DNA from: Candidatus Cloacimonadota bacterium
Lineage (GTDB): Bacteria > Muiribacteriota > UBA6191
DNA length: 64,000 nucleotides
Direction: 5' to 3'
Assembly: GCA_002402105.1 (NCBI GenBank)
Contig: NVVD01000005.1
Location: forward strand, 121,774-185,773
Shown here: positions 1-64,000 of the stretch, one piece after another
Numbering within the stretch: the stretch's first letter is position 1
Layout: each line of letters opens with the position of its first letter
Made by a program: the position numbers and the translations under genes
Notes under the pieces: generated by a model
What the model was told of the DNA's origin: nothing
Seen by the model: the letters and a program-made list of their open reading frames with translations, nothing else
Database searches by the model: none

Positions 1-1433
1 ACAGCGTCTCTAAAAGCTTGATGAGTTGTATCAACCTTTTCAAGTTTTGTATCAGCTAAATATGTACCAATAGTATATGGTATTACAAAATAACCATCAG
101 CTAAACCTTGCATCAAAGCACTAGCACCAAGTCTATTAGCACCATGATCTGAAAAGTTTGCCTCACCTAAAACATGAAGTCCAGGTAAGTTACTCATTAG
201 GTTATAGTCAACCCATAAACCACCCATTGTATAATGAACAGCAGGAAAAATACGCATTGGTACTTTGTATGGGTTTTCGTCTGTAATACGCTCGTACATG
301 TCAAAAAGATTGCCGTATTTACCACGAACAGTATCTTCGCCTAGTCTATTGATTGCATCTTTAAAATCTAAAAATACAGCAAGTCCGCTTTCGCCAACTC
401 CACGTCCATCATCACAAGCAAGTTTTGCGTTTCTTGAAGCAACGTCTCTTGGTACTAAATTACCAAAAGAAGGATATTTTTCTTCAAGATAATAATCTCT
501 TTCGTCTTCTGGAATATCAATTGCTTTTCGTTTGTCTCCCTTTTTCTTAGGAACCCAAACACGCCCGTCGTTTCTTAGAGACTCTGACATCAAAGTAAGT
601 TTTGATTGATGCTCACCAGACACAGGAATACAAGTTGGATGAATTTGTGTATAACAAGGGTTTGCAAAATATGCACCTTTTTTGTGTGCTCTCCATGCCG
701 CAGTTGCGTTGCTATTCATAGCGTTTGTTGATAAGTAAAATACATTACCATATCCACCAGTTGCTAAAACAACAGTATCAGCAGCGTAAGTTTCAATATC
801 ACCAGTAATTAAGTTTCTTACAACAATACCACGGGCTTTACCGTCTACTAATACAAGCTCAAGCATTTCTCGTCTAGTATATAACTCAACTGTACCTTTA
901 CTCACTTCTTTCATTAAAGCAGAGTATGCACCAAGCAACAATTGTTGACCCGTTGCCCCTCTTGCATAAAAAGTACGAGATACTTGTGCACCACCAAATG
1001 AACGATTGTCTAAAAGACCACCATATTCACGAGCAAAAGGTACACCCTGAGCAACACATTGATCAATAATGCTATTACTAACCTCAGCTAATCTATGAAC
1101 ATTAGCCTCTCTTGATCTATAATCTCCACCTTTAATAGTGTCATAAAATAGTCTCCAAACACTATCGCCATCATTTGGATAGTTTTTAGCAGCATTGATA
1201 CCACCTTGTGCAGCAATACTATGTGCTCTTCTTGGGCTATCTTGAATACAAAAACTTGAGACCTCGTAACCAAGTTCTGCTAAAGATGCAGCTGCTGCTC
1301 CACCGGCTAAACCAGTACCAACAACAATTATTTTATGCTTACGTTTGTTTGCTGGGTTTACCAATTTACATTTATTTTTATAATTGGTCCATTTATCTTT
1401 AAGTGGGCCTTTTGGTATTTTTGAATCCAACAT
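1..1433 (-). CDS. sdhA: Succinate dehydrogenase / fumarate reductase flavoprotein subunit (partial, C-terminus beyond left edge)
   Basis: Flavoprotein subunit of complex II, which oxidises succinate to fumarate (or the reverse) at the cytoplasmic face of the inner membrane. Translating the minus strand from the ATG at 1433 gives an N-terminal FAD-binding loop [19 protein letters not shown], then [15 protein letters not shown], whose His is the usual covalent FAD attachment site, then [13 protein letters not shown] with the conserved substrate-site His, and [10 protein letters not shown] and [13 protein letters not shown] near the edge. About 477 codons are present; the family is usually near 600 or more, so the capping end and C-terminus lie outside the window. 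The start is one base after the sdhC stop (TAA-G-ATG), so the two are one transcript; sdhB probably follows outside. Family identity is certain. The direction of the reaction in the cell is not shown by sequence. Confidence 0.95.
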
Positions 1434-1434
1434 C

Positions 1435-2103
1435 TTATACCACCTTTTGCATTGCTGTGAAAATTACTACTGCACTGTAACCAACAGCTAAACCCCATCC
1501 TAAAAAGAAAGATGTAGCTTTAATCATTGGTGTATATTTTTTATGGTTAAACCCTAATGTTTGAAATGCACTTTGCAAACCATGAGTAATGTGAAAACCT
1601 AAAATACCCATACTGGCCACATAAAATATTGTAACAATAGGATTATGATAGATTTCAACTAATAGTCTATGTAAATCTCTCATGACTACACCATGATAAT
1701 CAACAGTATAATGAGTACCATATTTAACGCCTACAATATGTACAACTAAAAATACAAGTACAGCCATACCAGATAAAACCATAGTTTGTGAGCTTACTTT
1801 TGTAAATTTTGTACATAAAGGAGCACCATAATTTACTGGTCGTGCCGCCATATTTTCTTTTGCTGATGTTAAAGCTAAAGCGATATGAATCACAAAAAGT
1901 GAAAGCAATCCGATTTCCATGGGGATAATCATTGGATTTGTGATTAACATGTGACCATAGGTATTGAACTTTTCAGCACCTAAAAACAATAAAAAGTTAC
2001 CCATCAAGTGAGTAATCAAAAAACCATAGAGCATAAGCCCTGTTACTGCCATTAGCTGTTTTTTACCAATGGAAGATGTGAGATATCTAAAAAGCCAATT
2101 CAT
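1435..2103 (-). CDS. sdhC: Succinate dehydrogenase cytochrome b558 subunit
   Basis: Membrane anchor of complex II, carrying haem b and the quinone site. The 222 residues match the b558 family: a start of [21 protein letters not shown], about five hydrophobic helices, and conserved helix histidines (for example in [34 protein letters not shown] and [16 protein letters not shown]). This single large anchor is typical of complex II encoded in the order sdhC-sdhA-sdhB, as seen here (sdhA follows after one base). The ATG has a good upstream GGAGA. A -10-like TATAAT lies at 2179-2184, and the leader carries a small perfect hairpin. Nothing is missing relative to the family. Confidence 0.95.
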
Positions 2104-2464
2104 GCAATCTCCAGTCTACCTAAATGTTTGTTAACTCCAAGTTTTTACCTAAAAAACTAGGTAACTTTACTTGCCGACATTATACCTTAATTTACCTATA
2201 AATTGAATAAAATTCATAAGATTAATAGTCATTTAATAAAATATTGGAGCAATTTCTACAAAGGTTTAAAAACTCTTAGTAAACAAATCAAAAAGAACTT
2301 TTATACGCCATATCTTAAAACAATCATAAGTTTAACTTTCACCTTCAGAATTAAAGTCATTAACTTCATACAATTTTTATCTATATAAGTTAATAATGTA
2401 TGAGTTTCTAAAGAAATCTCAAGTCAATATATTTAAACACAAGTATTTTTGATAGACTCTTTTT
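2104..2464. other. 361-bp divergent intergenic region between sdhC and the J-domain gene
   Basis: This very AT-rich stretch separates two divergent genes. On the minus strand it holds the sdhC leader and its candidate -10. The 61-codon plus-strand open frame at 2203-2388 is lysine/isoleucine-rich low-complexity translation without a ribosome-binding site, so I do not treat it as a gene. No convincing -10/-35 pair was seen for the plus-strand J-domain gene. Confidence 0.6.
2145..2184 (-). promoter_or_regulatory. Candidate sdhC promoter -10 box and leader hairpin
   Basis: Read on the minus strand, a perfect TATAAT (2184-2179) lies about 75 bases before the sdhC start. The -35 position holds only a weak TTCAAT at 17-base spacing. 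Downstream in the presumed leader, TTACCTA (2164-2158) and TAGGTAA (2151-2145) form a perfect 7-bp hairpin with a 6-base loop. It lacks a T run, so it is not an obvious terminator. The promoter is an inference from consensus; the hairpin is visible directly. Confidence 0.4.
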
Positions 2465-3349
2465 ATGACAGACCAATTTATTGACTATTTTAAAATACTA
2501 GAAATCCCAAAAGAAGCCTCTTTACAAGCCATTAAAAATGCTTATCGCCAAATTGCAAAAAAGTTACACCCCGACTTAAATCAAGATGATACTACTAAAG
2601 AGTTTCAACTTGCACAAAAAGCCTACGAGGTCTTAATTCAACCAAAACAAAGAGAGCTTTATCTACAAGAGTATAACTATTTAATTACCCAAGAAAAATC
2701 AAAAAAGAAAAAAGAAAAACTCATAAAAGAATCTACTTTTTATGAAATTTTTTATTACCAATCCAAAAGTAATTTTACCAAAAATGATTTTGATGAATAT
2801 TTTGATGAGTTAAAATCATTATGGTTTCACTCAGATGAACACCTTCCTCCTATAAAACTATATACAGATACAAAAAACCAATACGAAAAATTAGATACTA
2901 TTATTCAAAGACTTTACCAATTAAGAGAGCTTAAAAAAGACCTCGTCTATTTTGAGTTTAATGGACATTTGATACTTTCTGAATTAAAAGACCTTGGTAG
3001 CACATTAAAAGAAGTAGTTAGCCGAGTTAAAGTTCTTTTACATGACAACCCCGCCTATAGCGATCAATCATTTTATGGCTACGCTCTTTATTTTATGAAT
3101 GAAAATCTAAATATTTGGCTTCATGATGACTTAAACGTCTATTATGATCTCTACTTAGAAATAAGTGATCTATTTCCTGATCAAGACTACCCTGAAATTA
3201 TCAATTATCAGGGGTCTTTCTCTAAATTAGATGAAATTGCCCTTATAGTGAAGTTTAAGCACGAAAACATTGATGCAGCAACAGTACAAAGACTTCTAAA
3301 CCATAGAAGTGTTGAACAAATTAAATCTATTTATAAAGAAATTCTATAA
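2465..3349 (+). CDS. J-domain protein with a C-terminal region of unknown function
   Basis: A DnaJ-like co-chaperone: J domains stimulate the ATPase of DnaK/Hsp70. Residues about 6-70 form the J domain (DYFKILEIPKEASLQAIKNA, the HPD tripeptide at 35-37, then QKAYEVLIQPKQRELYLQEY). The remaining roughly 220 residues have no Gly/Phe region, zinc-finger repeats or peptide-binding domain of true DnaJ. They are charged and helical, with a Lys/Glu-rich stretch near 80-90, so this is a class C type J protein and should not be called dnaJ. It stands alone, divergent from sdhC, and ends in a shared terminator facing the STAS gene. The J domain is certain; the client or partner is unknown. Confidence 0.85.
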   Translation: MTDQFIDYFKILEIPKEASLQAIKNAYRQIAKKLHPDLNQDDTTKEFQLAQKAYEVLIQPKQRELYLQEYNYLITQEKSKKKKEKLIKESTFYEIFYYQSKSNFTKNDFDEYFDELKSLWFHSDEHLPPIKLYTDTKNQYEKLDTIIQRLYQLRELKKDLVYFEFNGHLILSELKDLGSTLKEVVSRVKVLLHDNPAYSDQSFYGYALYFMNENLNIWLHDDLNVYYDLYLEISDLFPDQDYPEIINYQGSFSKLDEIALIVKFKHENIDAATVQRLLNHRSVEQIKSIYKEIL

Positions 3350-3360
3350 ATTTAAGAGGC

Positions 3361-3405
3361 AAAAAAAAATACCCCTACTAAATAAATAGTAAGGGTGTTT
3401 TTTTT
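3361..3405. terminator. Bidirectional terminator between the J-domain and STAS genes
   Basis: An A run, then ACCCCTACTA and TAGTAAGGGT (one mismatch) around a short AT loop, then a T run. It lies between two convergent stop codons (3349 and 3408), so it can serve both genes. Confidence 0.8.
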
Positions 3406-3407
3406 AA

Positions 3408-3785
3408 TTATGAAAAAGCGTTAAAAGCCTCATCTTCTTTGTCATAAATTTTCATTACTTTTGTTAAACCAAGAGTATTAAACGCAGATAAAATAGACTC
3501 AGGAACCTCACAAAAGTGAACTCCACCTTTTGCTTTTTGCATCTTTTGGACAAAAGCCCAAATAACACCAATGTGCGCAGAGTATATAAACTTTAATCTC
3601 TTAAGGTTTAAAACTAACTTATAATTTTCAGCATCCCATTCTCTTTGAAATAAAGATCTAAGATTTTTTAATGTGCCGTGATCTAACTCACTACTCATTC
3701 TTATAGTTATTATACCTTTATCTTCTTCGTTGATTCTTTTGTCAATCAATATACTAGCAAATTGTAATTGCTCCATATCAGCCAT
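3408..3785 (-). CDS. STAS-domain protein (anti-sigma-factor-antagonist-like)
   Basis: A single STAS domain of 125 residues, the fold of SpoIIAA-type anti-anti-sigma factors that act in partner-switching with serine kinases. The pattern GIITIRMSSELDHGTLKNLR ... YKLVLNLKRLKFIYSAHIGV ... GGVHFCEVPESILSAFNTLGLTKV follows the family order of strands and helices. At the phospho-site loop, the common DSSG is YSAH here: the phosphorylatable Ser is kept but its Asp and Gly neighbours are changed. No anti-sigma kinase or sigma factor is adjacent. The gene ends in the terminator shared with the J-domain gene. Family call is good; whether it is phosphorylated is uncertain. Confidence 0.75.
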   Translation of the reverse strand: MADMEQLQFASILIDKRINEEDKGIITIRMSSELDHGTLKNLRSLFQREWDAENYKLVLNLKRLKFIYSAHIGVIWAFVQKMQKAKGGVHFCEVPESILSAFNTLGLTKVMKIYDKEDEAFNAFS

Positions 3786-3961
3786 AATTTTCTCTTACTT
3801 TCTTAATTATTAGTAGAAATCTACAATTTATAAAATGAATATACAATTAAAGCATATTAAACCAAAAAGAGTAACAATATAAGTTTTAGTCCAACTTTAG
3901 AGCATTATTTGCTAAAACTTTACCCATAAAGTGAAGTTTACTATCTTTTACTCTGACTAAT

Positions 3962-6133
3962 TTATTCTAAAGATATTATTTTTGGAGTATATTCATAGTC
4001 TTTCTCTAGCTCAAATCCTTGAGCTAATAAAAATTGTTTTCTAAATTGAAATTGAGCCCCCATTAATAAATTTAAGGCAATTTGTACTACAGATAAGTTT
4101 TCATCTTTTTCAAATATAGTTCCTTTTCGCCATTGATTGAAACTAGCTAAATCTAAACCACACCTAATACTAAAGTCTATTTTTTTTGTTTCATCCCCTT
4201 CAAGAGCCCAAAGGTAAGATTTTTCAAGATAATATCTGATAATCAAAGCCAAACTCAGTCTAGGGTTGCCAATACTAGCTTGTACCAAAGAAGGAGTTCT
4301 ATCTGAAAAGAAATCTTTTGCATCTACAATAATTTGATCAATAGAAATACCAAATACTTTTTTCTCTAAAAAAAATCTTTCGTCTTCACTAAGGGTATCT
4401 ACACATTTTTTTTCAAAAAACCATCCACTTAATTTAGAACTAACAACTAAAAATCTTGTACCAAAATTAAGAGACCTTATTTTTACACCAGATTCAAAGT
4501 TAAATGAACTTGCAACTAATGAAACATCTTGAAACCTTACTTTTTTAATAGATTCTTTAAAAGTTGTTGATGCCGAAATATCATTTGATAATAAATTAAT
4601 AGAAGACGTAGAAACAAAGTCTGCTCCCATAGAAAAAGCAGCAGCGATCGACTCAGGAGTTCCTAAATCTCCAATAATTCCAAGAAAGATGTCTTTCTTT
4701 TTTAATAGACTCTTAATCGCAGGCATTAAGGATAAAATAGACCTTGTATCTTGATTTGATACAAAACCTCCGTCAATCAAAAAAGCATTAAATACCAAAT
4801 CACTACCCTCTGATAACCTTAAACATTGATCAGGATGAGAAACTTTTGCTAAAAGTAACCCTTTAGATTCTTTTTTATACCGTAATAAACTCTTAGAGAC
4901 CTTAGAACAAGACTTAACCATCAAATACTTAACTTGTTTTTCTATTAATAAAGATATTAATTTTTCATCTTCACTTTCATCGAAATCATCTAAATGAATT
5001 TCAACCCCATAAGAAAAATCAAATTGATTTAACATAGTCAAACTCTCTTCTTTTTCTAAAAAAGTTAAACCATCTAAATTAAAAAAGCCCAGTAAACCAT
5101 TGCTCCACAAATTTTGTAGCATTCCGCTACCATGGGAATATGCTGGTAAACCTGACACAATATATGAATATTTAAGTCCAAAACAGTCCTGAAATTTTTT
5201 ACTCCCAAGATATTTAGGGTTTTGAATATTTATTATTTCCATATCGACGTCCCTTTTATCACTTTCTTTCAGAAGCTTAAATCTAGGAGATTTTTTTCGG
5301 ATTTCAAATGCTATCATTGGATTTAAAAACTCTTTTGTAAAATCAGTAAAATCTTCATCTACTACTTTTTTTGGCAAAAACAATGGCTTTTTTATTAACT
5401 CTTGTCGCTTCTCTTTTGCCCCAGTTATGAGTTTATCTTCCATTTGATAAAGAACATCCATAATTTTATTTGTTATGGCAATCCAAGAAGTAGGTGAATT
5501 TTTCTTTTCTTGATATTCATCAAAATATAGAGCTTCTCCAATATGTACTTCAATTTTTTGATTTCTTGCTGGCAGTTGATTATAGCCAATTTGATATACC
5601 GGTAATACTGCTACATCTGTCATCGCCTGAATATAACCAGCTCCTGCTTTATAATCTGTAGCTAAAAGTCCACTCTTTGAACGAGTTCCCTCTGGATATA
5701 CTAAACAAGCAACTTTTTGTTCTTCTAAATTTAAAATACGTACAGCTTCTTGAAGTGCATATTGCTCAATGCCTTTGGAGCGGTCTACTGGTAAAACCCC
5801 CGCATTAATAGCGAAACGCTTAATTAAACCACTACCTATACGGTTATTTGCTCCCAAACCACAAAGATAATATTCTTTTGATAAAAAATGATCTAAAATT
5901 TTAAATCCAACCTGAAACCCTCCCCATATATCAAAGCTAGCCGTATGGTTCATACAAAGAATAAAAGATTTTCCTTTTAATTTCTTTAAATTTTCTATCC
6001 CAAAATATTCTGTACTATTCCACCAATTTGTATAAGGGTATAAAGCTGGCAATAAAACAAAGCGACTCAATAACCAAGCCACTTGAAATTTAGTTTTATC
6101 ATCTTCAATTAATCGATCAATATCCTCTTCCAC
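3962..6133 (-). CDS. Fusion of PlsC-type acyltransferase and PfaD-like (FMN enoyl-reductase/nitronate-monooxygenase) domain
   Basis: A 723-residue two-domain protein. Residues about 40-230 are a lysophospholipid acyltransferase domain: the NHxxxxD box is NHTASFD at 62-68 and the substrate box is YPEGTRSKSG at 146-155. Residues about 270-715 follow PfaD, the enoyl reductase of polyunsaturated fatty-acid synthases and trans-AT polyketide systems: YSYIVSGLPAYSHGSGM, LLLAKVSHPDQC, IIGDLGTPESIAAAFSMGAD, NPRLSLALIIRYYLEKSYLW, IRCGLDLASFNQWRKGT and LSVVQIALNLLMGAQ. In PfaD the substrate loop usually reads DSGGHTDN; here it is IDGGFVSN (453-460), so the His is absent. Start is GTG with GAGG upstream, two bases after ispH, hence co-transcribed. 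No ketosynthase or other pfa gene is in the window. Acyltransferase domains are known in some PUFA synthases, so a lipid role is plausible; enoyl-reductase activity is doubtful. Confidence 0.75.
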   Translation of the reverse strand: MEEDIDRLIEDDKTKFQVAWLLSRFVLLPALYPYTNWWNSTEYFGIENLKKLKGKSFILCMNHTASFDIWGGFQVGFKILDHFLSKEYYLCGLGANNRIGSGLIKRFAINAGVLPVDRSKGIEQYALQEAVRILNLEEQKVACLVYPEGTRSKSGLLATDYKAGAGYIQAMTDVAVLPVYQIGYNQLPARNQKIEVHIGEALYFDEYQEKKNSPTSWIAITNKIMDVLYQMEDKLITGAKEKRQELIKKPLFLPKKVVDEDFTDFTKEFLNPMIAFEIRKKSPRFKLLKESDKRDVDMEIINIQNPKYLGSKKFQDCFGLKYSYIVSGLPAYSHGSGMLQNLWSNGLLGFFNLDGLTFLEKEESLTMLNQFDFSYGVEIHLDDFDESEDEKLISLLIEKQVKYLMVKSCSKVSKSLLRYKKESKGLLLAKVSHPDQCLRLSEGSDLVFNAFLIDGGFVSNQDTRSILSLMPAIKSLLKKKDIFLGIIGDLGTPESIAAAFSMGADFVSTSSINLLSNDISASTTFKESIKKVRFQDVSLVASSFNFESGVKIRSLNFGTRFLVVSSKLSGWFFEKKCVDTLSEDERFFLEKKVFGISIDQIIVDAKDFFSDRTPSLVQASIGNPRLSLALIIRYYLEKSYLWALEGDETKKIDFSIRCGLDLASFNQWRKGTIFEKDENLSVVQIALNLLMGAQFQFRKQFLLAQGFELEKDYEYTPKIISLE

Positions 6134-6135
6134 TT

Positions 6136-7062
6136 TTATGCCTCTTTTAAAGGAACTGGCAAAGAAAAACTAATATTTTCTTCGACAATAGTTTTTTCTT
6201 CTACCTCTGAAACACCATAAACTTTTAATTGCTCAATGCATTCTTTTATTAAAATTTCTGGTGTTGATGCCCCTGCTGTGAGCCCTATTACTTTAATACC
6301 TTCAAACCATTCAGATAAAATATCACTTTTATTTTCAATCAAATGAGATTTTACTCCTAATTTTTGTGCTACCTCTTTTAAGCGATTAGAGTTTGAGCTG
6401 TTTTTTGAACCCACAACTAAAACAATCTCTGCTTCTTTGCATATCTCACTAATTGCTTGCTGCCTATTTGTAGTAGCATAACAAATATCTGATTTATTTG
6501 ATTTTTTTAAATTAGGAAACTTTTTATAAAGAGCCTCTGAAATATCTTTTGTATCATTTAAACTTAGAGTTGTTTGAGTCAGCATAGCCACTTTTGTATC
6601 TTCTAATAGAGTAAGTTTTTTAACATCTTCAACATTTTCAATAATTATAGTATTGTCTGGAGAAACACCTTTTGTACCAATAACTTCAACATGATTTTGA
6701 TGGCCTACTAACAAAATTTTACAACCATTCTCACTAAATTTTTTAGATTCTTTATGAACTTTTGTCACTAATGGACAAGTAGCATCTGTTACTTGTAAAT
6801 TTCTTTTTTTTGCATCAGTAAAAGTTTTTGGTGGAACTCCATGTGCTGAAAAAATCACTCTTGAGCCACTAGGGATTTCTTCTAATTCTTCAACAAAAAT
6901 TGCACCTTTTTTTTTAAGTTGCTCTACAACAAATTTATTATGAACAATCTCATGCTTTACATATATAGGACTACCCCACATTAAAATAGCTTTTTCAACA
7001 ATTTCAATCGCCCGAGTAACACCAGCACAAAAGCCTCTAGGACTTGAGATAATTAACTTCAT
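6136..7062 (-). CDS. ispH: 4-hydroxy-3-methylbut-2-enyl diphosphate reductase
   Basis: Last enzyme of the non-mevalonate (MEP) isoprenoid pathway, an iron-sulfur protein converting HMBPP to IPP and DMAPP. The 308 residues have the three cluster cysteines in SPRGFCAGVTRAI (Cys12), DATCPLVTKVH and SDICYATTNRQ, plus conserved YVKHEIVHNKFVV, FSAHGVPP, LVGHQNHVEV and TQTTLS. The C-terminus GLTAGASTPEILIKECI is also typical. It is the first gene of a two-gene unit with the acyltransferase/PfaD fusion, and divergent from the secreted protein gene at 7145. Full length for the family with nothing unusual. Confidence 0.97.
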   Translation of the reverse strand: MKLIISSPRGFCAGVTRAIEIVEKAILMWGSPIYVKHEIVHNKFVVEQLKKKGAIFVEELEEIPSGSRVIFSAHGVPPKTFTDAKKRNLQVTDATCPLVTKVHKESKKFSENGCKILLVGHQNHVEVIGTKGVSPDNTIIIENVEDVKKLTLLEDTKVAMLTQTTLSLNDTKDISEALYKKFPNLKKSNKSDICYATTNRQQAISEICKEAEIVLVVGSKNSSNSNRLKEVAQKLGVKSHLIENKSDILSEWFEGIKVIGLTAGASTPEILIKECIEQLKVYGVSEVEEKTIVEENISFSLPVPLKEA

Positions 7063-7144
7063 TTAAACTCCATTTGCATATTAATTTTTTAAATTGTACA
7101 CGAAATAAATTTCAAAACAAAATATCAAAGGCAAATCACTCTAA

Positions 7145-8101
7145 ATGAAACTAATATTCGTAAATTTCGTAGTACTATATGTGAAACTATTTTTGTTAAT
7201 TTACATATTATTAAACTCTTCATTTAACTTTGCTCAAAATCTCGATTATTTTGAAAGTTCAATGAAAAAATCTATCGAATCTGAAAAAGTTCTTGCTAGC
7301 TATCATTTAGATAAACTATCTAAACAAACCACTCAAATACCTATTCAAAACCATATTTCAAAACTGAAATGGCTTAGTAGAACCCAACTCCCTCAATACC
7401 TAACAGAAAAAAAAGCTATTCAAATAGGAAAAGGCTCTTTAGGAGCCAAAAGCATTGGTTCAAATCTTTTTCATTATGTTATTACAGTTGCCGGTATTGG
7501 AGCATCAACCGCCCTTTTAGATGATTATTCAAAAACTGGTAAAATTCATTTTGAAAAATCATTAGATTTTTTATCTGACTCCAACTTTTTAAAAAATAGT
7601 ATGGGCATATTTATTGGATCAACAGCATTTTCCATTTTAGGTAATTTTTTACCTCCAGGCATAGGCCCAATTTTAAAGACCGTACCTAGTTTCTTAGGAG
7701 CAGCAGTAGGACTCAATGTATCTCAAGGAGAAAAAATAAATTGGCCCAAAGTTTTACTTTCATCTTTAGCTTCATCTGCTGCTTTTGTAGCACTTGGCTC
7801 TGGTGGACTACTTGCTATTGGAGCTGGTATTGCAGCCTCCATGGTTAGTGATATCCTATTTGATAATATACAGGCAAAAATAAAAACAAAAGAGGATATC
7901 CCAACTTACCAACCCGACTATTTTGAATACCCTAAAGTCAATATACTTTCATCACAAAAAAATAGTTTTCCTACCCAAAAAAATAAAGCAAATTTTGATA
8001 AAAAGTTACTCCTAGAAATTCAAGAAGCTGCCACAAAAAATGACCTACTAAAAACCCAAAGTTTATTGCAATCTTTAGAAAGTTTTAGAGACATCCCATA
8101 A
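7145..8101 (+). CDS. Secreted or envelope protein of unknown function
   Basis: I do not recognise this 318-residue protein. The first 31 residues form a signal peptide or N-terminal anchor (charged start, long hydrophobic run ending NFAQ). Residues about 32-90 are polar and helical. About 100-240 is a Gly/Ala-rich hydrophobic region with glycine-zipper-like segments (VAGIGASTALLDD, IFIGSTAFSILGNFLPPGIG, SFLGAAVGLNVSQG, GSGGLLAIGAGIAASMVSDI), which suggests membrane insertion or tight helix packing. The tail is Lys/Gln-rich. It is divergent from ispH and convergent with meaB, so it is probably monocistronic. Composition matches neighbouring genes. It could be a membrane-associated envelope factor; no function is claimed. 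Confidence 0.6.
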   Translation: MKLIFVNFVVLYVKLFLLIYILLNSSFNFAQNLDYFESSMKKSIESEKVLASYHLDKLSKQTTQIPIQNHISKLKWLSRTQLPQYLTEKKAIQIGKGSLGAKSIGSNLFHYVITVAGIGASTALLDDYSKTGKIHFEKSLDFLSDSNFLKNSMGIFIGSTAFSILGNFLPPGIGPILKTVPSFLGAAVGLNVSQGEKINWPKVLLSSLASSAAFVALGSGGLLAIGAGIAASMVSDILFDNIQAKIKTKEDIPTYQPDYFEYPKVNILSSQKNSFPTQKNKANFDKKLLLEIQEAATKNDLLKTQSLLQSLESFRDIP

Positions 8102-8107
8102 AAGTAT

Positions 8108-9088
8108 TTACTTTAATCTTTGTTTGATCTCATTAACAATTTTATGAGCTTCGAGTACACTCAAAGAATCTTTATTAGTTATATTATTATAAGCCAATCT
8201 TTTTAATTTAATATACCAATCTTGTTGCTCAATTTCATCTAAGATCGAGATAGAAAGTAAGTTATCAAACCACTCCAAATTTTGGACTTTTCTATTTTGT
8301 TCAAAGTATTTATTACTTTTAGACTCAGCAATAAATGAATCGATAATATCACATACATCTTTAATCCCATCATACTTTAAAGAGCTTCCTGTTATTGTAT
8401 TACAGGTCCAGAAGTTTGTTTTTGATTTAAATAAATGTAAGGCCATTTCAATCTGGTTTTTTTTAATTTTAGCTTTATTCAAATCTATATCTGACTTATT
8501 AATAAAAATCGTATCCGCTAGCTCCATTACACCTTTTTTAATACCCTGTAACTCGTCTCCAGAGCTCGGTAATAATAACAACAAAAAAAAATCAACCATA
8601 CTAGATACAATAGTTTCTGACTGACCTACACCTACTGTTTCAATCAAAATAACATCATAGCCAAAAGCTTCACACAAAATAATAGCTTCTTTAGTAGCAC
8701 TTGCCACTCCACCTAAATTGCTTCTATTTGGGGTCGGCCTAATAAAACAGTTTTTCTCACGTGATAATAGTGGCATTCTTGTTTTGTCACCTAAGATACT
8801 GCCACCTGTTCTTTTAGAGCTAGGGTCAACTGCCAAAACACAGATTTTATCATATTTTTTTAATAATTCTAGGCCAAAAGCTTCTATAAATGTACTTTTA
8901 CCAACTCCTGGAGTTCCTGTAATGCCTATCCTGATATTATTTGATTTACATTTTGATAAGTTTTCTAACAGTTTGGACCCTAAAACTCTATCTTGGACTT
9001 GATTTGACTCAACTAAAGTAATTGCTTGAGACAAAACTCTTAAATTTTTATTTTTTATTCCATCTAAGTAATACTCTAAATTTTTCAT
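8108..9088 (-). CDS. meaB: MeaB/ArgK-family G3E GTPase (B12-dependent mutase chaperone)
   Basis: P-loop GTPase that gates cobalamin delivery to and protects methylmalonyl-CoA mutase and related mutases. Motifs in order: Walker A GTPGVGKST at 58-66, VLAVDPSSKRTGGSILGDKTRM (switch I region), NLGGVASATKEA, IETVGVGQSE (switch II/III) and INKSD for guanine recognition. The 326-residue length is normal. The ATG overlaps the ldcA stop by four bases (ATGA), so the two genes are translationally coupled. No mutase gene is in the window; the partner must lie elsewhere. Misannotation as arginine/lysine transport kinase (ArgK) is historical. Confidence 0.93.
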   Translation of the reverse strand: MKNLEYYLDGIKNKNLRVLSQAITLVESNQVQDRVLGSKLLENLSKCKSNNIRIGITGTPGVGKSTFIEAFGLELLKKYDKICVLAVDPSSKRTGGSILGDKTRMPLLSREKNCFIRPTPNRSNLGGVASATKEAIILCEAFGYDVILIETVGVGQSETIVSSMVDFFLLLLLPSSGDELQGIKKGVMELADTIFINKSDIDLNKAKIKKNQIEMALHLFKSKTNFWTCNTITGSSLKYDGIKDVCDIIDSFIAESKSNKYFEQNRKVQNLEWFDNLLSISILDEIEQQDWYIKLKRLAYNNITNKDSLSVLEAHKIVNEIKQRLK

Positions 9089-9999
9089 ATATTTGTTGGG
9101 TATCCTAATCTCACTGATACTTTATTTTTTTCTTGTTTCCACAAACTCTCACCACTAATCGGCATAACCATAAAATCCTCAATATGACCAATTGGAGCTC
9201 CCCAAACAGCAGGAATATTCCACTCTTTTACAAACGATTTTACCATAGGGAATATCTCTAAATCACCACAATCTTTTGGACGAGAAACACAATTGGTAAA
9301 TTGTCCAAATACTAAACCCTTTAATTTTTTAAAATTCTTTTGCAAGGATAATTGCGTTAACATTCTATCAATATTATATGTTGGTTCATTTATTTCTTCT
9401 AAAAATAAAACTATACCATCTAAATCTAATTCAAAAGGAGTTCCAATCATAGAGCAAATTACACTTAAGTTACCTCCATATAGCTTTCCTTCAATTAAAT
9501 TCCCACAAATAAACTTTCCTTCAAATGAATCTTCATAGTTAAAATTATCTGAACAAAAAAAAGACTGAAAAGACTTTTCTAAATAAGAACTTTTTTTCCA
9601 TTTATTTGGGTAAGAAAACATTGGACCATGAAAACAAGCTATTTTTGTATTTTTTGACAAATAGTTAATTAAAACTGTTAAGTCTGAAAAACCTGTCAAA
9701 ACTCCCTCTAAATCTTTTGAAAAATGACAGTTTATCAAACTTCTTATCGAACCATATCCACCTCTTGATGCAATTACAAATCGAGGCTTATCAAAACAAT
9801 TTATTAAAGCTTTTTGTCTCAATAAATCGTCACAAGAAAAGCCATCATAGTTTGTTATACTTTCAGGAAATTTTATAAAACTAGGGTTTTGAAGAAAGTC
9901 TAACAAAGCACTTTCTTTAAAGCTTTTATGAAAACTGGCTACCGATAAAACTGCAACATCTTCTATTTTTTTTAATTTTGGATGAAAAACTTTTGTCAT
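9085..9999 (-). CDS. LD-carboxypeptidase (peptidase family S66)
   Basis: S66 peptidases cleave the bond between meso-diaminopimelate and the terminal D-Ala of murein tetrapeptides during peptidoglycan recycling. Visible motifs: VIASRGGYGSIRSL, the nucleophile loop GFSDLTVL (Ser), FHGPMF, GKLYGGNLSVICSMIGTPFE, the catalytic Glu region IVLFLEEINEPTYNIDRML, and the His loop APIGHIEDFMVMPIS. All three triad positions are present. I chose the ATG at 9999 (MTKVFHPKLKKIEDVAVL); the longer open frame begins with TTG and adds seven residues unlike the family start. No export signal is seen, consistent with a cytoplasmic recycling enzyme. It overlaps meaB by four bases, an odd partner. Confidence 0.88.
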   Translation of the reverse strand: MTKVFHPKLKKIEDVAVLSVASFHKSFKESALLDFLQNPSFIKFPESITNYDGFSCDDLLRQKALINCFDKPRFVIASRGGYGSIRSLINCHFSKDLEGVLTGFSDLTVLINYLSKNTKIACFHGPMFSYPNKWKKSSYLEKSFQSFFCSDNFNYEDSFEGKFICGNLIEGKLYGGNLSVICSMIGTPFELDLDGIVLFLEEINEPTYNIDRMLTQLSLQKNFKKLKGLVFGQFTNCVSRPKDCGDLEIFPMVKSFVKEWNIPAVWGAPIGHIEDFMVMPISGESLWKQEKNKVSVRLGYPTNI

Positions 10000-10123
10000 A
10001 TTTTTGTAATTTATACCCAAATATAAATGATTTTACCATTTTGGGTTCATAAATATAATTGGGTCTATATTGGCTTCTTTTTTGCTTGAATAATCACTAA
10101 AGAAGTCAATAAACAGATGTCTA

Positions 10124-10152
10124 TTGGTTTATTTTTTAATCTAACGTATAGT
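10124..10152 (+). promoter_or_regulatory. Candidate sigma-70 promoter for hemE
   Basis: TTGGTT at 10124-10129 and TATAGT at 10147-10152 are separated by 17 bases, and the hemE ATG follows 55 bases later with AAAAGGA as ribosome-binding site. Consensus matching by eye only. Confidence 0.45.
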
Positions 10153-10206
10153 AAAAAAACAAATTTGTACACAAATTAAATAGTTAAAAGCCTAAAAGGA
10201 CAAAAC

Positions 10207-11220
10207 ATGAAAGACAAATTAATTCTACAAACACTAAAGGGAACAAACTCCCGTGTTCCTGTTTGGTTAATGAGACAAGCTGGTAGACACTTACCAGAAT
10301 ATAGAGCATTAAAAGAAGAATATACCTTTTTAGAACTCTGTAAAACCCCCGATGTTGCTGTTGAAGCAAGCCTTCAGCCTCTAAGAAGATATGACATGGA
10401 TGGAGTTATTTGTTTTTCTGATATTTTAGTACCACTAGAAGCTATGGGGATGAAACTAGACTTTAATCCTGGCCCTGTTTTTGAAGACCCAATTAAAACT
10501 ATCGAGCAGTTTAGAGCTTTAAAGCTCCCGCCAATCAAGCAAAATATTCCACATATTTTAGAAACACTCACAAAACTTAAAGGAGAACTAAAAGACACCA
10601 ATAAAACTCTCCTTGGTTTTACTGGCGCACCCTATACTTTGGCCTCATATGCTATTGAAGGGAAAACATCAAAACATTTTGAAGCCATTAAGTCTTGGAG
10701 CTACCGTGCTCCACATGAGTTACTAGAAATTTTAGATGGGCTTGCTGATTTAACTGCTAGATACATTGAAGCACAACATGAAGCAGGTGCTGAACTTGTA
10801 CAAATATTTGATACTTGGGCAGGACAGTTATCTTTAGAGGATTATCGCAGATTTGCTCTACCTGGTACAAAAAAAATTATTGAAAACTCTAGGTCAAAAG
10901 GCATCCCTATTACCCTATATATCAATGGAGGCTATCATCTTTTACCAGCTATGATAGATGCAAAGCCAGACGTAATTTCAGTTGATTGGCGCAGGTCTAT
11001 TACTGATTATCTTGAGCAAATACCAGAAAACATTTGTGTACAAGGTAATTTAGACCCAGCATTTTTATTTGCCACTCCTCAAGAAGTAAAAGTTGCTACT
11101 AAAAAAATACTGGATGCAGCAAAAGGTAGAAAGTTTATATTAAACCTTGGGCATGGTTTATTACCAACAACTCCGATTGACTCTGTAAAAGCTTTTGTTG
11201 ATACAGCACTAGAGTCATAA
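10207..11220 (+). CDS. hemE: Uroporphyrinogen decarboxylase
   Basis: Converts uroporphyrinogen III to coproporphyrinogen III in haem synthesis, a cytoplasmic step. The family signature RVPVWLMRQAGRHLPEYR is complete near the start, followed by the catalytic Asp region CFSDILVPLEAMGM, GFTGAPYTLASYAIEG, VQIFDTWAGQLS, and NLGHGLLPTTP near the end. The 337 residues match the usual length of about 340-355. Start is ATG with AAAAGGA. The gene stands alone: divergent from ldcA, and closed by a strong terminator. Haem demand is high here given the multihaem ActA and SdhC. Confidence 0.97.
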   Translation: MKDKLILQTLKGTNSRVPVWLMRQAGRHLPEYRALKEEYTFLELCKTPDVAVEASLQPLRRYDMDGVICFSDILVPLEAMGMKLDFNPGPVFEDPIKTIEQFRALKLPPIKQNIPHILETLTKLKGELKDTNKTLLGFTGAPYTLASYAIEGKTSKHFEAIKSWSYRAPHELLEILDGLADLTARYIEAQHEAGAELVQIFDTWAGQLSLEDYRRFALPGTKKIIENSRSKGIPITLYINGGYHLLPAMIDAKPDVISVDWRRSITDYLEQIPENICVQGNLDPAFLFATPQEVKVATKKILDAAKGRKFILNLGHGLLPTTPIDSVKAFVDTALES

Positions 11221-11223
11221 ACT

Positions 11224-11265
11224 AAAAAAAGCCCCTCATCAATGATTTGATGAGGGGCTTTTTTT
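11224..11265. terminator. Bidirectional terminator downstream of hemE
   Basis: GCCCCTCATC (11231-11240) and GATGAGGGGC (11249-11258) form a perfect 10-bp stem with an 8-base loop, flanked by an A run and a T run. It touches the stop codon of the convergent gene at 11264 and so can end both transcripts. Confidence 0.92.
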
Positions 11266-14200
11266 ATTGCATTTTAAATAGTTGTAATTTTCTAACTATA
11301 CTAGAATAATTTGGATGATTAGAGGGCATTATCTTTAAAAGATTTTCTAAAGACTCCTTAATACGCTTTATATCACCAATTTCTTGATATGCATTTAATA
11401 ATGTTAAACGTGCTTTAATATTATTAGGATTTTTTAAAATCAATCTTTTCAACTCTTGGATTCCTTGGCCTAAAAAGTTTGCTTTATTTGGTACATCTAA
11501 TTTTAAAGTACCATATTGTACAAAAGCAAAAGCAAGCTGCATATAAGAGTCAATATCATTTTTATTTGATTTTACTGCTTTTTGTAACCTATGAATACGT
11601 AACTGTAAACCTTGGGCTAAAATCTTTTGAGCTTGATTTTTATTTTTTTCAACTTTACTAGCTCTAAAAAAGTAACTTTCTGATTTTTTTCTATATTCAA
11701 CCGATTTTACATGAGCTTTTTTTGCACCATCACCAGTAATTTTAGCTAGCTTTACACTTTCTTGTTGATACAAAATAGCAATTTCTACAATAGTCTGCGG
11801 GTTATTTGGGCTTCTTTTAATAAGCTCTTCAAACATTTTTAGAGCTTTATCATATTTTTTTCTTGCTTTATAAATAACAGCTAAACCTAAATAAGTAGTA
11901 GGTGTTTTACCATCCTTAAGCCGAATAGCTCTCTCAAGCATTGATAAAGCATCTTTATGCTCTCCCCTTAAAGCTTTTAAATAACCTAAGTTACTTAAAG
12001 ACTGAGCATAAATTGGATTTAAATCAATTGCTTTTTGATAATAGTCCTCTGATTTTTTAGCCAATACAGGATTTTTTTGTTGTTGAGACTCTTTATAAAA
12101 ACAAAGAGCAATATTATGAAAGTTTGCAGGGTCTGTAAAATTATGAGTTGCCTCTAAAAACGATGAAACAGCAATCCAATTATTAGTTAATCTTGCTTCT
12201 GATAACTCAATATCTGGGTCTTTAGAGCCCCTATGATAAATCGTATTTTCAGTTAGGTTTCTTTTTATTGTATCAATATTAAAACGATCTATTTCTGATT
12301 TAGGTATTTTTGGATTGTTATTTGAATCCATCATGGCACGACCAAAATCAAACAATAACTCACCAAAAGTAGAGTCATGCTGTAGAGCTTGTTGATACAA
12401 CTCAAAAGCACCTTTCCAATTTTTTCTAGAAAACTCATAAAAAGCTTTTCTCCATAAAATATCTCTAGAGTAAATATCATTTAATCTACCCATGCCCATT
12501 ACAGCAATCATAAATGCTCCAGCCAAAATAAGTGCTTTTGCAGCATTCATATTAACCAAAGAAATTTCATGATTTTTAACATTTACTAAAGCTAAAGCAA
12601 AAGCAATCCAACAATAAAAAGTCACCATCGAATACATTAAATGTAAGTCAAAAGTTACAATACAATGGGTTAAAGTACCAATTGTACCACTCAATAAAGC
12701 CAAAATTGTTAAAGTCTTTAATGGATTTGTTTCATGTTCTTTATAGTAAACCTGCAATAAACCAGCTAAGACTCTTTTAATATAAAAGTGCCAAAAAGCA
12801 AACATCAAAAGTAAACCAAACATACCAATTTCTGACCACCAATGAATATACTCATTATGAGCATAAATTGATTTATTGGTATCCCATAAAAACTTACCAG
12901 AAGCTTCTGTATCTAAAAATAACTGTACCTGATATTTCATATAATGAATACCAAAAGTACCTATACCCTTTCCAAATAACAAAGCAAAAGGACCATCGGT
13001 AATGATTCTAAGAGTTGTTGAATATATCAATGATCTTTGGTGTGCTGAGCCTTTCCAGTCAGTAGTTTGTGTAATACGATAAATTGTTGAACGACTTGAT
13101 TGAACTGTATCTGAACTATTTGGAGCCAAAACTACTTTAGCTGTACCTAAACCAATCACAGCAAATGCTATAATTAAAATAGCAGATGACGCCAGTTGCT
13201 TAAATCTAAATAGTAAGAATAAAAAATAAAATATGCAAAAACCTAGTATACCTTTAAACATAGCAGTTTTAGTTGCGGGGTCTAAACTTAAAGAAAACAT
13301 TGCAACCATTAAAAGTACGACTACAAAAAGGCCCATCATAACAAAAAATACAATTTGCTTTTTATTTGAACGATTTGCTAAAAATAAAGAGCACAATAAA
13401 AAGAAACACAAAGATACGGCACATCCAAGCATTGCACCCCTCGTCTGGGTTAAAAGCACGGCATTTGCCATCAAAACTAAGGTTACTCCATAATACAATG
13501 ACAAAACAATTTCTCGTAAAAAATTTAAGCTGTTTTTAGTAAAGCCTAACCCTAACAATAGCTCCATTTTTCTGACAAACCTAATTAAAACCAAAGGAAT
13601 TAATAAAACTAAATAACCACTAAAGTAGTTTCGATGACCCATAAGAGCATAAATTTTAAAATGTTCTTCTGGTTTTTGTGGTAACAGAAGCTTTTGAAAA
13701 AACCTAGCACAGGAACTTTCTGGAAAAGGCAAAATACGAGAAATTGGTGATTGACCTGGATTTACGGTTATATTACCGATAAATGTACTGACAATCTCGG
13801 TTTTAGATCGAGTTTGGAAGTATTTGTCGTCTAAATCATAATATTGAGCTAAACCATACATGGTAACTAGTGTGCCTGCAATTAAAGTTATAGTAATCAA
13901 ATGTTGGATGCTTTTTTCACTACGAATAGTTGTAAGAGTAATCCAAAACATTAAAAAGCAACCTAATTGAGGAGCTAGCTCACGATATGATAAATCTGCT
14001 GATGTTGACCATAATGTAGAAACAAGCATATACAAAATAACAGCTGCATAAAAATAAAATGCTTTTGTTTTAGGTATTAAAATTTTACTTTTTATGCAAA
14101 TCAAACCAGCCCAAGCAACAAGTGCAAAAAGTAAGAACTTTCCAAATAAAAGCTCTTTTGCCGTATTAAAAACATGTTTTAATTCTATATCAATATGTAA

Positions 14201-14302
14201 GGGCATATTAAACAAAATTAAAGCAATACAAGCCCATATAATTGTCCAAGGGACAGCCATTAACATTTTTTTGTTTTCGTCTTTAACAGTGCTTGTCACC
14301 AT
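11264..14302 (-). CDS. O-antigen ligase/polymerase-family membrane protein with C-terminal TPR region
   Basis: A roughly 1012-residue fusion. About residues 20-600 hold a dozen or more hydrophobic helices with the Wzy/WaaL-family signatures: TQTRGAMLGCAVSL, and KSIYAHNEYIHWWSEIGMFG, whose His loop in the large periplasmic segment is typical. From about 620 to the end are TPR units (for example AFELYQQALQHDSTFGELLF, YYQKAIDLNPIYAQSLSNLG, ALSMLERAIRLKDG, ALKMFEELIKRSPNNPQTIV). The family joins lipid-linked glycans to lipid A core or to proteins; TPR tails occur in a subset. I chose the ATG at 14302 because AAGGGG lies seven bases upstream; a start at 14332 is possible. No glycan biosynthesis genes are adjacent, so the substrate is unknown. 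Confidence 0.82.
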   Translation of the reverse strand: MVTSTVKDENKKMLMAVPWTIIWACIALILFNMPLHIDIELKHVFNTAKELLFGKFLLFALVAWAGLICIKSKILIPKTKAFYFYAAVILYMLVSTLWSTSADLSYRELAPQLGCFLMFWITLTTIRSEKSIQHLITITLIAGTLVTMYGLAQYYDLDDKYFQTRSKTEIVSTFIGNITVNPGQSPISRILPFPESSCARFFQKLLLPQKPEEHFKIYALMGHRNYFSGYLVLLIPLVLIRFVRKMELLLGLGFTKNSLNFLREIVLSLYYGVTLVLMANAVLLTQTRGAMLGCAVSLCFFLLCSLFLANRSNKKQIVFFVMMGLFVVVLLMVAMFSLSLDPATKTAMFKGILGFCIFYFLFLLFRFKQLASSAILIIAFAVIGLGTAKVVLAPNSSDTVQSSRSTIYRITQTTDWKGSAHQRSLIYSTTLRIITDGPFALLFGKGIGTFGIHYMKYQVQLFLDTEASGKFLWDTNKSIYAHNEYIHWWSEIGMFGLLLMFAFWHFYIKRVLAGLLQVYYKEHETNPLKTLTILALLSGTIGTLTHCIVTFDLHLMYSMVTFYCWIAFALALVNVKNHEISLVNMNAAKALILAGAFMIAVMGMGRLNDIYSRDILWRKAFYEFSRKNWKGAFELYQQALQHDSTFGELLFDFGRAMMDSNNNPKIPKSEIDRFNIDTIKRNLTENTIYHRGSKDPDIELSEARLTNNWIAVSSFLEATHNFTDPANFHNIALCFYKESQQQKNPVLAKKSEDYYQKAIDLNPIYAQSLSNLGYLKALRGEHKDALSMLERAIRLKDGKTPTTYLGLAVIYKARKKYDKALKMFEELIKRSPNNPQTIVEIAILYQQESVKLAKITGDGAKKAHVKSVEYRKKSESYFFRASKVEKNKNQAQKILAQGLQLRIHRLQKAVKSNKNDIDSYMQLAFAFVQYGTLKLDVPNKANFLGQGIQELKRLILKNPNNIKARLTLLNAYQEIGDIKRIKESLENLLKIMPSNHPNYSSIVRKLQLFKMQ

Positions 14303-14423
14303 TGAATACCCCTTGTTTTTAGACTGATACATCTAAAACAGTTAAATCTATATTTTATTTTTTTTGTTTGATAATTTAAGTCTGCGAAGTATATCAAAAG
14401 AATTCGTAAAATAAAAACTTCAT

Positions 14424-15044
14424 CTAAGATGTCTTCAAACTTAACTCAGCCTTGCTTGAAATAGAGCTATCCAAATTTTTTAATATTCCATCATTAATAT
14501 CATAAATTAATCCATGAACAGACAAGTTGATCCCTTGGTTCCAAGCATCTTGTACAATAGTTGTTTTGCAAACATTTATTACTTGTTCTTGGACATTTAA
14601 TTCACATAATAAGTTAATTTTATCTTCATCGTTTAAATTATTTAAACTTTCTTTATGTAACCTTCGTACATCATCTATATTTTGAAGCCAGTTACCAATA
14701 AAACCATTGTCATCTGAACCCAAACAAGCTTTTACTCCACCACAACCATAATGCCCGCATACAATAATATTTTCTATATTAAGAGCTTCAATTGCATATT
14801 GAATAACAGATAAACAATTTAAATCTGAATGAGCTACAACATTTGCAATATTACGGTGTACAAATATATCTCCTGGCACTAAACCCATTATCTGATTTTC
14901 AGGAACACGACTATCCGAGCAACCTATCCATAAATATTTGGGAGTCTGTTGCTTAGATAATTCTGAAAAAAAATCTGGATTTTTTTTAGTTACTGAGTTT
15001 GCCCACTCTTTATTTCTAATAAAAAGATTTTCTAATTGTTTCAT
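14424..15044 (-). CDS. can: Beta-class carbonic anhydrase
   Basis: Interconverts CO2 and bicarbonate with a zinc ion. The zinc ligands and dyad are present: WIGCSDSRVPENQ (Cys42, Asp44, Arg46 counting from the chosen start) and IIVCGHYGCGGV (His98, Cys101). GDIFVHRNIANVV and LNCLSVIQYAIEALNIENI also match the family. The ATG at 15044 gives MKQLENLFIRNKEWANS, which fits the E. coli Can start, with GGTAGGA seven bases upstream. The longer frame from 15068 would begin inside the clpX terminator hairpin, so I reject it. It lies downstream of clpX in the same direction but behind that terminator. Confidence 0.95.
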   Translation of the reverse strand: MKQLENLFIRNKEWANSVTKKNPDFFSELSKQQTPKYLWIGCSDSRVPENQIMGLVPGDIFVHRNIANVVAHSDLNCLSVIQYAIEALNIENIIVCGHYGCGGVKACLGSDDNGFIGNWLQNIDDVRRLHKESLNNLNDEDKINLLCELNVQEQVINVCKTTIVQDAWNQGINLSVHGLIYDINDGILKNLDSSISSKAELSLKTS

Positions 15045-15057
15045 TTTCATTCCTACC

Positions 15058-15091
15058 AAAAAAGCCATTGTTATTTTAACAATGGCCTTTT
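15058..15091 (-). terminator. clpX terminator
   Basis: GCCATTGTTA (15064-15073) and TAACAATGGC (15077-15086) form a perfect 10-bp stem with a three-base loop, followed on the minus strand by a T run. It sits between the clpX stop and the carbonic anhydrase start. Confidence 0.9.
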
Positions 15092-15112
15092 CTAAAAATA
15101 TTACGTACTAAT

Positions 15113-16363
15113 TTAAGCTATTTTTTTAAATAAAATCGCATCTACTAAAGACGCATTAGAACGTACCATATCCTCAGTAATAGTAAACTCTTTTTGAGTT
15201 TTTATCAATTGTGGTAACTCATACATCAAGTCAAGCATTAAACTTTCCATGATAGACCTTAAAGCTCTTGCACCTGTTTTTTCTTCCCAAGCTTTTTCGG
15301 CAATTGCTTGTAAGGCTCCACCTGTAAAATTAAGTTGAGCATCTTCCATTTCAAACAAAGTCTGATACTGCTTTACTAAAGCATTTTTTGGCTCGGTCAA
15401 AATAGAAACTAAAGTATCTATTTTTAATGGCTCTAAAACACAAGTTATTGGCAATCTACCTAAAAATTCAGGTATTACCCCAAACTTAACTAAATCTTGT
15501 GTTTTTACCTCAGATAAAACATTTTTTTGTTCAAAAGATTGCTTACTAAGAATCTTTGCTCCAAAACCTAAACTAGAAGAGTTAACTCTCTCGTCTACTA
15601 TTTTTTCTAAACCATCAAAAGCACCACCACAAATAAACAAAATATTAGATGTATCTATTTGAATTAACTCTTGATTAGGATGCTTTCTACCGCCCTTAGG
15701 AGGAATATTTGCAACAGTACCTTCAATTAACTTCAATAGTGATTGCTGAACTCCTTCACCTGAAACATCTCTAGTAATCGAGGTGTTTTCACCTTTTCTT
15801 GAAATTTTATCAATCTCATCAATGTAAACAATACCTTTTTCTGCTTTTTGAATGTTAAAGTCTGCATCATGAATTAGCTTTAATAAAATCGACTCAACAT
15901 CTTCTCCAACATATCCTGCTTCTGTTAAAGAAGTAGCATCAGCAATACTAAAGGGTACATTTAATATTCTAGCCAATGTTTTAGCCATGAGAGTTTTACC
16001 AGAACCTGTTGGTCCAAGCAACAAAATGTTTGACTTCTCTATTTCAACTTCTTCTTTTCCTGTACGATGGATTCTTTTGTAATGGTTATATACAGCAACT
16101 GCCATAGTTTTCTTTACACGATCTTGCCCAACAAGGTATTTATCTAATTCAGCATGAATTTCAGTGGGTATTTTTAAAGACTCACCTTTAACACCACTTT
16201 TTTCACCTTCAAACTCTTCAACTATAATTTCGTTGCAAAGTTCAATACAGGCATCACAAATATAAACATCTGGCCCTGCTATTAGTTTTTTTACTTGCTC
16301 TTGAGTTTTACCACAAAAAGAACATCTATAGTTCTCATTGTTTTTTGAAGTAAACATACTCAT
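15113..16363 (-). CDS. clpX: ClpX, ATPase subunit of the ClpXP protease
   Basis: Hexameric AAA+ unfoldase that feeds substrates to ClpP. The N-terminal zinc-binding domain has [11 protein letters not shown] ... [10 protein letters not shown] (Cys14, Cys17, Cys36, Cys39). Then follow Walker [11 protein letters not shown], the pore loop region [16 protein letters not shown], Walker [13 protein letters not shown], sensor [17 protein letters not shown], and the ClpP-docking neighbourhood FGFGAK-like GSLGFGAKI region written here as [11 protein letters not shown]. The C-terminal [23 protein letters not shown] is typical. It follows clpP by 15 bases with AAGGGA before the ATG, in the common tig-clpP-clpX order. 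Complete and unremarkable. Confidence 0.97.
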
Positions 16364-16378
16364 AAAATTCCCTTAATA

Positions 16379-16969
16379 TTATTCTGACGGATTTCGATTC
16401 ATAATTCGATCGATAATTCCGTAATCCAATGCTTCTTTTGCTGTCATATAATAATCTCTATCTGTATCTGTAGCAACTTCTTTTACTGATCTATTTGTAA
16501 AGTTTGCCATCATTTCATTCAATAGATCTTTTTTTCTTAGAATTTCTGTTGCTCTAATTTCAATGTCACTAGCTTGACCACCAGCTCCACCCATTGGCTG
16601 GTGAACCATAATAGTTGAATTTGGTAAAGCATAACGCTTACCTTTTTCACCTGCCGCTAAAATAACAGCCCCCATACTAGCAGCTTGACCTAAACAAATT
16701 GTTGTTATTTTTGGCTTGACATACTTCATTGTATCTACAATAGCTAAACCAGCAGATACTGAACCGCCTGGTGAATTAATATAAAATTGAATATCCTTAT
16801 CACAATCTTCAGCCTCTAAAAATAAAAGCTGAGCAATAATTACATTTGCAACTTCATCAACAACTTGACTACCTAAAAATATAATTCTATCTTTTAATAA
16901 TCTTGAATAAAGATCATAAGATCTTTCTCCACGACTTGTAGATTCAACTACCATCGGTATTAACGGCAT
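16379..16969 (-). CDS. clpP: ClpP protease subunit
   Basis: Serine protease core of ClpXP. The catalytic Ser98 is in [16 protein letters not shown] and His123 in [13 protein letters not shown], with a conserved Asp in [17 protein letters not shown]. The N-terminal axial-loop segment [20 protein letters not shown] and the handle region are intact. The 196-residue length is standard. A clear TAGGAG precedes the ATG. It is 15 bases upstream of clpX and downstream of tig, but a hairpin with T run after tig suggests partly independent transcription. Confidence 0.97.
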
Positions 16970-17111
16970 AAGAGACTCCTATTCATGTGGCTACCTTTAG
17001 TAATAAGTTAGGTTTTGCCCTTTAATATGTTTTTGTAACCCTTTATCTATCGTTGAGGCATCTAAATTTATTAATAAAAGCCTACAATAAAACAAGGTAA
17101 TTTCTATAAAT

Positions 17112-17150
17112 CAAAAAAAAAGACCTGTAAAATTTTACAAGCCTTTTGTT
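17112..17150 (-). terminator. tig terminator
   Basis: On the minus strand GGCTTGTAAAA pairs with TTTTACAGGTC (two G-U pairs) and is followed by a run of nine T. It lies just after the tig stop at 17161. Confidence 0.75.
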
Positions 17151-17160
17151 TCTGAATTAA

Positions 17161-18543
17161 TTATTCAGCTTCGTGTGCATGCTCGTGACCATGATTACAA
17201 TGCTCATCATGTACGTGCTCAGGTGCGTTTGTATCTTCACCTTTGGCTTCAGCTTCTAAAAAATGAAGCGCCTTTTCTTGCATGATTTCTGCTTTAATTA
17301 AAACTCTTCTACCTAGAGACTCTACATACTCTAAAACTTCGTCAAAGTTTTTCTTTAGAACTCTTGATGTATAGTCGATTCTGTAGGCAATTTCTTGATC
17401 ATGAACTTCAAAATTTTCTTGTCTTGCTATTTCAGTCAAAGCAAAACTTAACTTTAACTCTTTTGTAGAGTCTTCATTCATTTCTACTCGTAACTCATCT
17501 TCTGATTTACCTTGAGCACTTAAATAGCTTTCAAAGCTTTCACCTTTTTGAGTTACTTCATGCTTTAGATCATCAAGTTTTGCTTGAGTTAACTCGTTCA
17601 TTAATCTTTCTGGAAGATCACAGTCTATTTTCTTTAAAAGTGCTTCTTGGATTGATTTTCTTAACTCACCTGAAACTTCTTGCTCTTTTCTACCAAGCAA
17701 CTCAGTTGTAATTGTCTCTTTTAACTTATCTAAAGTCTCAAAAGCACCCGTTTTTTTTGCTAAATCATCATCAATGGCTGGAATTGTTTGAACCTTATGA
17801 CCTAAAATCTTTACTTCAAATTCAGCTGTTTTTGCTGCCAAAGCTTTATTTTCAAAGTCTTCTGCAAAAGTATATTCAAAGTTTACTCGGTCTAACTTTA
17901 CACTACCAAGTAGATTTTTATCAAAATCTGGATATAAAGTATTTTCACCAAGAGTTACAGCAACATTATAATGTCTAAGAGCTTTACTGTCTTCTCCATC
18001 AATCTTACCTTTAATTAATAAAGATACCCAATGTCCATCTTCTGTTTTTGTGCCTTCTTCAACATCTACTGACTCTGCCATTTTTTTTGCAAAGTCTTCT
18101 AAAAATTCGCTTAAATCCGAATCAGTGACTTCGGCTTTTTTTACTTCTCCAATTTCTAAGTCTTTATATGAAGATAATTTGAAATCAGGAGCAACAGAAA
18201 AGCTTGCATTGAAATTTAGTTGGTCGCTTTTCAAGTTAATATCTTCGTATTCTACTTCAGAAATTGGAGAGATATTTTCTTGCTCTAATGCCTCATAATA
18301 TACTTGAGGTAATAGTTCTCTTTGAACCATTTGATTAAATCGATCGGCTCCGACAGTTCTTTTTACTAAAGGAAGTGGAGTTTTATCTCTACGAAAGCCA
18401 GGAACTTTAATATGCTTTAAAACTTGTTTTTGAACTGCTTTATTTGCTGCTTGTACTCTTATTTTTGAGATTTCAACAGACAATTTTATCTTGGAATCTC
18501 CAAGATCTTCACGAGTTACAGAGTGATTGTTTTCGCTTGACAT
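17161..18543 (-). CDS. tig: Trigger factor with a histidine-rich C-terminal tail
   Basis: Ribosome-bound chaperone and peptidyl-prolyl isomerase. The N-terminal ribosome-binding domain contains the signature loop as VPGFRRDKTPLPLVKR (residues near 50-65), followed by the FKBP-type PPIase domain at about 150-240 and a long helical C-terminal arm domain. The last 25 residues hold many histidines (for example HVHDEHCNHGHEHAHEAE), which E. coli Tig lacks; it resembles the metal-binding tail of SlyD, another FKBP chaperone. Length 460 is slightly above the family norm because of this tail. It heads the tig-clpP-clpX cluster. Start ATG with AAGGA upstream. Confidence 0.93.
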   Translation of the reverse strand: MSSENNHSVTREDLGDSKIKLSVEISKIRVQAANKAVQKQVLKHIKVPGFRRDKTPLPLVKRTVGADRFNQMVQRELLPQVYYEALEQENISPISEVEYEDINLKSDQLNFNASFSVAPDFKLSSYKDLEIGEVKKAEVTDSDLSEFLEDFAKKMAESVDVEEGTKTEDGHWVSLLIKGKIDGEDSKALRHYNVAVTLGENTLYPDFDKNLLGSVKLDRVNFEYTFAEDFENKALAAKTAEFEVKILGHKVQTIPAIDDDLAKKTGAFETLDKLKETITTELLGRKEQEVSGELRKSIQEALLKKIDCDLPERLMNELTQAKLDDLKHEVTQKGESFESYLSAQGKSEDELRVEMNEDSTKELKLSFALTEIARQENFEVHDQEIAYRIDYTSRVLKKNFDEVLEYVESLGRRVLIKAEIMQEKALHFLEAEAKGEDTNAPEHVHDEHCNHGHEHAHEAE

Positions 18544-18580
18544 GAATTTATCCTTGGAATATTAAATGATTTTAAAACAA

Positions 18581-18662
18581 TACGAAAGAAGAGACTTGAA
18601 CTCTCACGCCCGAAGGCACTAGATCCTAAATCTAGCGTGTCTACCAATTCCACCACTTTCGC
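18581..18662 (-). tRNA. tRNA-Leu (anticodon UAG)
   Basis: The minus strand folds as a class II tRNA of 82 nt: acceptor GCGAAAG with CTTTCGT (a G-U pair at 1-72), anticodon loop TTTAGGA giving UAG for CUA codons, a long variable arm (TGCCTTCGGGCGT), a T-loop TTCAAGT and discriminator A. CCA is not encoded. It lies just upstream of tig on the same strand. Confidence 0.93.
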
Positions 18663-18752
18663 ATGTGTCTTCTTTGAAGGAATAAAGATATACCTTTTTT
18701 TTAATCCGAATGCAAGTTTTATCTCAAAAAAATACTTTTCATTCAAAATATC

Positions 18753-20246
18753 TTAATTTTTATAATTCATTTCTGGAAATACTCGATACGAGCCCGCACC
18801 ATAAGCCTTATAAAAAAATCTACTGTCTGTTACTTCTATAACAGGCTGCTTTCTAACCGAGTAATTTCTATTAAAAGGATTTTTAATATACTTTGATTTA
18901 ATAAATTTCCCTTCAAACTCAACCCAAGCTAAATAACTGATTCTTTTATCTGCTGGCTTTTTTCCTCTTATACTCAAAATACATATCGTATGCCCTTCTA
19001 AATCTTCTTGGTGGTCTTTCCATCTATCTATATCAACCGTTATTTCATAACGATTTCTGTATTGTTTTACTGCTAAAACGATGCCAGACCAAGCAATGTA
19101 TTTTCCTTCGTATATTCCACGGCTTCTAACGGCTTCATCAAAGTCAACTTTTGTTATAAGCCTAAGGTTTTGTGTCTTTTTTCTTTGATTTTCTTTGATT
19201 CTGGATACTTTTTTATTTTTTTTTACCCAATATTCAGAGATTGTTAATAAACTTTTTGCTTCTTCTAGTTGATCTGTATTTAAATTTTGAAAGCTTATAG
19301 ATTTCTCAAGAAGCCTTTTTGCATTTATATAATCTCGTCTTTCAAAAGCTAGTTTACCTTGAGTATAAGTCTTTAAAGATAATTCTTTTGAAATTTTATT
19401 CAGTTTAACCCTAGTAATAACATTAGAAGGATTTACCTTTATACCCTCTTTATATTGTCTATAAGCTGCTGTATTTCTACCCATTTTTTGTAAAACATTA
19501 CCCAGTTTTTCATAATAAACACTATTGGAAGGAGATAAGTCTAAAGCCTTTTGAAAGGCTCTTTTTGCCCTACCATAATCACCTAATTGCTCATAATCCA
19601 AACCAATTAAATAATTTGCTACATCTTCTTCTCGTGTACCAAAAGATAAAGACTTTTTCAATTTTTTAATAGAAGCAACAAACTGATCTACAACGTAAAA
19701 ATAACGCCCTAAATGAAAATACAAATCACCATTATCTGGATAATAACGAATCGTTCTTTCAATTACCTTTCTAGCATCTGTATATCTTCTTTGATCAAAC
19801 AGCTCATTAATTTGTCTGACTCTTCTTTCTAAAAGCTCTTCTTTAGCTACTTCAGACCTTATATCTTTTTTATCTATTTTTTCTTCTAAAATTTCATCTT
19901 TTGTTTTAACAGAAAGCTTAACTTGTCTTTTATAACGAATTAAACGTTCATACCCTGCCCGAGCAGATCTATGATTTGGATCTAAAGATAAGGTGCGTTG
20001 ATACTGTACAAAAGAATCTTTGTAACGACCTTGTTTTTCGAAAATACGACCTAAATTAAAATGAGCTACCGTATTATTTGGATCAAGTCGTAGAGTTCTT
20101 AAAAACTCATCAAATGCAGCAGAGTATTGACCTTTGTAAAAATATGCCAAACCAACTGTATTAATTAATTGTGCACTTTGAGAATCTACAATTTGAATGC
20201 TTAATATGAAAATAAAAGAAAAAAGAAGGGTTTTAAGAGATTTCAT
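18753..20246 (-). CDS. Secreted TPR protein with unknown C-terminal domain
   Basis: A 497-residue protein with a signal peptide (KSLKTLLFSFIFILSIQIVDSQS). Two TPR blocks are visible: about 30-100 (AYFYKGQYSAAFDEFLRTLR, AHFNLGRIFEKQGRYKDSFV) and about 140-330 (LYFHLGRYFYVVDQFVASIK, AKRAFQKALDLSPSNSVYYE, AAYRQYKEGIKVNPSN). A basic linker near 335-360 precedes a terminal domain of about 130 residues with beta-strand character (KYIAWSGIVLAVKQYRNRYE), perhaps an OB-like fold. TPR arrays are protein-binding scaffolds, here on the outer side of the inner membrane. It lies between tRNA genes and is probably monocistronic. The function is unknown. Confidence 0.75.
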   Translation of the reverse strand: MKSLKTLLFSFIFILSIQIVDSQSAQLINTVGLAYFYKGQYSAAFDEFLRTLRLDPNNTVAHFNLGRIFEKQGRYKDSFVQYQRTLSLDPNHRSARAGYERLIRYKRQVKLSVKTKDEILEEKIDKKDIRSEVAKEELLERRVRQINELFDQRRYTDARKVIERTIRYYPDNGDLYFHLGRYFYVVDQFVASIKKLKKSLSFGTREEDVANYLIGLDYEQLGDYGRAKRAFQKALDLSPSNSVYYEKLGNVLQKMGRNTAAYRQYKEGIKVNPSNVITRVKLNKISKELSLKTYTQGKLAFERRDYINAKRLLEKSISFQNLNTDQLEEAKSLLTISEYWVKKNKKVSRIKENQRKKTQNLRLITKVDFDEAVRSRGIYEGKYIAWSGIVLAVKQYRNRYEITVDIDRWKDHQEDLEGHTICILSIRGKKPADKRISYLAWVEFEGKFIKSKYIKNPFNRNYSVRKQPVIEVTDSRFFYKAYGAGSYRVFPEMNYKN

Positions 20247-20338
20247 ATAAATGCCTAGTTTAAAATAATTATAAACCCAATAGCATTTGATTTAGCTCTC
20301 TTTGACTCAAAAGCTACAATTTGCTTTTGAGTAAAAAA

Positions 20339-20410
20339 TAGGCCTAAGAGGACTCGAACCCCTACCAACTGATCCGAAGTCAGGTATGCTATCCATTACA
20401 CTATAAGCCC
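20339..20410 (-). tRNA. tRNA-Arg (anticodon UCG)
   Basis: The minus strand gives acceptor GGGCTTA with TAGGCCT (G-U pairs at 1-72 and 5-68), anticodon loop CTTCGGA with anticodon UCG for CGA/CGN, T-loop TTCGAGT and discriminator A. The anticodon stem has a C-U mismatch at its base (CCTGA with TCAGT). CCA is not encoded. Confidence 0.9.
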
Positions 20411-20422
20411 AGATTTACTCAG

Positions 20423-20496
20423 GGCGACCGACGGGATTCGAACCCGCGACAACTGGTACCACAAACCAGCGCTCTACCAACTGAACTACGGTCGCC
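20423..20496 (-). tRNA. tRNA-His (anticodon GUG)
   Basis: The minus strand gives G-1 followed by acceptor GCGACCG paired with CGGTCGC, C73 opposite G-1 as required for histidyl-tRNA synthetase, anticodon loop TTGTGGT (GUG), and T-loop TTCGAAT. CCA is not encoded. It is 12 bases upstream of tRNA-Arg on the same strand, so they probably share a transcript. Confidence 0.95.
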
Positions 20497-20622
20497 ATAG
20501 AGTACGAGGAGAATAACATATGATTTAGCTCACTTCAAGAGTTTTAATAAAAAAACTGCACTAATTATTTTTACCAAATATGTCGATACAAAAACAAACA
20601 AATACAAACAAAGTAGCCCTTT

Positions 20623-21240
20623 ATGTTTAAAAAATATCTAATATTACAAATTTCTTTTTTCTTAACTTCATCCCTTTTTGCTGTTTCTTTATGGCAAAAT
20701 AGCACAGGTATAGCCAGTGAGTTTAGGCCAGTATTTAATGTTGGAGACATTATTTTAGTGAAAATAGAAGAAACTACTACTGCTAATCAAAATACAAAAA
20801 CAGAAATAAAAGATGAGTCTACCTCAAAATCTGATGTTTTTGGAAAACTTAAAAACGTATTAAAACTATCTAAGCTAGGATATGCCAATACATTATTAAA
20901 TCGAATCGCAGCAAACTTACAAGAAACCTCACACAAAACTAATATCAAAGGAGATGGAAAAGTTACTTCAGATTCTACACTTGAAGCCGCAATCTCTGTT
21001 ATTATTAAAAGAATTTTACCTAATGGTAATTTATTTATTGAAGGAGATAAAACAGTTAAAATTAATTCTGAGTCTCAAATTGTAAGATTAAGTGGTATTA
21101 TGAGGCCTCAAGATATCGTAGCAAACTCTATTTTATCTAATCAAATTGCCAATGCTGAAATAAAACTAATCGGCAAAGGTGCTTTTGATGGAACCAGAAA
21201 ACCTAGTGCCCTCCAAAGGTTTTTTAACAAGTTATTTTAG
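20623..21240 (+). CDS. flgH: Flagellar L-ring protein FlgH
   Basis: Forms the outer-membrane L ring around the flagellar rod. The 205 residues have a signal peptide (residues 1-20, ending SLFA), then SLWQNSTG, FRPVFNVGDIILVKIEETTTA, and a C-terminal half typical of the family (SVIIKRILPNGNLFIEGDKT, VRLSGIMRPQDIVANSILSN, IANAEIKLIGKGAFDG). Most FlgH proteins are lipoproteins, but here there is no cysteine after the signal peptide, so it would be a soluble-start FlgH. It is six bases upstream of flgI, one operon. The usual neighbours flgG, flgA and flgJ are not in the window. Confidence 0.93.
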   Translation: MFKKYLILQISFFLTSSLFAVSLWQNSTGIASEFRPVFNVGDIILVKIEETTTANQNTKTEIKDESTSKSDVFGKLKNVLKLSKLGYANTLLNRIAANLQETSHKTNIKGDGKVTSDSTLEAAISVIIKRILPNGNLFIEGDKTVKINSESQIVRLSGIMRPQDIVANSILSNQIANAEIKLIGKGAFDGTRKPSALQRFFNKLF

Positions 21241-21246
21241 GCTATT

Positions 21247-22245
21247 ATGAAGTTTCTTTTTATTTTATCTCTCCTCTTATTTGTTCAAACTATTTCTTCG
21301 CAGGCTATTGTTAGAATAAAAGACATTGCAAGGCTTCAAGGAGTTCGAAAAAACCAGTTAATTGGAACAGGTTTAGTCATAGGTCTTAACGGAACAGGCG
21401 ATAAAACTTCTGTAACTCAAGATATGGTCCTAAATACCATCCGAAATTTAGGAGTTAAATTATCTTCAACTAAAATGAGTCCAAAAAATGCTGCTGCAGT
21501 AATTTTAACAGCAGATCTTCCCCCTTTTACATCCCCTGGTGACCTTATAAATGTTACTGTTTCAACTATGGGTGATGCTTCTAGTTTAGCTGGTGGCATA
21601 TTGCTTCAAGCTCCTTTAAAAGCAGCAAATGGTCAAATTTATGCCGTTGCTCAAGGCTCTTTATCTTTAGGTGGAGGTGGTGGTGCTCATCCTACCGTAG
21701 CTACTATCCCTAATGGAGCTATCGTTGAAAAAGAAGTAGCCACCCAATTTGTTCAAAATCAAGTTTTATACTATTTACTTAAAAATAAAGATTTTACAAC
21801 TGCTTTAAGAGTATCTGATATCATTAACATGACTTACGGAGAAAATACAGCTAAGGCCATTAGTGCTGGTAAAATTAAAGTTAATATCCCTTATTCTTTT
21901 CAAAATAACCCTGTTGAATTTGTCTCATTGATAGATCATATGAAAGTACAAGTAGATCAAGTTGCAAAAGTCATTATTAACGAAAGAACAGGTACTGTTG
22001 TACTAGGTGGAAATGTTATTATTTCTCCTGTAGCGATTGCCCATAAAAGTATTATTATCCAAGTTGGCAATCAACTCAATAAAACAGGTACAAAAGAAAA
22101 CCTAGTTGAAGTCAATCAAGGGAGCTCTATTACAGAGCTAGTAAACACATTAAATTTGATGGGAATTGAAACCCAAGATTTAATTGCTATTTTACAAGAA
22201 ATTAAAAATGCAGGGGCACTCCAAGCATCATTAGAGATTATTTAA
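21247..22245 (+). CDS. flgI: Flagellar P-ring protein FlgI
   Basis: Forms the periplasmic P ring in the peptidoglycan layer. A signal peptide (residues 1-18) precedes VRIKDIARLQGVRKNQLIGTGLVIGLNGTGDK, the hallmark start of mature FlgI. Further family matches are VSTMGDASSLAGGILLQAPL, AQGSLSLGGGGG, VNERTGTVV-like IINERTGTVVLGGNVIISPV, and the C-terminus LNLMGIETQDLIAILQEIKNAGAL. The 332 residues make it a little shorter than E. coli FlgI (365) but complete. It overlaps the tail of the convergent SEC-C gene by four bases. Confidence 0.96.
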   Translation: MKFLFILSLLLFVQTISSQAIVRIKDIARLQGVRKNQLIGTGLVIGLNGTGDKTSVTQDMVLNTIRNLGVKLSSTKMSPKNAAAVILTADLPPFTSPGDLINVTVSTMGDASSLAGGILLQAPLKAANGQIYAVAQGSLSLGGGGGAHPTVATIPNGAIVEKEVATQFVQNQVLYYLLKNKDFTTALRVSDIINMTYGENTAKAISAGKIKVNIPYSFQNNPVEFVSLIDHMKVQVDQVAKVIINERTGTVVLGGNVIISPVAIAHKSIIIQVGNQLNKTGTKENLVEVNQGSSITELVNTLNLMGIETQDLIAILQEIKNAGALQASLEII

Positions 22246-22985
22246 AGAAGAACCATCTTTTTACTCTCAAAACCACAAACTAAAGTTTTTAATATTTCAA
22301 GCTGCATCAATAACTCTGCTTCTTTCATTTGCTTGTCTTCTAAATCATTTGATAAGCTTATAGCTAAAACCTGTAAAGGTTTTAAAATACTCAAATCAGA
22401 TATCGTAGTAAAAGCTGAAAGTAAAATTTTTCCATCAGATGTATTTATTACCCTACCTGATATAACTCTATTTTTTTCAAAAAGATCATCGTCTAATAGT
22501 TTTATAAAATGTATTTCACAAAACAGAAGATCCTTTAATATTAAATAGCCCTCTTTAATTTCTAACATTTCAAAAAAACTCATTTTTGTATCTGAAATAG
22601 ATTGTAAAAAGCTTTTATCAAAGCCTTCTACATTTGTCTTCTTTGAATCAATAACCCAATCAATTAATGACATATTTTCAAACTTGGCAGTCAGTAAAAT
22701 CCATTCACAATATAATTGAGAGCCCCACCCTTCTTCTAAAATGGCTTCAATCTCTTTATCTGATCTCTCTAAAAAATTATAAAAATTACTAACAGCATAA
22801 TCGTAATACTCACCATGTAAGCCCTCATCTAAATCACACATCAATAAATTTAAAATTGCATCTATATCACAAATAGATTCGATTAGTTTTTCTTTTTTAT
22901 GAGTGTTGTTAAAATTATTTTGACAACACTTTTTATATTTTAAATTACTGCCACAAGGACAGTTTGAGTTTCTTGGAATATCCAC
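22242..22985 (-). CDS. SEC-C-motif protein of unknown function
   Basis: The N-terminus NSNCPCGSNLKYKKCCQNN is a SEC-C zinc-binding motif (Cys9, Cys11, Cys20, Cys21), the same kind of metal site as at the SecA C-terminus. The other roughly 225 residues are acidic and helical (for example DLDEGLHGEYYDYAVSNFYN) and I do not recognise them. SEC-C proteins often carry unrelated partner domains and may contact ribosomes or SecB-like factors. The start is GTG at 22985. It is convergent with flgI, overlapping by four bases; its upstream region is the 292-bp gap before the Nudix gene. Confidence 0.7.
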   Translation of the reverse strand: MDIPRNSNCPCGSNLKYKKCCQNNFNNTHKKEKLIESICDIDAILNLLMCDLDEGLHGEYYDYAVSNFYNFLERSDKEIEAILEEGWGSQLYCEWILLTAKFENMSLIDWVIDSKKTNVEGFDKSFLQSISDTKMSFFEMLEIKEGYLILKDLLFCEIHFIKLLDDDLFEKNRVISGRVINTSDGKILLSAFTTISDLSILKPLQVLAISLSNDLEDKQMKEAELLMQLEILKTLVCGFESKKMVLL

Positions 22986-23161
22986 TTCAAAACCTTCATT
23001 ATTAAATTATACTCAATTGATGACTATTTTTTCTATTAATTTCAGAATTTAGTTTATTAAAAACTTAATGTATAATTTTAAAATTAATTAGAGCTATCCT
23101 ACCAATTTAATTAAAAAGAACAAGATTTTTGGATTAAATCCATACAATTTTGGTTATTTTC

Positions 23162-23191
23162 TTGATTTCTTTGTACACCTTTGTATATAAT
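23162..23191 (+). promoter_or_regulatory. Candidate sigma-70 promoter for the Nudix-fold gene
   Basis: TTGATT at 23162-23167 and a perfect TATAAT at 23186-23191 with 18-base spacing. The start codon is 87 bases after the -10, leaving a leader of about 80 bases with AAGG near the ATG. Consensus matching by eye only. Confidence 0.5.
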
Positions 23192-23277
23192 TCACAACAT
23201 CTCAGTTTGAATCATTTAATCTAACTGAAAGCGAATTATAGTAACGCAATTTTATTGCAAATGAGAGTAAGGTAAGT

Positions 23278-23673
23278 ATGTCAGAAGTAATTAGAGTATC
23301 TGTTGGAATTATTAGAGATGATAACCGATTTATTCTTGCAAAAAGAGATGAGACTAGTAAATTAGCAGGTCGATGGGAACTACCAGGTGGAGCTATTCCA
23401 GATGGCGTTTCTAATGAAGAATCACTTAAAAACCATTTAGCAAAATCTTATAACCTTGATGTTGTAATTGGTGACAAATTAGGTACCTCATCTCATGAGT
23501 ATGATTTTGGAAAAGTTGAAGTAACAGCTTATTTTGTTGAATGTATTTCAACAAAGATTAGATTAGCCAAGCATCTATCTTATCGATGGATTCGGTTTAA
23601 TATGTTAAAAGATTTTGATATCATTGAATCTGCTTTACCGTTAATCGATACACTTAAGCAACAAGCAAATTAA
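23278..23673 (+). CDS. Nudix-fold protein lacking the catalytic Nudix box residues
   Basis: A 131-residue MutT-like fold: EVIRVSVGIIRDDNRFILAKRDE ... GRWELPGGAIPDG, then the Nudix-box position, then a strand pattern GDKLGTSSHEYDFGKVEVTAYFVEC and a C-terminal YRWIRFNMLKDFDIIESALPLI that resembles MutT W-[IV]-x ends. The Nudix box GX5EX7REUXEEXGU maps to residues 38-60 as GAIPDGVSNEESLKNHLAKS. The first Glu is Val, and the REUXEE positions read NHLAKS, so the metal-binding glutamates are gone. The fold is well supported, but hydrolase activity should not be assumed. It may be a nucleotide-binding sensor or a relic. It is monocistronic, with its own promoter candidate and terminator. Confidence 0.8.
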   Translation: MSEVIRVSVGIIRDDNRFILAKRDETSKLAGRWELPGGAIPDGVSNEESLKNHLAKSYNLDVVIGDKLGTSSHEYDFGKVEVTAYFVECISTKIRLAKHLSYRWIRFNMLKDFDIIESALPLIDTLKQQAN

Positions 23674-23708
23674 TTACATTTTGTAGTTAGTTTTCTTATA
23701 TTTTGAAT

Positions 23709-23745
23709 AGCACATTTTTTCTATTAGAAAATTTGTGCTTTTTTA
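23709..23745 (+). terminator. Terminator of the Nudix-fold gene
   Basis: AGCACA and TGTGCT enclose an inner TTTTCT/AGAAAA stem with a three-base loop, followed by six T. It lies 36 bases after the stop codon. Confidence 0.8.
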
Positions 23746-23781
23746 ATATACAAAGATAAAATTTTCACCGATGTATTATCT

Positions 23782-24582
23782 ATGCCCACATACATCTTAT
23801 TTTTATATTTTATTTTTTTTCAAACCTGTTTTGCTTATGACTATAAAATTATAAATCCAGACTCTGATTGGATTAAAACAAATAGCTCTGCTAATATTGT
23901 TAACTTATTATCACAGCTTAGAAAAACTCCACAAGATAATACCCTGTTACTACACGTAATACACAAGTATCTTAGGCTTAAAAAATATACAAAAGCCCAA
24001 CGCTATTTAAAAATGGCTAAAGCTAGACAAATAAACTCTCATTATTTACTTTTGCTTGAAGGTATATACCTCAATAGACAAAGAAAAGTACACCCAAAAG
24101 CTCGAAAAACACTCTATAGTGCATTACTTAAGTCTGCTCAAACAGAAAGCATCTATTATATTGAATATTTAGAATGCCTATATAGAGAGAGCAGAATTAA
24201 AAAAGGCATCTACTGGATTAGGCTTGCACTAAAGCTTTTTCCAAGAAATATTGCTTTATTACAGATGTCTGCTAGGTTTTGGTACTTAAGTGGCCACCAC
24301 AAAGAAGCAGAAACTACGCTATTAAAAGCATTTAGCTTGAATGATGGTATTGCTTCAATTAACTTTAATATCTCACTTATATACGCTCATTTAAGACAAC
24401 ATGACGCATGTATAAGATATTTAAAGTTAGCTTCATATGCAGGTTTTTATAAAAAAAACCTATTAACACTTAATAAAGAGTTTAACTTTTTACACAATCA
24501 TCCACAGTTTCTATTAGCTTTAGATAAAATTTTATTAAACTTTGTAGATTTTGAACAAAAGTATCGCTTTAAGAAAATTTAA
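23782..24582 (+). CDS. Secreted TPR-like protein of unknown function
   Basis: A 266-residue protein with a signal peptide (MPTYILFLYFIFFQTCFA). The mature part is a row of helical repeats with TPR spacing: LHVIHKYLRLKKYTKAQRYL, YLLLLEGIYLNRQRKVHPKA, YYIEYLECLYRESRIKKGIY, LQMSARFWYLSGHHKEAETT and INFNISLIYAHLRQHDACIR. It is basic, with many Lys, Arg and Tyr. No catalytic domain is seen. It is convergent with the winged-helix gene (8 bases between stops). TPR-only periplasmic proteins usually act as scaffolds; no partner can be named. Confidence 0.65.
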   Translation: MPTYILFLYFIFFQTCFAYDYKIINPDSDWIKTNSSANIVNLLSQLRKTPQDNTLLLHVIHKYLRLKKYTKAQRYLKMAKARQINSHYLLLLEGIYLNRQRKVHPKARKTLYSALLKSAQTESIYYIEYLECLYRESRIKKGIYWIRLALKLFPRNIALLQMSARFWYLSGHHKEAETTLLKAFSLNDGIASINFNISLIYAHLRQHDACIRYLKLASYAGFYKKNLLTLNKEFNFLHNHPQFLLALDKILLNFVDFEQKYRFKKI

Positions 24583-24590
24583 GTTTACTC

Positions 24591-25025
24591 CTAAAATAGA
24601 GTTAAACCAATCGGCCTTATCAAACAATATTTCACTTCGTTGTTAAAATAATACTCTCCACGTCTACCTAAAAAGTTTGGTTCAGTTTTTAAAATATACC
24701 TTAACTCTTCACTAGCCTCAATTAAACTTCTTAGCCTAGAGATTGCCGTTTTAACTGAAACTTCTTGACTTAAGGGTAGAGAGTTTAAGCACCAAATGGG
24801 CTTATATAACTCATTAGCAGTAAATTTTTTAGGAGACTTCATAATTAAAAAACAAAGCAATCTACCAAGGACTCTTTTTCTTTTTAAGTTAAGAAGTCCT
24901 TTATTTTTTTCTAAAAACTCTAAAGCTTCTAAATCAATGAATATATCAAAATCTTTTTTTACTTTATGTAAGCCTGAAATATCATCAGTATCATATATTT
25001 TTTTATTAGAATATATTTGATACAT
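24591..25025 (-). CDS. Winged-helix DNA-binding protein (OmpR/SARP-type effector domain)
   Basis: A 144-residue protein. After a ~40-residue N-terminal segment, residues about 45-130 resemble the transcriptional regulatory C-terminal winged helix: KRVLGRLLCFLIMKSPKKFT (helix 1 with strand), ANELYKPIWCLNSLPLSQEV (helix 2/loop), SVKTAISRLRSLIEASEELR (recognition helix, compare VxxxIxxLRxK), YILKTEPNFLGRRGEYYF (wing). No receiver or TPR partner domain is fused. Its start codon shares a base with the stop of the upstream GspF-like gene (TAATG), so the two are translationally coupled. It is probably a regulator, of unknown target. Confidence 0.65.
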   Translation of the reverse strand: MYQIYSNKKIYDTDDISGLHKVKKDFDIFIDLEALEFLEKNKGLLNLKRKRVLGRLLCFLIMKSPKKFTANELYKPIWCLNSLPLSQEVSVKTAISRLRSLIEASEELRYILKTEPNFLGRRGEYYFNNEVKYCLIRPIGLTLF

Positions 25026-25348
25026 TAAACTATTTCTGATTGCTTAAGTTCCTCAATATCAACCTCTAAACATCTTGATATTTTTTGACAAACATAATCT
25101 AACTCTCCTTGTTTACAACCAGACTCAATCATTTTTAAAGTTGATCCTTTAAAATAGTCTTTTGACATAGTTTCATAAAAAGGCTTTTTATCAAGCAAGG
25201 TATCTATCATCACTTTTATGTGGCTTTTCATATCTATATCAAGGGTTTCTTGGTGCATAACATCTAAACAAGTAGCTAACGGTATAGCAGAGTTAATCAT
25301 TTGACCAAATTTCTCAAAAAACATTGCCTGTACTTTTAATTTTTTCAT
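25025..25348 (-). CDS. Stand-alone GspF/PilC-type (T2SSF) helical domain protein
   Basis: The 107 residues resemble a single cytoplasmic half of the type II secretion/type IV pilus F protein: FFEKFGQMINSAIPLATCLD (compare FxRQLATLLxAGLPLxxAL), then a spaced KSHIKVMIDTLLDKKPFYET for the IxxGxxLSEAL helix, YFKGSTLKMIESGCKQGELD (compare PxxxxxLIxxGExxGxL), YVCQKISRCLEVDIEELKQS. No transmembrane helix is present, whereas real GspF has two such domains and three helices in about 400 residues. A strong AAAGGAG precedes the ATG, and the following winged-helix gene is coupled. It may be a soluble decoy or regulator of a pilus or secretion platform. Similarity is by eye, so moderate confidence. Confidence 0.6.
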   Translation of the reverse strand: MKKLKVQAMFFEKFGQMINSAIPLATCLDVMHQETLDIDMKSHIKVMIDTLLDKKPFYETMSKDYFKGSTLKMIESGCKQGELDYVCQKISRCLEVDIEELKQSEIV

Positions 25349-25473
25349 TTTATCTCCTTTAATTAATATTGAAATCAGTTTAAAGTACTAAAAAAGTAAT
25401 GTAAAGTTACATTTACAATACAAAGTAGTTACAAGAGGGTTACAAATAAAGTTAAATAGTCGAATTACAATAT

Positions 25474-26454
25474 ATGAATCCCAAAAAACCAAAAGAAATA
25501 CCCTCAAAAATATGGAAACACTTTTTTGAAGTGGATAAAGTAAAAAGTGTTGTCTCAATTTATAGCTGCTCTCCAGTATTTAAAATCAATTATAATGACA
25601 CCGACTATGTATTAAAACAAACAAGAAGCCCCATTCAAGATGGACAATCAATCATCAAGTGGGCCCAAAGCCTAAACTCTTATATATCTATAGTAACAGC
25701 CTCTAATTTTGGTGTTAAAAACCCTATAGAATATGAAGAAGATGTATGGGTTATTTACCCTTTTATTTCTGGTGTCAAATACACAGCTACTCATTTACAA
25801 ATTAAACAAGCAGGAGAGTTATTGGGTAAAATACACGCCTCTAACTTCTACAATCATAAATTACCAAAGTTTTCTTTTCCTGATGAAGTTAATTATGATT
25901 CTTTTTTAGAAGACTATGAAAATATTAAGATTTCTTTAAAAAAAAATCAACTCAAACTATCCGACCAATTAGATAAACAGCTATTAAAATCATTTCATCA
26001 ATTTGAAAGTCTTGTTAAAAAACTAAGCCTATTGGCCAACAATAAATCTGTTCAATGGGTGAACTGCACTTGGGACTATAAAGCCAATAACTTAATTTAT
26101 CATAGAAATAAACAACCAACTTTAATAGACCCTGACAATGGTGGCCATATCCCAAGAATATTTGATCTAGCTCTTTGTGTATTACTCTTTCACAATGAAT
26201 GCTCAAGCGCCCCCTCTCAATTATTTTCAAAACAACAATGGCAGATTTTTTTTAACGCATACAAAAAACAAATTACATTGAGTGATATAGAAATATCTTT
26301 ATGGTTTGATGCCTTAGAGTTTATGTTTTTAGACGAAGCCATCTGGTTATTAGGAAATGATGATGATGGATGGAAAAACAAACATCAAGGACAGTTTTTA
26401 TTTCGTTTACTTAATGAGTTTTTAAATCTAAAGGACATTACGTTCGATTACTAA
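25474..26454 (+). CDS. APH-family small-molecule kinase (aminoglycoside/choline kinase-like)
   Basis: A 326-residue protein with the kinase-like APH fold. The ATP-anchoring Lys is in DYVLKQT (Lys48). The catalytic loop is WDYKANNLIYH near residue 200, with Asp and Asn in place (the usual leading His is changed). The metal Asp is in LIDPDNGGHIPRIFDLALCV, which has the conserved DLA segment. The C-terminal helices are FHNECSS and WFDALEFMFLDEAIWLL. The family phosphorylates antibiotics, choline, ethanolamine, homoserine or sugars, and substrate cannot be read from sequence. It is divergent from the T2SSF/winged-helix pair and next to a decayed region, so it may be accessory. A resistance role is not implied. 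Confidence 0.75.
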   Translation: MNPKKPKEIPSKIWKHFFEVDKVKSVVSIYSCSPVFKINYNDTDYVLKQTRSPIQDGQSIIKWAQSLNSYISIVTASNFGVKNPIEYEEDVWVIYPFISGVKYTATHLQIKQAGELLGKIHASNFYNHKLPKFSFPDEVNYDSFLEDYENIKISLKKNQLKLSDQLDKQLLKSFHQFESLVKKLSLLANNKSVQWVNCTWDYKANNLIYHRNKQPTLIDPDNGGHIPRIFDLALCVLLFHNECSSAPSQLFSKQQWQIFFNAYKKQITLSDIEISLWFDALEFMFLDEAIWLLGNDDDGWKNKHQGQFLFRLLNEFLNLKDITFDY

Positions 26455-26463
26455 ATCACTTTT

Positions 26464-26939
26464 TTATTTAAAATAAAAGGTTAATAAATTTATATATCTA
26501 AAGCCTATTTCATTAGTTAAACTTATAAACTCAATGGATTTTTGCCTTAATATACTAACTAAAGCCTGAAATGATTCTTGGTAATCTAAAACATTTAGAG
26601 GAATTGTTAATTTCAAAACAATCAAATGTCTAACTGAGCGAAATTCAAAATGAAAATAAGAATTATTTTTAGATGACTTTTTTAAAGTTAAAAAAATAGA
26701 AACCTCTGAATGATTTTCAGTTTCAAATAACCTTAGAGTTGGTCTTCTCTTTTTAAATCTGAAAGCATCAAAGTTAATCCATCAAATGCACCAGAAGATA
26801 TTAATTGTCTTAAAAATGTATGCGATATCATTTGAAAGTCAACTTCTGAAATAACCCTTGAGTCGTCTTTAAACTCTATTTGATAACCAAATCTCCTGAA
26901 AAAGGACTTGATCAAACTATTGATAGAAAATACTTTCAA
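26464..26939 (-). pseudogene. Probable frameshifted gene of unknown function
   Basis: The minus strand is open from an ATG at 26939 for 68 codons (FSINSLIKSFFRRFGYQIEF ... GLTLMLSDLKREDQL) to a stop at 26733. A second frame, with no start codon, is open from 26781 to a stop at 26464 for 105 codons and looks like protein (RRPTLRLFETENHSEVSIFL ... LNVLDYQESFQALVSILRQK). The two overlap by 49 bases in different frames, as expected from one indel in a gene of about 155 codons. The 5' part also overlaps the remnant on the other strand. No family recognised. It could instead be two unrelated chance frames. Confidence 0.4.
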
Positions 26940-27074
26940 GGAGCTTTATTAAAAGAAAAGAATATTCATCTAATAGGGATAAATTTTGAAGAAAAAGAAA
27001 ACATTGAAGATGATATTTTAGTTATCAATCCAAGAGATAAAGAAAAATTAAAAAAGTTTATTAATAGAAAATAA
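26880..27074 (+). pseudogene. 3' remnant of an AAA-ATPase/PD-(D/E)XK nuclease (DUF1703-type) gene
   Basis: The short frame reads PEKGLDQTIDRKYFQGALLK then KNIHLIGINFEEKENIEDDI. This matches the extreme C-terminus of the large family that joins an AAA-ATPase domain to a PD-(D/E)XK nuclease domain (pattern AL-x-Q-I-x-x-K-x-Y, then I-x-L-I-G-[IV]-N-F-x-x-x-x-R-N-I-x-D). Nothing of the ATPase part or the nuclease core is present upstream, and full members are around 500 residues, so this is a leftover fragment. Its upstream edge overlaps the minus-strand broken gene, marking a rearrangement joint. Confidence 0.5.
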
Positions 27075-27091
27075 AAGAGTAAATATGAAAC

Positions 27092-27382
27092 TTACAATAG
27101 ATTACATCTACTAGAGTTTTGTAAGCTACCATTCCTATTGTAGATGTAATCAATTGCACTATTTACTACACCTGATGCACACTTTTTTATTTGTAAGCTC
27201 CACACTCGGTATAGACTCTTGGATACAGAAGATTTAGAAAAGACATAAATTAATAGGTTTTTACTTTTTGCTCTCGGTGTATTTTCAAAATTTGAGCTGA
27301 CTAAAGACGCATGGTTTTGTGATACAAAAAAGAGGGCGACTAAAGATAAAACTATATGTATGGCTAATCTTTTTAGGTGCAT
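27092..27382 (-). CDS. Possible small secreted protein
   Basis: A 96-residue open frame with a plausible signal peptide (HLKRLAIHIVLSLVALFFVS then QNHAS) and a Ser/Asn-rich mature part with two cysteines (KKCASG and SSRCNLL). The last ~20 codons lie in the inverted repeat at 27100-27151, which suggests the end may not be under protein selection. No family recognised. It lies in the decayed accessory stretch, so it may be spurious. Confidence 0.35.
   Translation of the reverse strand: MHLKRLAIHIVLSLVALFFVSQNHASLVSSNFENTPRAKSKNLLIYVFSKSSVSKSLYRVWSLQIKKCASGVVNSAIDYIYNRNGSLQNSSRCNLL
27100..27151. repeat. Perfect 12-bp inverted repeat
   Basis: GATTACATCTAC (27100-27111) and GTAGATGTAATC (27140-27151) are exact reverse complements separated by 28 bases. 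A shorter CTTAC/GTAAG pair (27091-27095 and 27121-27125) overlaps them. There is no T run. It could be a mobile-element end or a structured RNA end. Confidence 0.7.
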
Positions 27383-27616
27383 TTATTTATTATGCAATAA
27401 TTTGTTGTACTTTAACAAATCATTGGCGCTTTATTTGCACTACACTAGCCTTTAAAATATACTAATTAGGTATGAAAAAGCATGGGATAAATCGGCTTGA
27501 TATTCTTGTTTTTACTTTTAGCGTTAGTTGTATTTTGTAATTCAAACTATAAAGCTACACATATGTCAGGGTTGAAGCCAGAAGTGCATAAACAGTTTAT
27601 TTTGAAGAAAATCTAC

Positions 27617-27823
27617 TTATTCAAAACTGAAATCTAGTAAATCGCCTGGCTTACAGTTTAAAACGGTGCATAATTTTTCTAGGGTGCTAATCTTTATGGC
27701 CTTCACGCGTCCATTCTTGAGCTTGGATAAGTTTGCTTCAGTAATGTTTACTTCTTTAGCTAGGTCTTTTAGCCGAATTTTCCGTTGGGCCATTACAACA
27801 TCTAAATTGAAAATTACTGGCAT
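27617..27823 (-). CDS. XRE-family (Cro/CI-type) transcriptional regulator
   Basis: A 68-residue single-domain helix-turn-helix protein: VVMAQRKIRLKDLAKEVNIT, EANLSKLKNGRVKAIKISTL and EKLCTVLNCKPGDLLDF. The pattern (MAxRKxxLxxLAxxxGIxxxNLSxLKxGxxKxIxxxTLxxLCxxLxCxPGDLL) is the YozG-like subgroup, which is commonly encoded beside a small membrane protein, as here. I chose the ATG at 27823, which shares its A with the stop of the upstream gene (TGATG) and has AGGGAGG before it. It probably represses its own operon through the inverted repeat near 28181. Confidence 0.88.
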   Translation of the reverse strand: MPVIFNLDVVMAQRKIRLKDLAKEVNITEANLSKLKNGRVKAIKISTLEKLCTVLNCKPGDLLDFSFE

Positions 27824-28149
27824 CACACAACCTCGCGCATTTCAAGGATTAAAAGTCTTACTACTTCCAATACATCGCGTATTCTTAGTGAGAGCCAGCC
27901 ACCACCTATAAAGATGATTGTATAGATTATGATATGGATACTTTGGGCAAGTGGCCCATAAAAGGTAAGAAGCGTTCTAAGATTTGAATCATAATCACTA
28001 ACATGAAATCCCTTTGCGAGAAAGATCATACCGACCAAAAAAATTGATATACCTATCTCAATAGAAACTGTTCCTACAAACCCAAACCAGTATGCCCCTT
28101 TTTCCAGCTGATCCATTTTATTTTCTAAGATAACTTCTTCCTCATTCAT
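27823..28149 (-). CDS. Small membrane protein paired with XRE regulator (DUF2975-like)
   Basis: The 108 residues begin with an acidic segment and hold three hydrophobic stretches (FGFVGTVSIEIGISIFLVGM, LLTFYGPLAQSIHIIIYTII, IFIGGGWLSLRI). The end RIRDVLEVVRLLILEMREVV is amphipathic. Position and size recall the DUF2975 membrane proteins that accompany YozG-type regulators, but the family is usually about 150 residues with four helices, so the assignment is tentative. It is the first gene of a coupled pair, with GAGAGGA before its ATG. Confidence 0.6.
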   Translation of the reverse strand: MNEEEVILENKMDQLEKGAYWFGFVGTVSIEIGISIFLVGMIFLAKGFHVSDYDSNLRTLLTFYGPLAQSIHIIIYTIIFIGGGWLSLRIRDVLEVVRLLILEMREVV

Positions 28150-28174
28150 AATAAATCCTCTCTATTTATATACA

Positions 28175-28200
28175 TATATATATCGTACCACGATAAATAT
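28175..28200 (-). promoter_or_regulatory. Candidate operator of the XRE operon
   Basis: TATCGT-ACC-ACGATA (28181-28195) is a perfect 6-bp inverted repeat, extended by near-symmetric AT-rich flanks (ATAtA and aATAT). It lies about 32 bases before the ATG of the membrane protein gene, a typical place for an autoregulatory XRE site. Inference from position and symmetry. Confidence 0.45.
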
Positions 28201-28460
28201 AAGACGTAAACAAATAAATATATGTTTTTATGTTAAAAATGGAGAATAGCTAGCCTGCCTTGAACAGAATATATATTGAAATCAAACTCTATTACACTGG
28301 AATTAGATTCGTTACTGGTGGGCTTTTCAGAAAATACAGATGTAAGTTCAATAGATTGATAATTGAAAAATGTATCAGAGTAAACTTGAGTAGAATTATA
28401 GAAAATGGATTCTTTACTTCCCCTCCACGGAGTGGTCCTAACGGCTAACTATAGCTTTTT
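28201..28460. other. Intergenic stretch between XRE operon and act operon end
   Basis: Together with the operator and terminator this forms a 362-bp gene-free region. The 62-codon plus-strand frame at 28260-28448 has no ribosome-binding site and no recognisable protein pattern. I see no further signal. Confidence 0.5.
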
Positions 28461-28469
28461 TTAAAAAAA

Positions 28470-28508
28470 AATCCCCCCCACAACCTAAAGTTATGAGGGG
28501 GTTTTTGT
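28470..28508 (-). terminator. Terminator of the act operon
   Basis: On the minus strand CCCCCTCATAAC pairs with GTTGTGGGGGG over 12 positions (some G-U) around a TTTAG loop, followed by a run of T. It starts a few bases after the actF stop at 28512. Confidence 0.88.
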
Positions 28509-28511
28509 AGT

Positions 28512-29861
28512 TTAGTGAGCTCTAAATTCGAGTCCCACCTTTAACCTTGGATCGTTTAACGGAACCAATTGAGTCGTAGCAGCACCTCTATCAAAGACTG
28601 TTATTACAACTCCAGCTGCGAATGCAATAAAACCTAGGTCTAATAAACCAAAGTTTACATCTAATCTAGCAGCAGGCATAATTGCCCAATACATGTCAAA
28701 TATTTGAGCTAAAAGTAACCACTTAGCCATAAACATTAATCTGCTTGGTCTAGTTTTAATATCTCTAGATAGTAGTGCAAAAAATGGTATAACAAAGTGA
28801 AATACTAATAAGAATAATGAAAAACACATCCATCCTTTATCAGCTCTTGCTGCATACCAAAATGTTTCTTCTGGTAAATTTGCATACCAGATTAAAATAA
28901 ATTGTGAAAAAGAGATATAAGTCCAAAATACATTGAAAGCAAACATCATTAAACCAATACTATAATAAGTATCTTTTTTCATGTCTGGATGTAAAAAACC
29001 ACCCTCTTTTAATCTAATTGTATAAATTGCAATACAAGAAGATGCAGCTACTAAACAACCAGAAAAGTAATATAAACCAAACATAGTTGAAAACCAGTGT
29101 GGTTCTAAACTCATAATCCAGTCAATAGCAGCCATTGATAAAGTCAAACCAAATATAAAAATAAATGGTGCAGACAACGTCGTATTATACATTGTATATT
29201 TTTGATCATCATCATGATCTTGAGCTAATGAATTTTTTCTAAAAAACATGATAGCTGCAATCCAGATTCCAAAAAATATAAAATATCTTAGTACAAAAAA
29301 GTTTTTATTTAAATAAGGAGTCTTACCCATGATAATTTTATCTGGTGCATGATGAGCTGCCTCTTTTTTATGAGAAGAGTCATCTGACTTATGCTCAGAC
29401 TTAGCATGAGAGTCTTTAGAAGTATGCTCTGTTTTAGCATGAGCATCTTTTACAACATCGTGAGATGTTTTAGTATGTCCATCTACTTTAACTTCATGTA
29501 CATAATCACTAGCATGAACCCAGTGACTATATAAATGGTCCATTCCACCCACTAATATTGGTATAGCCAATATAGCAGCAGCAGGAACCATACCTGTTAA
29601 AATTTCAGTCACACGTCTAATTGGCACAGACCACTTAGCCCCTACCAAATAATCAAGAGCAATAAAAAATAATGCTCCTAGACCTATGCTTAATAAAAAC
29701 ATATACATGATTAAATATCCATGCCAAAATCTTACTATAGATTCTCCCATTATTGGAATGACACACATTGCCCCTACAGCCATCAAAACCCCACCAATTA
29801 ATTTGGCAGATTTATGAGTAGCTGATTTTGAATAATCTTTTAATTGAATTGTAGAACTCAT
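28512..29861 (-). CDS. actF: Alternative complex III subunit ActF (quinol-binding NrfD-like paralogue)
   Basis: Membrane subunit of alternative complex III, the quinol:electron-acceptor oxidoreductase that replaces the bc1 complex. The 449 residues have about ten helices with the ActF pattern (GYLIMYMFLLSIGLGALFFI, AAIDWIMSLEPHWFSTMFGL, IGLMMFAFNVFWTYISFSQF, IWYANLPEETFWY). A hydrophilic insert near residues 120-170 is rich in His, Lys and Ser (for example TEHTSKDSHAKSEHKSDDSS) and is unlike the rest of the family. The start overlaps the actDE stop by four bases. It is last in the operon, followed by a terminator; cytochrome oxidase genes that often follow are absent. Confidence 0.92.
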   Translation of the reverse strand: MSSTIQLKDYSKSATHKSAKLIGGVLMAVGAMCVIPIMGESIVRFWHGYLIMYMFLLSIGLGALFFIALDYLVGAKWSVPIRRVTEILTGMVPAAAILAIPILVGGMDHLYSHWVHASDYVHEVKVDGHTKTSHDVVKDAHAKTEHTSKDSHAKSEHKSDDSSHKKEAAHHAPDKIIMGKTPYLNKNFFVLRYFIFFGIWIAAIMFFRKNSLAQDHDDDQKYTMYNTTLSAPFIFIFGLTLSMAAIDWIMSLEPHWFSTMFGLYYFSGCLVAASSCIAIYTIRLKEGGFLHPDMKKDTYYSIGLMMFAFNVFWTYISFSQFILIWYANLPEETFWYAARADKGWMCFSLFLLVFHFVIPFFALLSRDIKTRPSRLMFMAKWLLLAQIFDMYWAIMPAARLDVNFGLLDLGFIAFAAGVVITVFDRGAATTQLVPLNDPRLKVGLEFRAH

Positions 29862-31081
29862 TTTAGATCAGACTCCTTTGCATCCATTGCTCTTTGAAGA
29901 GCTCTAATATAATGGATAATTGCCCATCTTTCATTTTCATCTAACTGTTTTGCATAACTAGGCATTACATTTTGCCCCTCTACAATCACATGATAGATTC
30001 TTGCATCAGACCATTTCTTTAACTTAGAAGAATGCAATGATGGAGGAGTTGGAAATAATCCGTGTAAACGCCCTTCACCCTTAGCAAAATCACCATGACA
30101 CATAGAACATGTAATCTTATACATTTTCTCACCAAGCTCGATATTTTCTTTAGTTAATGAAAGTGGATTTACCTTATCATTATTAGCAGCATCTGCATTA
30201 CCTGCATACTTATAAGGCATATAGCCTCTTGCTATAGTATTTACAACAGGAGTTTGCATGCTTCTTCCGTCTTTAAAAAATGTACTCTTTTCTTGTGCAT
30301 CAAGTCTTGGCTGATTTACTAACCAATTATATGGTATATAATCATCAAGTTTGATAACTCCATAACCAGGAATCACAAGCCTTGCATATAATAAATTATT
30401 ATAAACAAAATATGCTTTACCAGAAACACCAACAGCTGTTGCAATCAAAAATCCAAAAAACAAAGCGTGAGATATAAACCCTGGTCTTTGCTCAAATGGT
30501 CGATAAATAGAAACAACCTCAAAAGCTCCTAACTCTTTAAATAAAGCTTCTACTTTAGCTTCATCAAAGTTTGGATCATTTGACTCAATATAAATACCAT
30601 ACTGATCACAAGAACAAGCCTTAATATAATCAGTATCGTGTAGTGGGTGACTATTATGAGGCAACCCACAAAAACCGCCAAGCATAGCAGCAATTGTTGA
30701 TAAAGCTGCACTAAGTACTGTTAGTTCAAATATAACTGGTATAAACGCTGGTAATGAAAATAGTGGCTTACCACCAATCACAAATGGGTATCTTTCAAGC
30801 CACCTAGGTAACATTAAATCATGTGCACCTATTTGCATCGCACTACCATTCGTCCACCATTGTAAAAACACAGCAAAAGTGAATCCAACAAGTCCCATAA
30901 TCAATGTTACATAAGGTATATTTGTCGGTTTTAACTTCATTGCGTGATCCATACCATGTAATGGATATGGAGTGTTTACATCAAATTTTGTGTACCCAGC
31001 TGATGAAACTTTCTCAGCAGCATTCATAATTTCATCTGGCTTTTTAAATATAGCCGCTATTGAATATAATCGTCTACTCAT
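29858..31081 (-). CDS. Alternative complex III subunits ActD and ActE fused in one protein
   Basis: About 407 residues. The first ~180 are ActD (DUF3341): [20 protein letters not shown], two transmembrane helices, the [20 protein letters not shown] loop and a C-terminal alpha/beta tail ([13 protein letters not shown]). A third helix near 210 leads into ActE, a monohaem cytochrome c: [31 protein letters not shown] (one CxxCH), [11 protein letters not shown], and [20 protein letters not shown] with the axial Met. In the operons I know, ActD and ActE are separate genes. I chose the ATG at 31081, preceded by a perfect GGAGGTGA and overlapping the actC stop by eight bases; a start at 31117 is less likely. 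Confidence 0.88.
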
Positions 31082-32450
31082 GGTCACCTCCATGATGAGA
31101 AGGCTGTGCCCCTTCAACTACTGCTTTTAGTTCTGCCATAGCAATTACTGGTGCAAACCTAGCAAATAAAATAACTCCTGTAAAAAATAGTCCGAAAGAG
31201 CCCAAATATAATAAACCGTCATAAACAGTTGGAGTAAAATAACCCCAACTTGAAGGTAAATAATCTCTGTGCAAAGATGTAACTGTAATCACAAATCTCT
31301 CAAACCACATACCAATATTTGTTGTTATCGAAATAATAAAAATAACTGGGATATTTCGTCTAAGTTTTTTAAACCAAAATACTTGTGGAAAAATTACATT
31401 ACATGTAATCATTGTCCAGTAAGCCCATGCGTACGGTCCAAATGCTCTATTGATAAAAATAAAAGATTCAGCTTCAACACCTGAGTACCAAGCGATAAAA
31501 AATTCCATTGAATATGCATATCCAACCATTAGACCAGTAGCCATTAAAACTTTTGCCATTCGCTCTAAGTGATTTACAGTTATCATGTGCTCCATGTAGA
31601 AAACTTTTCTAACAATAATTAGCACAGTTAAAACCATCGCAAATCCAGAGAAAATTGCCCCTGCTACAAAGTACGGAGGAAAGATCGTTGTATGCCAACC
31701 TGGTATCAAAGATACAGCAAAGTCAAAACTCACAATTGAGTGAACAGACAATACAAGCGGTGTACATAAACCAGCTAAGATTAAATAAGCCCTCTCATAG
31801 TGTTGCCAATGTCTATTTGAAAATCTCCAACCTAGACTTAAAACACTATAAATAAACTTTTTAACTTTATGAGTTGTTCTGTCTCTCATTGTGGCAAAAT
31901 CAGGTATTAGCCCAACATACCAAAAGAAAAAAGAAACACAAAAGTAAGTACTTACCGCAAAAACATCCCATAATAATGGAGAACGAAAGTTAACCCATAG
32001 GGCTCTCTCATTTGGGTAAGGTAGTAAATAATGAGCTAACCATGGTCGCCCTGTATGAAGTAACGGAAAAGTCAATGCAGTAATAACTGCAAAAATTGTC
32101 ATCGCTTCTGCAAAACGAGCAATAGAGTTTCTCCATGTTTGTCTCATTAAAAATAAAATAGCAGAAATCAAAGTCCCTGCGTGACCAATACCAACCCAAA
32201 ATACAAAGTTGACAATCGGCCAACCCCACATCACTGGGTTTTGATTTCCCCAAGTACCTGTACCAAAACCAAGTAAATTATAAAGTGCAGTACCACCACA
32301 CCCTATCATTAATGAAAGTGATACAAACAATGCCAAAAGAAATCTTGGGTTATTTGGATTTTCCATTGGAGCTGCGATTACATCGTCAATTTCTCTTAGG
32401 TTTGTTGTTCCTTCAACAAGAGGAACATGTTTACTATAATCAATATTCAC
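31074..32450 (-). CDS. actC: Alternative complex III subunit ActC (NrfD/PsrC-like)
   Basis: Integral membrane, quinol-binding subunit. The 458 residues have ten helices and family motifs: [100 protein letters not shown] and [22 protein letters not shown]. The [11 protein letters not shown] segment with His and the HSIVSFD segment are typical for the quinone site of ActC. The start is GTG, with AAGGAGG seven bases upstream, immediately after actB. The tail HHGGDHE is His-containing. Confidence 0.95.
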
Positions 32451-32452
32451 TT

Positions 32453-35400
32453 CTATGCCTCCTTATGTGTGTTTCTTAGTTTTGCTAAATAAGAAACATT
32501 AGGCTTTACGTGAAGCTCTTCTAAAACTTTATATTCTAGTTCGTGTGCTCTCATTTTGGCAACTTCTGATTTTTCATCATTAACATTACCAAATGCAATT
32601 GCATTTGTATTACATACGTCTTGACAAGCAACTGTAACTTTTGAACCATCAAACATTTCATCATTACGCTTTGCTTCTGCTCTACTTTCTGAGATTCTTT
32701 GAACACAAAAAGTACATTTCTCCATGACTCCTCGTGATCTAACTGTCACTTCTGGATTATGTGCTAGATGAAAAGACTCTTTTTGAAAGTACCCTTCTTC
32801 GTAGTTTGCTCTATAGTTAAAATAGTTAAATCTACGTACTTTATAAACACAGTTGTTACCACAATATCTTGTACCAACACATCTGTTATATGCCATACCA
32901 TTTAATCCATCAGGAGTATGAGTAGTAGCAGACACAGGACAAACATTCTCACAAGGAGCATTATCACAGTGCTGACATAACATCGGTTGTAGACTTACTA
33001 CTGGCTCATCAATTGTACCTGAGTAATATCGATCTATTCGTAACCAATGCATTTCTCTATTTAAAGCAACTTGTTCTTTTCCAACAACAGGAATGTTATT
33101 TTCAGCATTACAAGCAACAACACATTCATTACAACCAGAGCACTTATTAAGATCAATGGCCATTCCCCATTTAACCCCATTATATTTATGCTCTTCTTCA
33201 TATAAAGAAATTAATGCTTTTCTCTTGTGAGCTTGGCGGTCTACTAAAAACTTTTCATCTTTTAAATAACCATCTAATGTGCCTTCTTGAATGATTTCTC
33301 TTCGTAAATGAGCATCTTTCATTCGAGACTTTAATATTTCTGGAATATCTTCTTTGAAAGAAAAGTGCTCTTGAGTGGAGATTACATCATAAGTGCCATG
33401 ACTTTTAACGATTTGAACACCACCATGTACAAAAGTACCATATTTAGACTTTAAAGACATTAAAGGATGAACATCAAAACCAGCACCAGTACCAACAGTA
33501 CCAGCGTGCTTTCTACCATATCCACCTGTAATCTCAATAACTCCATCAACCATACCTGGTTGAACAAAAATAGGAACAACAACAGACTGGGAGTCTACTG
33601 TTAATTTAATCATTTGATTTGGTTCAACTTTTAATTTATCCGCTGTATTTTTAGATATAGCGGCATAATTATCCCAAACAACTCTTGTTACTGGATGTGG
33701 AACCTCTTGTAACCAACCATTATTAGCATTTCGTCCATCACCAATTGTATAGTTTTCTTGAATTTCAAGAACATATCCATCAGCCACTTTAAAATCATCT
33801 GATATTGTATTTAAACTTGATGCATTAAAAGATAGGTTTCTTTTAAAATTTTGAGAGATTGAAACAACACCATCATGTAGTGATTTATTCCAGAACTGAT
33901 CAAAAGTTTTGATATCTTTGCTGACTTTGAAATATGACTTCTGCCAATTACTTTTAAGATAAGAGTAATATGATTGAGCTTTATATGTACCATCAATCCA
34001 GCCTAATACAACATCTTGAATCTGGCGATTGTTTTCATATAAAGGAGCAATTAAAGGTTGTTGTAGTGATAAAATACCTACTCTTGAATTAACATCTCCC
34101 CATGATTCAAAATCATGGGTCATTGGCAATACAATATTAGAGATTATGCTTGTCTCACTAAGTGATGAAGCAAAGGTTATAACTTTATCTACTTGCTTTA
34201 AAGCTTTAGTGTAAGATAATGTTGCATCAAAATGAAATACAGGGTTTGAGTCTAAATGTAATACAACACCAACCCTCCCACTATTCATGTCAGCAACTAA
34301 AGATTCAAGATTTTTAACAGTTGCTCTTGGAACTTGCTCAACAAAATAGTCATCAGCATACATTTTATCTGCTTCAAGCACCTCATTTAAAAAGTTTACA
34401 ACAACATGAACATCTTCTGGTAATTGCTCACCAGCATATACCAAGACTTTACCTTTGTTTTGAACTAAGTCGTCTACAAGGTGTGAAATTACAGTTGTAG
34501 ATAAACCAGTCTTTTTTACAAAACTTGTTAAAGAGTGCTTTGATAACAGTTGAGATACTGAGCCATACTTAGAGTAATTTGATACTGACTTTCTTAAAAC
34601 CAACTCAGAAGCTATACAAAGAGCAAATTCAAGTTGATCAATCGGGCTTACCTTTAATCGGTAGTCAGCATTCATTCCTGTAATACTCATACCAGCTTCT
34701 GCTAGATATGTTCGGCTCGAAGTCTTTTTATCAATAGCAGCTCGTGTTTTAACATATTGACCAGATCTTTGAACTTTATTTGAGCCTCGCCCTAAAAAGT
34801 CACCATCAAAAGATAAAAATATTTCTGGTTTTGACCAATCAAAAATTGGCATTTCACTTTGATTATATGATTTTTTCCAGGCGTTTACTTTAGCGTCATC
34901 ATTAAAAAAGTCATAAGAGTATGTCCTGACATCTCCAAATTTTGTTCTAAAATCACTTAATAGCCTTGCAAAAGTTGGACTTTTGATTGAATTTGCTACA
35001 ACTGCAATCTGCTTACCTGATTTTTTTGCTTTGTATAAAGCATCTAAGACCTCTTTATTTGCAAGGTCCCAAGTTATTTCTTTTTGAGATTTTTCAACTA
35101 ATTGTAAAGGGCTTTTTAATCTCTCTGGATTGTATAAATTAAGTAAAGAAGCCTGACAAGCTGCATTACTTTTACCCTTATTAATTGGATCATCTGGGTT
35201 GCCATCTACTTTAATTGGACGGCCCTCTCGTGTTTTTACAAGAACACTAAATGCTTCATTACCCTCAACAATCGTTGTTGCGTAATAGTTAGCTCTTCCT
35301 GGTAAAACAGACTCTGGTTTTTTGTTATAAGGAATTATTTTTCCTGGATCAATATAGTTTGAACATCCTGTTCCAGCTAAAGCAGCAGATGCTCCAAGTA

Positions 35401-35563
35401 ATGCTAGAAATTTTCTTCTGCTAACATCAGTCATTGAAGAAAGCTCTAAGCTTTCTGATATACCCTCTGGAAATTCTTGAAATTCACCATTTTGTGCAGA
35501 AGCAATCTTATGGTAATCTTCAAGACTCGTCCAATAATTAGGCTCTTTTAAATCTTTACTCAT
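32453..35563 (-). CDS. actB: Alternative complex III subunit ActB (molybdopterin-like and iron-sulfur domains)
   Basis: A 1036-residue periplasmic subunit. A twin-arginine signal is internal at about 49-70 ([19 protein letters not shown]), as usual for ActB. Residues about 80-740 are the molybdopterin-oxidoreductase-like domain, which in this family has no cofactor. About 770-1000 is a ferredoxin-like domain with cysteine clusters: [69 protein letters not shown] and [11 protein letters not shown], enough for four clusters. It relays electrons from the quinol site. It sits between the small twin-arginine gene and actC, in the standard order. Confidence 0.95.
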
Positions 35564-35566
35564 TCT

Positions 35567-35749
35567 CTAGCCTCTCTTCTCTCGTTGAACTGATAATTTA
35601 TTACTTCTAATCTTTGGAGCTTTATCACCCTTAAGAATAAAATCACTTGGACTAAAAACACTTGCTATATAAGTAGATAAGCCACCTATACCAGCCATAG
35701 AAAGAGCTTTTCTTCTATTCACTTTTTGATCTTTATCAATTTTAGACAT
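35567..35749 (-). CDS. Small twin-arginine-signal protein inside the act operon
   Basis: Sixty residues: a basic N-terminus, the twin-arginine motif NRRKALSMAGIGGLSTYIAS, and a short basic tail (DKAPKIRSNKLSVQREKRG). There is no cysteine and no domain. It begins 9 bases after actA stops and ends 3 bases before actB begins, with TAAGGAGA upstream, so it is translated as part of the operon. It could be a small accessory subunit or a split relic of the actB signal region. I do not recognise it as a named subunit. Confidence 0.65.
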   Translation of the reverse strand: MSKIDKDQKVNRRKALSMAGIGGLSTYIASVFSPSDFILKGDKAPKIRSNKLSVQREKRG

Positions 35750-35758
35750 TTTCTCTCC

Positions 35759-36334
35759 TTATCTATGACAGGCTGTACAGTGTTGTGGCCCATTTTGTTT
35801 TGTCTCTAATATACCATTGTTCATTTCTTTGTGAGTTTCACGATGACAATCAAGACATCTTCCCATAGTGATTAATTTTGTTTGTTTTACTACTTCCATA
35901 GAAGCAACATCACCATGACAATCACCACAATCAAAACCTTTTGCTAAGTGTACACTATGATTAAAATACACATGATCAGGACTTCTATGGATTCTATTCC
36001 ATGGAAGAACCTTACCTTCATTAAAGTATTTGTGTAATTTTTTAATCTCAGGACTATCTGTTTTAACTACAGAGTGACAGTTCATGCAAGTATCCACAGA
36101 TGGAATGGTTGCATGTCTACCTTTTTCGGCTCCGACGTGACAATAACGACAATCAATTTTCATATCACCAGCGTGAAGCTTGTGAGAATACTTTATAGGT
36201 TGCTCTGGAGCATAACCTATCCCATTTCTCTCATCAAATGAGTAGAAAAATGTAATAAAGTAACTCATTACAGCCACTAGGATTACAATTGGTAAACGTA
36301 CCTTCAAATTGTAATCTAACATTCCCTTTTCCAT
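35759..36334 (-). CDS. actA: Alternative complex III subunit ActA (pentahaem cytochrome c)
   Basis: A 191-residue cytochrome with one N-terminal membrane helix (about 10-30, LKVRLPIVILVAVMSYFITF) and five CxxCH haem sites: CRYCH, CMNCH, CGDCH, CLDCH and CTACH. Histidines that can serve as distal ligands are in PIKYSHKLHAGDM, IHRSPDHVYFNHSVHL and RETHKEM. It accepts electrons from ActB and passes them to ActE or a soluble carrier. It is the first act gene; 200 bp separate it from the antiporter gene upstream. ATG with AAAAGGTGA. Complete. Confidence 0.95.
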   Translation of the reverse strand: MEKGMLDYNLKVRLPIVILVAVMSYFITFFYSFDERNGIGYAPEQPIKYSHKLHAGDMKIDCRYCHVGAEKGRHATIPSVDTCMNCHSVVKTDSPEIKKLHKYFNEGKVLPWNRIHRSPDHVYFNHSVHLAKGFDCGDCHGDVASMEVVKQTKLITMGRCLDCHRETHKEMNNGILETKQNGPQHCTACHR

Positions 36335-36534
36335 TTTTCACCTTTTCCAGTCATTTACATCTCAATGTAAATTCATAAAGCTATTATTTTTTTGGCGATT
36401 ATAATCACCCTTTAATTTCTTGTAAACTAATTATTATGGAAGCATTTGACAAAAAGTACTTATTACCCCTGTCTTTTTGTCAAAATCCTCTTTTTTACTT
36501 TTTATTCAGCCAATAACAAAAAGTAAATTTACTC

Positions 36535-38076
36535 TTACAACATTTTCAAAGTAATAAATATATAATGTACCAGTAAAAATACAGGAATTAAAATACCTAC
36601 TGAATATGCCATATAACCAAAAAATGAAGGCATTTTAATCCCTGATTGCTCAGCAATTGCTTTTACCATAAAGTTTGGTCCGTTACCAATATATGAGTTA
36701 GCACCCATGAAAACAGCGCCCATTGAAATTGCAGCTAAAATTGTATGAGGTACATTATTGGCAATAACTGGCCCATACAACTCTGTAGATAAACCAAGCG
36801 TACCGGCTAATTCATAAAAAACAACATAAGTTGGAGCATTATCTAAAAATGAAGACAAAATACCAGTAAACCAGAAAAATTGTGCTGGCTGAGTAACACC
36901 AAGTGCTGGGCCCATCAATTGTAAGGTATTAATAGCAGGAATCATTGTCACAAAAATACCCACAAATAAAACTGCCACCTCTATAATTGGATGATAGTTA
37001 AATTGATTATATTCTCTCAATTCTTTTGAAGTCATTTGTAATGATAAGCCAATTAAAACAATCATTACTACTTCTCTACCCATTGGATGAACACCTAATT
37101 TAGCCAAGAAGTCTGGCGTTAAAAAAGCTACAGAAAAAACAACTCCAGCTAACCAAACAAAGTTTAATGTTCCTTCTAGTTTAAATGGCTCTTTTTCAAC
37201 AACTTTTATCTCTTCAATAAACTCTTCTTTTTTATAAACGATTGAGTCCCAAACAAAAAAGATTATAAGTAAAATTCCGTTCACAAACAACCAAGGTTTC
37301 CATAGATTTAAAGTCCATTCAAATGGTACACCTTTTAAAAATCCTAAAAACAATGGTGGATCTCCAAGAGGTGTTAATAAACCCCCACAGTTAGATACCA
37401 TGAAAATAAAGAAAATAAAGATATGAACTACGTGTTTTCTGGCTACATTTGCTCTAATTATAGGTCGAATCAAAAGCATTGAAGCACCGGTAGTACCAAC
37501 TATTGATGCAATTGCTGCTCCTAGTGCTAATACTGTTGCATTAAACTTTGGTGTCCCAACCATTGAGCCTTTTACTACAATTCCACCAGATATTATATAT
37601 AAACTACCAAGTAAACAAATAAACTGAATATATTCTATAACAGAGTGCTGAATTAAAGCCATACCCTGACTACCATAGGCTCCAACTAAATAAACCCCAA
37701 CTATTAAACCAAGCGGTACTGCTACCTTCATTTTATTTGAGTTTTCTTCCCACCAATGCTCAGCAAATAATGGCAATATTGCAATAGATAACAACATAAG
37801 AGCAAATGGGATACACCAAAATGGAGATAAATCTTTAATTGGACCATGATGTCCACCATGATCTTTTTCATGACCTGCTTCTGTGTGTGCATGTGCGTGA
37901 TCATGTCCACTATGGTCTTCTGTTGCAGCATGAGTATGACCTGCATGTTCGTCGTGTACTTTTTGTGTTTGTGCAACGCCTGTTGCTACTGACGCCGCTT
38001 GTACTTTATACAAGTTTGGTCCTGTAGCAACTAGAAATGTCATTACAAGCATTTTTAATAAATTGCCTAGTTTCAT
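36535..38076 (-). CDS. Sodium/proton antiporter of the NhaD/ArsB (ion-transporter) superfamily with His-rich N-terminus
   Basis: A 513-residue transporter with about twelve helices. Family hallmarks: ASIVGTTGASMLLIRPIIRA, SNCGGLLTPLGDPPLFLGFL, GILSSFLDNAPTYVVFYELA and GANSYIGNGPNFMVKAIAEQ; the two re-entrant half-sites (GDPP and GNGPN) are the ion path of this superfamily. A signal-peptide-like start (to about 27) is followed by a periplasmic stretch very rich in His and Asp/Glu (about 35-80, for example DEHAGHTHAATEDHSGHDHA), probably metal-binding. It lies upstream of the act genes on the same strand with 200 bp between. Citrate or arsenite transport is less likely given the GDPP motif. Exact ion unknown. 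Confidence 0.85.
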   Translation of the reverse strand: MKLGNLLKMLVMTFLVATGPNLYKVQAASVATGVAQTQKVHDEHAGHTHAATEDHSGHDHAHAHTEAGHEKDHGGHHGPIKDLSPFWCIPFALMLLSIAILPLFAEHWWEENSNKMKVAVPLGLIVGVYLVGAYGSQGMALIQHSVIEYIQFICLLGSLYIISGGIVVKGSMVGTPKFNATVLALGAAIASIVGTTGASMLLIRPIIRANVARKHVVHIFIFFIFMVSNCGGLLTPLGDPPLFLGFLKGVPFEWTLNLWKPWLFVNGILLIIFFVWDSIVYKKEEFIEEIKVVEKEPFKLEGTLNFVWLAGVVFSVAFLTPDFLAKLGVHPMGREVVMIVLIGLSLQMTSKELREYNQFNYHPIIEVAVLFVGIFVTMIPAINTLQLMGPALGVTQPAQFFWFTGILSSFLDNAPTYVVFYELAGTLGLSTELYGPVIANNVPHTILAAISMGAVFMGANSYIGNGPNFMVKAIAEQSGIKMPSFFGYMAYSVGILIPVFLLVHYIFITLKML

Positions 38077-38343
38077 TTCAGTTCCTTGTTTAGTAATTGG
38101 TTATGAATACTTATACGGACAATTGTCACTTTTTGCCCACTTAAAGTCATGAAAAATAACAAAAATGCATCAGACATTCAAGATAATCTCGTCATGTAAC
38201 TATAGATTTTTTAAAGCAATTAAATTGTTTAAGACAAATTTAGCTTTTTTATCAAAATATATGTTTATTTGGAGCAAAGCTTGCCCTTTTTTAATCATTA
38301 CTTTAACAATTATATAAACAAAAACCCTACAAAAAGGATACCA

Positions 38344-38865
38344 ATGATACTTACTGGCAACGAGATACTCAAAGAACTCAATCAATCTATTTTCATATCA
38401 CCTTTTGATCAAAAAAAAGTGAACCCAAATTCTTATAATTTAACCTTAGATAAACACTTAGTGCAATACACAAAGTTTCCTCTTGATATGAAAAAAGATA
38501 ACCCTCATAAGGACTTAGTCATACCAGAGGATGGACTCTTACTAGACCCAGGTATTTTATATTTAGGACGGACAGTTGAACGCACTAAAACTTTAAACTA
38601 TGTCCCAATGCTTGAAGGAAGATCTTCTGTTGGAAGGCTTGGAATGTTTATTCATGTGACTGCTGGATTTGGAGATGTTGGTTTTGATGGTTTTTGGACC
38701 TTAGAAATAATAGTAACTCACCCACTAATTATTTATCCAAATGTAGAAATTTGCCAAATTTTTTATCACACAGTTCAAGGTGAAATCCAAGAGTATAAAA
38801 GCAAATATCAAAAAAATACTGGGATACAAACTAGTATGATGTATAAAGATTTCAATAAATCTTAA
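38344..38865 (+). CDS. dcd: dCTP deaminase
   Basis: Deaminates dCTP to dUTP for dTMP synthesis. From the chosen ATG the protein has 173 residues: MILTGNEILKELN, VNPNSYNLTLD, LLLDPGILYLGRT, VPMLEGRSSVGRLGMFIHVT, AGFGDVGFDGFWTLEIIVTH (the catalytic Glu in TLEI) and YPNVEICQIFY. The GRSSVGRLG-FIHVTAGFGDVGF pattern is shared with bifunctional deaminase/dUTPases, so dUTPase activity is possible but not shown. The longer frame from 38269 adds 25 atypical residues; AAAGGA sits before the ATG at 38344. The 3' end overlaps a small minus-strand gene by 14 bases. Confidence 0.92.
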   Translation: MILTGNEILKELNQSIFISPFDQKKVNPNSYNLTLDKHLVQYTKFPLDMKKDNPHKDLVIPEDGLLLDPGILYLGRTVERTKTLNYVPMLEGRSSVGRLGMFIHVTAGFGDVGFDGFWTLEIIVTHPLIIYPNVEICQIFYHTVQGEIQEYKSKYQKNTGIQTSMMYKDFNKS

Positions 38866-39031
38866 GTTTTTCGACCTTTTTTGAGTCTTCTTTTTCTTCT
38901 GGTTGAGCCCAAGAGTCAATAATCTCAGACACTAAATCATCAACATGAGGCAAATCCCCGTCTTGATGGTTTACCTCTTCTTTTTGCTCAACTTCTTTTA
39001 AAGATGCTTTCTTTTTTTTAGCAAGGCACAT
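38852..39031 (-). CDS. Small charged protein of unknown function (59 residues)
   Basis: A short frame starting MCLAKKKKASLKEVEQKEEV, continuing with an acidic part (DGDLPHVDDLVSEIIDSWAQ) and a Lys/Glu tail ending KIY. GGAG lies five bases before the ATG. The basic head followed by an acidic amphipathic middle resembles small adaptor or anti-sigma-type peptides, but no family is recognised. It follows the terminator of the NtrC-like gene, so it would rely on read-through or a promoter within that hairpin region. Its end overlaps the dcd end on the other strand. Confidence 0.5.
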   Translation of the reverse strand: MCLAKKKKASLKEVEQKEEVNHQDGDLPHVDDLVSEIIDSWAQPEEKEDSKKVEKLKIY

Positions 39032-39048
39032 ATAAACTCCATATTACT

Positions 39049-39076
39049 AAAAAAGACCTAAAATTAGGTCTTTTTT
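39049..39076. terminator. Terminator after the NtrC-like regulator
   Basis: AAAAAAGACCTA and TAGGTCTTTTTT form a perfect stem around an AAAT loop (39049-39060 and 39065-39076). Because it is symmetric it can act in both directions. Confidence 0.88.
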
Positions 39077-39086
39077 AATGTTTTAA

Positions 39087-40442
39087 TTAACTCTCAATAT
39101 CATACTCTTTTAATTTTCTCCAAAGAGTATTACGCCCAATACCAAGGACTTTCGCAGTCATTGCTTTATTTCCACCAAAGGCTTCTAAAGTTTCTAAAAT
39201 CTTAATTTTTTCAAGTTCTCTTAAGGTATAAAAACCACTTGCAGCTTGTTGTTGTAAATTTAGTTTTCTTGGTTCTCTCACTGATTGAGGTACATGAGCT
39301 TCTTGAATAAAAGGGTCATTGCAAAAAATGACCGATCTTTCAACAGCGTTTTTAAGCTCTCTGATATTACCTGGCCAATGATAAGCCATGCACAAATTAT
39401 AAGCACCTTTTGAGTATCCTCTAATTTGTTTTTGATGTTTTACATTCATACCTTTTAAAAAGTATTCCATAAAAGCAGGAATATCTTCTGATCTATCTTT
39501 TAAAGACTCTAACTTCAAATGTAAACCACTAATCCTAAAAAACAAATCTTGCCTAAAGCCTTCTTCATTTACCAGTTGCTCAACATCTTTACTAGATGAA
39601 CAAATAAACCTAATTTTTAAATCAATTTCTTTTACAGAGCCTACGGGTCTAACTTTTCCATTTTCTAAAATTCTTAGTAGCTTCCCTTGAACTCTTTCTG
39701 GTAAAGCCGAAATTTCATTCAAGTAGATTGTTCCACCTTTTGCACTTAATAAAAGCTCCCCACAACCTCTACTTGATAAGTCTTCTGAACTTCCAAAAAA
39801 CTCTTCTTCTCGTTGAGGGTCTTCTAAAGATGAACAATCAACCACTACAAACGGACTCTTATTTGAACAAGCAGATTCATGGATTCTTTGGGCTGTAGTT
39901 TCTTTTCCAGTACCGCTTTGCCCTGTTAATAAAATAGTAGTTGGCAAATTAGCTGCTCGCCTAACCACATCTTTCATTTTTTTGACCGTAAAAGAGCGTC
40001 CAACAATTTCGGCAAATTCTACGGGTTTAATTTCTGGCTCTTTGACCTGTTTTTCTACAGTTTTAGAAGTTACAATTTTTAAAGCTTCTTCGCATCTTTC
40101 AATAAAGACAGGAGGAGTAAAAGGTTTTGTCAAAAAATCAACAGCCCCAGATTTCATAGCCATAACCACGGTTTCAATATCTGGATTTTCAGACATCATC
40201 ATAACTCTGGTTTCAGGATATTCTTTGCAAATATGCCTAAGCAACCACAAGCCATCTTTACCGCTTAAGTTTAAGTCACAAACAACTAATTCAAATATAC
40301 CTTTTTCAAGGCAACTCACGGCTTCTTGGGAATCTGCAACTTCAGCAACGCCAAAACCACCCTTCTCCAAGAACATACCTAATGTTGATCTTAACGTGTT
40401 TTCTTCTTCTACTAATAGAACTTTTCTCTTGCTCTGTTCCAT
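39087..40442 (-). CDS. NtrC-like response regulator lacking the GAFTGA loop and Walker B aspartate
   Basis: A 451-residue three-domain regulator. Receiver domain 1-125: acidic pocket VEEENT (Glu-Glu instead of Asp-Asp), phospho-acceptor Asp56 in VVCDLNLSGKDG, Lys106 in LTKPF. AAA+ domain about 145-380: Walker A TGQSGTGKE (173-181), Walker B GGTIYLNEI (236-244) with Asn where NtrC-family proteins have Asp, LRILENGKVRPVG, and a conserved sensor WPGNIRELKNAVERSV. The sigma-54-contacting GAFTGA loop expected between FFG (215-217) and Walker B is replaced by SSEDLSSRGCGEL. C-terminal Fis-type helix-turn-helix: NKAMTAKVLGIGRNTLWRKL. I start at the ATG at 40442; the frame one codon longer uses TTG. 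It probably acts other than by classic sigma-54 activation. Confidence 0.88.
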   Translation of the reverse strand: MEQSKRKVLLVEEENTLRSTLGMFLEKGGFGVAEVADSQEAVSCLEKGIFELVVCDLNLSGKDGLWLLRHICKEYPETRVMMMSENPDIETVVMAMKSGAVDFLTKPFTPPVFIERCEEALKIVTSKTVEKQVKEPEIKPVEFAEIVGRSFTVKKMKDVVRRAANLPTTILLTGQSGTGKETTAQRIHESACSNKSPFVVVDCSSLEDPQREEEFFGSSEDLSSRGCGELLLSAKGGTIYLNEISALPERVQGKLLRILENGKVRPVGSVKEIDLKIRFICSSSKDVEQLVNEEGFRQDLFFRISGLHLKLESLKDRSEDIPAFMEYFLKGMNVKHQKQIRGYSKGAYNLCMAYHWPGNIRELKNAVERSVIFCNDPFIQEAHVPQSVREPRKLNLQQQAASGFYTLRELEKIKILETLEAFGGNKAMTAKVLGIGRNTLWRKLKEYDIES

Positions 40443-40562
40443 CAAAGACCTCTATTTCATTAATAATGTTACAAAATGGAATATTTTTAATCAGGCAGTA
40501 TACATTATTTAGCGTTAAAGATGCAAAAGTTGAAATGAAATACATAAAAAAAAATCAAGTAT

Positions 40563-40650
40563 CTTATAAAACTGAGACTACTTTTCCTCAAAAAAGCACA
40601 CTTTTTGTCAAAAAAGACAAAATAAAAGCTTTTTAATAGTCTCAGATAAG
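40563..40650. repeat. Nested inverted-repeat structure between divergent genes
   Basis: Four stems lie one inside the other: CTTAT/ATAAG (40563-40567 with 40646-40650), CTGAGACTA/TAGTCTCAG (40572-40580 with 40637-40645), AAAAAGC/GCTTTTT (40591-40597 with 40628-40634) and TTTTGTC/GACAAAA (40603-40609 with 40616-40622). All are exact, making an 88-nt extended hairpin with bulges. It is not followed by a T run on either strand. Confidence 0.7.
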
Positions 40651-40735
40651 ACCATATCTTTTGAGAATAAGACCTCAAAAGAGTAGAATCAAACAATTAA
40701 ACATACTCTTAAACATACCAAAGTCGAGACAAACT

Positions 40736-41710
40736 ATGAATATCACTAATATTACTAAAATGAAAGCTATTATTGATGATGCTGACATCTTTATATTTAC
40801 TTCACACATTGACCCTGACTGTGATGGACTTGGTGGAAGTCTTGGCCTAATGCTTGCTTTTAGACAATTGGGCAAAAAAACATATACTGTACTATGTGAC
40901 AAATTTTCTTCCAAATACTCTTGGTTACCTCATAGTGATGAAATTTTATATGACTTTCCAAAAGACCTACCTAAAGATAAAAAAACCGTTTTATTTACAG
41001 TTGATGCCCCAAATATTCCAAGACTTGGCTTTGATGAAAGTATTATCAATGAATTAAACCCTACTATCATTAACTTAGACCACCATACTTCTAATGCTAG
41101 GTTTGGAGATTTGATGGTTTTTGACGAAAAGGCCGCCTCAAGTACAGAAGTTGCCTATAGGTTGATGCAACAGCTTGATTTAAAACTAGATACTAGTATC
41201 TCTACTCTTTTATATACAGGCTTAATTACAGACACAGGAAGATTTCGCTTTAGTAATACCAGATCAGAATCATTTGAATGTGCGCAACACTTTTTACGAT
41301 CTGGTGCCAAACACAACCTCATCATTAAAAAATTGTTTGAAGAAAAGCCATTTGAAAAACTACTTTTAGAGCAAAAAGTTTTATCTACCCTACAAAATGA
41401 CAATGGTATTGCATGGCTAAAATGTACAAAAAAAATGATGGAAGAAACCAATTGTAGCGACACTGAAGAGTTTGTAAATAAATTAACAGAAGTCAGTGGT
41501 ATCGAAATATCATTATTTTTCAAAGAGGCTTCTGAGTCTTCAACCAAAATTTCACTCCGAGCTAGAGGAAATGCCGACGTAAATCAAATAGCTTCTGTTT
41601 TTGGTGGTGGAGGTCACGCTAAAGCTGCTGGTGCAAAAATAGACCTTTGTTTAGATGAAGCCATTAAAAAAGTTGTAAATGAATGTAAAAAGTCCCTTGG
41701 ACATAACTAA
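40736..41710 (+). CDS. DHH-family phosphoesterase (NrnA-like oligoribonuclease/pAp phosphatase)
   Basis: A bifunctional nanoRNase/3',5'-bisphosphate phosphatase type protein. From the ATG at 40736 (324 residues): IFIFTSHIDPDCDGLGGSLG (metal site), FTVDAPN, NLDHHTSNARFGD (the DHH motif), EVAYRLMQQ, LYTGLITDTGRFRFSNT, and the DHHA1 substrate motif VFGGGGHAKAAGAKI. The longer frame from 40661 adds 25 residues of unlikely N-terminus. The NrnA group degrades 2-5 nt RNAs and recycles pAp in bacteria lacking Orn or CysQ. It is the first gene of a plus-strand run with the glutaredoxin and Mrp genes (18 and 10 bases apart). Confidence 0.88.
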   Translation: MNITNITKMKAIIDDADIFIFTSHIDPDCDGLGGSLGLMLAFRQLGKKTYTVLCDKFSSKYSWLPHSDEILYDFPKDLPKDKKTVLFTVDAPNIPRLGFDESIINELNPTIINLDHHTSNARFGDLMVFDEKAASSTEVAYRLMQQLDLKLDTSISTLLYTGLITDTGRFRFSNTRSESFECAQHFLRSGAKHNLIIKKLFEEKPFEKLLLEQKVLSTLQNDNGIAWLKCTKKMMEETNCSDTEEFVNKLTEVSGIEISLFFKEASESSTKISLRARGNADVNQIASVFGGGGHAKAAGAKIDLCLDEAIKKVVNECKKSLGHN

Positions 41711-41728
41711 TTTTAAAAGGAAACAAAC

Positions 41729-41950
41729 ATGATATTATACCAATACCCTCAATGCCCATTTTGTGCTCGTGTCTTACAAGCTATTAAGCCACTCAATCTT
41801 GACATTGAACTTAGAAATACAATCACCAACCCTAAATACAAACAAGAACTAAAAGCTTTAACTGGCAGAACAACCGTACCTTGCTTGGTTGAAAATGGTA
41901 AACCTATGTTTGAATCAGCAGATATTATAAAGTATCTTAAATCTAAATAA
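41729..41950 (+). CDS. Glutaredoxin-like protein
   Basis: Seventy-three residues of thioredoxin fold: LYQYPQCPFCARVLQAIKPL carries the CPFC active site, followed by ALTGRTTVPCLVENG (the cis-Pro of TVP) and MFESADIIKYLKSK, the terminal pattern of glutaredoxin and GST N-terminal domains. The CPFC centre (versus CPYC) and short size fit a GrxC-like or GST_N-like glutaredoxin. It may be reduced by glutathione or another thiol. It lies between the phosphoesterase and the Mrp-like gene, compatible with a role in iron-sulfur or redox upkeep. Confidence 0.85.
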   Translation: MILYQYPQCPFCARVLQAIKPLNLDIELRNTITNPKYKQELKALTGRTTVPCLVENGKPMFESADIIKYLKSK

Positions 41951-41960
41951 GGAGATTCTC

Positions 41961-42761
41961 ATGACAAAAAGAAATACAATTTTAGTACTTAGTGGTAAAG
42001 GTGGAGTTGGAAAATCAACCGTATCCACAAACCTTGCCCTTGCATTATCTATGAATGAGTCAAAAGTAGGGTTACTTGATGCTGATATCTATGGCCCATC
42101 TATTCCAACTATGATGGGAGTACAAGAGTCTCCTCAATTAGATGACCAACAAAAAATTATACCCATTCAGGCACACGGAATTGAACTCATGTCTTCTGGA
42201 TTTTTAGTAGAACCAGGCCAGGCATTAATTTGGAGAGGCCCAATGATCCATAAAATTGTTCAGCAGTTTTGTAATGATGTTGCTTGGTCTGATTTAGACT
42301 TTTTAGTGATTGATTTACCTCCAGGAACAGGTGATGTACAACTTTCTATATCACAAACTATTTCTGTTGTTGGTGCTGTTGTTGTAACAACTCCTCAAAA
42401 GGTTGCTTTAGATGATGTAAAAAGAGCTACTAGTATGTTAGATAGTTTAAAAATTCCACTACTTGGAGTCATTGAAAATATGTCTGGTTTTTTAAACCCT
42501 GCGACTAATGAAATTATCCCTATTTTCTCTCAAGGTGGAGGAGAGCAATTAGCTAAAGATTTAGATTGCCCTCTTTTTGGTACTATTCCTATTGACCCTA
42601 ATGTTTGTGCAGCTGGAGATACAGGCAAACCAGTTCTTATTGAAAACCCTTCATCACCAGCATCAAAAGCATTTTTTAAAATTGCTCAAAAACTTGTTGC
42701 ACAAATTAGTAAATTTAACCACGACAAAGTTCAATCAGAAGTTGTTCAAACTAGATCATAA
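41961..42761 (+). CDS. Mrp/ApbC-family ATPase lacking the CxxC cluster motif
   Basis: A P-loop ATPase of the Mrp/NBP35 group, iron-sulfur cluster carriers. Deviant Walker A SGKGGVGKST (11-20), GLLDADIYGPSIPTMMG (Walker A'/switch I), WRGPMIHKIVQQF, DFLVIDLPPGTGDVQLSISQ and TTPQKVALDDVKRATSML are all intact. Two things are missing: the N-terminal MIP18/DUF59 domain of many bacterial Mrp proteins, and the CxxC near residues 177-183 (GVIENMSGFLNPATNEIIP, where relatives have VCPHC or similar) that binds the bridging cluster. ATPase activity is likely, but classical cluster carriage is not supported. Upstream AGGAG before the ATG. Confidence 0.88.
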   Translation: MTKRNTILVLSGKGGVGKSTVSTNLALALSMNESKVGLLDADIYGPSIPTMMGVQESPQLDDQQKIIPIQAHGIELMSSGFLVEPGQALIWRGPMIHKIVQQFCNDVAWSDLDFLVIDLPPGTGDVQLSISQTISVVGAVVVTTPQKVALDDVKRATSMLDSLKIPLLGVIENMSGFLNPATNEIIPIFSQGGGEQLAKDLDCPLFGTIPIDPNVCAAGDTGKPVLIENPSSPASKAFFKIAQKLVAQISKFNHDKVQSEVVQTRS

Positions 42762-42774
42762 TTCGGAGAGAAAA

Positions 42775-43518
42775 GTGAAAAAAGTTGCATTAATTACTGG
42801 AGGAACTTCTGGAATTGGCTATGCCTGTACTCTAAAATTTTTAGAAAATGGCTACCAAGTATTTGCCACAGGAAGAAACCAAGATAAACTTCAAGCTCTT
42901 AAAGATGAATTATTGAACAAATATCCTGAACAACTCAAAGTAATTCAATGTGACTCTAGTAACGAGCAACAAGTTATTGAACTCTTTGAACAAATTCCAC
43001 ATTTGGATGTTTTAATTAATAATGCTGGTGTCTATGGTAAAAACAACATTTGTGAATCAAGTCTAGAGCAAATTGAACATATGTTTTCAATTAATGTTTT
43101 TGGCTTATTTTTAGTCAGTAAAGCAGCTTTAAAATTAACAACATCCCAAGACCAAAACCTACATATCATTAATATTTCATCTTCACTTGGTAATAAGCCA
43201 GCCCCTGAAACTTCATTTTACTCTGCCTCAAAAGCAGCTGTTTTAAGTTTCACTAAAAGCATCGCAATGGAATACGCCCCAAAAGTAAGAGCCAATGCTA
43301 TTTTACCAGGGGTAGTAAAAACACCTCTTCACGAAGAAAATAAAAATAAAAAAGAAATTGAAGAGTTTTATCAAATGATGGAAGGTTTTCACCCTCTTAA
43401 AACATTAGGTGAAGCATCTTCTGTTGCTGAGTTATGTTTTCAAATTACAAGAGAAGAAATGTCATTTATGACTGGGTCATCTATAGTATTTGATGGAGGA
43501 ATTTCTTTAGTATGTTAG
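42775..43518 (+). CDS. Short-chain dehydrogenase/reductase (possibly sepiapterin-reductase-like)
   Basis: A classical SDR of 247 residues: cofactor loop LITGGTSGIG (6-15), ATGRNQDKLQAL (NADP-type Arg), DVLINNAGVYG, INISSSLGNKP (catalytic Ser), ETSFYSASKAAVLSF (YxxxK) and NAILPGVVKTPLHEE. The start is GTG at 42775, with CGGAGAG five bases upstream; the longer frame from 42577 lies inside the Mrp gene and is rejected. It overlaps the pterin synthase gene start by seven bases. Sepiapterin reductase of the biopterin pathway is an SDR, and its neighbour is an animal-type PTPS, so a biopterin role is inferred. Motifs alone cannot decide the substrate. Confidence 0.85.
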   Translation: MKKVALITGGTSGIGYACTLKFLENGYQVFATGRNQDKLQALKDELLNKYPEQLKVIQCDSSNEQQVIELFEQIPHLDVLINNAGVYGKNNICESSLEQIEHMFSINVFGLFLVSKAALKLTTSQDQNLHIINISSSLGNKPAPETSFYSASKAAVLSFTKSIAMEYAPKVRANAILPGVVKTPLHEENKNKKEIEEFYQMMEGFHPLKTLGEASSVAELCFQITREEMSFMTGSSIVFDGGISLVC

Positions 43519-43961
43519 ATCAAAAAGTATTTTTATCACGTAAGATTTTCTTTTGTTCTGGACATCGCTATCACATAAATGAATGGAGCGATGAAAAAAA
43601 TAAAGAGGTATTTGGCCCTTGCAACAATCCCCACGGCCATGGACACAACTATGAACTTGAAGTAACAGTTTATGGCCCCATTGATAAAAAAACTGGTATG
43701 GTAATAAACCTTACCGACTTAGATGCAATTCTTAAAACAAGTATCATGAAGCCACTTGACCATAGATTTTTAAATTATGAAGTAGACTACTTTAAAAAGA
43801 TTGTACCGACCACAGAAAATATAACAGTTTTTTGCTTTTTAGAGATTCAAAAGTTAATTCCTAATGGAATCGATTTATATAGAGTTAAACTTTATGAATC
43901 AAAAGACTTATTTGTTGAATACTATGGTGAAAATCATGATTTTAAAAACAAAAACCTATAA
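43512..43961 (+). CDS. 6-pyruvoyl-tetrahydropterin synthase family enzyme (animal-type motif set)
   Basis: A 149-residue T-fold enzyme acting on dihydroneopterin triphosphate. Zinc His residues are in FCSGHRYHINEW (His18) and NNPHGHGHNYELEV (His43, His45). The catalytic Cys is Cys37 in FGPCNNPHGHG, then MKPLDHRFLNYE (Asp83, His84) and VPTTENITVFCF (Glu102), followed by VKLYESKDLFVEYYG. The layout and the spacing of FGxCNNPxGHGHNY and MKPLDH match mammalian PTPS rather than the shorter QueD of queuosine synthesis. With the coupled SDR this suggests tetrahydrobiopterin, although a queuosine-type activity cannot be excluded. It overlaps the SDR by 7 bases and the next gene by 26. Confidence 0.85.
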   Translation: MLDQKVFLSRKIFFCSGHRYHINEWSDEKNKEVFGPCNNPHGHGHNYELEVTVYGPIDKKTGMVINLTDLDAILKTSIMKPLDHRFLNYEVDYFKKIVPTTENITVFCFLEIQKLIPNGIDLYRVKLYESKDLFVEYYGENHDFKNKNL

Positions 43962-44334
43962 ACTTCCTTGTCATCATCGATTAATCAGCAATCAATTAAG
44001 CCATAAAAGTAACTTAAAGATTTTTTCAAAGTGTATGGGCTTATATGGACACGGACATGAATATCTCATCCGCTTAAGTTTTCGACTACAAACAAATGAT
44101 TTTGAACTTGAAAAAAAAGTTGACCAACATATTTATGATAAAGTCATAAAGTTATTCTCTCATCAAAGCTTAAATAAGGTTTTTAAAGACATAGGAATTC
44201 AAAACCCTATTACAACAGGAGAGCAAATTGTTTTAATATTTGCTAATATTCTCAATCAAGATATAATTTCAAAAAATTACTATAAAATAGAAGTAGTAGA
44301 AACACCTAAAAATAGTTTTTACCATTTTTTTTAA
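43936..44334 (+). CDS. Second 6-pyruvoyl-tetrahydropterin synthase/QueD-like protein
   Basis: A 132-residue diverged paralogue of the preceding gene. Zinc histidines are in KLPCHHRLISNQ and GLYGHGHEYLIRLSF. The Cys lies in FSKCMGLYGHGHE, LFSHQSLNKVF is in the place of the LDH segment (Asp replaced by Ser), ITTGEQIVLIFANI in the place of the TEN segment, and VVETPKNSFYHFF at the C-terminus. So the fold and zinc site look retained but the Asp of the catalytic pair is changed. I start at the ATG at 43936 with GGTGA upstream; earlier in-frame ATGs at 43864 and 43924 overlap more of the first copy. Tandem duplication followed by divergence is the likely origin. Confidence 0.65.
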   Translation: MILKTKTYKLPCHHRLISNQLSHKSNLKIFSKCMGLYGHGHEYLIRLSFRLQTNDFELEKKVDQHIYDKVIKLFSHQSLNKVFKDIGIQNPITTGEQIVLIFANILNQDIISKNYYKIEVVETPKNSFYHFF

Positions 44335-44367
44335 AACAAATTGTCTAACAATTAAAAAGGATAAAAC

Positions 44368-44865
44368 ATGTCAAGTTTTGATATCACTTGTGAAGTAGAT
44401 TGGCCAGAAGTAGAAAATGCAGTTAACCAAGCAACAAAAGAGCTAAATAATCGTTTTGATTTTCGTGGAGTAGAGTGCAACATTAAAATCGATCAAAAAG
44501 GACTACTTTTAACATTAGAGTGTAGTGAGGATGGTAAGTTAGATGCAATGGTAGACATTTTACAAACCAAACTCGTCAAAAGAGATGTCTCTCTTTTTGG
44601 TTTTGAGTATCAAACCCCTGTACCTTCATCTGGTAGAAGCGTTAGACAACTTATCGATGTAAAATCTGGTATCGACAAAGAAAAAGGTAAAGAAATTATC
44701 AAAGTCATTAAAGAGTCTAAAATAAAAGTAAACCCTAAAATGCAAGGCGATAGTGTTAGAGTCAACGGAAGTAAACGAGATGATTTACAAAAAGTTATTC
44801 AGTTAATCAAAACTTCACAAGATTCATTAAAAATGGCCTTACAAACAGGTAACTTTAGAGACTAA
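44368..44865 (+). CDS. yajQ: YajQ family nucleotide-binding protein
   Basis: A 165-residue protein of the YajQ (DUF520) family, whose members bind nucleotides; several have been reported to bind cyclic di-GMP. Family signatures are complete: MSSFDITCEVDWPEVENAVN, TKELNNRFDFRGVECNIKID, RQLIDVKSGIDKEKGKEIIK, KESKIKVNPKMQGDSVRVNG and KRDDLQKVIQLIK. AAAAGGA precedes the ATG. It is the last gene of the plus-strand run and is followed by a strong hairpin. Function in the cell is not settled for the family. Confidence 0.95.
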   Translation: MSSFDITCEVDWPEVENAVNQATKELNNRFDFRGVECNIKIDQKGLLLTLECSEDGKLDAMVDILQTKLVKRDVSLFGFEYQTPVPSSGRSVRQLIDVKSGIDKEKGKEIIKVIKESKIKVNPKMQGDSVRVNGSKRDDLQKVIQLIKTSQDSLKMALQTGNFRD

Positions 44866-44880
44866 ATTTAATCACTCATA

Positions 44881-44926
44881 AAAAGCTTAATACTTTCTTA
44901 AGCTTTAATGGGTATTAAGCTTTTTA
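44881..44926. terminator. Bidirectional terminator between yajQ and a membrane-protein gene
   Basis: AAAAGCTTAATAC (44881-44893) and GTATTAAGCTTTT (44912-44924) are exact reverse complements around an 18-base loop, with T run on the plus side and A run on the minus. The convergent gene stops at 44924. Confidence 0.88.
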
Positions 44927-45376
44927 TCTTGAATTTGATTTTGAAAAGTTATTTTGTTTATTATGATGAGGATGACTTTGATTATGATGATGAGGACGAT
45001 TATTATGCTTATGAAAAGGCTTTTTCTTAAAAGGGTTTAAATACATTGTATATTTATATAAAAGGTAAGCTGTAAATAATACTGCGGGCCCACGAATACC
45101 AAGTCGAAAATGCTCTACCCACGCATCAAGACTAAATAAAGATGCTCCTATCATATCCTGCTCTTTAGAGCTTGTATTTACAAACTTTAAAAAAGGTTGA
45201 TAAACTGTAAAATATGCAGTTAATGTCAAACCCTTAAACAAATGATATATAGCCTCAGTACCCATTAAATAAAACCATAAAGTCTTAGCTATTTTTTTTA
45301 CCGTATTATCATTTGTCTTTTTATTTTTATACATTATACTTTCCGATCGTTTTTTAGGTTTATAATTTTTCAACAT
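44924..45376 (-). CDS. Small membrane protein with His/Asn-rich C-terminal tail
   Basis: A 150-residue protein that I do not recognise. A basic head (KKRSESIMYKNKKTNDN) is followed by hydrophobic segments TLWFYLMGTEAIYHLFKGLT and GIRGPAVLFTAYLLYKYTMY. The last 35 residues are almost all Lys, His, Asn and Pro (for example KHNNRPHHHNQSHPHHNKQN), a probable metal-binding or nucleic-acid-binding tail. An internal ATG at 45334 has a better ribosome-binding site (GGAAAG) and may be the true start. It is convergent with yajQ. Confidence 0.55.
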   Translation of the reverse strand: MLKNYKPKKRSESIMYKNKKTNDNTVKKIAKTLWFYLMGTEAIYHLFKGLTLTAYFTVYQPFLKFVNTSSKEQDMIGASLFSLDAWVEHFRLGIRGPAVLFTAYLLYKYTMYLNPFKKKPFHKHNNRPHHHNQSHPHHNKQNNFSKSNSR

Positions 45377-45483
45377 AATACACTAAAGTAATTTTCTCTC
45401 AAATGTTTGTATTAAAAAAAATAAAAATATATACTTAATTTCAGGCTAAGTCACATTTTTTACTTTAAATAATTTAATTTTTT

Positions 45484-47589
45484 ATGAACATTCTCAAAAT
45501 AATAGCTATATTTTTATTTCTTATATCATCTAAATCTTGGTCTTTTTACTATATTCACAATATGATAAGTGTCCCAGAGCAATTTCAAACAAATTATAGT
45601 AAAAAACATCATTTATCTAAATCGTTTGAAAAGCTTTTTTCACGCGGTCTAGATGCCTACGATGAACTCAATTTCAAAAGAGCAGAGCAAGCCTATAATA
45701 CACTTTTATTAATTCACTCTGCTGATATTATTTCTCTTGATAAACAGTCTCAAGTCTATTTGAAACAAGGTCGCTATGAGTTAGCCATTTCAACCCTGCA
45801 CCATATATTACGTATAAACCCTAGATACTACCCTGCTCATAACCATCTTAGTTTAGTCTATTTATATCAAAAAAGCTTTCGTAAATCTATTGAACACTCA
45901 AAGTTTTTAATTGAACAAGGCGAAGCCTATATGGAAACATATATTAATCTTATCAATGCTTTATTTTTTTTAAAACAATACGACAATGTTATATCTATTT
46001 GTAAAATTGCCCGAAACTCTGATGCAATCCACCCTCAATTTCAATTTTTTCCTTTATTAATAGAACTACTAACTCAAAAGTCAGAAGACTACGAAAGAAA
46101 AGAAAAGCTTTTTTTTAAAGAGTTTAAAAACCATTCAGATTTGACTCTTTACAAGTTTTTATTGGCTTTAAGCGATGGGGATAAATCTAAATTAAAATTA
46201 GCTAAAAGAGCCATTTCTAAAACAAGCTTTATTCATCCTATATACCCCTATATGTTTTTGACTATCGCTCTTGAAGAAATCACTTATGTTTCTGACAATG
46301 AATCTAATAGAAATGAAGCGATTGATTATTCCGACTTAGCCATTTCAATTAACCCTAAATTTTTATTACCCTATAGAGTCGAAGTAGATATGCTCAGAAG
46401 AAACCTAGCCCATAAAAAAGTCTTAGAACTCACAAAAAGAGGCCTTAAACATTTTCCAAGTTATCTGCCTTTTCTAGAGTTTCAAGGGGAGTCAGCCTTT
46501 TTTACAAAAAATAAAGAGCTAGCAATGCACTCTTTTAATAAAGCTTTCAAAGTCAGAAAAAAAGACCCCTCTTATCTAGCATACCAATCCATTTTACTAC
46601 TAGAACAAAATAAAATTAATGAGGGCTTCTCACTAGCAGAACTCGCATTAGGTATAGATAAAAATAACCCCTACGCACAAACTGCTTTAGGTCTTTTCTT
46701 TTACAAAAGCAACGAACAACAAAGAGCACAGCACCCATTAAATCAAGCAGTAAAGCAAAATATTGATTATTATCTACCGTGGCAGCTGCTAATCACAATT
46801 AAAAAAAATCTAAACCAAATGCGTAGTGCTTACAATCTCTCTATAAAAGCCAGACAAATTATTTCTGAAAAATCTATTCATTTACTTGCTTCTGAGCTGG
46901 CATTTAATCAACTTGAATACAGAAACTGTGTAAAAATATCAAAAGCTGCCTTACAGCTTTACCCAAATGACCAAGAGTTTATAATTTATAGCGCAAGGTC
47001 TTACTATGAACTTGAAGAATACCCACAAGCTCTTTCTATGCTATCTGATAAAATCAAAATTAAGCCTAAAAACAAAGTTGAAGTCAATGAGTTATACTTA
47101 AATATTTTACTTAAAAACTCATTTACAAATGAAACTTTAGAACACATTACTAAGCTACTAAAGTTCAAACCAAACAATGAGATTTACAGAGCATTTTTAG
47201 CACATTACCATTATACTCAAGCTAACTATAAAGACTCTCTTGATGCCTATCTTAAATTAAATAAATTACTAAAAAACAACAAATATTTATATCAAACTGG
47301 TTGGCTTAGGTTTTTAAACAATCAAGAAAATAAAGCCATTACTGATTTAACTAGTGCTACCGTTCTTGGAAGTAAAAAAACAAGAGCTTTATCCTACTAC
47401 CGATTGGGACTAATATACTCTCTTAAAAAAAGAAAGCTAGCCGACTCATCACAAAGCTATCAAAAAGCCTCCGAGTTATATCCACGTATGAAACAAGCAT
47501 TTAACGATCACAATCTTTATATGCAGATTGCCAAAAAAAATAAACAAAAAGAAAAGCTACGACAAAATATTGAGCTTTATTTGAAGTGA
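45484..47589 (+). CDS. Large secreted TPR protein (701 residues)
   Basis: A signal peptide or anchor (MNILKIIAIFLFLISSKSWS) followed by TPR-type repeats along almost the whole length, with recognisable units LDKQSQVYLKQGRYELAIST, LHHILRINPRYYPAHNHLSL, YMFLTIALEEITYVSDNESN, YLPFLEFQGESAFFTKNKEL, YPNDQEFIIYSARSYYELEE and AFLAHYHYTQANYKDSLDAY. At least a dozen units can be counted by eye. No enzymatic domain is seen. It is basic and Lys/Asn/Leu-rich. It is monocistronic, ending at a bidirectional terminator. A periplasmic scaffold is likely; nothing shows the partner. Confidence 0.7.
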   Translation: MNILKIIAIFLFLISSKSWSFYYIHNMISVPEQFQTNYSKKHHLSKSFEKLFSRGLDAYDELNFKRAEQAYNTLLLIHSADIISLDKQSQVYLKQGRYELAISTLHHILRINPRYYPAHNHLSLVYLYQKSFRKSIEHSKFLIEQGEAYMETYINLINALFFLKQYDNVISICKIARNSDAIHPQFQFFPLLIELLTQKSEDYERKEKLFFKEFKNHSDLTLYKFLLALSDGDKSKLKLAKRAISKTSFIHPIYPYMFLTIALEEITYVSDNESNRNEAIDYSDLAISINPKFLLPYRVEVDMLRRNLAHKKVLELTKRGLKHFPSYLPFLEFQGESAFFTKNKELAMHSFNKAFKVRKKDPSYLAYQSILLLEQNKINEGFSLAELALGIDKNNPYAQTALGLFFYKSNEQQRAQHPLNQAVKQNIDYYLPWQLLITIKKNLNQMRSAYNLSIKARQIISEKSIHLLASELAFNQLEYRNCVKISKAALQLYPNDQEFIIYSARSYYELEEYPQALSMLSDKIKIKPKNKVEVNELYLNILLKNSFTNETLEHITKLLKFKPNNEIYRAFLAHYHYTQANYKDSLDAYLKLNKLLKNNKYLYQTGWLRFLNNQENKAITDLTSATVLGSKKTRALSYYRLGLIYSLKKRKLADSSQSYQKASELYPRMKQAFNDHNLYMQIAKKNKQKEKLRQNIELYLK

Positions 47590-47620
47590 TTTTACCTAAC
47601 TAAACCCTTTAGTTTAAGAT

Positions 47621-47656
47621 AAAAAAAAAGATTAACATTACGTTAATCTTTTTTTA
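47621..47656. terminator. Bidirectional terminator after the 701-residue TPR gene
   Basis: AAAAAAAGATTAAC and GTTAATCTTTTTTT form a perfect stem with a short ATTAC loop, flanked by A and T runs; it also lies just past the end of the minus-strand gene at 47669. Confidence 0.9.
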
Positions 47657-47668
47657 TTTATTAAAGTC

Positions 47669-48508
47669 TTACATCCCAACTCTAATATCTGCTAAAAATT
47701 GATCTAGCTTTTTAGTTTGTATTCTTTTGTATAAATACTCAGGTAATTTTTTATAGTTATTTGATCTACAATAAATTAAATAATCAATATTACCTTTTAC
47801 ATGCTTAAAACGATCTATACATGTTAAATCTGATTTTGCTTCTACTGCCGAGACTTTATCCCAAGAGTCTTTCAAAAAAGGAGCTAAATTAATGACAGAG
47901 CACTTTTCAAATAAGTCTTCATCTTCGTACTCTTCAACAGTAATATATTTGGATAAATCCATAACATTACCAACTGCATCAAAAAAACGTACAGAAGATT
48001 CAAAACTTTTTTCTCGATAGTGAGATTCAATTTTTACAGGAAATCTTTTTAAATCAAATAGATCGTAACTCTGCTTTCTATAACCAGTATCTGGTTTCTT
48101 CCATTTCATCATTTCAAAGAATTTTGATATATCATACTCAGTGATATCATCATCTTCATCGATAAAAGAATATTTCCCCCTTGAAATAAGTGCTTTTCTT
48201 TTTTCATCAATAAACTCAATAGTACCAATTTTTGGTCTCAAGCTTGGGGAAAGACAAATTTCTTTAATATCTGAATGGCACTCTACACGACTTAAAGATT
48301 GCCACTCATAAAAATAAAAGGCATCTAAATCTAATAGCTGACGGTCTTCAGAATAATCATCTGTTGACGTAGATAAAGGGCTACATAAAGATTTTTGTGA
48401 TAATATTAAACCCTTACTATCAAAAAATTGCACATAAGCTTCAAATTGTTCTTCGTCGCATCCTCTAAAAATACGTACCGCAACATCGTTTTGTTCGCTT
48501 TCACTCAT
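47669..48508 (-). CDS. Unknown protein made of two related ~120-residue halves
   Basis: About 279 acidic residues. Two halves share a pattern: first VRIFRGCDEEQFEAYVQFFD ... LLDLDAFYFYEWQSLSRVEC-HSD, and second VKIESHYREKSFESSVRFFD ... VINLAPFLKDSWDKVSAVEA-KSD. Each gives V-[RK]-I, F-E-x-x-V-x-F-F-D, G, L-x-L-x-x-F, W-x-x-[LV]-S-x-V-E, S-D. This points to an internal duplication of a small beta/alpha domain that I do not recognise. No signal peptide, so cytoplasmic. I start at 48508 because AGGTGA lies seven bases upstream; an ATG six codons earlier is possible. It is monocistronic. Confidence 0.6.
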   Translation of the reverse strand: MSESEQNDVAVRIFRGCDEEQFEAYVQFFDSKGLILSQKSLCSPLSTSTDDYSEDRQLLDLDAFYFYEWQSLSRVECHSDIKEICLSPSLRPKIGTIEFIDEKRKALISRGKYSFIDEDDDITEYDISKFFEMMKWKKPDTGYRKQSYDLFDLKRFPVKIESHYREKSFESSVRFFDAVGNVMDLSKYITVEEYEDEDLFEKCSVINLAPFLKDSWDKVSAVEAKSDLTCIDRFKHVKGNIDYLIYCRSNNYKKLPEYLYKRIQTKKLDQFLADIRVGM

Positions 48509-48734
48509 AATTTCACCTATACCCAAATGGATTTTACTATTTTTGATTCATAATCAACCAAAAGAAATCGTAGTTTTTAAAAGCTCAATGCTTTTTTGTA
48601 TAACGATAAAACTTTTTCTAGTTGAGTATATATTCAACAATACTTAGTTTAAAAATTGGTAGATCATTCTATCAGATATCAAGCAAAAAGTTCAAGCTAG
48701 GCTCCAGAATCTATTGTTAAATAGGCTTCTCTAT

Positions 48735-49196
48735 TTAAATTTGCTTCATTACATCTAAAGTTTCTATCAAAGCTAAAGCTGATTCAGCACCTTTATTACC
48801 CGCTTTAACACCTGCCCTCTCGATAGCTTGCTCTAAATTATTTGTAGTAATTACACCATTAGTCACAACAAAGTTATGATCTAACATCACCTTTTGCATT
48901 CCTTTAGCATTTTCAGAAGCTACAAAGTCAAAGTGTGGAGTTTCACCTTTTATAACAGCACCCAAACAAATAGCACCATCGTATTTTTTAGACATAGCAA
49001 CTTTTTGTAAAACAACAGGCATTTCAAAAGCCCCAGGTATTCTAATCACTTTTACATCTTCAAGCGATACACCATGTCTTTTTAAAGCATCCATACAACC
49101 GTCTAATAAAGACTCTGTAATAAAACCATTAAACCTTGTAACAATTACTGCTATTTTAAAACCACTGCCATTCATCATTCCATCAATAATATTCAT
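48735..49196 (-). CDS. ribH: 6,7-dimethyl-8-ribityllumazine synthase
   Basis: Penultimate step of riboflavin synthesis, condensing 5-amino-6-ribitylaminouracil with dihydroxybutanone phosphate; forms a 60-mer or pentameric shell. The 153 residues carry FKIAVIVTRFNGFITESLLD, VIRIPGAFEMPVV, GAICLGAVIKGETPHFDFVA (the catalytic His), MQKVMLDHNFVVTNGVITTN and NKGAESALALIE. All family motifs are present. It is last in the riboflavin gene run, 56 bases after ribBA. No FMN riboswitch was seen in the leader. Confidence 0.96.
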   Translation of the reverse strand: MNIIDGMMNGSGFKIAVIVTRFNGFITESLLDGCMDALKRHGVSLEDVKVIRIPGAFEMPVVLQKVAMSKKYDGAICLGAVIKGETPHFDFVASENAKGMQKVMLDHNFVVTNGVITTNNLEQAIERAGVKAGNKGAESALALIETLDVMKQI

Positions 49197-49252
49197 TTTA
49201 AATTCCTTAGATAATTTAAGTTTTATTAATTTTTTAGTTAAATTAATAAATA

Positions 49253-50485
49253 TTAAGTTAAGTCTTTTAACAAATGGCCCATTTTTTCTTTTTTTGTCTT
49301 TAAATAATGGACATTTGTACTTTTTGGAGTGATTTCAAGAGAGACCCTTTTTGTTACTTCTAAACCATAACCCTTTAAACCAATTATTTTTTGAGGATTA
49401 TTTGTCATCAATCTCATTTTTTTGATTCCTAGGGATCTTAAAACCTGTGCTCCTACTCCATAATTTCTTAAATCTGGCTTAAAGCCAAGTTTTTCATTTG
49501 CCTCAACTGTATCATATCCTTCTTCTTGGAGTTTATAAGCCTTAATTTTATGCTTTAAACCAATGCCACGACCCTCTTGCCTTAAATAAAGAATAACCCC
49601 TTGGCCTTCTTCTTCTATTTTTTGCATCGCTAAATCTAATTGTTTACCACAATCGCAACGTGAAGAAGAAAATACATCCCCTGTTAAGCACTCAGAGTGT
49701 ACTCTAACCAGAATTTCTTGAGACGAATCAATTTTTCCTTTTTGTAAAACAATATAGTCCTGATTATCAATAACAGATTCAAAAACTTTTATCTCAAAAT
49801 CACCATGTTCTGTAGGAAGTACTGATTGAGCGACTTCTTTTACTGAAGTTTCATTTTTTAATCTATACTCTACAATATCAGCGACAGTACAAATTTTTAA
49901 ATCATGTTTTTTTGCAAAAGTAATTAAGTCTGGCATTCTTGACATAGAACCATCTTCATTCATGATTTCACAGATGATTCCTGATGCTTGAAAATTTGCC
50001 ATTCTACTTAAATCTACCGAACCCTCTGTTTGACCTGTACGAACCAAGGTACCCCCATCTTTAGCTCTTAATGGAAAAATATGACCTGGTCTCGCAAAGT
50101 CATTGGGTTTTGCCTCACTTTTTGTTGCATCTAAAATAGTTTTATAACGATCATAAGCTGAAATACCAGTCGTAATACCATGAGCTGCATCAATAGAAAC
50201 AGTAAAAGCTGTTTGAAATTGAGCTGAGTTTTCAACAACCATATGAGGTAAACCTAATTGATCAGCTCTATCATTTGTTAAGGTTAAACAAATTAAGCCT
50301 CGACCCTCTTTTGCCATAAAATTAATTGCTTCTGTAGTAACTGATTCAGCAGCCATACATAAATCACCCTCATTTTCTCTATCAGGGTCATCTACTAAAA
50401 TATACATCTTGCCTAATTTTATATCTTCTAATACTTCTTCTATGGATGAAATGTCTTGTGAATAATCTAATGTATCTTCACTCAT
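49253..50485 (-). CDS. ribBA: RibBA: dihydroxybutanone-phosphate synthase / GTP cyclohydrolase II
   Basis: Bifunctional entry enzyme of riboflavin synthesis. N-terminal RibB (1-205): [20 protein letters not shown] (metal Glu), [40 protein letters not shown], and [16 protein letters not shown], where Gln replaces the His that E. coli RibB uses as a metal ligand. C-terminal RibA (210-405): [20 protein letters not shown] (zinc cysteines), [20 protein letters not shown] and [22 protein letters not shown]. Length 410 is standard. It is 206 bp downstream of the 98-residue gene, in the same direction. Confidence 0.95.
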
Positions 50486-50691
50486 GTATTTTCCCTAATT
50501 TATGATGTAATTGATTCCGACTTTACCACTCATCATATACAAAAATACAGATTTCTTAACAAGGGATGTTCCATCTAAAAAAACAAAAAATAATTAGAAA
50601 TGATTGTTATTCTGCTGTTTTCCCAAAATAAATAAAAAAATTAAGTTTAAACCTTAAGCTCTCTGCTATTATAAAGTCAAAAAAAAACAGT

Positions 50692-50988
50692 TTATTTGGC
50701 ATCTAAAACCTCTTCAAATAAATCTAATAAGTGCAAATTTCCTTTAGCACAAGAAACCTTTATAATATCTAAGCCAATGGCACCTGTTGCGTATAAAATT
50801 TCTTTTTCATCAACAATTTTAAATAATACCTTACTTGATTTTAACAGATGTCTTGCATCAAAAATTTGTACATTAAAACTTCTTTTTTTGGCTTTATCAA
50901 AGATGCTTTCATCTATCAAACCCTCAATTACATATTGGAAGTTTTTTCGATTTAAGCAATCCTTGATTTCTTTTTTTGAATATTCCAT
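50692..50988 (-). CDS. Unknown 98-residue protein in the riboflavin gene run
   Basis: A small alpha/beta protein starting MEYSKKEIKDCLNRKNFQYV, then VIEGLIDESIFDKAKKRSFN, LFKIVDEKEILYATGAIGLD and LHLLDLFEEVLDAK. It has one cysteine pair far apart and no signal. It starts 8 bases after the V4R gene ends and uses ATG at 50988 (the longer frame begins with TTG). No family recognised; the tight spacing implies co-transcription with the V4R gene. Confidence 0.55.
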   Translation of the reverse strand: MEYSKKEIKDCLNRKNFQYVIEGLIDESIFDKAKKRSFNVQIFDARHLLKSSKVLFKIVDEKEILYATGAIGLDIIKVSCAKGNLHLLDLFEEVLDAK

Positions 50989-50999
50989 CAAGCCAAAAT

Positions 51000-52232
51000 T
51001 TACTTACGAAATACCCTTATTTTTGTAGAAGGGTCTCCACAGGCTAGATTAGATTCAAATTCAAATTCAAATGTACTATCACTCTTAAATAATTTTGTAT
51101 AAAATTCTTCTGTAAACTCTGGCTTATCAATTACGTCACCAAGATAGACTAAGTCCATTATTCCAGCTGCTGCTCCTAAAGCTAAATAACTGATTGGATG
51201 ATCGCTTTTACCATACATCCTTTGATAGCCAATAGATTCATAATCATTAAATATCTCAAAACTTGCAGACTTTTCACTTACATCCCTAACTGTCCAGGTT
51301 CCCCAACCAAGAGAACTAACACATGCGACCATAGCATAAACCCAGTCTTCTTTTGATTTTAATTCTGATTTAATCAATGAATCCCATTCAACAGAAGTCA
51401 TGATTCCACCAAAAGTATTAAACGCACAAACATGGCCAGCTTCGATAAATAAAGAAGAAGACACCATAGGCCCATTTTCACCAACAAGCTCTGTTAATTG
51501 CCTTTCAAATTCAAAACTAATACGATTATAATAATCTGCATACATACGAGTTAAATACACACCAAAAACTGGCAATAGACCATTTATATCTCCAAGTAAT
51601 GGCATAGCAGCAACTGTCTTAGTAATAACACTTACAGGTAGGTGATTTGGTGACCATGTATCTTCTGGTACTTTTTGAATTTTAACTGCTTTTCTTTTTT
51701 CAAAGATGCTAAAGTTACTTGCAGTTAATGACACAATAAAGATGTCTTCTTTAGCCCCAGTAGCCATACAAGCACTTTGTACTACACTTACACTTTTTAA
51801 ATCATGATTATAAATAGCTGCAAAACTGCCTACTAAATATCCACTAGCAAAATGATTTACAGCTTCGTTTGATGAAGTAAATTTTGCTTTCCAAGCAACA
51901 GCATAATGACTACTATTAGATTTTAAAGTACCACCATTTTTATCTAATTGACTGAAGTCTAAGGTACCAAAACCAGCCTGACGAAAAATTTCTGAGGCAA
52001 CTTTTGACCTATCTAAATCTATATTTTTTTTAAATAAAGCACTTAATTGATCAAAAGCGGCTTCTGCAGATGCTCCAATTAAAAAAGGCTTACTATCAAT
52101 GTATTCTGCATCTTGTATAGATCTTTGCAAAAAAGCATTATAATGATGACAGTGTAATACCATCGACTCATCTGCCAAAACAAAACGATGAGTATCCAAA
52201 TTATAATTACCTTCTAATAAATTAAATCCCAT
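51000..52232 (-). CDS. Protein with two V4R (4-vinyl-reductase-type) small-molecule-binding domains
   Basis: About 410 residues with two V4R-like domains in tandem. First, about 65-185: SEIFRQAGFGTLDFSQLDKN, NSSHYAVAWKAKF, NHFASGYLVGSFAAIYNHDL, VVQSACMATGAKEDIFIV. Second, about 270-405: ACVSSLGWGTWTVRDVSEKS, ISYLALGAAAGIMDLVYLGD, FESNLACGDPSTKIRVF. Both follow the family plan: Gly-x-Gly near a hydrophobic helix, an insert, a GxxxG helix, and a conserved Cys-x-x-x-G-D/A. V4R domains bind hydrocarbons, and some in regulators bind haem or aromatic ligands. The start ATG at 52232 follows a clear GAGGAG, one base after the previous stop. Ligand and role unknown, but the place between ribE and ribBA suggests a link to flavin or quinone metabolism. 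Confidence 0.65.
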   Translation of the reverse strand: MGFNLLEGNYNLDTHRFVLADESMVLHCHHYNAFLQRSIQDAEYIDSKPFLIGASAEAAFDQLSALFKKNIDLDRSKVASEIFRQAGFGTLDFSQLDKNGGTLKSNSSHYAVAWKAKFTSSNEAVNHFASGYLVGSFAAIYNHDLKSVSVVQSACMATGAKEDIFIVSLTASNFSIFEKRKAVKIQKVPEDTWSPNHLPVSVITKTVAAMPLLGDINGLLPVFGVYLTRMYADYYNRISFEFERQLTELVGENGPMVSSSLFIEAGHVCAFNTFGGIMTSVEWDSLIKSELKSKEDWVYAMVACVSSLGWGTWTVRDVSEKSASFEIFNDYESIGYQRMYGKSDHPISYLALGAAAGIMDLVYLGDVIDKPEFTEEFYTKLFKSDSTFEFEFESNLACGDPSTKIRVFRK

Positions 52233-52233
52233 T

Positions 52234-52473
52234 TTAATTCTCCTCACATGATTCATCAAATACTTTACCAACCACTGCTTCTGCTGCAATTTTTATTGAA
52301 TCATAAAGAGCCTCTGGTAACTCTAAACTTTCTTCCATATTATCTAGTTGCTTAGAAGTCAAAATTATTTTACTTCTCATTAGCTGTATCATTACTTTAA
52401 CTAATATACGATCAACAGCTTTAACCTCACCATATTTTTTTGCCCAATCAAAAATGTTTTTAACATCTTTCAT
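52234..52473 (-). CDS. Unknown 79-residue helical protein in the riboflavin gene run
   Basis: Starts MKDVKNIFDWAKKYGEVKAV and continues as helices (DRILVKVMIQLMRSKIILTS, ALYDSIKIAAEAVVGKVFDE), with an acidic end (SCEEN). GTGAGGG lies just before the ATG at 52473; the longer frame starts with TTG and is rejected. It is one base upstream of the V4R gene and about 30 bases after ribE, so it belongs to the same transcript. No family recognised. Confidence 0.55.
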   Translation of the reverse strand: MKDVKNIFDWAKKYGEVKAVDRILVKVMIQLMRSKIILTSKQLDNMEESLELPEALYDSIKIAAEAVVGKVFDESCEEN

Positions 52474-52504
52474 ATGGCCCTCACTTTCATAAGATTTTAC
52501 CAAC

Positions 52505-53152
52505 TTACTGGATAAACCCTGCTTTTATTAAACTACTAAGAGAAATATTTGAGTCTTCCAAGCTATCCGTTTTTAACCAAGAAATTTGTCTTAATACATA
52601 TTTACCCATAATATCCACTTCAATATTTACTAAATCATTCAAACCTCTATCTAACAAACATGTTTTTTTTAAAGTATGAGGAACAACCATTAGACTAATC
52701 AAAGTTTTATCTAACGCATTAATTGTTAAGGAGATTCCATCAATAGTAATTGAACCCTTTTCTACTAAATACGGAAAAAGTTTATCATTTAATTGTACTT
52801 TAAACTCTATAAAGTCACCTAACTTTTTTTTAGAAATAATTTTTGCAACATCATCAACGTGTCCTTGAACTAAATGCCCTCCTAGTCTCGTTTGTAGTTG
52901 CAATGCTCTCTCAAGATTGACTTTAGCTCCAACACAGTAGTTTTGCTCTGCCCATCTATTTTTTGTTTCTAAAGAAACATTTGCGTCAAAATAGTTTTGT
53001 CCAATTTTTATAGCAGTTAGACAAATTCCATTTACTGCAATCGAATCACCCAAGTTTAAATCTTGTAAAACAAGTTTACACTCTATTCTTAATATAGTAT
53101 CACTTTCCCAAAACTTTACTTTTCCAAGCTCTTCAACAATTCCTGTAAACAT
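52505..53152 (-). CDS. ribE: Riboflavin synthase alpha chain
   Basis: Dismutates two lumazines to riboflavin. The 215 residues have the invariant start MFTGIVEELGKV and two homologous barrels: first with LNLGDSIAVNGICLTA and VNLERALQLQTRLGGHLVQG (1-95), second with LFPYLVEKGSITIDGISLTI and VVPHTLKKTCLL (100-190). It is known as ribE or ribC depending on species. It overlaps ribD by 37 bases, a real overlap because MFTGIVEE is conserved in the family. The C-terminal helix is slightly longer than usual. Confidence 0.95.
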   Translation of the reverse strand: MFTGIVEELGKVKFWESDTILRIECKLVLQDLNLGDSIAVNGICLTAIKIGQNYFDANVSLETKNRWAEQNYCVGAKVNLERALQLQTRLGGHLVQGHVDDVAKIISKKKLGDFIEFKVQLNDKLFPYLVEKGSITIDGISLTINALDKTLISLMVVPHTLKKTCLLDRGLNDLVNIEVDIMGKYVLRQISWLKTDSLEDSNISLSSLIKAGFIQ

Positions 53153-54207
53153 CCAAAATCTCCTCTAAGCATTAAAGAGTCACCTAGTGCTTTTGTTTCT
53201 AATAAGTTAAATTCTTTATCTTTTTCTAAAAAAAGCCCGTCTTTACCATTTGAAGCAAAGTATTTCATTCCAAAAAATAAGTAAAACTCATCAATTAAAT
53301 TTTCTTTTAATAAAAAACTACTGACTTCTTTTCCACCCTCAACAAATAAAGAGTCAATCCCTTTTGAATATAAATCTTGCAAAACAAGTTTCCAAATAAC
53401 AGTATAGTTTGAGTTCTTTGCAATAGTAATTTGTTCTATATTTTTTAAAAAGTCTAACCTTTTTATACAACTATAATAAAATACTTTTTTAGATTTAAAA
53501 ATTTTTAAATTTCTATCTAGCTTGGCTGTTTTATCAATAACTATAATAATTGGATCATCACCTTTTAAATGACGAACATTTAACTCAGGATTATCTTCAA
53601 TTAGAGTTGTATTACCAACCAAAATTGCTTTATGTAAAGACCTCATTTTATGCACTTCAAAACGAGATTTATCTCCTGTAATCCATTTTGATGTCCCATC
53701 TTTTCTTGCTATTTTTCCATTCAATGTTTGAGCTAACTTAACACTAATTTTAGGCCTTTTTTTTATTTGATTAATAAAAAAAACTTTATTAACCTCAATA
53801 GCTTCTTTTGATAAAAGCCCACTTTGACATTCAATACCTTCTGCTCTTAAATAGTCTAGACCACCCTGAGCTTTGGGGTTTGGGTCAAGTACAGCACAAA
53901 TAACTCTAGTAATACCAGAGTCTAAAATTGCCTTTGTACAAGGCGGAGTTTTTCCGTAATGGTTACAGGGCTCAAGACTTACATATATACTTGCACCAAC
54001 TAAACTTTCATCAGCATTTTTAATTGCATCAACCTCAGCATGGTCACTACCAAATTCCCTATGATAACCAGAAGCAATAATTTTAAAGTTTTTTACAATT
54101 ACTGCCCCAACCATAGGATTTGGTGAAACCTTTGTTTGCCCTTTTTTTGAAAGATCAATAGCAAGGGACATAGCCTCTAAATCAAGCTTTGAAAAGTTAT
54201 TTCCCAT
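53116..54207 (-). CDS. ribD: Riboflavin biosynthesis deaminase/reductase RibD
   Basis: Bifunctional: deaminates and then reduces the pyrimidine intermediate. Deaminase (1-145): SPNPMVGAVIVKNFKI, GSDHAEVDAIKNA (zinc His56, Glu58), SLEPCNHYGKTPPCTKAILD (Cys81, Cys90). Reductase (150-360): RPKISVKLAQTLNGKIARKD, STKWITGDKSRFEVHKMRSL, AILVGNTTLIEDNPELNVR, IDSLFVEGGKEVSSFLL. Length 363 is normal. Its ATG lies 11 bases inside the stop of the giant upstream protein (ATGGGAAATAA), so translation is likely coupled, and its end overlaps ribE. Confidence 0.95.
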   Translation of the reverse strand: MGNNFSKLDLEAMSLAIDLSKKGQTKVSPNPMVGAVIVKNFKIIASGYHREFGSDHAEVDAIKNADESLVGASIYVSLEPCNHYGKTPPCTKAILDSGITRVICAVLDPNPKAQGGLDYLRAEGIECQSGLLSKEAIEVNKVFFINQIKKRPKISVKLAQTLNGKIARKDGTSKWITGDKSRFEVHKMRSLHKAILVGNTTLIEDNPELNVRHLKGDDPIIIVIDKTAKLDRNLKIFKSKKVFYYSCIKRLDFLKNIEQITIAKNSNYTVIWKLVLQDLYSKGIDSLFVEGGKEVSSFLLKENLIDEFYLFFGMKYFASNGKDGLFLEKDKEFNLLETKALGDSLMLRGDFGCLQELLKSLEK

Positions 54208-57200
54208 TTTTAAAGTTAACCACTAAAGATAATGAATAAATAAGTAAATACATGGCTAGCATTAAAGCAAATAAACTCATAAAACCTGAAGATAAAATAA
54301 AAGCAATTGGATATAAGATCATAAATGAAACCATACGCAACAATACAGATTCTCTAATCACGCCCGCAAAAGGTGGAGAATAAATATAATATAGATTCAT
54401 TAGTTCTCTACCAAAGTAAGATTTAATTAAGTAGCTATCTCTAAAACCTGTAAAGGTTTTCACTAACCACGAATTTTTAGATCCAGAAGTTGCCGTAACA
54501 ATAAAACAGCCCCCTCCACCTCCGCCGCCTTCATCTTCAAAAACAACATTTTGAGCATTTGTAACATTGTCAACTTGTGCTGGACTATTCGTGCTTGAAG
54601 TACTTCTTCTTACAAAAACTTCTACATCATCTGGCAATGATTGTTGGCTTAAGTTATCTTTAATTTTTAATTGAAATTTATAATTTCCTTCTTGATCTGG
54701 AAAAAAGAATGGACTCTTTGTTCTTGGATTATGTAATTCAACAATAGGACCACTTTCTTGATTCCATATATATTGAAAATTGGCATTTTGAGCAAACGAA
54801 GAACCACCATCTAAAACAACTCTTTTATTAAAACCCTCTACATTAAAATCAAAACCTGCGCTTGCTTGAGGAGAAGATTGATTTTCAGTACTAATCACCA
54901 TTACAAATTTATCTGATAAACTAAAATATTTACCATCAAAACTTCTAACCTTATACTCATAATAACCCGGTGAAAAAAAGCCCGAAGGAGTACAACCTAA
55001 TGCTCCTCCCGTTGTTATTAAAGCAGCTGGACCACTTTCTTGTACCCATTCACATTGCACATTTATTGAGCTGCACTTTTTAAATAATGAAGGGTTTTTA
55101 CTTAAGGCACCAAATGTTACTATCTTACTTTTCCCTAAGCTCGTTAAATTAAAATAATCATCATCAAAACATTTAGGTTCAGGTAACTCTAAACCCTGTC
55201 TTCCACTACTAGAAAATGTTTTTGTAACAATACTATCACCTGCATCAATTAGCGGAATAAAACCATTTGAACTACCATGTTTTGAAAAGTCATTAGCTAT
55301 AATAGTAATAATTGTTGGTAAAGAGCTTATCACTCTACCACTTACTTCTTTTACTCTATAAACCATTTCAAAGCTATAAATACCTATTTCATTTGGAACA
55401 AACTCTACCAAACTACAATTTCTTGTTAAAGGTTTCAACACACTTGTTAAGCCTTCTATTTGAGTCCATTGATAGCTTAATATTACACTAGTACTTAAAC
55501 AATTATTTTCTGCTGGCAATAAAGTCTCAGGTAAAATGCTTAAATTTGTATCTGTACTCGAACCTAAACCAGAAATTTTAAGCTTATGATTAATAGGCGC
55601 TTTGTAAATACTATCTTCTGATAAGTTATCAATCGTTTGAATCGATTTACTAATTGACTTATTTAAATTACTTACACTTAACCGTGAAATAGACTGAGAT
55701 AAATCAGAAGTTACGCTTCTTGGACCCCCCTCTATACTTGGTTTAGCTAAAGTTATTTTTTGATTTGATTTTCTTACCAAAATCTTAATACAACTTGGCT
55801 CGCTTCTTAAGCCTTTTCCTTGGGCTTCAACGACTAAATTTATCCCATATAAACCGGGCTCTGTATATTTAACTCTTGGGTTAACTCTATTTAAAGTTGA
55901 TTCATTTACATTGATAAATGGACTTGCTGTTTGTGTAGAAAATACATTGGCTTTACATTTTATATCTGATAAAGAACATTCTACTCTACAACGGTTTGCC
56001 ACATTTAAACTATTATTGTTAATAGGGGTCCAATAAAAGTTTAATCCTTTACCAAGAGTTTCTGCTGAAGATAAATCTCCTGATAATTGAAACTCTGAAT
56101 CTACTGTAACAACTCGATCAAATCCTGCTTGTGCCATAGGAAATCTATCATTATCACTATTTACATATATTGTAACTTGATCTCTACCAACCGCTCCAAA
56201 ATCGTCTGTTACAATCAATTCAAAAATATACTTACCAGTACTTCTTGTTACAAAACTTGTAAAAGAGCTTGTTTCTGTTTTTATACCAAGTTGAGAAGAA
56301 ACTAATTTTTGCTCCTCTAAAGATGGTCCACTGATTTGAATCCAGCGATATGCTAATAAATCTTCATTTGCATCATATGTACCTCTACCATCTAAAAGTA
56401 CTAAAAAGTTAACCGTCCCTACTTTTGAAACTCCAGCGTTTGATTCAGGGGCTAAGTTTTTTACACGATATAAAACCGTATCTTTTTGAGTTACAACTCC
56501 ACGATTTGTTATGATTCTAAGAGATGCTACATAATCACCAGATCTCTTAGCATTAAAAAATGTTTTTTCTTGATTGGATTGATCTACAAGTGGAGAAGTA
56601 ATTGTTAAAACTGTACTTGTTGGAATTGACTCTAACTCCCATAAATATGTTAGTTGCTCTTTTGTAAAGCCATTTTTAATCGTCTTACTTGCGTCTAATA
56701 CGATTACACCTGGACTTGCATTAATAATATCATCCCCAGCATTTGGAATTGGTAATTGATCAAATGAATTATACATATCAAAAGCACAGGGAGTCGCATC
56801 ATTTGGATCTCTATTTAAAACACAAAGTCTAAACTCTTCAATATTATTTACACCATCATCGTCAAAATCTAATAAAGCATCATTTGGATCAAATTTATCT
56901 AAATCTGGATAATTTGGAGATTCTTCTAAAGAGTCTGGTAAACCATCTGAATCTGAATCTAAATCTAGATCTCCTTCTCCATCTAAATCTTGAAGAATTA
57001 AATTTTTTGAGGGAGTTTTAAATTTTAAACTCTTAGTTTCTAAAAGAGGGTTTATACCATTTCCTAAACGATCTTCAACATAAATAGCTACTATATACTC
57101 TGTGCCCCCACATAACGTGGTTTTTTGAAAGCTAATTGGAGGAGCATTTTGCCCTTGATTTAGAACTCCACAAAATTCACTATTTTCTATTCCAAAATCA

Positions 57201-60200
57201 ATTACATGGTTTTTTTTATAGGTACCACTTGTTGCTTTTATTTGTTCTGTTATAACTCCGATATAATTACCACCAACTAAAGCTAAAACTGATACATAGC
57301 CAATTGCTTCTTCATTAGTTTCAAATGAAAATTTCGCTTTATTTATATCAATATTAGTTGTTAAAGGGTTTGTAATTAGTGGAGCCGTGGTATCTACTAT
57401 AACAATAAACTTTAAAGCTTTTTCATCTAATGTTTTGTTTCCGTATTGATCAACAGCATGCACTACAAAACGATTAACCCCTTCTATTAGGTTAGTTGCT
57501 ATAAATTCCCAACGAGTTAAACTATTAGATAAAGCATCTGTTGATTGTTCTGAACTTTGATTATCTAAATTTTGAACAATTAATCTAGAAAACTCCTCTT
57601 TATTTCCACTTAGTTTAATAGTTTTTGCAGAAAAAGAAAAGCCAGATATTTCATCGTCTAATATAGGAGTAATAGGAGGTACAACATCTACTTCGACATT
57701 ATTGCCAACAATATCATTTATTAAGCCCTCTTTAAAAGTTATAGACTCTTTGTTTAGCTCTTGAGAAGATATATCACTAGCAACTTCAGACAAACCTTTA
57801 AATGGAAACGAACCATCATCAAAATACTTCACCTTATGAACTAATTTACTAATATTACCTAATAAATTTATATCTATTTGTACATTATCAGAGTTCTGAA
57901 TAAAAGCGGTAGTCTGAGCTTGCTCATTTAAAGCCTGAACTTCTGCTAGCTTTTCATCTCCTACTTTTAAAGGCAATACTAGTTTGATTTGAGCAATCTT
58001 ATCATAAGCACTTTTTGAAGCTGATGGAATATCTATAGTATAAACAACTAATAAGCCTAAGCGATTTCTAGCCTCCTGCAAAACTGTTTTTTGATCTCTT
58101 AAATCTTGCTTTTTAATAATTAGTTTAACTCTAGTAGCTACTCCCAAGCCGTTTAAAGAAGCATAGGATATATCTGAAAATAGCGCTTGATTAAACACAG
58201 CTGCATTTTCTCCCACTGCCCCAACTACTGCCCCCACATAGCGTCCATCATTTGTAAGCTTTGTTATGCTTGTTGTAGCTAATAAAACATCTGAATTTAC
58301 ATTAAACTTTCCGTCTGGTTCTCCGGGTTTCCAGTTGGGAGAATTTGGTAATACATCTAAAGTTGATTGATCTAAATAAAGCTTAATTGAATTTGGAGCA
58401 ACTGGTTGAACCAATGCAGTTTCTCCATCGCCACCTTCTCCTGATAGTAATAAACTCATAATAGGGCCTGTAAAAAAGACTCTTAAGTTATCTAAAGTTA
58501 CGTCTTCTCTATAGCCTCCAATAATACTTATTCCCATTCCTTCAATATTAGTCGTTTGTATTCCTATAGTTTGAGTAGTAATAGATAAAGAACTTGCTCC
58601 CCCAACAAATAGTTTTCTTGTCTCTAAAATAGCTAAAATATCTGGTTGCTCTAATCTATAAACAGCTTGACTCGTTGTATTACTACTTTTTATTAAAGAA
58701 CCATTAAAATAGTTATAAATAGCTTTATTAGCCCAATTAACAGATACAGTAGCTTTGTTAATAATACCTGTTCCTATTTTTATTCTTTGAATATGAGGGT
58801 ATTCATACTTAAACCTTTTACTATAGGTTTTATTTACAAATGAGCCAACTCTATCTGGATTTTCAAATTTACCCTGAATTGTAATAACGCCTTCTAATAA
58901 AGCATTTGAAGTAAATTGAGAAAAGTTTCTTGGAACTAAATCAAAAATAAAGTAATTATTTATATCATTAGCAGGGGGAGTCGCTATACAAAGCTCATTG
59001 CTAGCTGGCTGGCTACCACCTCTTGATACATAATAATCCATATACCCATCTAAATTTACATCCATAAAGTTTATATGTTGATTCAAGCCATCTACACTTG
59101 TTCCGCAATTTAGTGAAACTAAAGAACCACCTGTAGATTTTTGTTTGTCTAGCTGAATATCATAAAAATAAGCCCTATTTTTATTCAAAATAGCTAAATC
59201 TTGAAATGCATCATTATTAAAGTCAATAATTTGCCCACTAACCCCATCTCCTTTTGACATTTCAGAATCTGGCGGTAAATCACTCGCTTTTACTTCTGTA
59301 AAAGCAGAGCCTTTAAAGGTGTATAGCTTATTTATTTGATCTGTATTATTTGTCCCAGAAGTTACTGCCCCTGAATCTTCAACAGATGTATTTATATAAT
59401 AAATATCCTCTAATGTATCGTTATTTAAATCTCCGATTATAACATCTCTATTTTCTACAGAATCTGCACTATTTGTTGGGTTTAAACCTGCTAACTCACC
59501 ATCTGACTCTGCACCTGATACATGAAACATAGTTGAAACATTATTTATAGTTCCTTCTTCAAGCTGCTTTGATACAAATAGTCTTTCAGGTCCTCTATTA
59601 TTTAAAATAAATAAATCACTCTTTCTATCATTTCCTAAAGAAAATACTTTTGCTTGTACACCTAAAAAATAGTTTGTAGAATTTGCTAGAGCTGAACGAT
59701 TTGCAATTTCTCTGGAAGAGGTCGTAAATGAAGAGGAAGGTTTCTTGAGCTTATACCCATCTAATGGACGAGTTGTTGCTTCAAAGTTTCTTGAGCCTAA
59801 CATTAAAAAGGATTCATTATTTGTAGCTTTACTTTCATTAAAACGATTTAAAAGATAGAAATCTTTTCGACCATCTGAATTAAAGTCCCCAATTGTAAAT
59901 GTAACACCGTTACCCGTATCATTTTCTACATAATCTAACCCTGTATTCGGGTTTAACCCTGCTTTTCTTTTTAACTTTTTCAATTCATAAAAGTAGGAGT
60001 TTCCCTCATCTTCGCCACGTTTCATTTGAGTAAGTTCAATTACATTTTTAGCGATTAATGATTTTAATCGAAACCTCTTAAAAAAGCTCTGATTTGATAA
60101 GGTAACTGAGGTTTTAAAAACATCTAATAAAACAGCCCCTCTTACAGTATCATCTTCTGAATTTAAAGCTAATAGTTTTGAAAAATCCATTCCTTCTCTT

Positions 60201-63200
60201 CTATCAATAAAGGTAGGACTAGATTTTAATTTTCCCGAAACTGGAGTTATTCTAAAGTAAAAGTTATCCGGATCTATTAAATTATAAGTTGCATCTGTTA
60301 AATCTAAATCTCTATTAAAATGAGTTTTTAAAGTAAAAGATAGAGTCACTTGGCTCTTTGTAACAGTATCAATTAATACTCTTGTCACTAATTTAAAACC
60401 TTCTGGAGTCTTATTAAATATAGATACTAAATCATTTCTTGCAGAATTTGTTTTTGTAGTGAAATCAAAGCTATCATTTTGATATTCTACAATTTGATCT
60501 TCTTTTAATTTACCCTTATGAATAACTTTAAACCCTAGTTTAGTGAAGTCATAGTCATTATTAAAAGGAGGTAAAGCACCATTAATATTAGATAAAAGAG
60601 CCACATTTGATTGACCATTACTAGACTCTAACTCTTGAACTTCTACTGTATATAGCTTACCCGTTGTAGTAGAAAGTCTATCAACAGAAGTTTCAAAAAG
60701 CTCTAATAAATCACCTGTGTTTACATTAAGGTCTGTAAATCTTAATTTATCTGAAAACATTCTAGTTTCACTAAATACTCGTGGAGCAGTTTGATCTCCA
60801 TTTGTATCTAAAGCACTAGTAGACATAAACTCATAAGCTGTACTCGTCACTCTTGGAGCACTAGCAAAATATGCTTCTGTATCAACATCTCCAACAGCAC
60901 AAGCCAAAACTGGTACAGCTGTGTTACAGCTAGCCTCAAGCTCTGTAAAAAACCCTGGTAAGGGATCGTTGGCTAGAGTTAAAATAGCTCTTCTTCCTTC
61001 TTGTAGTTTTTCAATTCTTGTTATTTGTCTTTTTGTTTTATAATTACTTGTAAACACTAAATAATGACCAACTTGAACGTGTCTTGGCAATCTATTAAAT
61101 ACAGTAACCTTATTTCTTTTTTCACCAACATTAACATATGGGTTTGCTGATAATCCATAAAAAATAGGACGATACTCAAGATTTAAAAGGGGTTGATTTG
61201 TAAGAGCCAAATTCGGGTCTTGAATCTGAATTTTATGTTTGGATAAATTTGTAAAAACATCTGCTCCAGCTAAAAACTCTATTAAATTTAAATTTATCAC
61301 ACTATTATCTGACGATAAAAATACGCTAATTTGAGGAGGAACAGGAGACCTATCATTATCTGTAATCATTATTCCAAGAGTTGTATCAAATTGTCTTACT
61401 CTTGGATCATCAATAGCAAACTCTTCAAAAATTTGAATTGGACCATCAAAAGTATTTTTTTCAGATAGTCTTCCAAACATTGACCTAGTTTGATAAGGAA
61501 AGTCTATATTTTTTAAGTCACTTACTTCTGAAGGAAAAGCATCTACAACTAAAATTGTTGAACTTTTAATATCTATAATTTGCAATCTACCCGATGGTCT
61601 GGTTATCGTTGGATTTGCTCCTAATATTCCTTTTCCAAATTGTGAACGGTTAGGATCAACCGCAGAAGTTTGATCTGACGAAAAACTGTTTGTTCCTGTT
61701 CCGTCAAGAGATGGGTCTAACACTATTTGATCATTAGCTTTAAATTGGGAACTGCCTGCAAATTCAGTAGCATCAAAAGCAGAGGGAGGTAAACCAAAGT
61801 TAGCTGTTTTATCTTCAAAAAACCTTTGTGTCCTAGCACTAATACTTCTTCTTATTACTTCATAGGGCAGGTTTTCTCCTATATTTGTAACTAAGTCTGC
61901 TCCATTTAAAAAGACGACCCCTTCATCACTAATAGACTCTACAGTATATACATTACAAGCATCTTTACCATAAACTTTACCCGGTTGCTTTGGGCAGGCT
62001 AACTTAACATCAACAATCTGAACCTGATCGCCTGGTTGAAGATTTTCTCCTCTTAGATCAACAGCTCCATCTTTTAGAAATTTTTGAAAAACAATTTCTC
62101 CATTTTTTCTACGCACTCTTGTATCAAAGGTATTTTCTAATAATTGAAGAGTACCATTTTCATCCGGTAATCTAGGAATCGGACTAACGTTTAAATTATT
62201 TTTTGTTACCCTACCCAAAATATTAACTAAAGTTTCTTTGATTGTACCACCCTGTGATCGAAACATAATCAATTGATCACCCGAAGATATCTGACTCTCA
62301 GTTAGTGATGTTGTAAAACTTGTGGATGTTTCATACAATAAAGGATCAAAAACTGGTCCAGAAACTCTATTAAAACTATTTTCAAAAATACCTAAATCCT
62401 CTAGATTAGATAAACTATCCTGTACAATTTTATAACGATTTACAATAGAGTTTTCATTAAAGTTTTCATCTTCTAAAGATAGCCTTAAGCTTGTTTCACT
62501 TAAAACATCTAAAATAACTAATCTTTGATTTTTACTTTGATTGAGCTCAATATACATACCTGGTGTAACTCTTGGTATTTGACTAATAAATCTTTGAGAA
62601 CTATCTATAAAAATTTTATTTGTATCAAAAGGAGTATTTACAGGTAATGTAGCTACATTCAACACTTCAACAAAAGCCTCATTTGCTAAAAATCCCGAAA
62701 CTTCTTTAGTATGAAATGAATAACCTTGCTCATTTAATAAGTTTGCTTGCTCTATAACACTTTTTTCACTAAATGGATCGTATTTTCTTGTTGGAGAAAA
62801 TAAATCATTGATAAACAATCGATTAAGACCATCATTTACCACATATAAATCTAAATCACCATCTTCATCAAAATCTACCCAATTTGCATATTTAGATGAG
62901 CCAACCCCATCTTTTAACCTATTCAAGTTTGGAAAGCTTGTATGCGTTAACTTCGTAAAGCTAAGAGCTCTGTCATCACTTACATCAATTGTATTTTTTG
63001 TTCTTTCTGTTGCTCCAAAACCTTTACAAACCGTATTTGGAGAAAAGTGTCCACAATAATTGTTTAAAAAAAACTCATTTGGAGCACCATCATTTACAAT
63101 ATATACATCTAAGTCACCATCTAAATCAAAATCTCCCCAAGCTGTATGGACACTATTTTGTCCTATAGGTAATACGATGGATTGACCCGAAAATTTTTGA

Positions 63201-63289
63201 TACTCAATAGCTATTAAATTAGAATTTAAAACTACAAATAAAAGCAATAAATAGTCTAGTTTTATTATTTTTTTTATGGCCAAACACAT
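54197..63289 (-). CDS. Giant 3030-residue surface protein with FG-GAP, calcium-binding and PKD-like repeats and a CFI-box C-terminus
   Basis: Signal peptide (1-27) then FG-GAP/VCBS units with calcium-loop cores: GDFDLDGDLDVYIVNDG (~52), VDFDEDGDLDLYVVNDG (~138), IGDFNSDGRKDFYLLN, IGDLNNDTLEDIYYIN, IDFNNDAFQDLAIL, MDVNLDGYMDYYVSRG. Further on are beta-rich domains of unknown type, a cadherin-like loop GVNRFVVHAVDQYGNKT, thrombospondin-type-3-like Asp repeats (DLDGEGDLDLDSDSDGLPD, DFDDDGVNNIEEF) and several PKD-like domains (RWIQISGPS, YIWNQESGP). The end is a Gly run and CFIVTATSG at about 2928, then a hydrophobic tail with membrane helices: the CFI-box C-terminal sorting-type signal. It is probably anchored or processed at the envelope. 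It overlaps ribD by 11 bases. Start MCLAIKKI is conventional; alternatives in the leader are possible. Confidence 0.85.
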   Translation of the reverse strand: MCLAIKKIIKLDYLLLLFVVLNSNLIAIEYQKFSGQSIVLPIGQNSVHTAWGDFDLDGDLDVYIVNDGAPNEFFLNNYCGHFSPNTVCKGFGATERTKNTIDVSDDRALSFTKLTHTSFPNLNRLKDGVGSSKYANWVDFDEDGDLDLYVVNDGLNRLFINDLFSPTRKYDPFSEKSVIEQANLLNEQGYSFHTKEVSGFLANEAFVEVLNVATLPVNTPFDTNKIFIDSSQRFISQIPRVTPGMYIELNQSKNQRLVILDVLSETSLRLSLEDENFNENSIVNRYKIVQDSLSNLEDLGIFENSFNRVSGPVFDPLLYETSTSFTTSLTESQISSGDQLIMFRSQGGTIKETLVNILGRVTKNNLNVSPIPRLPDENGTLQLLENTFDTRVRRKNGEIVFQKFLKDGAVDLRGENLQPGDQVQIVDVKLACPKQPGKVYGKDACNVYTVESISDEGVVFLNGADLVTNIGENLPYEVIRRSISARTQRFFEDKTANFGLPPSAFDATEFAGSSQFKANDQIVLDPSLDGTGTNSFSSDQTSAVDPNRSQFGKGILGANPTITRPSGRLQIIDIKSSTILVVDAFPSEVSDLKNIDFPYQTRSMFGRLSEKNTFDGPIQIFEEFAIDDPRVRQFDTTLGIMITDNDRSPVPPQISVFLSSDNSVINLNLIEFLAGADVFTNLSKHKIQIQDPNLALTNQPLLNLEYRPIFYGLSANPYVNVGEKRNKVTVFNRLPRHVQVGHYLVFTSNYKTKRQITRIEKLQEGRRAILTLANDPLPGFFTELEASCNTAVPVLACAVGDVDTEAYFASAPRVTSTAYEFMSTSALDTNGDQTAPRVFSETRMFSDKLRFTDLNVNTGDLLELFETSVDRLSTTTGKLYTVEVQELESSNGQSNVALLSNINGALPPFNNDYDFTKLGFKVIHKGKLKEDQIVEYQNDSFDFTTKTNSARNDLVSIFNKTPEGFKLVTRVLIDTVTKSQVTLSFTLKTHFNRDLDLTDATYNLIDPDNFYFRITPVSGKLKSSPTFIDRREGMDFSKLLALNSEDDTVRGAVLLDVFKTSVTLSNQSFFKRFRLKSLIAKNVIELTQMKRGEDEGNSYFYELKKLKRKAGLNPNTGLDYVENDTGNGVTFTIGDFNSDGRKDFYLLNRFNESKATNNESFLMLGSRNFEATTRPLDGYKLKKPSSSFTTSSREIANRSALANSTNYFLGVQAKVFSLGNDRKSDLFILNNRGPERLFVSKQLEEGTINNVSTMFHVSGAESDGELAGLNPTNSADSVENRDVIIGDLNNDTLEDIYYINTSVEDSGAVTSGTNNTDQINKLYTFKGSAFTEVKASDLPPDSEMSKGDGVSGQIIDFNNDAFQDLAILNKNRAYFYDIQLDKQKSTGGSLVSLNCGTSVDGLNQHINFMDVNLDGYMDYYVSRGGSQPASNELCIATPPANDINNYFIFDLVPRNFSQFTSNALLEGVITIQGKFENPDRVGSFVNKTYSKRFKYEYPHIQRIKIGTGIINKATVSVNWANKAIYNYFNGSLIKSSNTTSQAVYRLEQPDILAILETRKLFVGGASSLSITTQTIGIQTTNIEGMGISIIGGYREDVTLDNLRVFFTGPIMSLLLSGEGGDGETALVQPVAPNSIKLYLDQSTLDVLPNSPNWKPGEPDGKFNVNSDVLLATTSITKLTNDGRYVGAVVGAVGENAAVFNQALFSDISYASLNGLGVATRVKLIIKKQDLRDQKTVLQEARNRLGLLVVYTIDIPSASKSAYDKIAQIKLVLPLKVGDEKLAEVQALNEQAQTTAFIQNSDNVQIDINLLGNISKLVHKVKYFDDGSFPFKGLSEVASDISSQELNKESITFKEGLINDIVGNNVEVDVVPPITPILDDEISGFSFSAKTIKLSGNKEEFSRLIVQNLDNQSSEQSTDALSNSLTRWEFIATNLIEGVNRFVVHAVDQYGNKTLDEKALKFIVIVDTTAPLITNPLTTNIDINKAKFSFETNEEAIGYVSVLALVGGNYIGVITEQIKATSGTYKKNHVIDFGIENSEFCGVLNQGQNAPPISFQKTTLCGGTEYIVAIYVEDRLGNGINPLLETKSLKFKTPSKNLILQDLDGEGDLDLDSDSDGLPDSLEESPNYPDLDKFDPNDALLDFDDDGVNNIEEFRLCVLNRDPNDATPCAFDMYNSFDQLPIPNAGDDIINASPGVIVLDASKTIKNGFTKEQLTYLWELESIPTSTVLTITSPLVDQSNQEKTFFNAKRSGDYVASLRIITNRGVVTQKDTVLYRVKNLAPESNAGVSKVGTVNFLVLLDGRGTYDANEDLLAYRWIQISGPSLEEQKLVSSQLGIKTETSSFTSFVTRSTGKYIFELIVTDDFGAVGRDQVTIYVNSDNDRFPMAQAGFDRVVTVDSEFQLSGDLSSAETLGKGLNFYWTPINNNSLNVANRCRVECSLSDIKCKANVFSTQTASPFINVNESTLNRVNPRVKYTEPGLYGINLVVEAQGKGLRSEPSCIKILVRKSNQKITLAKPSIEGGPRSVTSDLSQSISRLSVSNLNKSISKSIQTIDNLSEDSIYKAPINHKLKISGLGSSTDTNLSILPETLLPAENNCLSTSVILSYQWTQIEGLTSVLKPLTRNCSLVEFVPNEIGIYSFEMVYRVKEVSGRVISSLPTIITIIANDFSKHGSSNGFIPLIDAGDSIVTKTFSSSGRQGLELPEPKCFDDDYFNLTSLGKSKIVTFGALSKNPSLFKKCSSINVQCEWVQESGPAALITTGGALGCTPSGFFSPGYYEYKVRSFDGKYFSLSDKFVMVISTENQSSPQASAGFDFNVEGFNKRVVLDGGSSFAQNANFQYIWNQESGPIVELHNPRTKSPFFFPDQEGNYKFQLKIKDNLSQQSLPDDVEVFVRRSTSSTNSPAQVDNVTNAQNVVFEDEGGGGGGGCFIVTATSGSKNSWLVKTFTGFRDSYLIKSYFGRELMNLYYIYSPPFAGVIRESVLLRMVSFMILYPIAFILSSGFMSLFALMLAMYLLIYSLSLVVNFKNGK

Positions 63290-63340
63290 TTGTTTTTCCC
63301 TTTTGAACTTATGTTCATATCTTTCAAAGTCTGCTCATTA

Positions 63341-64000
63341 CTAAATAAGAGGTTTTAAATCAACCCAATCAATAGCGTAAATCATTACAGACTCTTCTTT
63401 TCCTTTAACCTGTAAAGCACCTATTTTACGAGCTTTTACAATATCTTTCACCTTTGAATAGGTGCTTTCTGTAATCAACATATCAGAATTAAATTTTCTA
63501 GTTAAACCTTGTACACGACTACCTAAGTTTACAGCATCTCCAATAACAGTAAAATCCATCCTGATTGTTGAACCAATATTACCAACAATCATTGGCCCTG
63601 TATTTAAGCCAAGACCAATATTGAAAACTTCTTTTCCTGCTCTTTCCCATTTTACGTGTAACTTTTTTAGCTCTTGTAACATTTCAAAGCAAGCTTGAGT
63701 CGCTAATTTCGCATTGTTTTTTTGGTATAAAGGAGCTCCCCAAAAAGCCATTATTTCATCACCAATATATTTATCTAATGTACCATCATATTTTATAATA
63801 ACCTTAGACATAGCAGTTAAGTATTCATTCAAAATATCAACAACCTCTTGAGGCTCTCTTTTTTCACAATAGTTTGTAAAAGATCTAATATCTGCAAACA
63901 AAACTGTTAATTCTTTTTCTTCTCCGCCAAGTTCAACATTAGCTCCGTTATCAACTAAAGACTGAACAACTTTAGGAGAGGTAAATTTTCCAAACAAATG
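63341..64000 (-). CDS. Class III adenylate cyclase catalytic domain (partial, N-terminus beyond right edge)
   Basis: Makes cAMP from ATP. The frame is open through the window edge (the only upstream triplet is CAT), so the protein continues outside. Visible: LFGKFTSPKVVQSLVDN linker helix typical of CHASE2-linked cyclases, LTVLFADIRSFTNYCE (metal Asp), KYIGDEIMAFWGAPLY (metal Asp and Lys), GLNTGPMIVGNIGSTIRM, DFTVIGDAVNLGSRVQGLTR (purine Asp, transition-state Asn and Arg). Adenylate specificity is supported by the Lys and Asp. A CHASE2 sensor and membrane helices probably precede it. It is separated from the giant gene by 51 bases in the same direction. Confidence 0.93.
   Translation of the reverse strand, partial: HLFGKFTSPKVVQSLVDNGANVELGGEEKELTVLFADIRSFTNYCEKREPQEVVDILNEYLTAMSKVIIKYDGTLDKYIGDEIMAFWGAPLYQKNNAKLATQACFEMLQELKKLHVKWERAGKEVFNIGLGLNTGPMIVGNIGSTIRMDFTVIGDAVNLGSRVQGLTRKFNSDMLITESTYSKVKDIVKARKIGALQVKGKEESVMIYAIDWVDLKPLI

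Follow-up and report, generated by a model that had tools for sequence, protein, structure and literature searches.

An NtrC-family response regulator lacking the GAFTGA loop and the Walker B aspartate

Results

A regulator with the NtrC layout and altered motifs

The gene under study lies on the minus strand of the window, i.e. the whole 64-kb stretch of DNA analysed here. Its reading frame starts with an ATG at 40442, has a GAGG 7 nt upstream of it and ends at 39087. An in-frame TTG directly precedes the ATG, and residues are numbered below from this TTG (452-residue form). The gene and its features are the following.

39087..40442, minus strand: regulator gene, 451 aa from the ATG; GAFTGA-less NtrC-type response regulator made of a receiver, an AAA+ domain and a Fis-type helix-turn-helix (HTH)
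40092..40421, minus strand: receiver domain (Pfam Response_reg 9-117 and residue table), with the acidic cluster E13-E14-E15 following V12
39900..39923, minus strand: intact Walker A GQSGTGKE, residues 175-182 (alignment)
39753..39791, minus strand: SSEDLSSRGCGEL, residues 219-231, replacing the L1/GAFTGA loop (alignment)
39711..39725, minus strand: Walker B YLNEI, residues 241-245, with Asp changed to Asn at 243 and Glu 244 kept (alignment)
39588..39593, minus strand: sensor I, Thr-Asn changed to S284-S285 (alignment)
39102..39227, minus strand: Fis-type HTH, residues 407-448 (Pfam and orthologue alignment)
39048..39077, no strand assigned: hairpin with a 13-bp stem and a T tail, just 3' of the gene (sequence)

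Four Pfam domains were found, all well above their cut-offs: Response_reg (9-117), Sigma54_activat (147-310), AAA lid (316-395) and HTH_8 (407-448). Together they form the domain set of an NtrC-family response regulator. In the receiver, the phosphoacceptor D57, S85 and K107 are all intact. Among the features of sigma-54 activators (bEBPs), Walker A with its Lys 181, the arginine fingers R298 and R304 and the sensor II R362 are present, but GAFTGA and the Walker B Asp-Glu pair, which carries ATP hydrolysis, are not. Lys 181 and R362 are the residues on which ATP binding depends. The L1 stretch reads FGSSEDLSSRGCGELLLSAKGG, and region 217-240, FGSSEDLSSRGCGELLLSAKGGTI, falls short of the canonical loop by about 3 residues. 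A first, sequence-only reading of this DNA had described the receiver, the Walker A and the Fis-type HTH as present, the GAFTGA loop as absent, the Walker B Asp as replaced by Asn and the receiver Asp-Asp as Glu-Glu. The Pfam search and the alignment bore out each of these points, and the change of sensor I to Ser-Ser comes in addition. The hairpin downstream of the gene is likely a terminator usable from both sides. Between the regulator and the next gene, dcd, lies a small ORF of 59 aa (38852-39031, minus strand, MCLAKKKK...DLPHVDDLVSEIIDSWAQPE...), and a similar DLPKVDDLVSQIVAGWAQPE ORF occupies the matching position in another species of this genus, hereafter the congener.

The substitutions are rare among homologues

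Residues were aligned with those of 72 other homologues, comprising paralogues, phylum relatives and proteins from other bacteria. All 72 have both the Walker B Asp and the Walker B Glu, and 71 have the Walker A Lys, the remaining one showing a gap. The sensor I Asn is found in 62/72. In the receiver, position 14 (the second acidic residue) is Asp in 61/72, and Glu at position 13 is common enough (11/72) for only the second Glu of the regulator's pair to count as rare. The L1 loop is GAFTGA, or a variant differing by one or two letters, in nearly all of about 70 other homologues. The glutamate switch also differs, Asp replacing Asn in the regulator, but this should be given no weight, since the position is variable elsewhere (N in 53, D in 7 and S in 7 of the 72). 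Loss of GAFTGA is uncommon but known, as around 110 of some 5000 such proteins surveyed had a defective motif (PMC3162934). Given the counts at the Walker B Asp and at position 14, and the identical changes in the independently assembled congener, the odd features of the regulator exceed what chance would produce.

Orthologues and the probable order of loss

Syntenic orthologues were found in the congener (94.7% protein identity) and in two genomes of a sister genus (50-52% identity). In the four genomes the gene order is tpr, ptps2, ptps, SDR, mrp and the nanoRNase-type gene on one side of the regulator, and dcd, nhaD, actA, actB and actC on the other; the contig of the fourth genome ends inside actB. 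The two tandem 6-pyruvoyltetrahydropterin synthase-like genes (43512-44334) are kept in 4/4 family genomes. The four orthologues formed one clade in a tree, with a support of 100, in which the sister group of the family was not resolved. In a search of 382 genomes they scored between 880 and 893 bits, and the next best match, which bears GAFTGA, reached 394 bits.

We examined whether the same substitutions recur across these orthologues, as the sequence-only reading had suggested. GAFTGA is absent from all four proteins. Every substitution listed above is common to the two congeners, but the Walker B Asn, the sensor I Ser and the receiver Glu-Glu are confined to this genus (2/4 orthologues). 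In the sister genus, L1 reads ELFGSSRGERRGVLLEGKGG, likewise without GAFTGA, and the proteins keep LFLDEI, GTNK and a receiver E-D-D; one of their arginine fingers is a Lys. On the most economical account, loss of GAFTGA probably came first, in the ancestor of the family, and that of the catalytic residues later, in the genus of the window. GAFTGA may also have been lost twice independently, because the L1 deletion differs in length between the genera (about 3 residues in the window's genus, about 7 in the sister genus).

Purifying selection rather than decay

Several catalytic residues are gone from the regulator, as they might be in a decaying pseudogene or through an assembly error. This explanation has a negligible probability, and we rejected it on the rates of substitution and on synteny. 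The frame is intact, and the same residues are found in two separately assembled genomes. Between these two species, synonymous sites are saturated (pS 0.75) and the protein is nevertheless conserved: pN is 0.044, less than in most neighbouring genes, and dN is among the lowest of the neighbourhood. Synteny is conserved across the four genomes. Taken together, the comparisons indicate that the regulator is under strong purifying selection.

The 24 amino-acid differences between the congeners all fall within residues 70-314. The last 137 residues, i.e. the end of the lid and the HTH, are identical (P about 1e-4 under an even spread of differences); the DNA-binding part is therefore the most tightly held by selection. 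The recognition region of the HTH, GIGRNTLWRKLKEY, is identical in both genera, suggesting that the DNA site it reads is conserved too.

Sigma-54 is still present in these genomes

The rpoN gene, which the sequence-only reading had proposed to look for, was found in the window's genome and in the other three genomes of the family. At least 10 paralogous EBPs with GAFTGA-like loops are encoded in the window's genome. Since rpoN is present, the loss of the motif from the regulator is not due to the disappearance of sigma-54. More than one sigma-54 gene was seen: both congeners carry divergent extra copies besides the main rpoN, one of which, in the congener, is an open frame of 683 aa. In the window's genome, two of the rpoN loci match exactly over 3474 bases, which is probably assembly redundancy.

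The same reading had called for a search for -24/-12 promoters. This gave nothing above chance, with 27 sites found in the 64-kb window against 22 expected. The only -24/-12-like site of the window with a single mismatch (27424-27439, plus strand) lies in a stretch of about 2 kb devoid of any ORF of at least 110 aa (26455-28511).

The regulator might still act on sigma-54 RNA polymerase, either through a non-canonical L1 or as a non-hydrolysing subunit in rings formed with its GAFTGA-bearing paralogues, where its effect would be dominant-negative or modulatory. The genome contains rpoN and the paralogues, and PspF rings tolerate some defective subunits, although the T86A mutants of its L1 sustain little transcription even in mixtures with the wild-type protein (PMC4132715). 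We regard this possibility as very unlikely. Indeed, L1 is conserved neither between the congeners (SSEDLSSRG versus SSDDLSGNG) nor between the genera, unlike a contact surface, and -24/-12 sites are at chance level in the window.

Resemblance to known GAFTGA-less proteins

The regulator has the sequence traits of GAFTGA-less EBP homologues: the AAA+ domain of the family, a lost GAFTGA and a gene under selection. Its predicted fold had a pLDDT of 78.6 and a pTM of 0.50, the arrangement of the domains being uncertain. With this model as query, the closest solved fold by E-value was NtrX of the alphaproteobacterium Brucella abortus (PDB 5m7n/5m7o/5m7p), which has the same receiver-AAA+-HTH layout and whose aligned L1, of similar extent, also lacks GAFTGA. 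NtrX keeps the Walker B Asp (YLDEV) where the regulator has Asn. The best NCBIfam model was NtrX as well, but with 282.6 bits against a cut-off of 600, and no NtrY_N protein was found in the four family genomes by a search that did recover the Caulobacter control. Membership in NtrX was rejected on these two grounds, so that the match points to a likeness of build. Membership in NtrC, the nitrogen regulator, was likewise rejected (244.1 bits for the equivalog TIGR01818, cut-off 558.6).

NtrC of Rhodobacter capsulatus and of Caulobacter share with the regulator a receiver-AAA+-HTH layout in which the GAFTGA loop is deleted (PMC10274813); the regulator adds the Walker B and sensor I losses, and belongs to another lineage and another gene neighbourhood. 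VpsR of Vibrio cholerae is a GAFTGA-less bEBP at sigma-70 promoters (PMC10274813) and was also among the fold matches, but it depends on c-di-GMP, whereas the regulator has intact receiver phosphorylation residues. HupR, TyrR and DhaR are sigma-70-dependent EBP homologues that likewise have a defective GAFTGA (PMC3162934). HupR is a receiver protein from a different lineage. TyrR and DhaR have no receiver, unlike the regulator.

Discussion

GAFTGA is the motif that contacts sigma-54 (PMC7175178), and published NtrC-family proteins without it regulate sigma-70 promoters (PMC10274813, PMC3162934), among them the NtrC proteins of R. capsulatus and Caulobacter (PMC10274813). Their reported dependence on ATP varies: at these promoters R. 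capsulatus NtrC has to bind ATP but not to hydrolyse it, VpsR can do without ATP, and the NtrC of Caulobacter needs its ATPase residues, hydrolysis being seemingly required (PMC10274813). The best reading by analogy is that the regulator works like R. capsulatus NtrC, NtrX, VpsR and HupR.

From the behaviour of R. capsulatus NtrC, VpsR and Caulobacter NtrC (PMC10274813), we thus consider it quite probable that this is a derived member of the NtrC family of response regulators, one that no longer activates sigma-54 RNA polymerase and that binds DNA at sigma-70-class promoters under the control of phosphorylation and/or ATP binding, with little or no ATP hydrolysis. Phosphorylation of D57, binding of ATP, or both, would determine how the ring-forming domain oligomerises, and its oligomeric state would in turn control DNA binding by the Fis-type HTH. 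ATP would be bound with little or no hydrolysis and sigma-54 would not be remodelled; binding alone would activate or repress the promoter, the data fitting repression no less well than activation. The sequence-only reading had already proposed a sigma-70-type regulator. The orthologues, the presence of rpoN and the published GAFTGA-less relatives all support this proposal; action at sigma-70 promoters is itself what we infer.

Some ATPase activity may remain, because the Walker B Glu is kept and neither arginine finger is changed. One may go further and suppose a hydrolysing ATPase switch at sigma-70 promoters, the mode of action put forward for Caulobacter NtrC, given that Walker A and sensor II are intact too. 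This would suit the sister genus well, where the Walker B Asp and the sensor I Asn are kept. For the regulator of the window it seems unlikely, as both residues are lost in its genus, and even in the sister genus one arginine finger is a Lys. Work on E108 of PspF bears on the role of Walker B (PMC4132715).

GAFTGA-less NtrC-family regulators are already known; what is added here is the loss of catalytic residues and an order of loss that can be dated. A single syntenic gene would have gone through two steps, losing first, in the ancestor of the family, the loop that contacts sigma-54 and later, in one genus, the ATPase residues. The bacteria that show this series still have rpoN as well as ordinary activators, and the series makes testable whether ATP hydrolysis in such proteins is maintained solely for sigma-54 remodelling. 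An automatic annotation as sigma-54-dependent regulator would be mistaken here.

Two further features lie upstream of genes at the locus.

40443..40734, no strand assigned: divergent intergenic region between the regulator and the nanoRNase-type gene (sequence comparison)
36445..36484, no strand assigned: candidate operator upstream of actA, a perfect 12-bp inverted repeat TTTGACAAAAAG-N16-CTTTTTGTCAAA (congener comparison)

The first region contains a genus-conserved 21-mer (40551-40571) and one TTTGTCAAA (40604-40612). A regulon search with the 21-mer returned an exact copy at the regulator gene only. No dyad was common to the upstream regions of the regulator in the four genomes, and no NtrX- or NtrC-like site (GCA-N9-TGC, TGCAC..GTGCA) was found in the intergenic regions of the locus.

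The repeat upstream of actA was found by looking. Its spacing is identical in the congener (40-bp span), with a changed spacer, and the pair is unique of its kind in the genomes of both congeners. It is likely the operator of the act respiratory operon (alternative complex III), whichever protein binds it. A copy of the repeat arm, TTTTGACAAAAAG, lies upstream of the regulator; the 4.6-Mb genome has only three exact copies, the third of which precedes a flagellar hook gene. TTGACA is also the -35 box of sigma-70 promoters. Linking the dyad to the regulator is only a guess, since the copy upstream of the regulator is not conserved in the congener, no such site is present at the locus in the sister genus and the motif came from inspection. 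It is a clearly unlikely scenario that the protein is a pseudo-ATPase whose ring state is set by ATP binding without hydrolysis and by receiver phosphorylation, that it controls the act operon locally through the TTTGACAAAAAG dyad, and that this lineage preserves intermediate stages in the loss of sigma-54 function.

Elsewhere in the window, a secreted-type repeat protein of 3030 residues is encoded at 54197-63289 (minus strand). Its end, made up of a stretch of glycines, CFIVTATSGS and a hydrophobic tail, resembles a C-terminal sorting signal.
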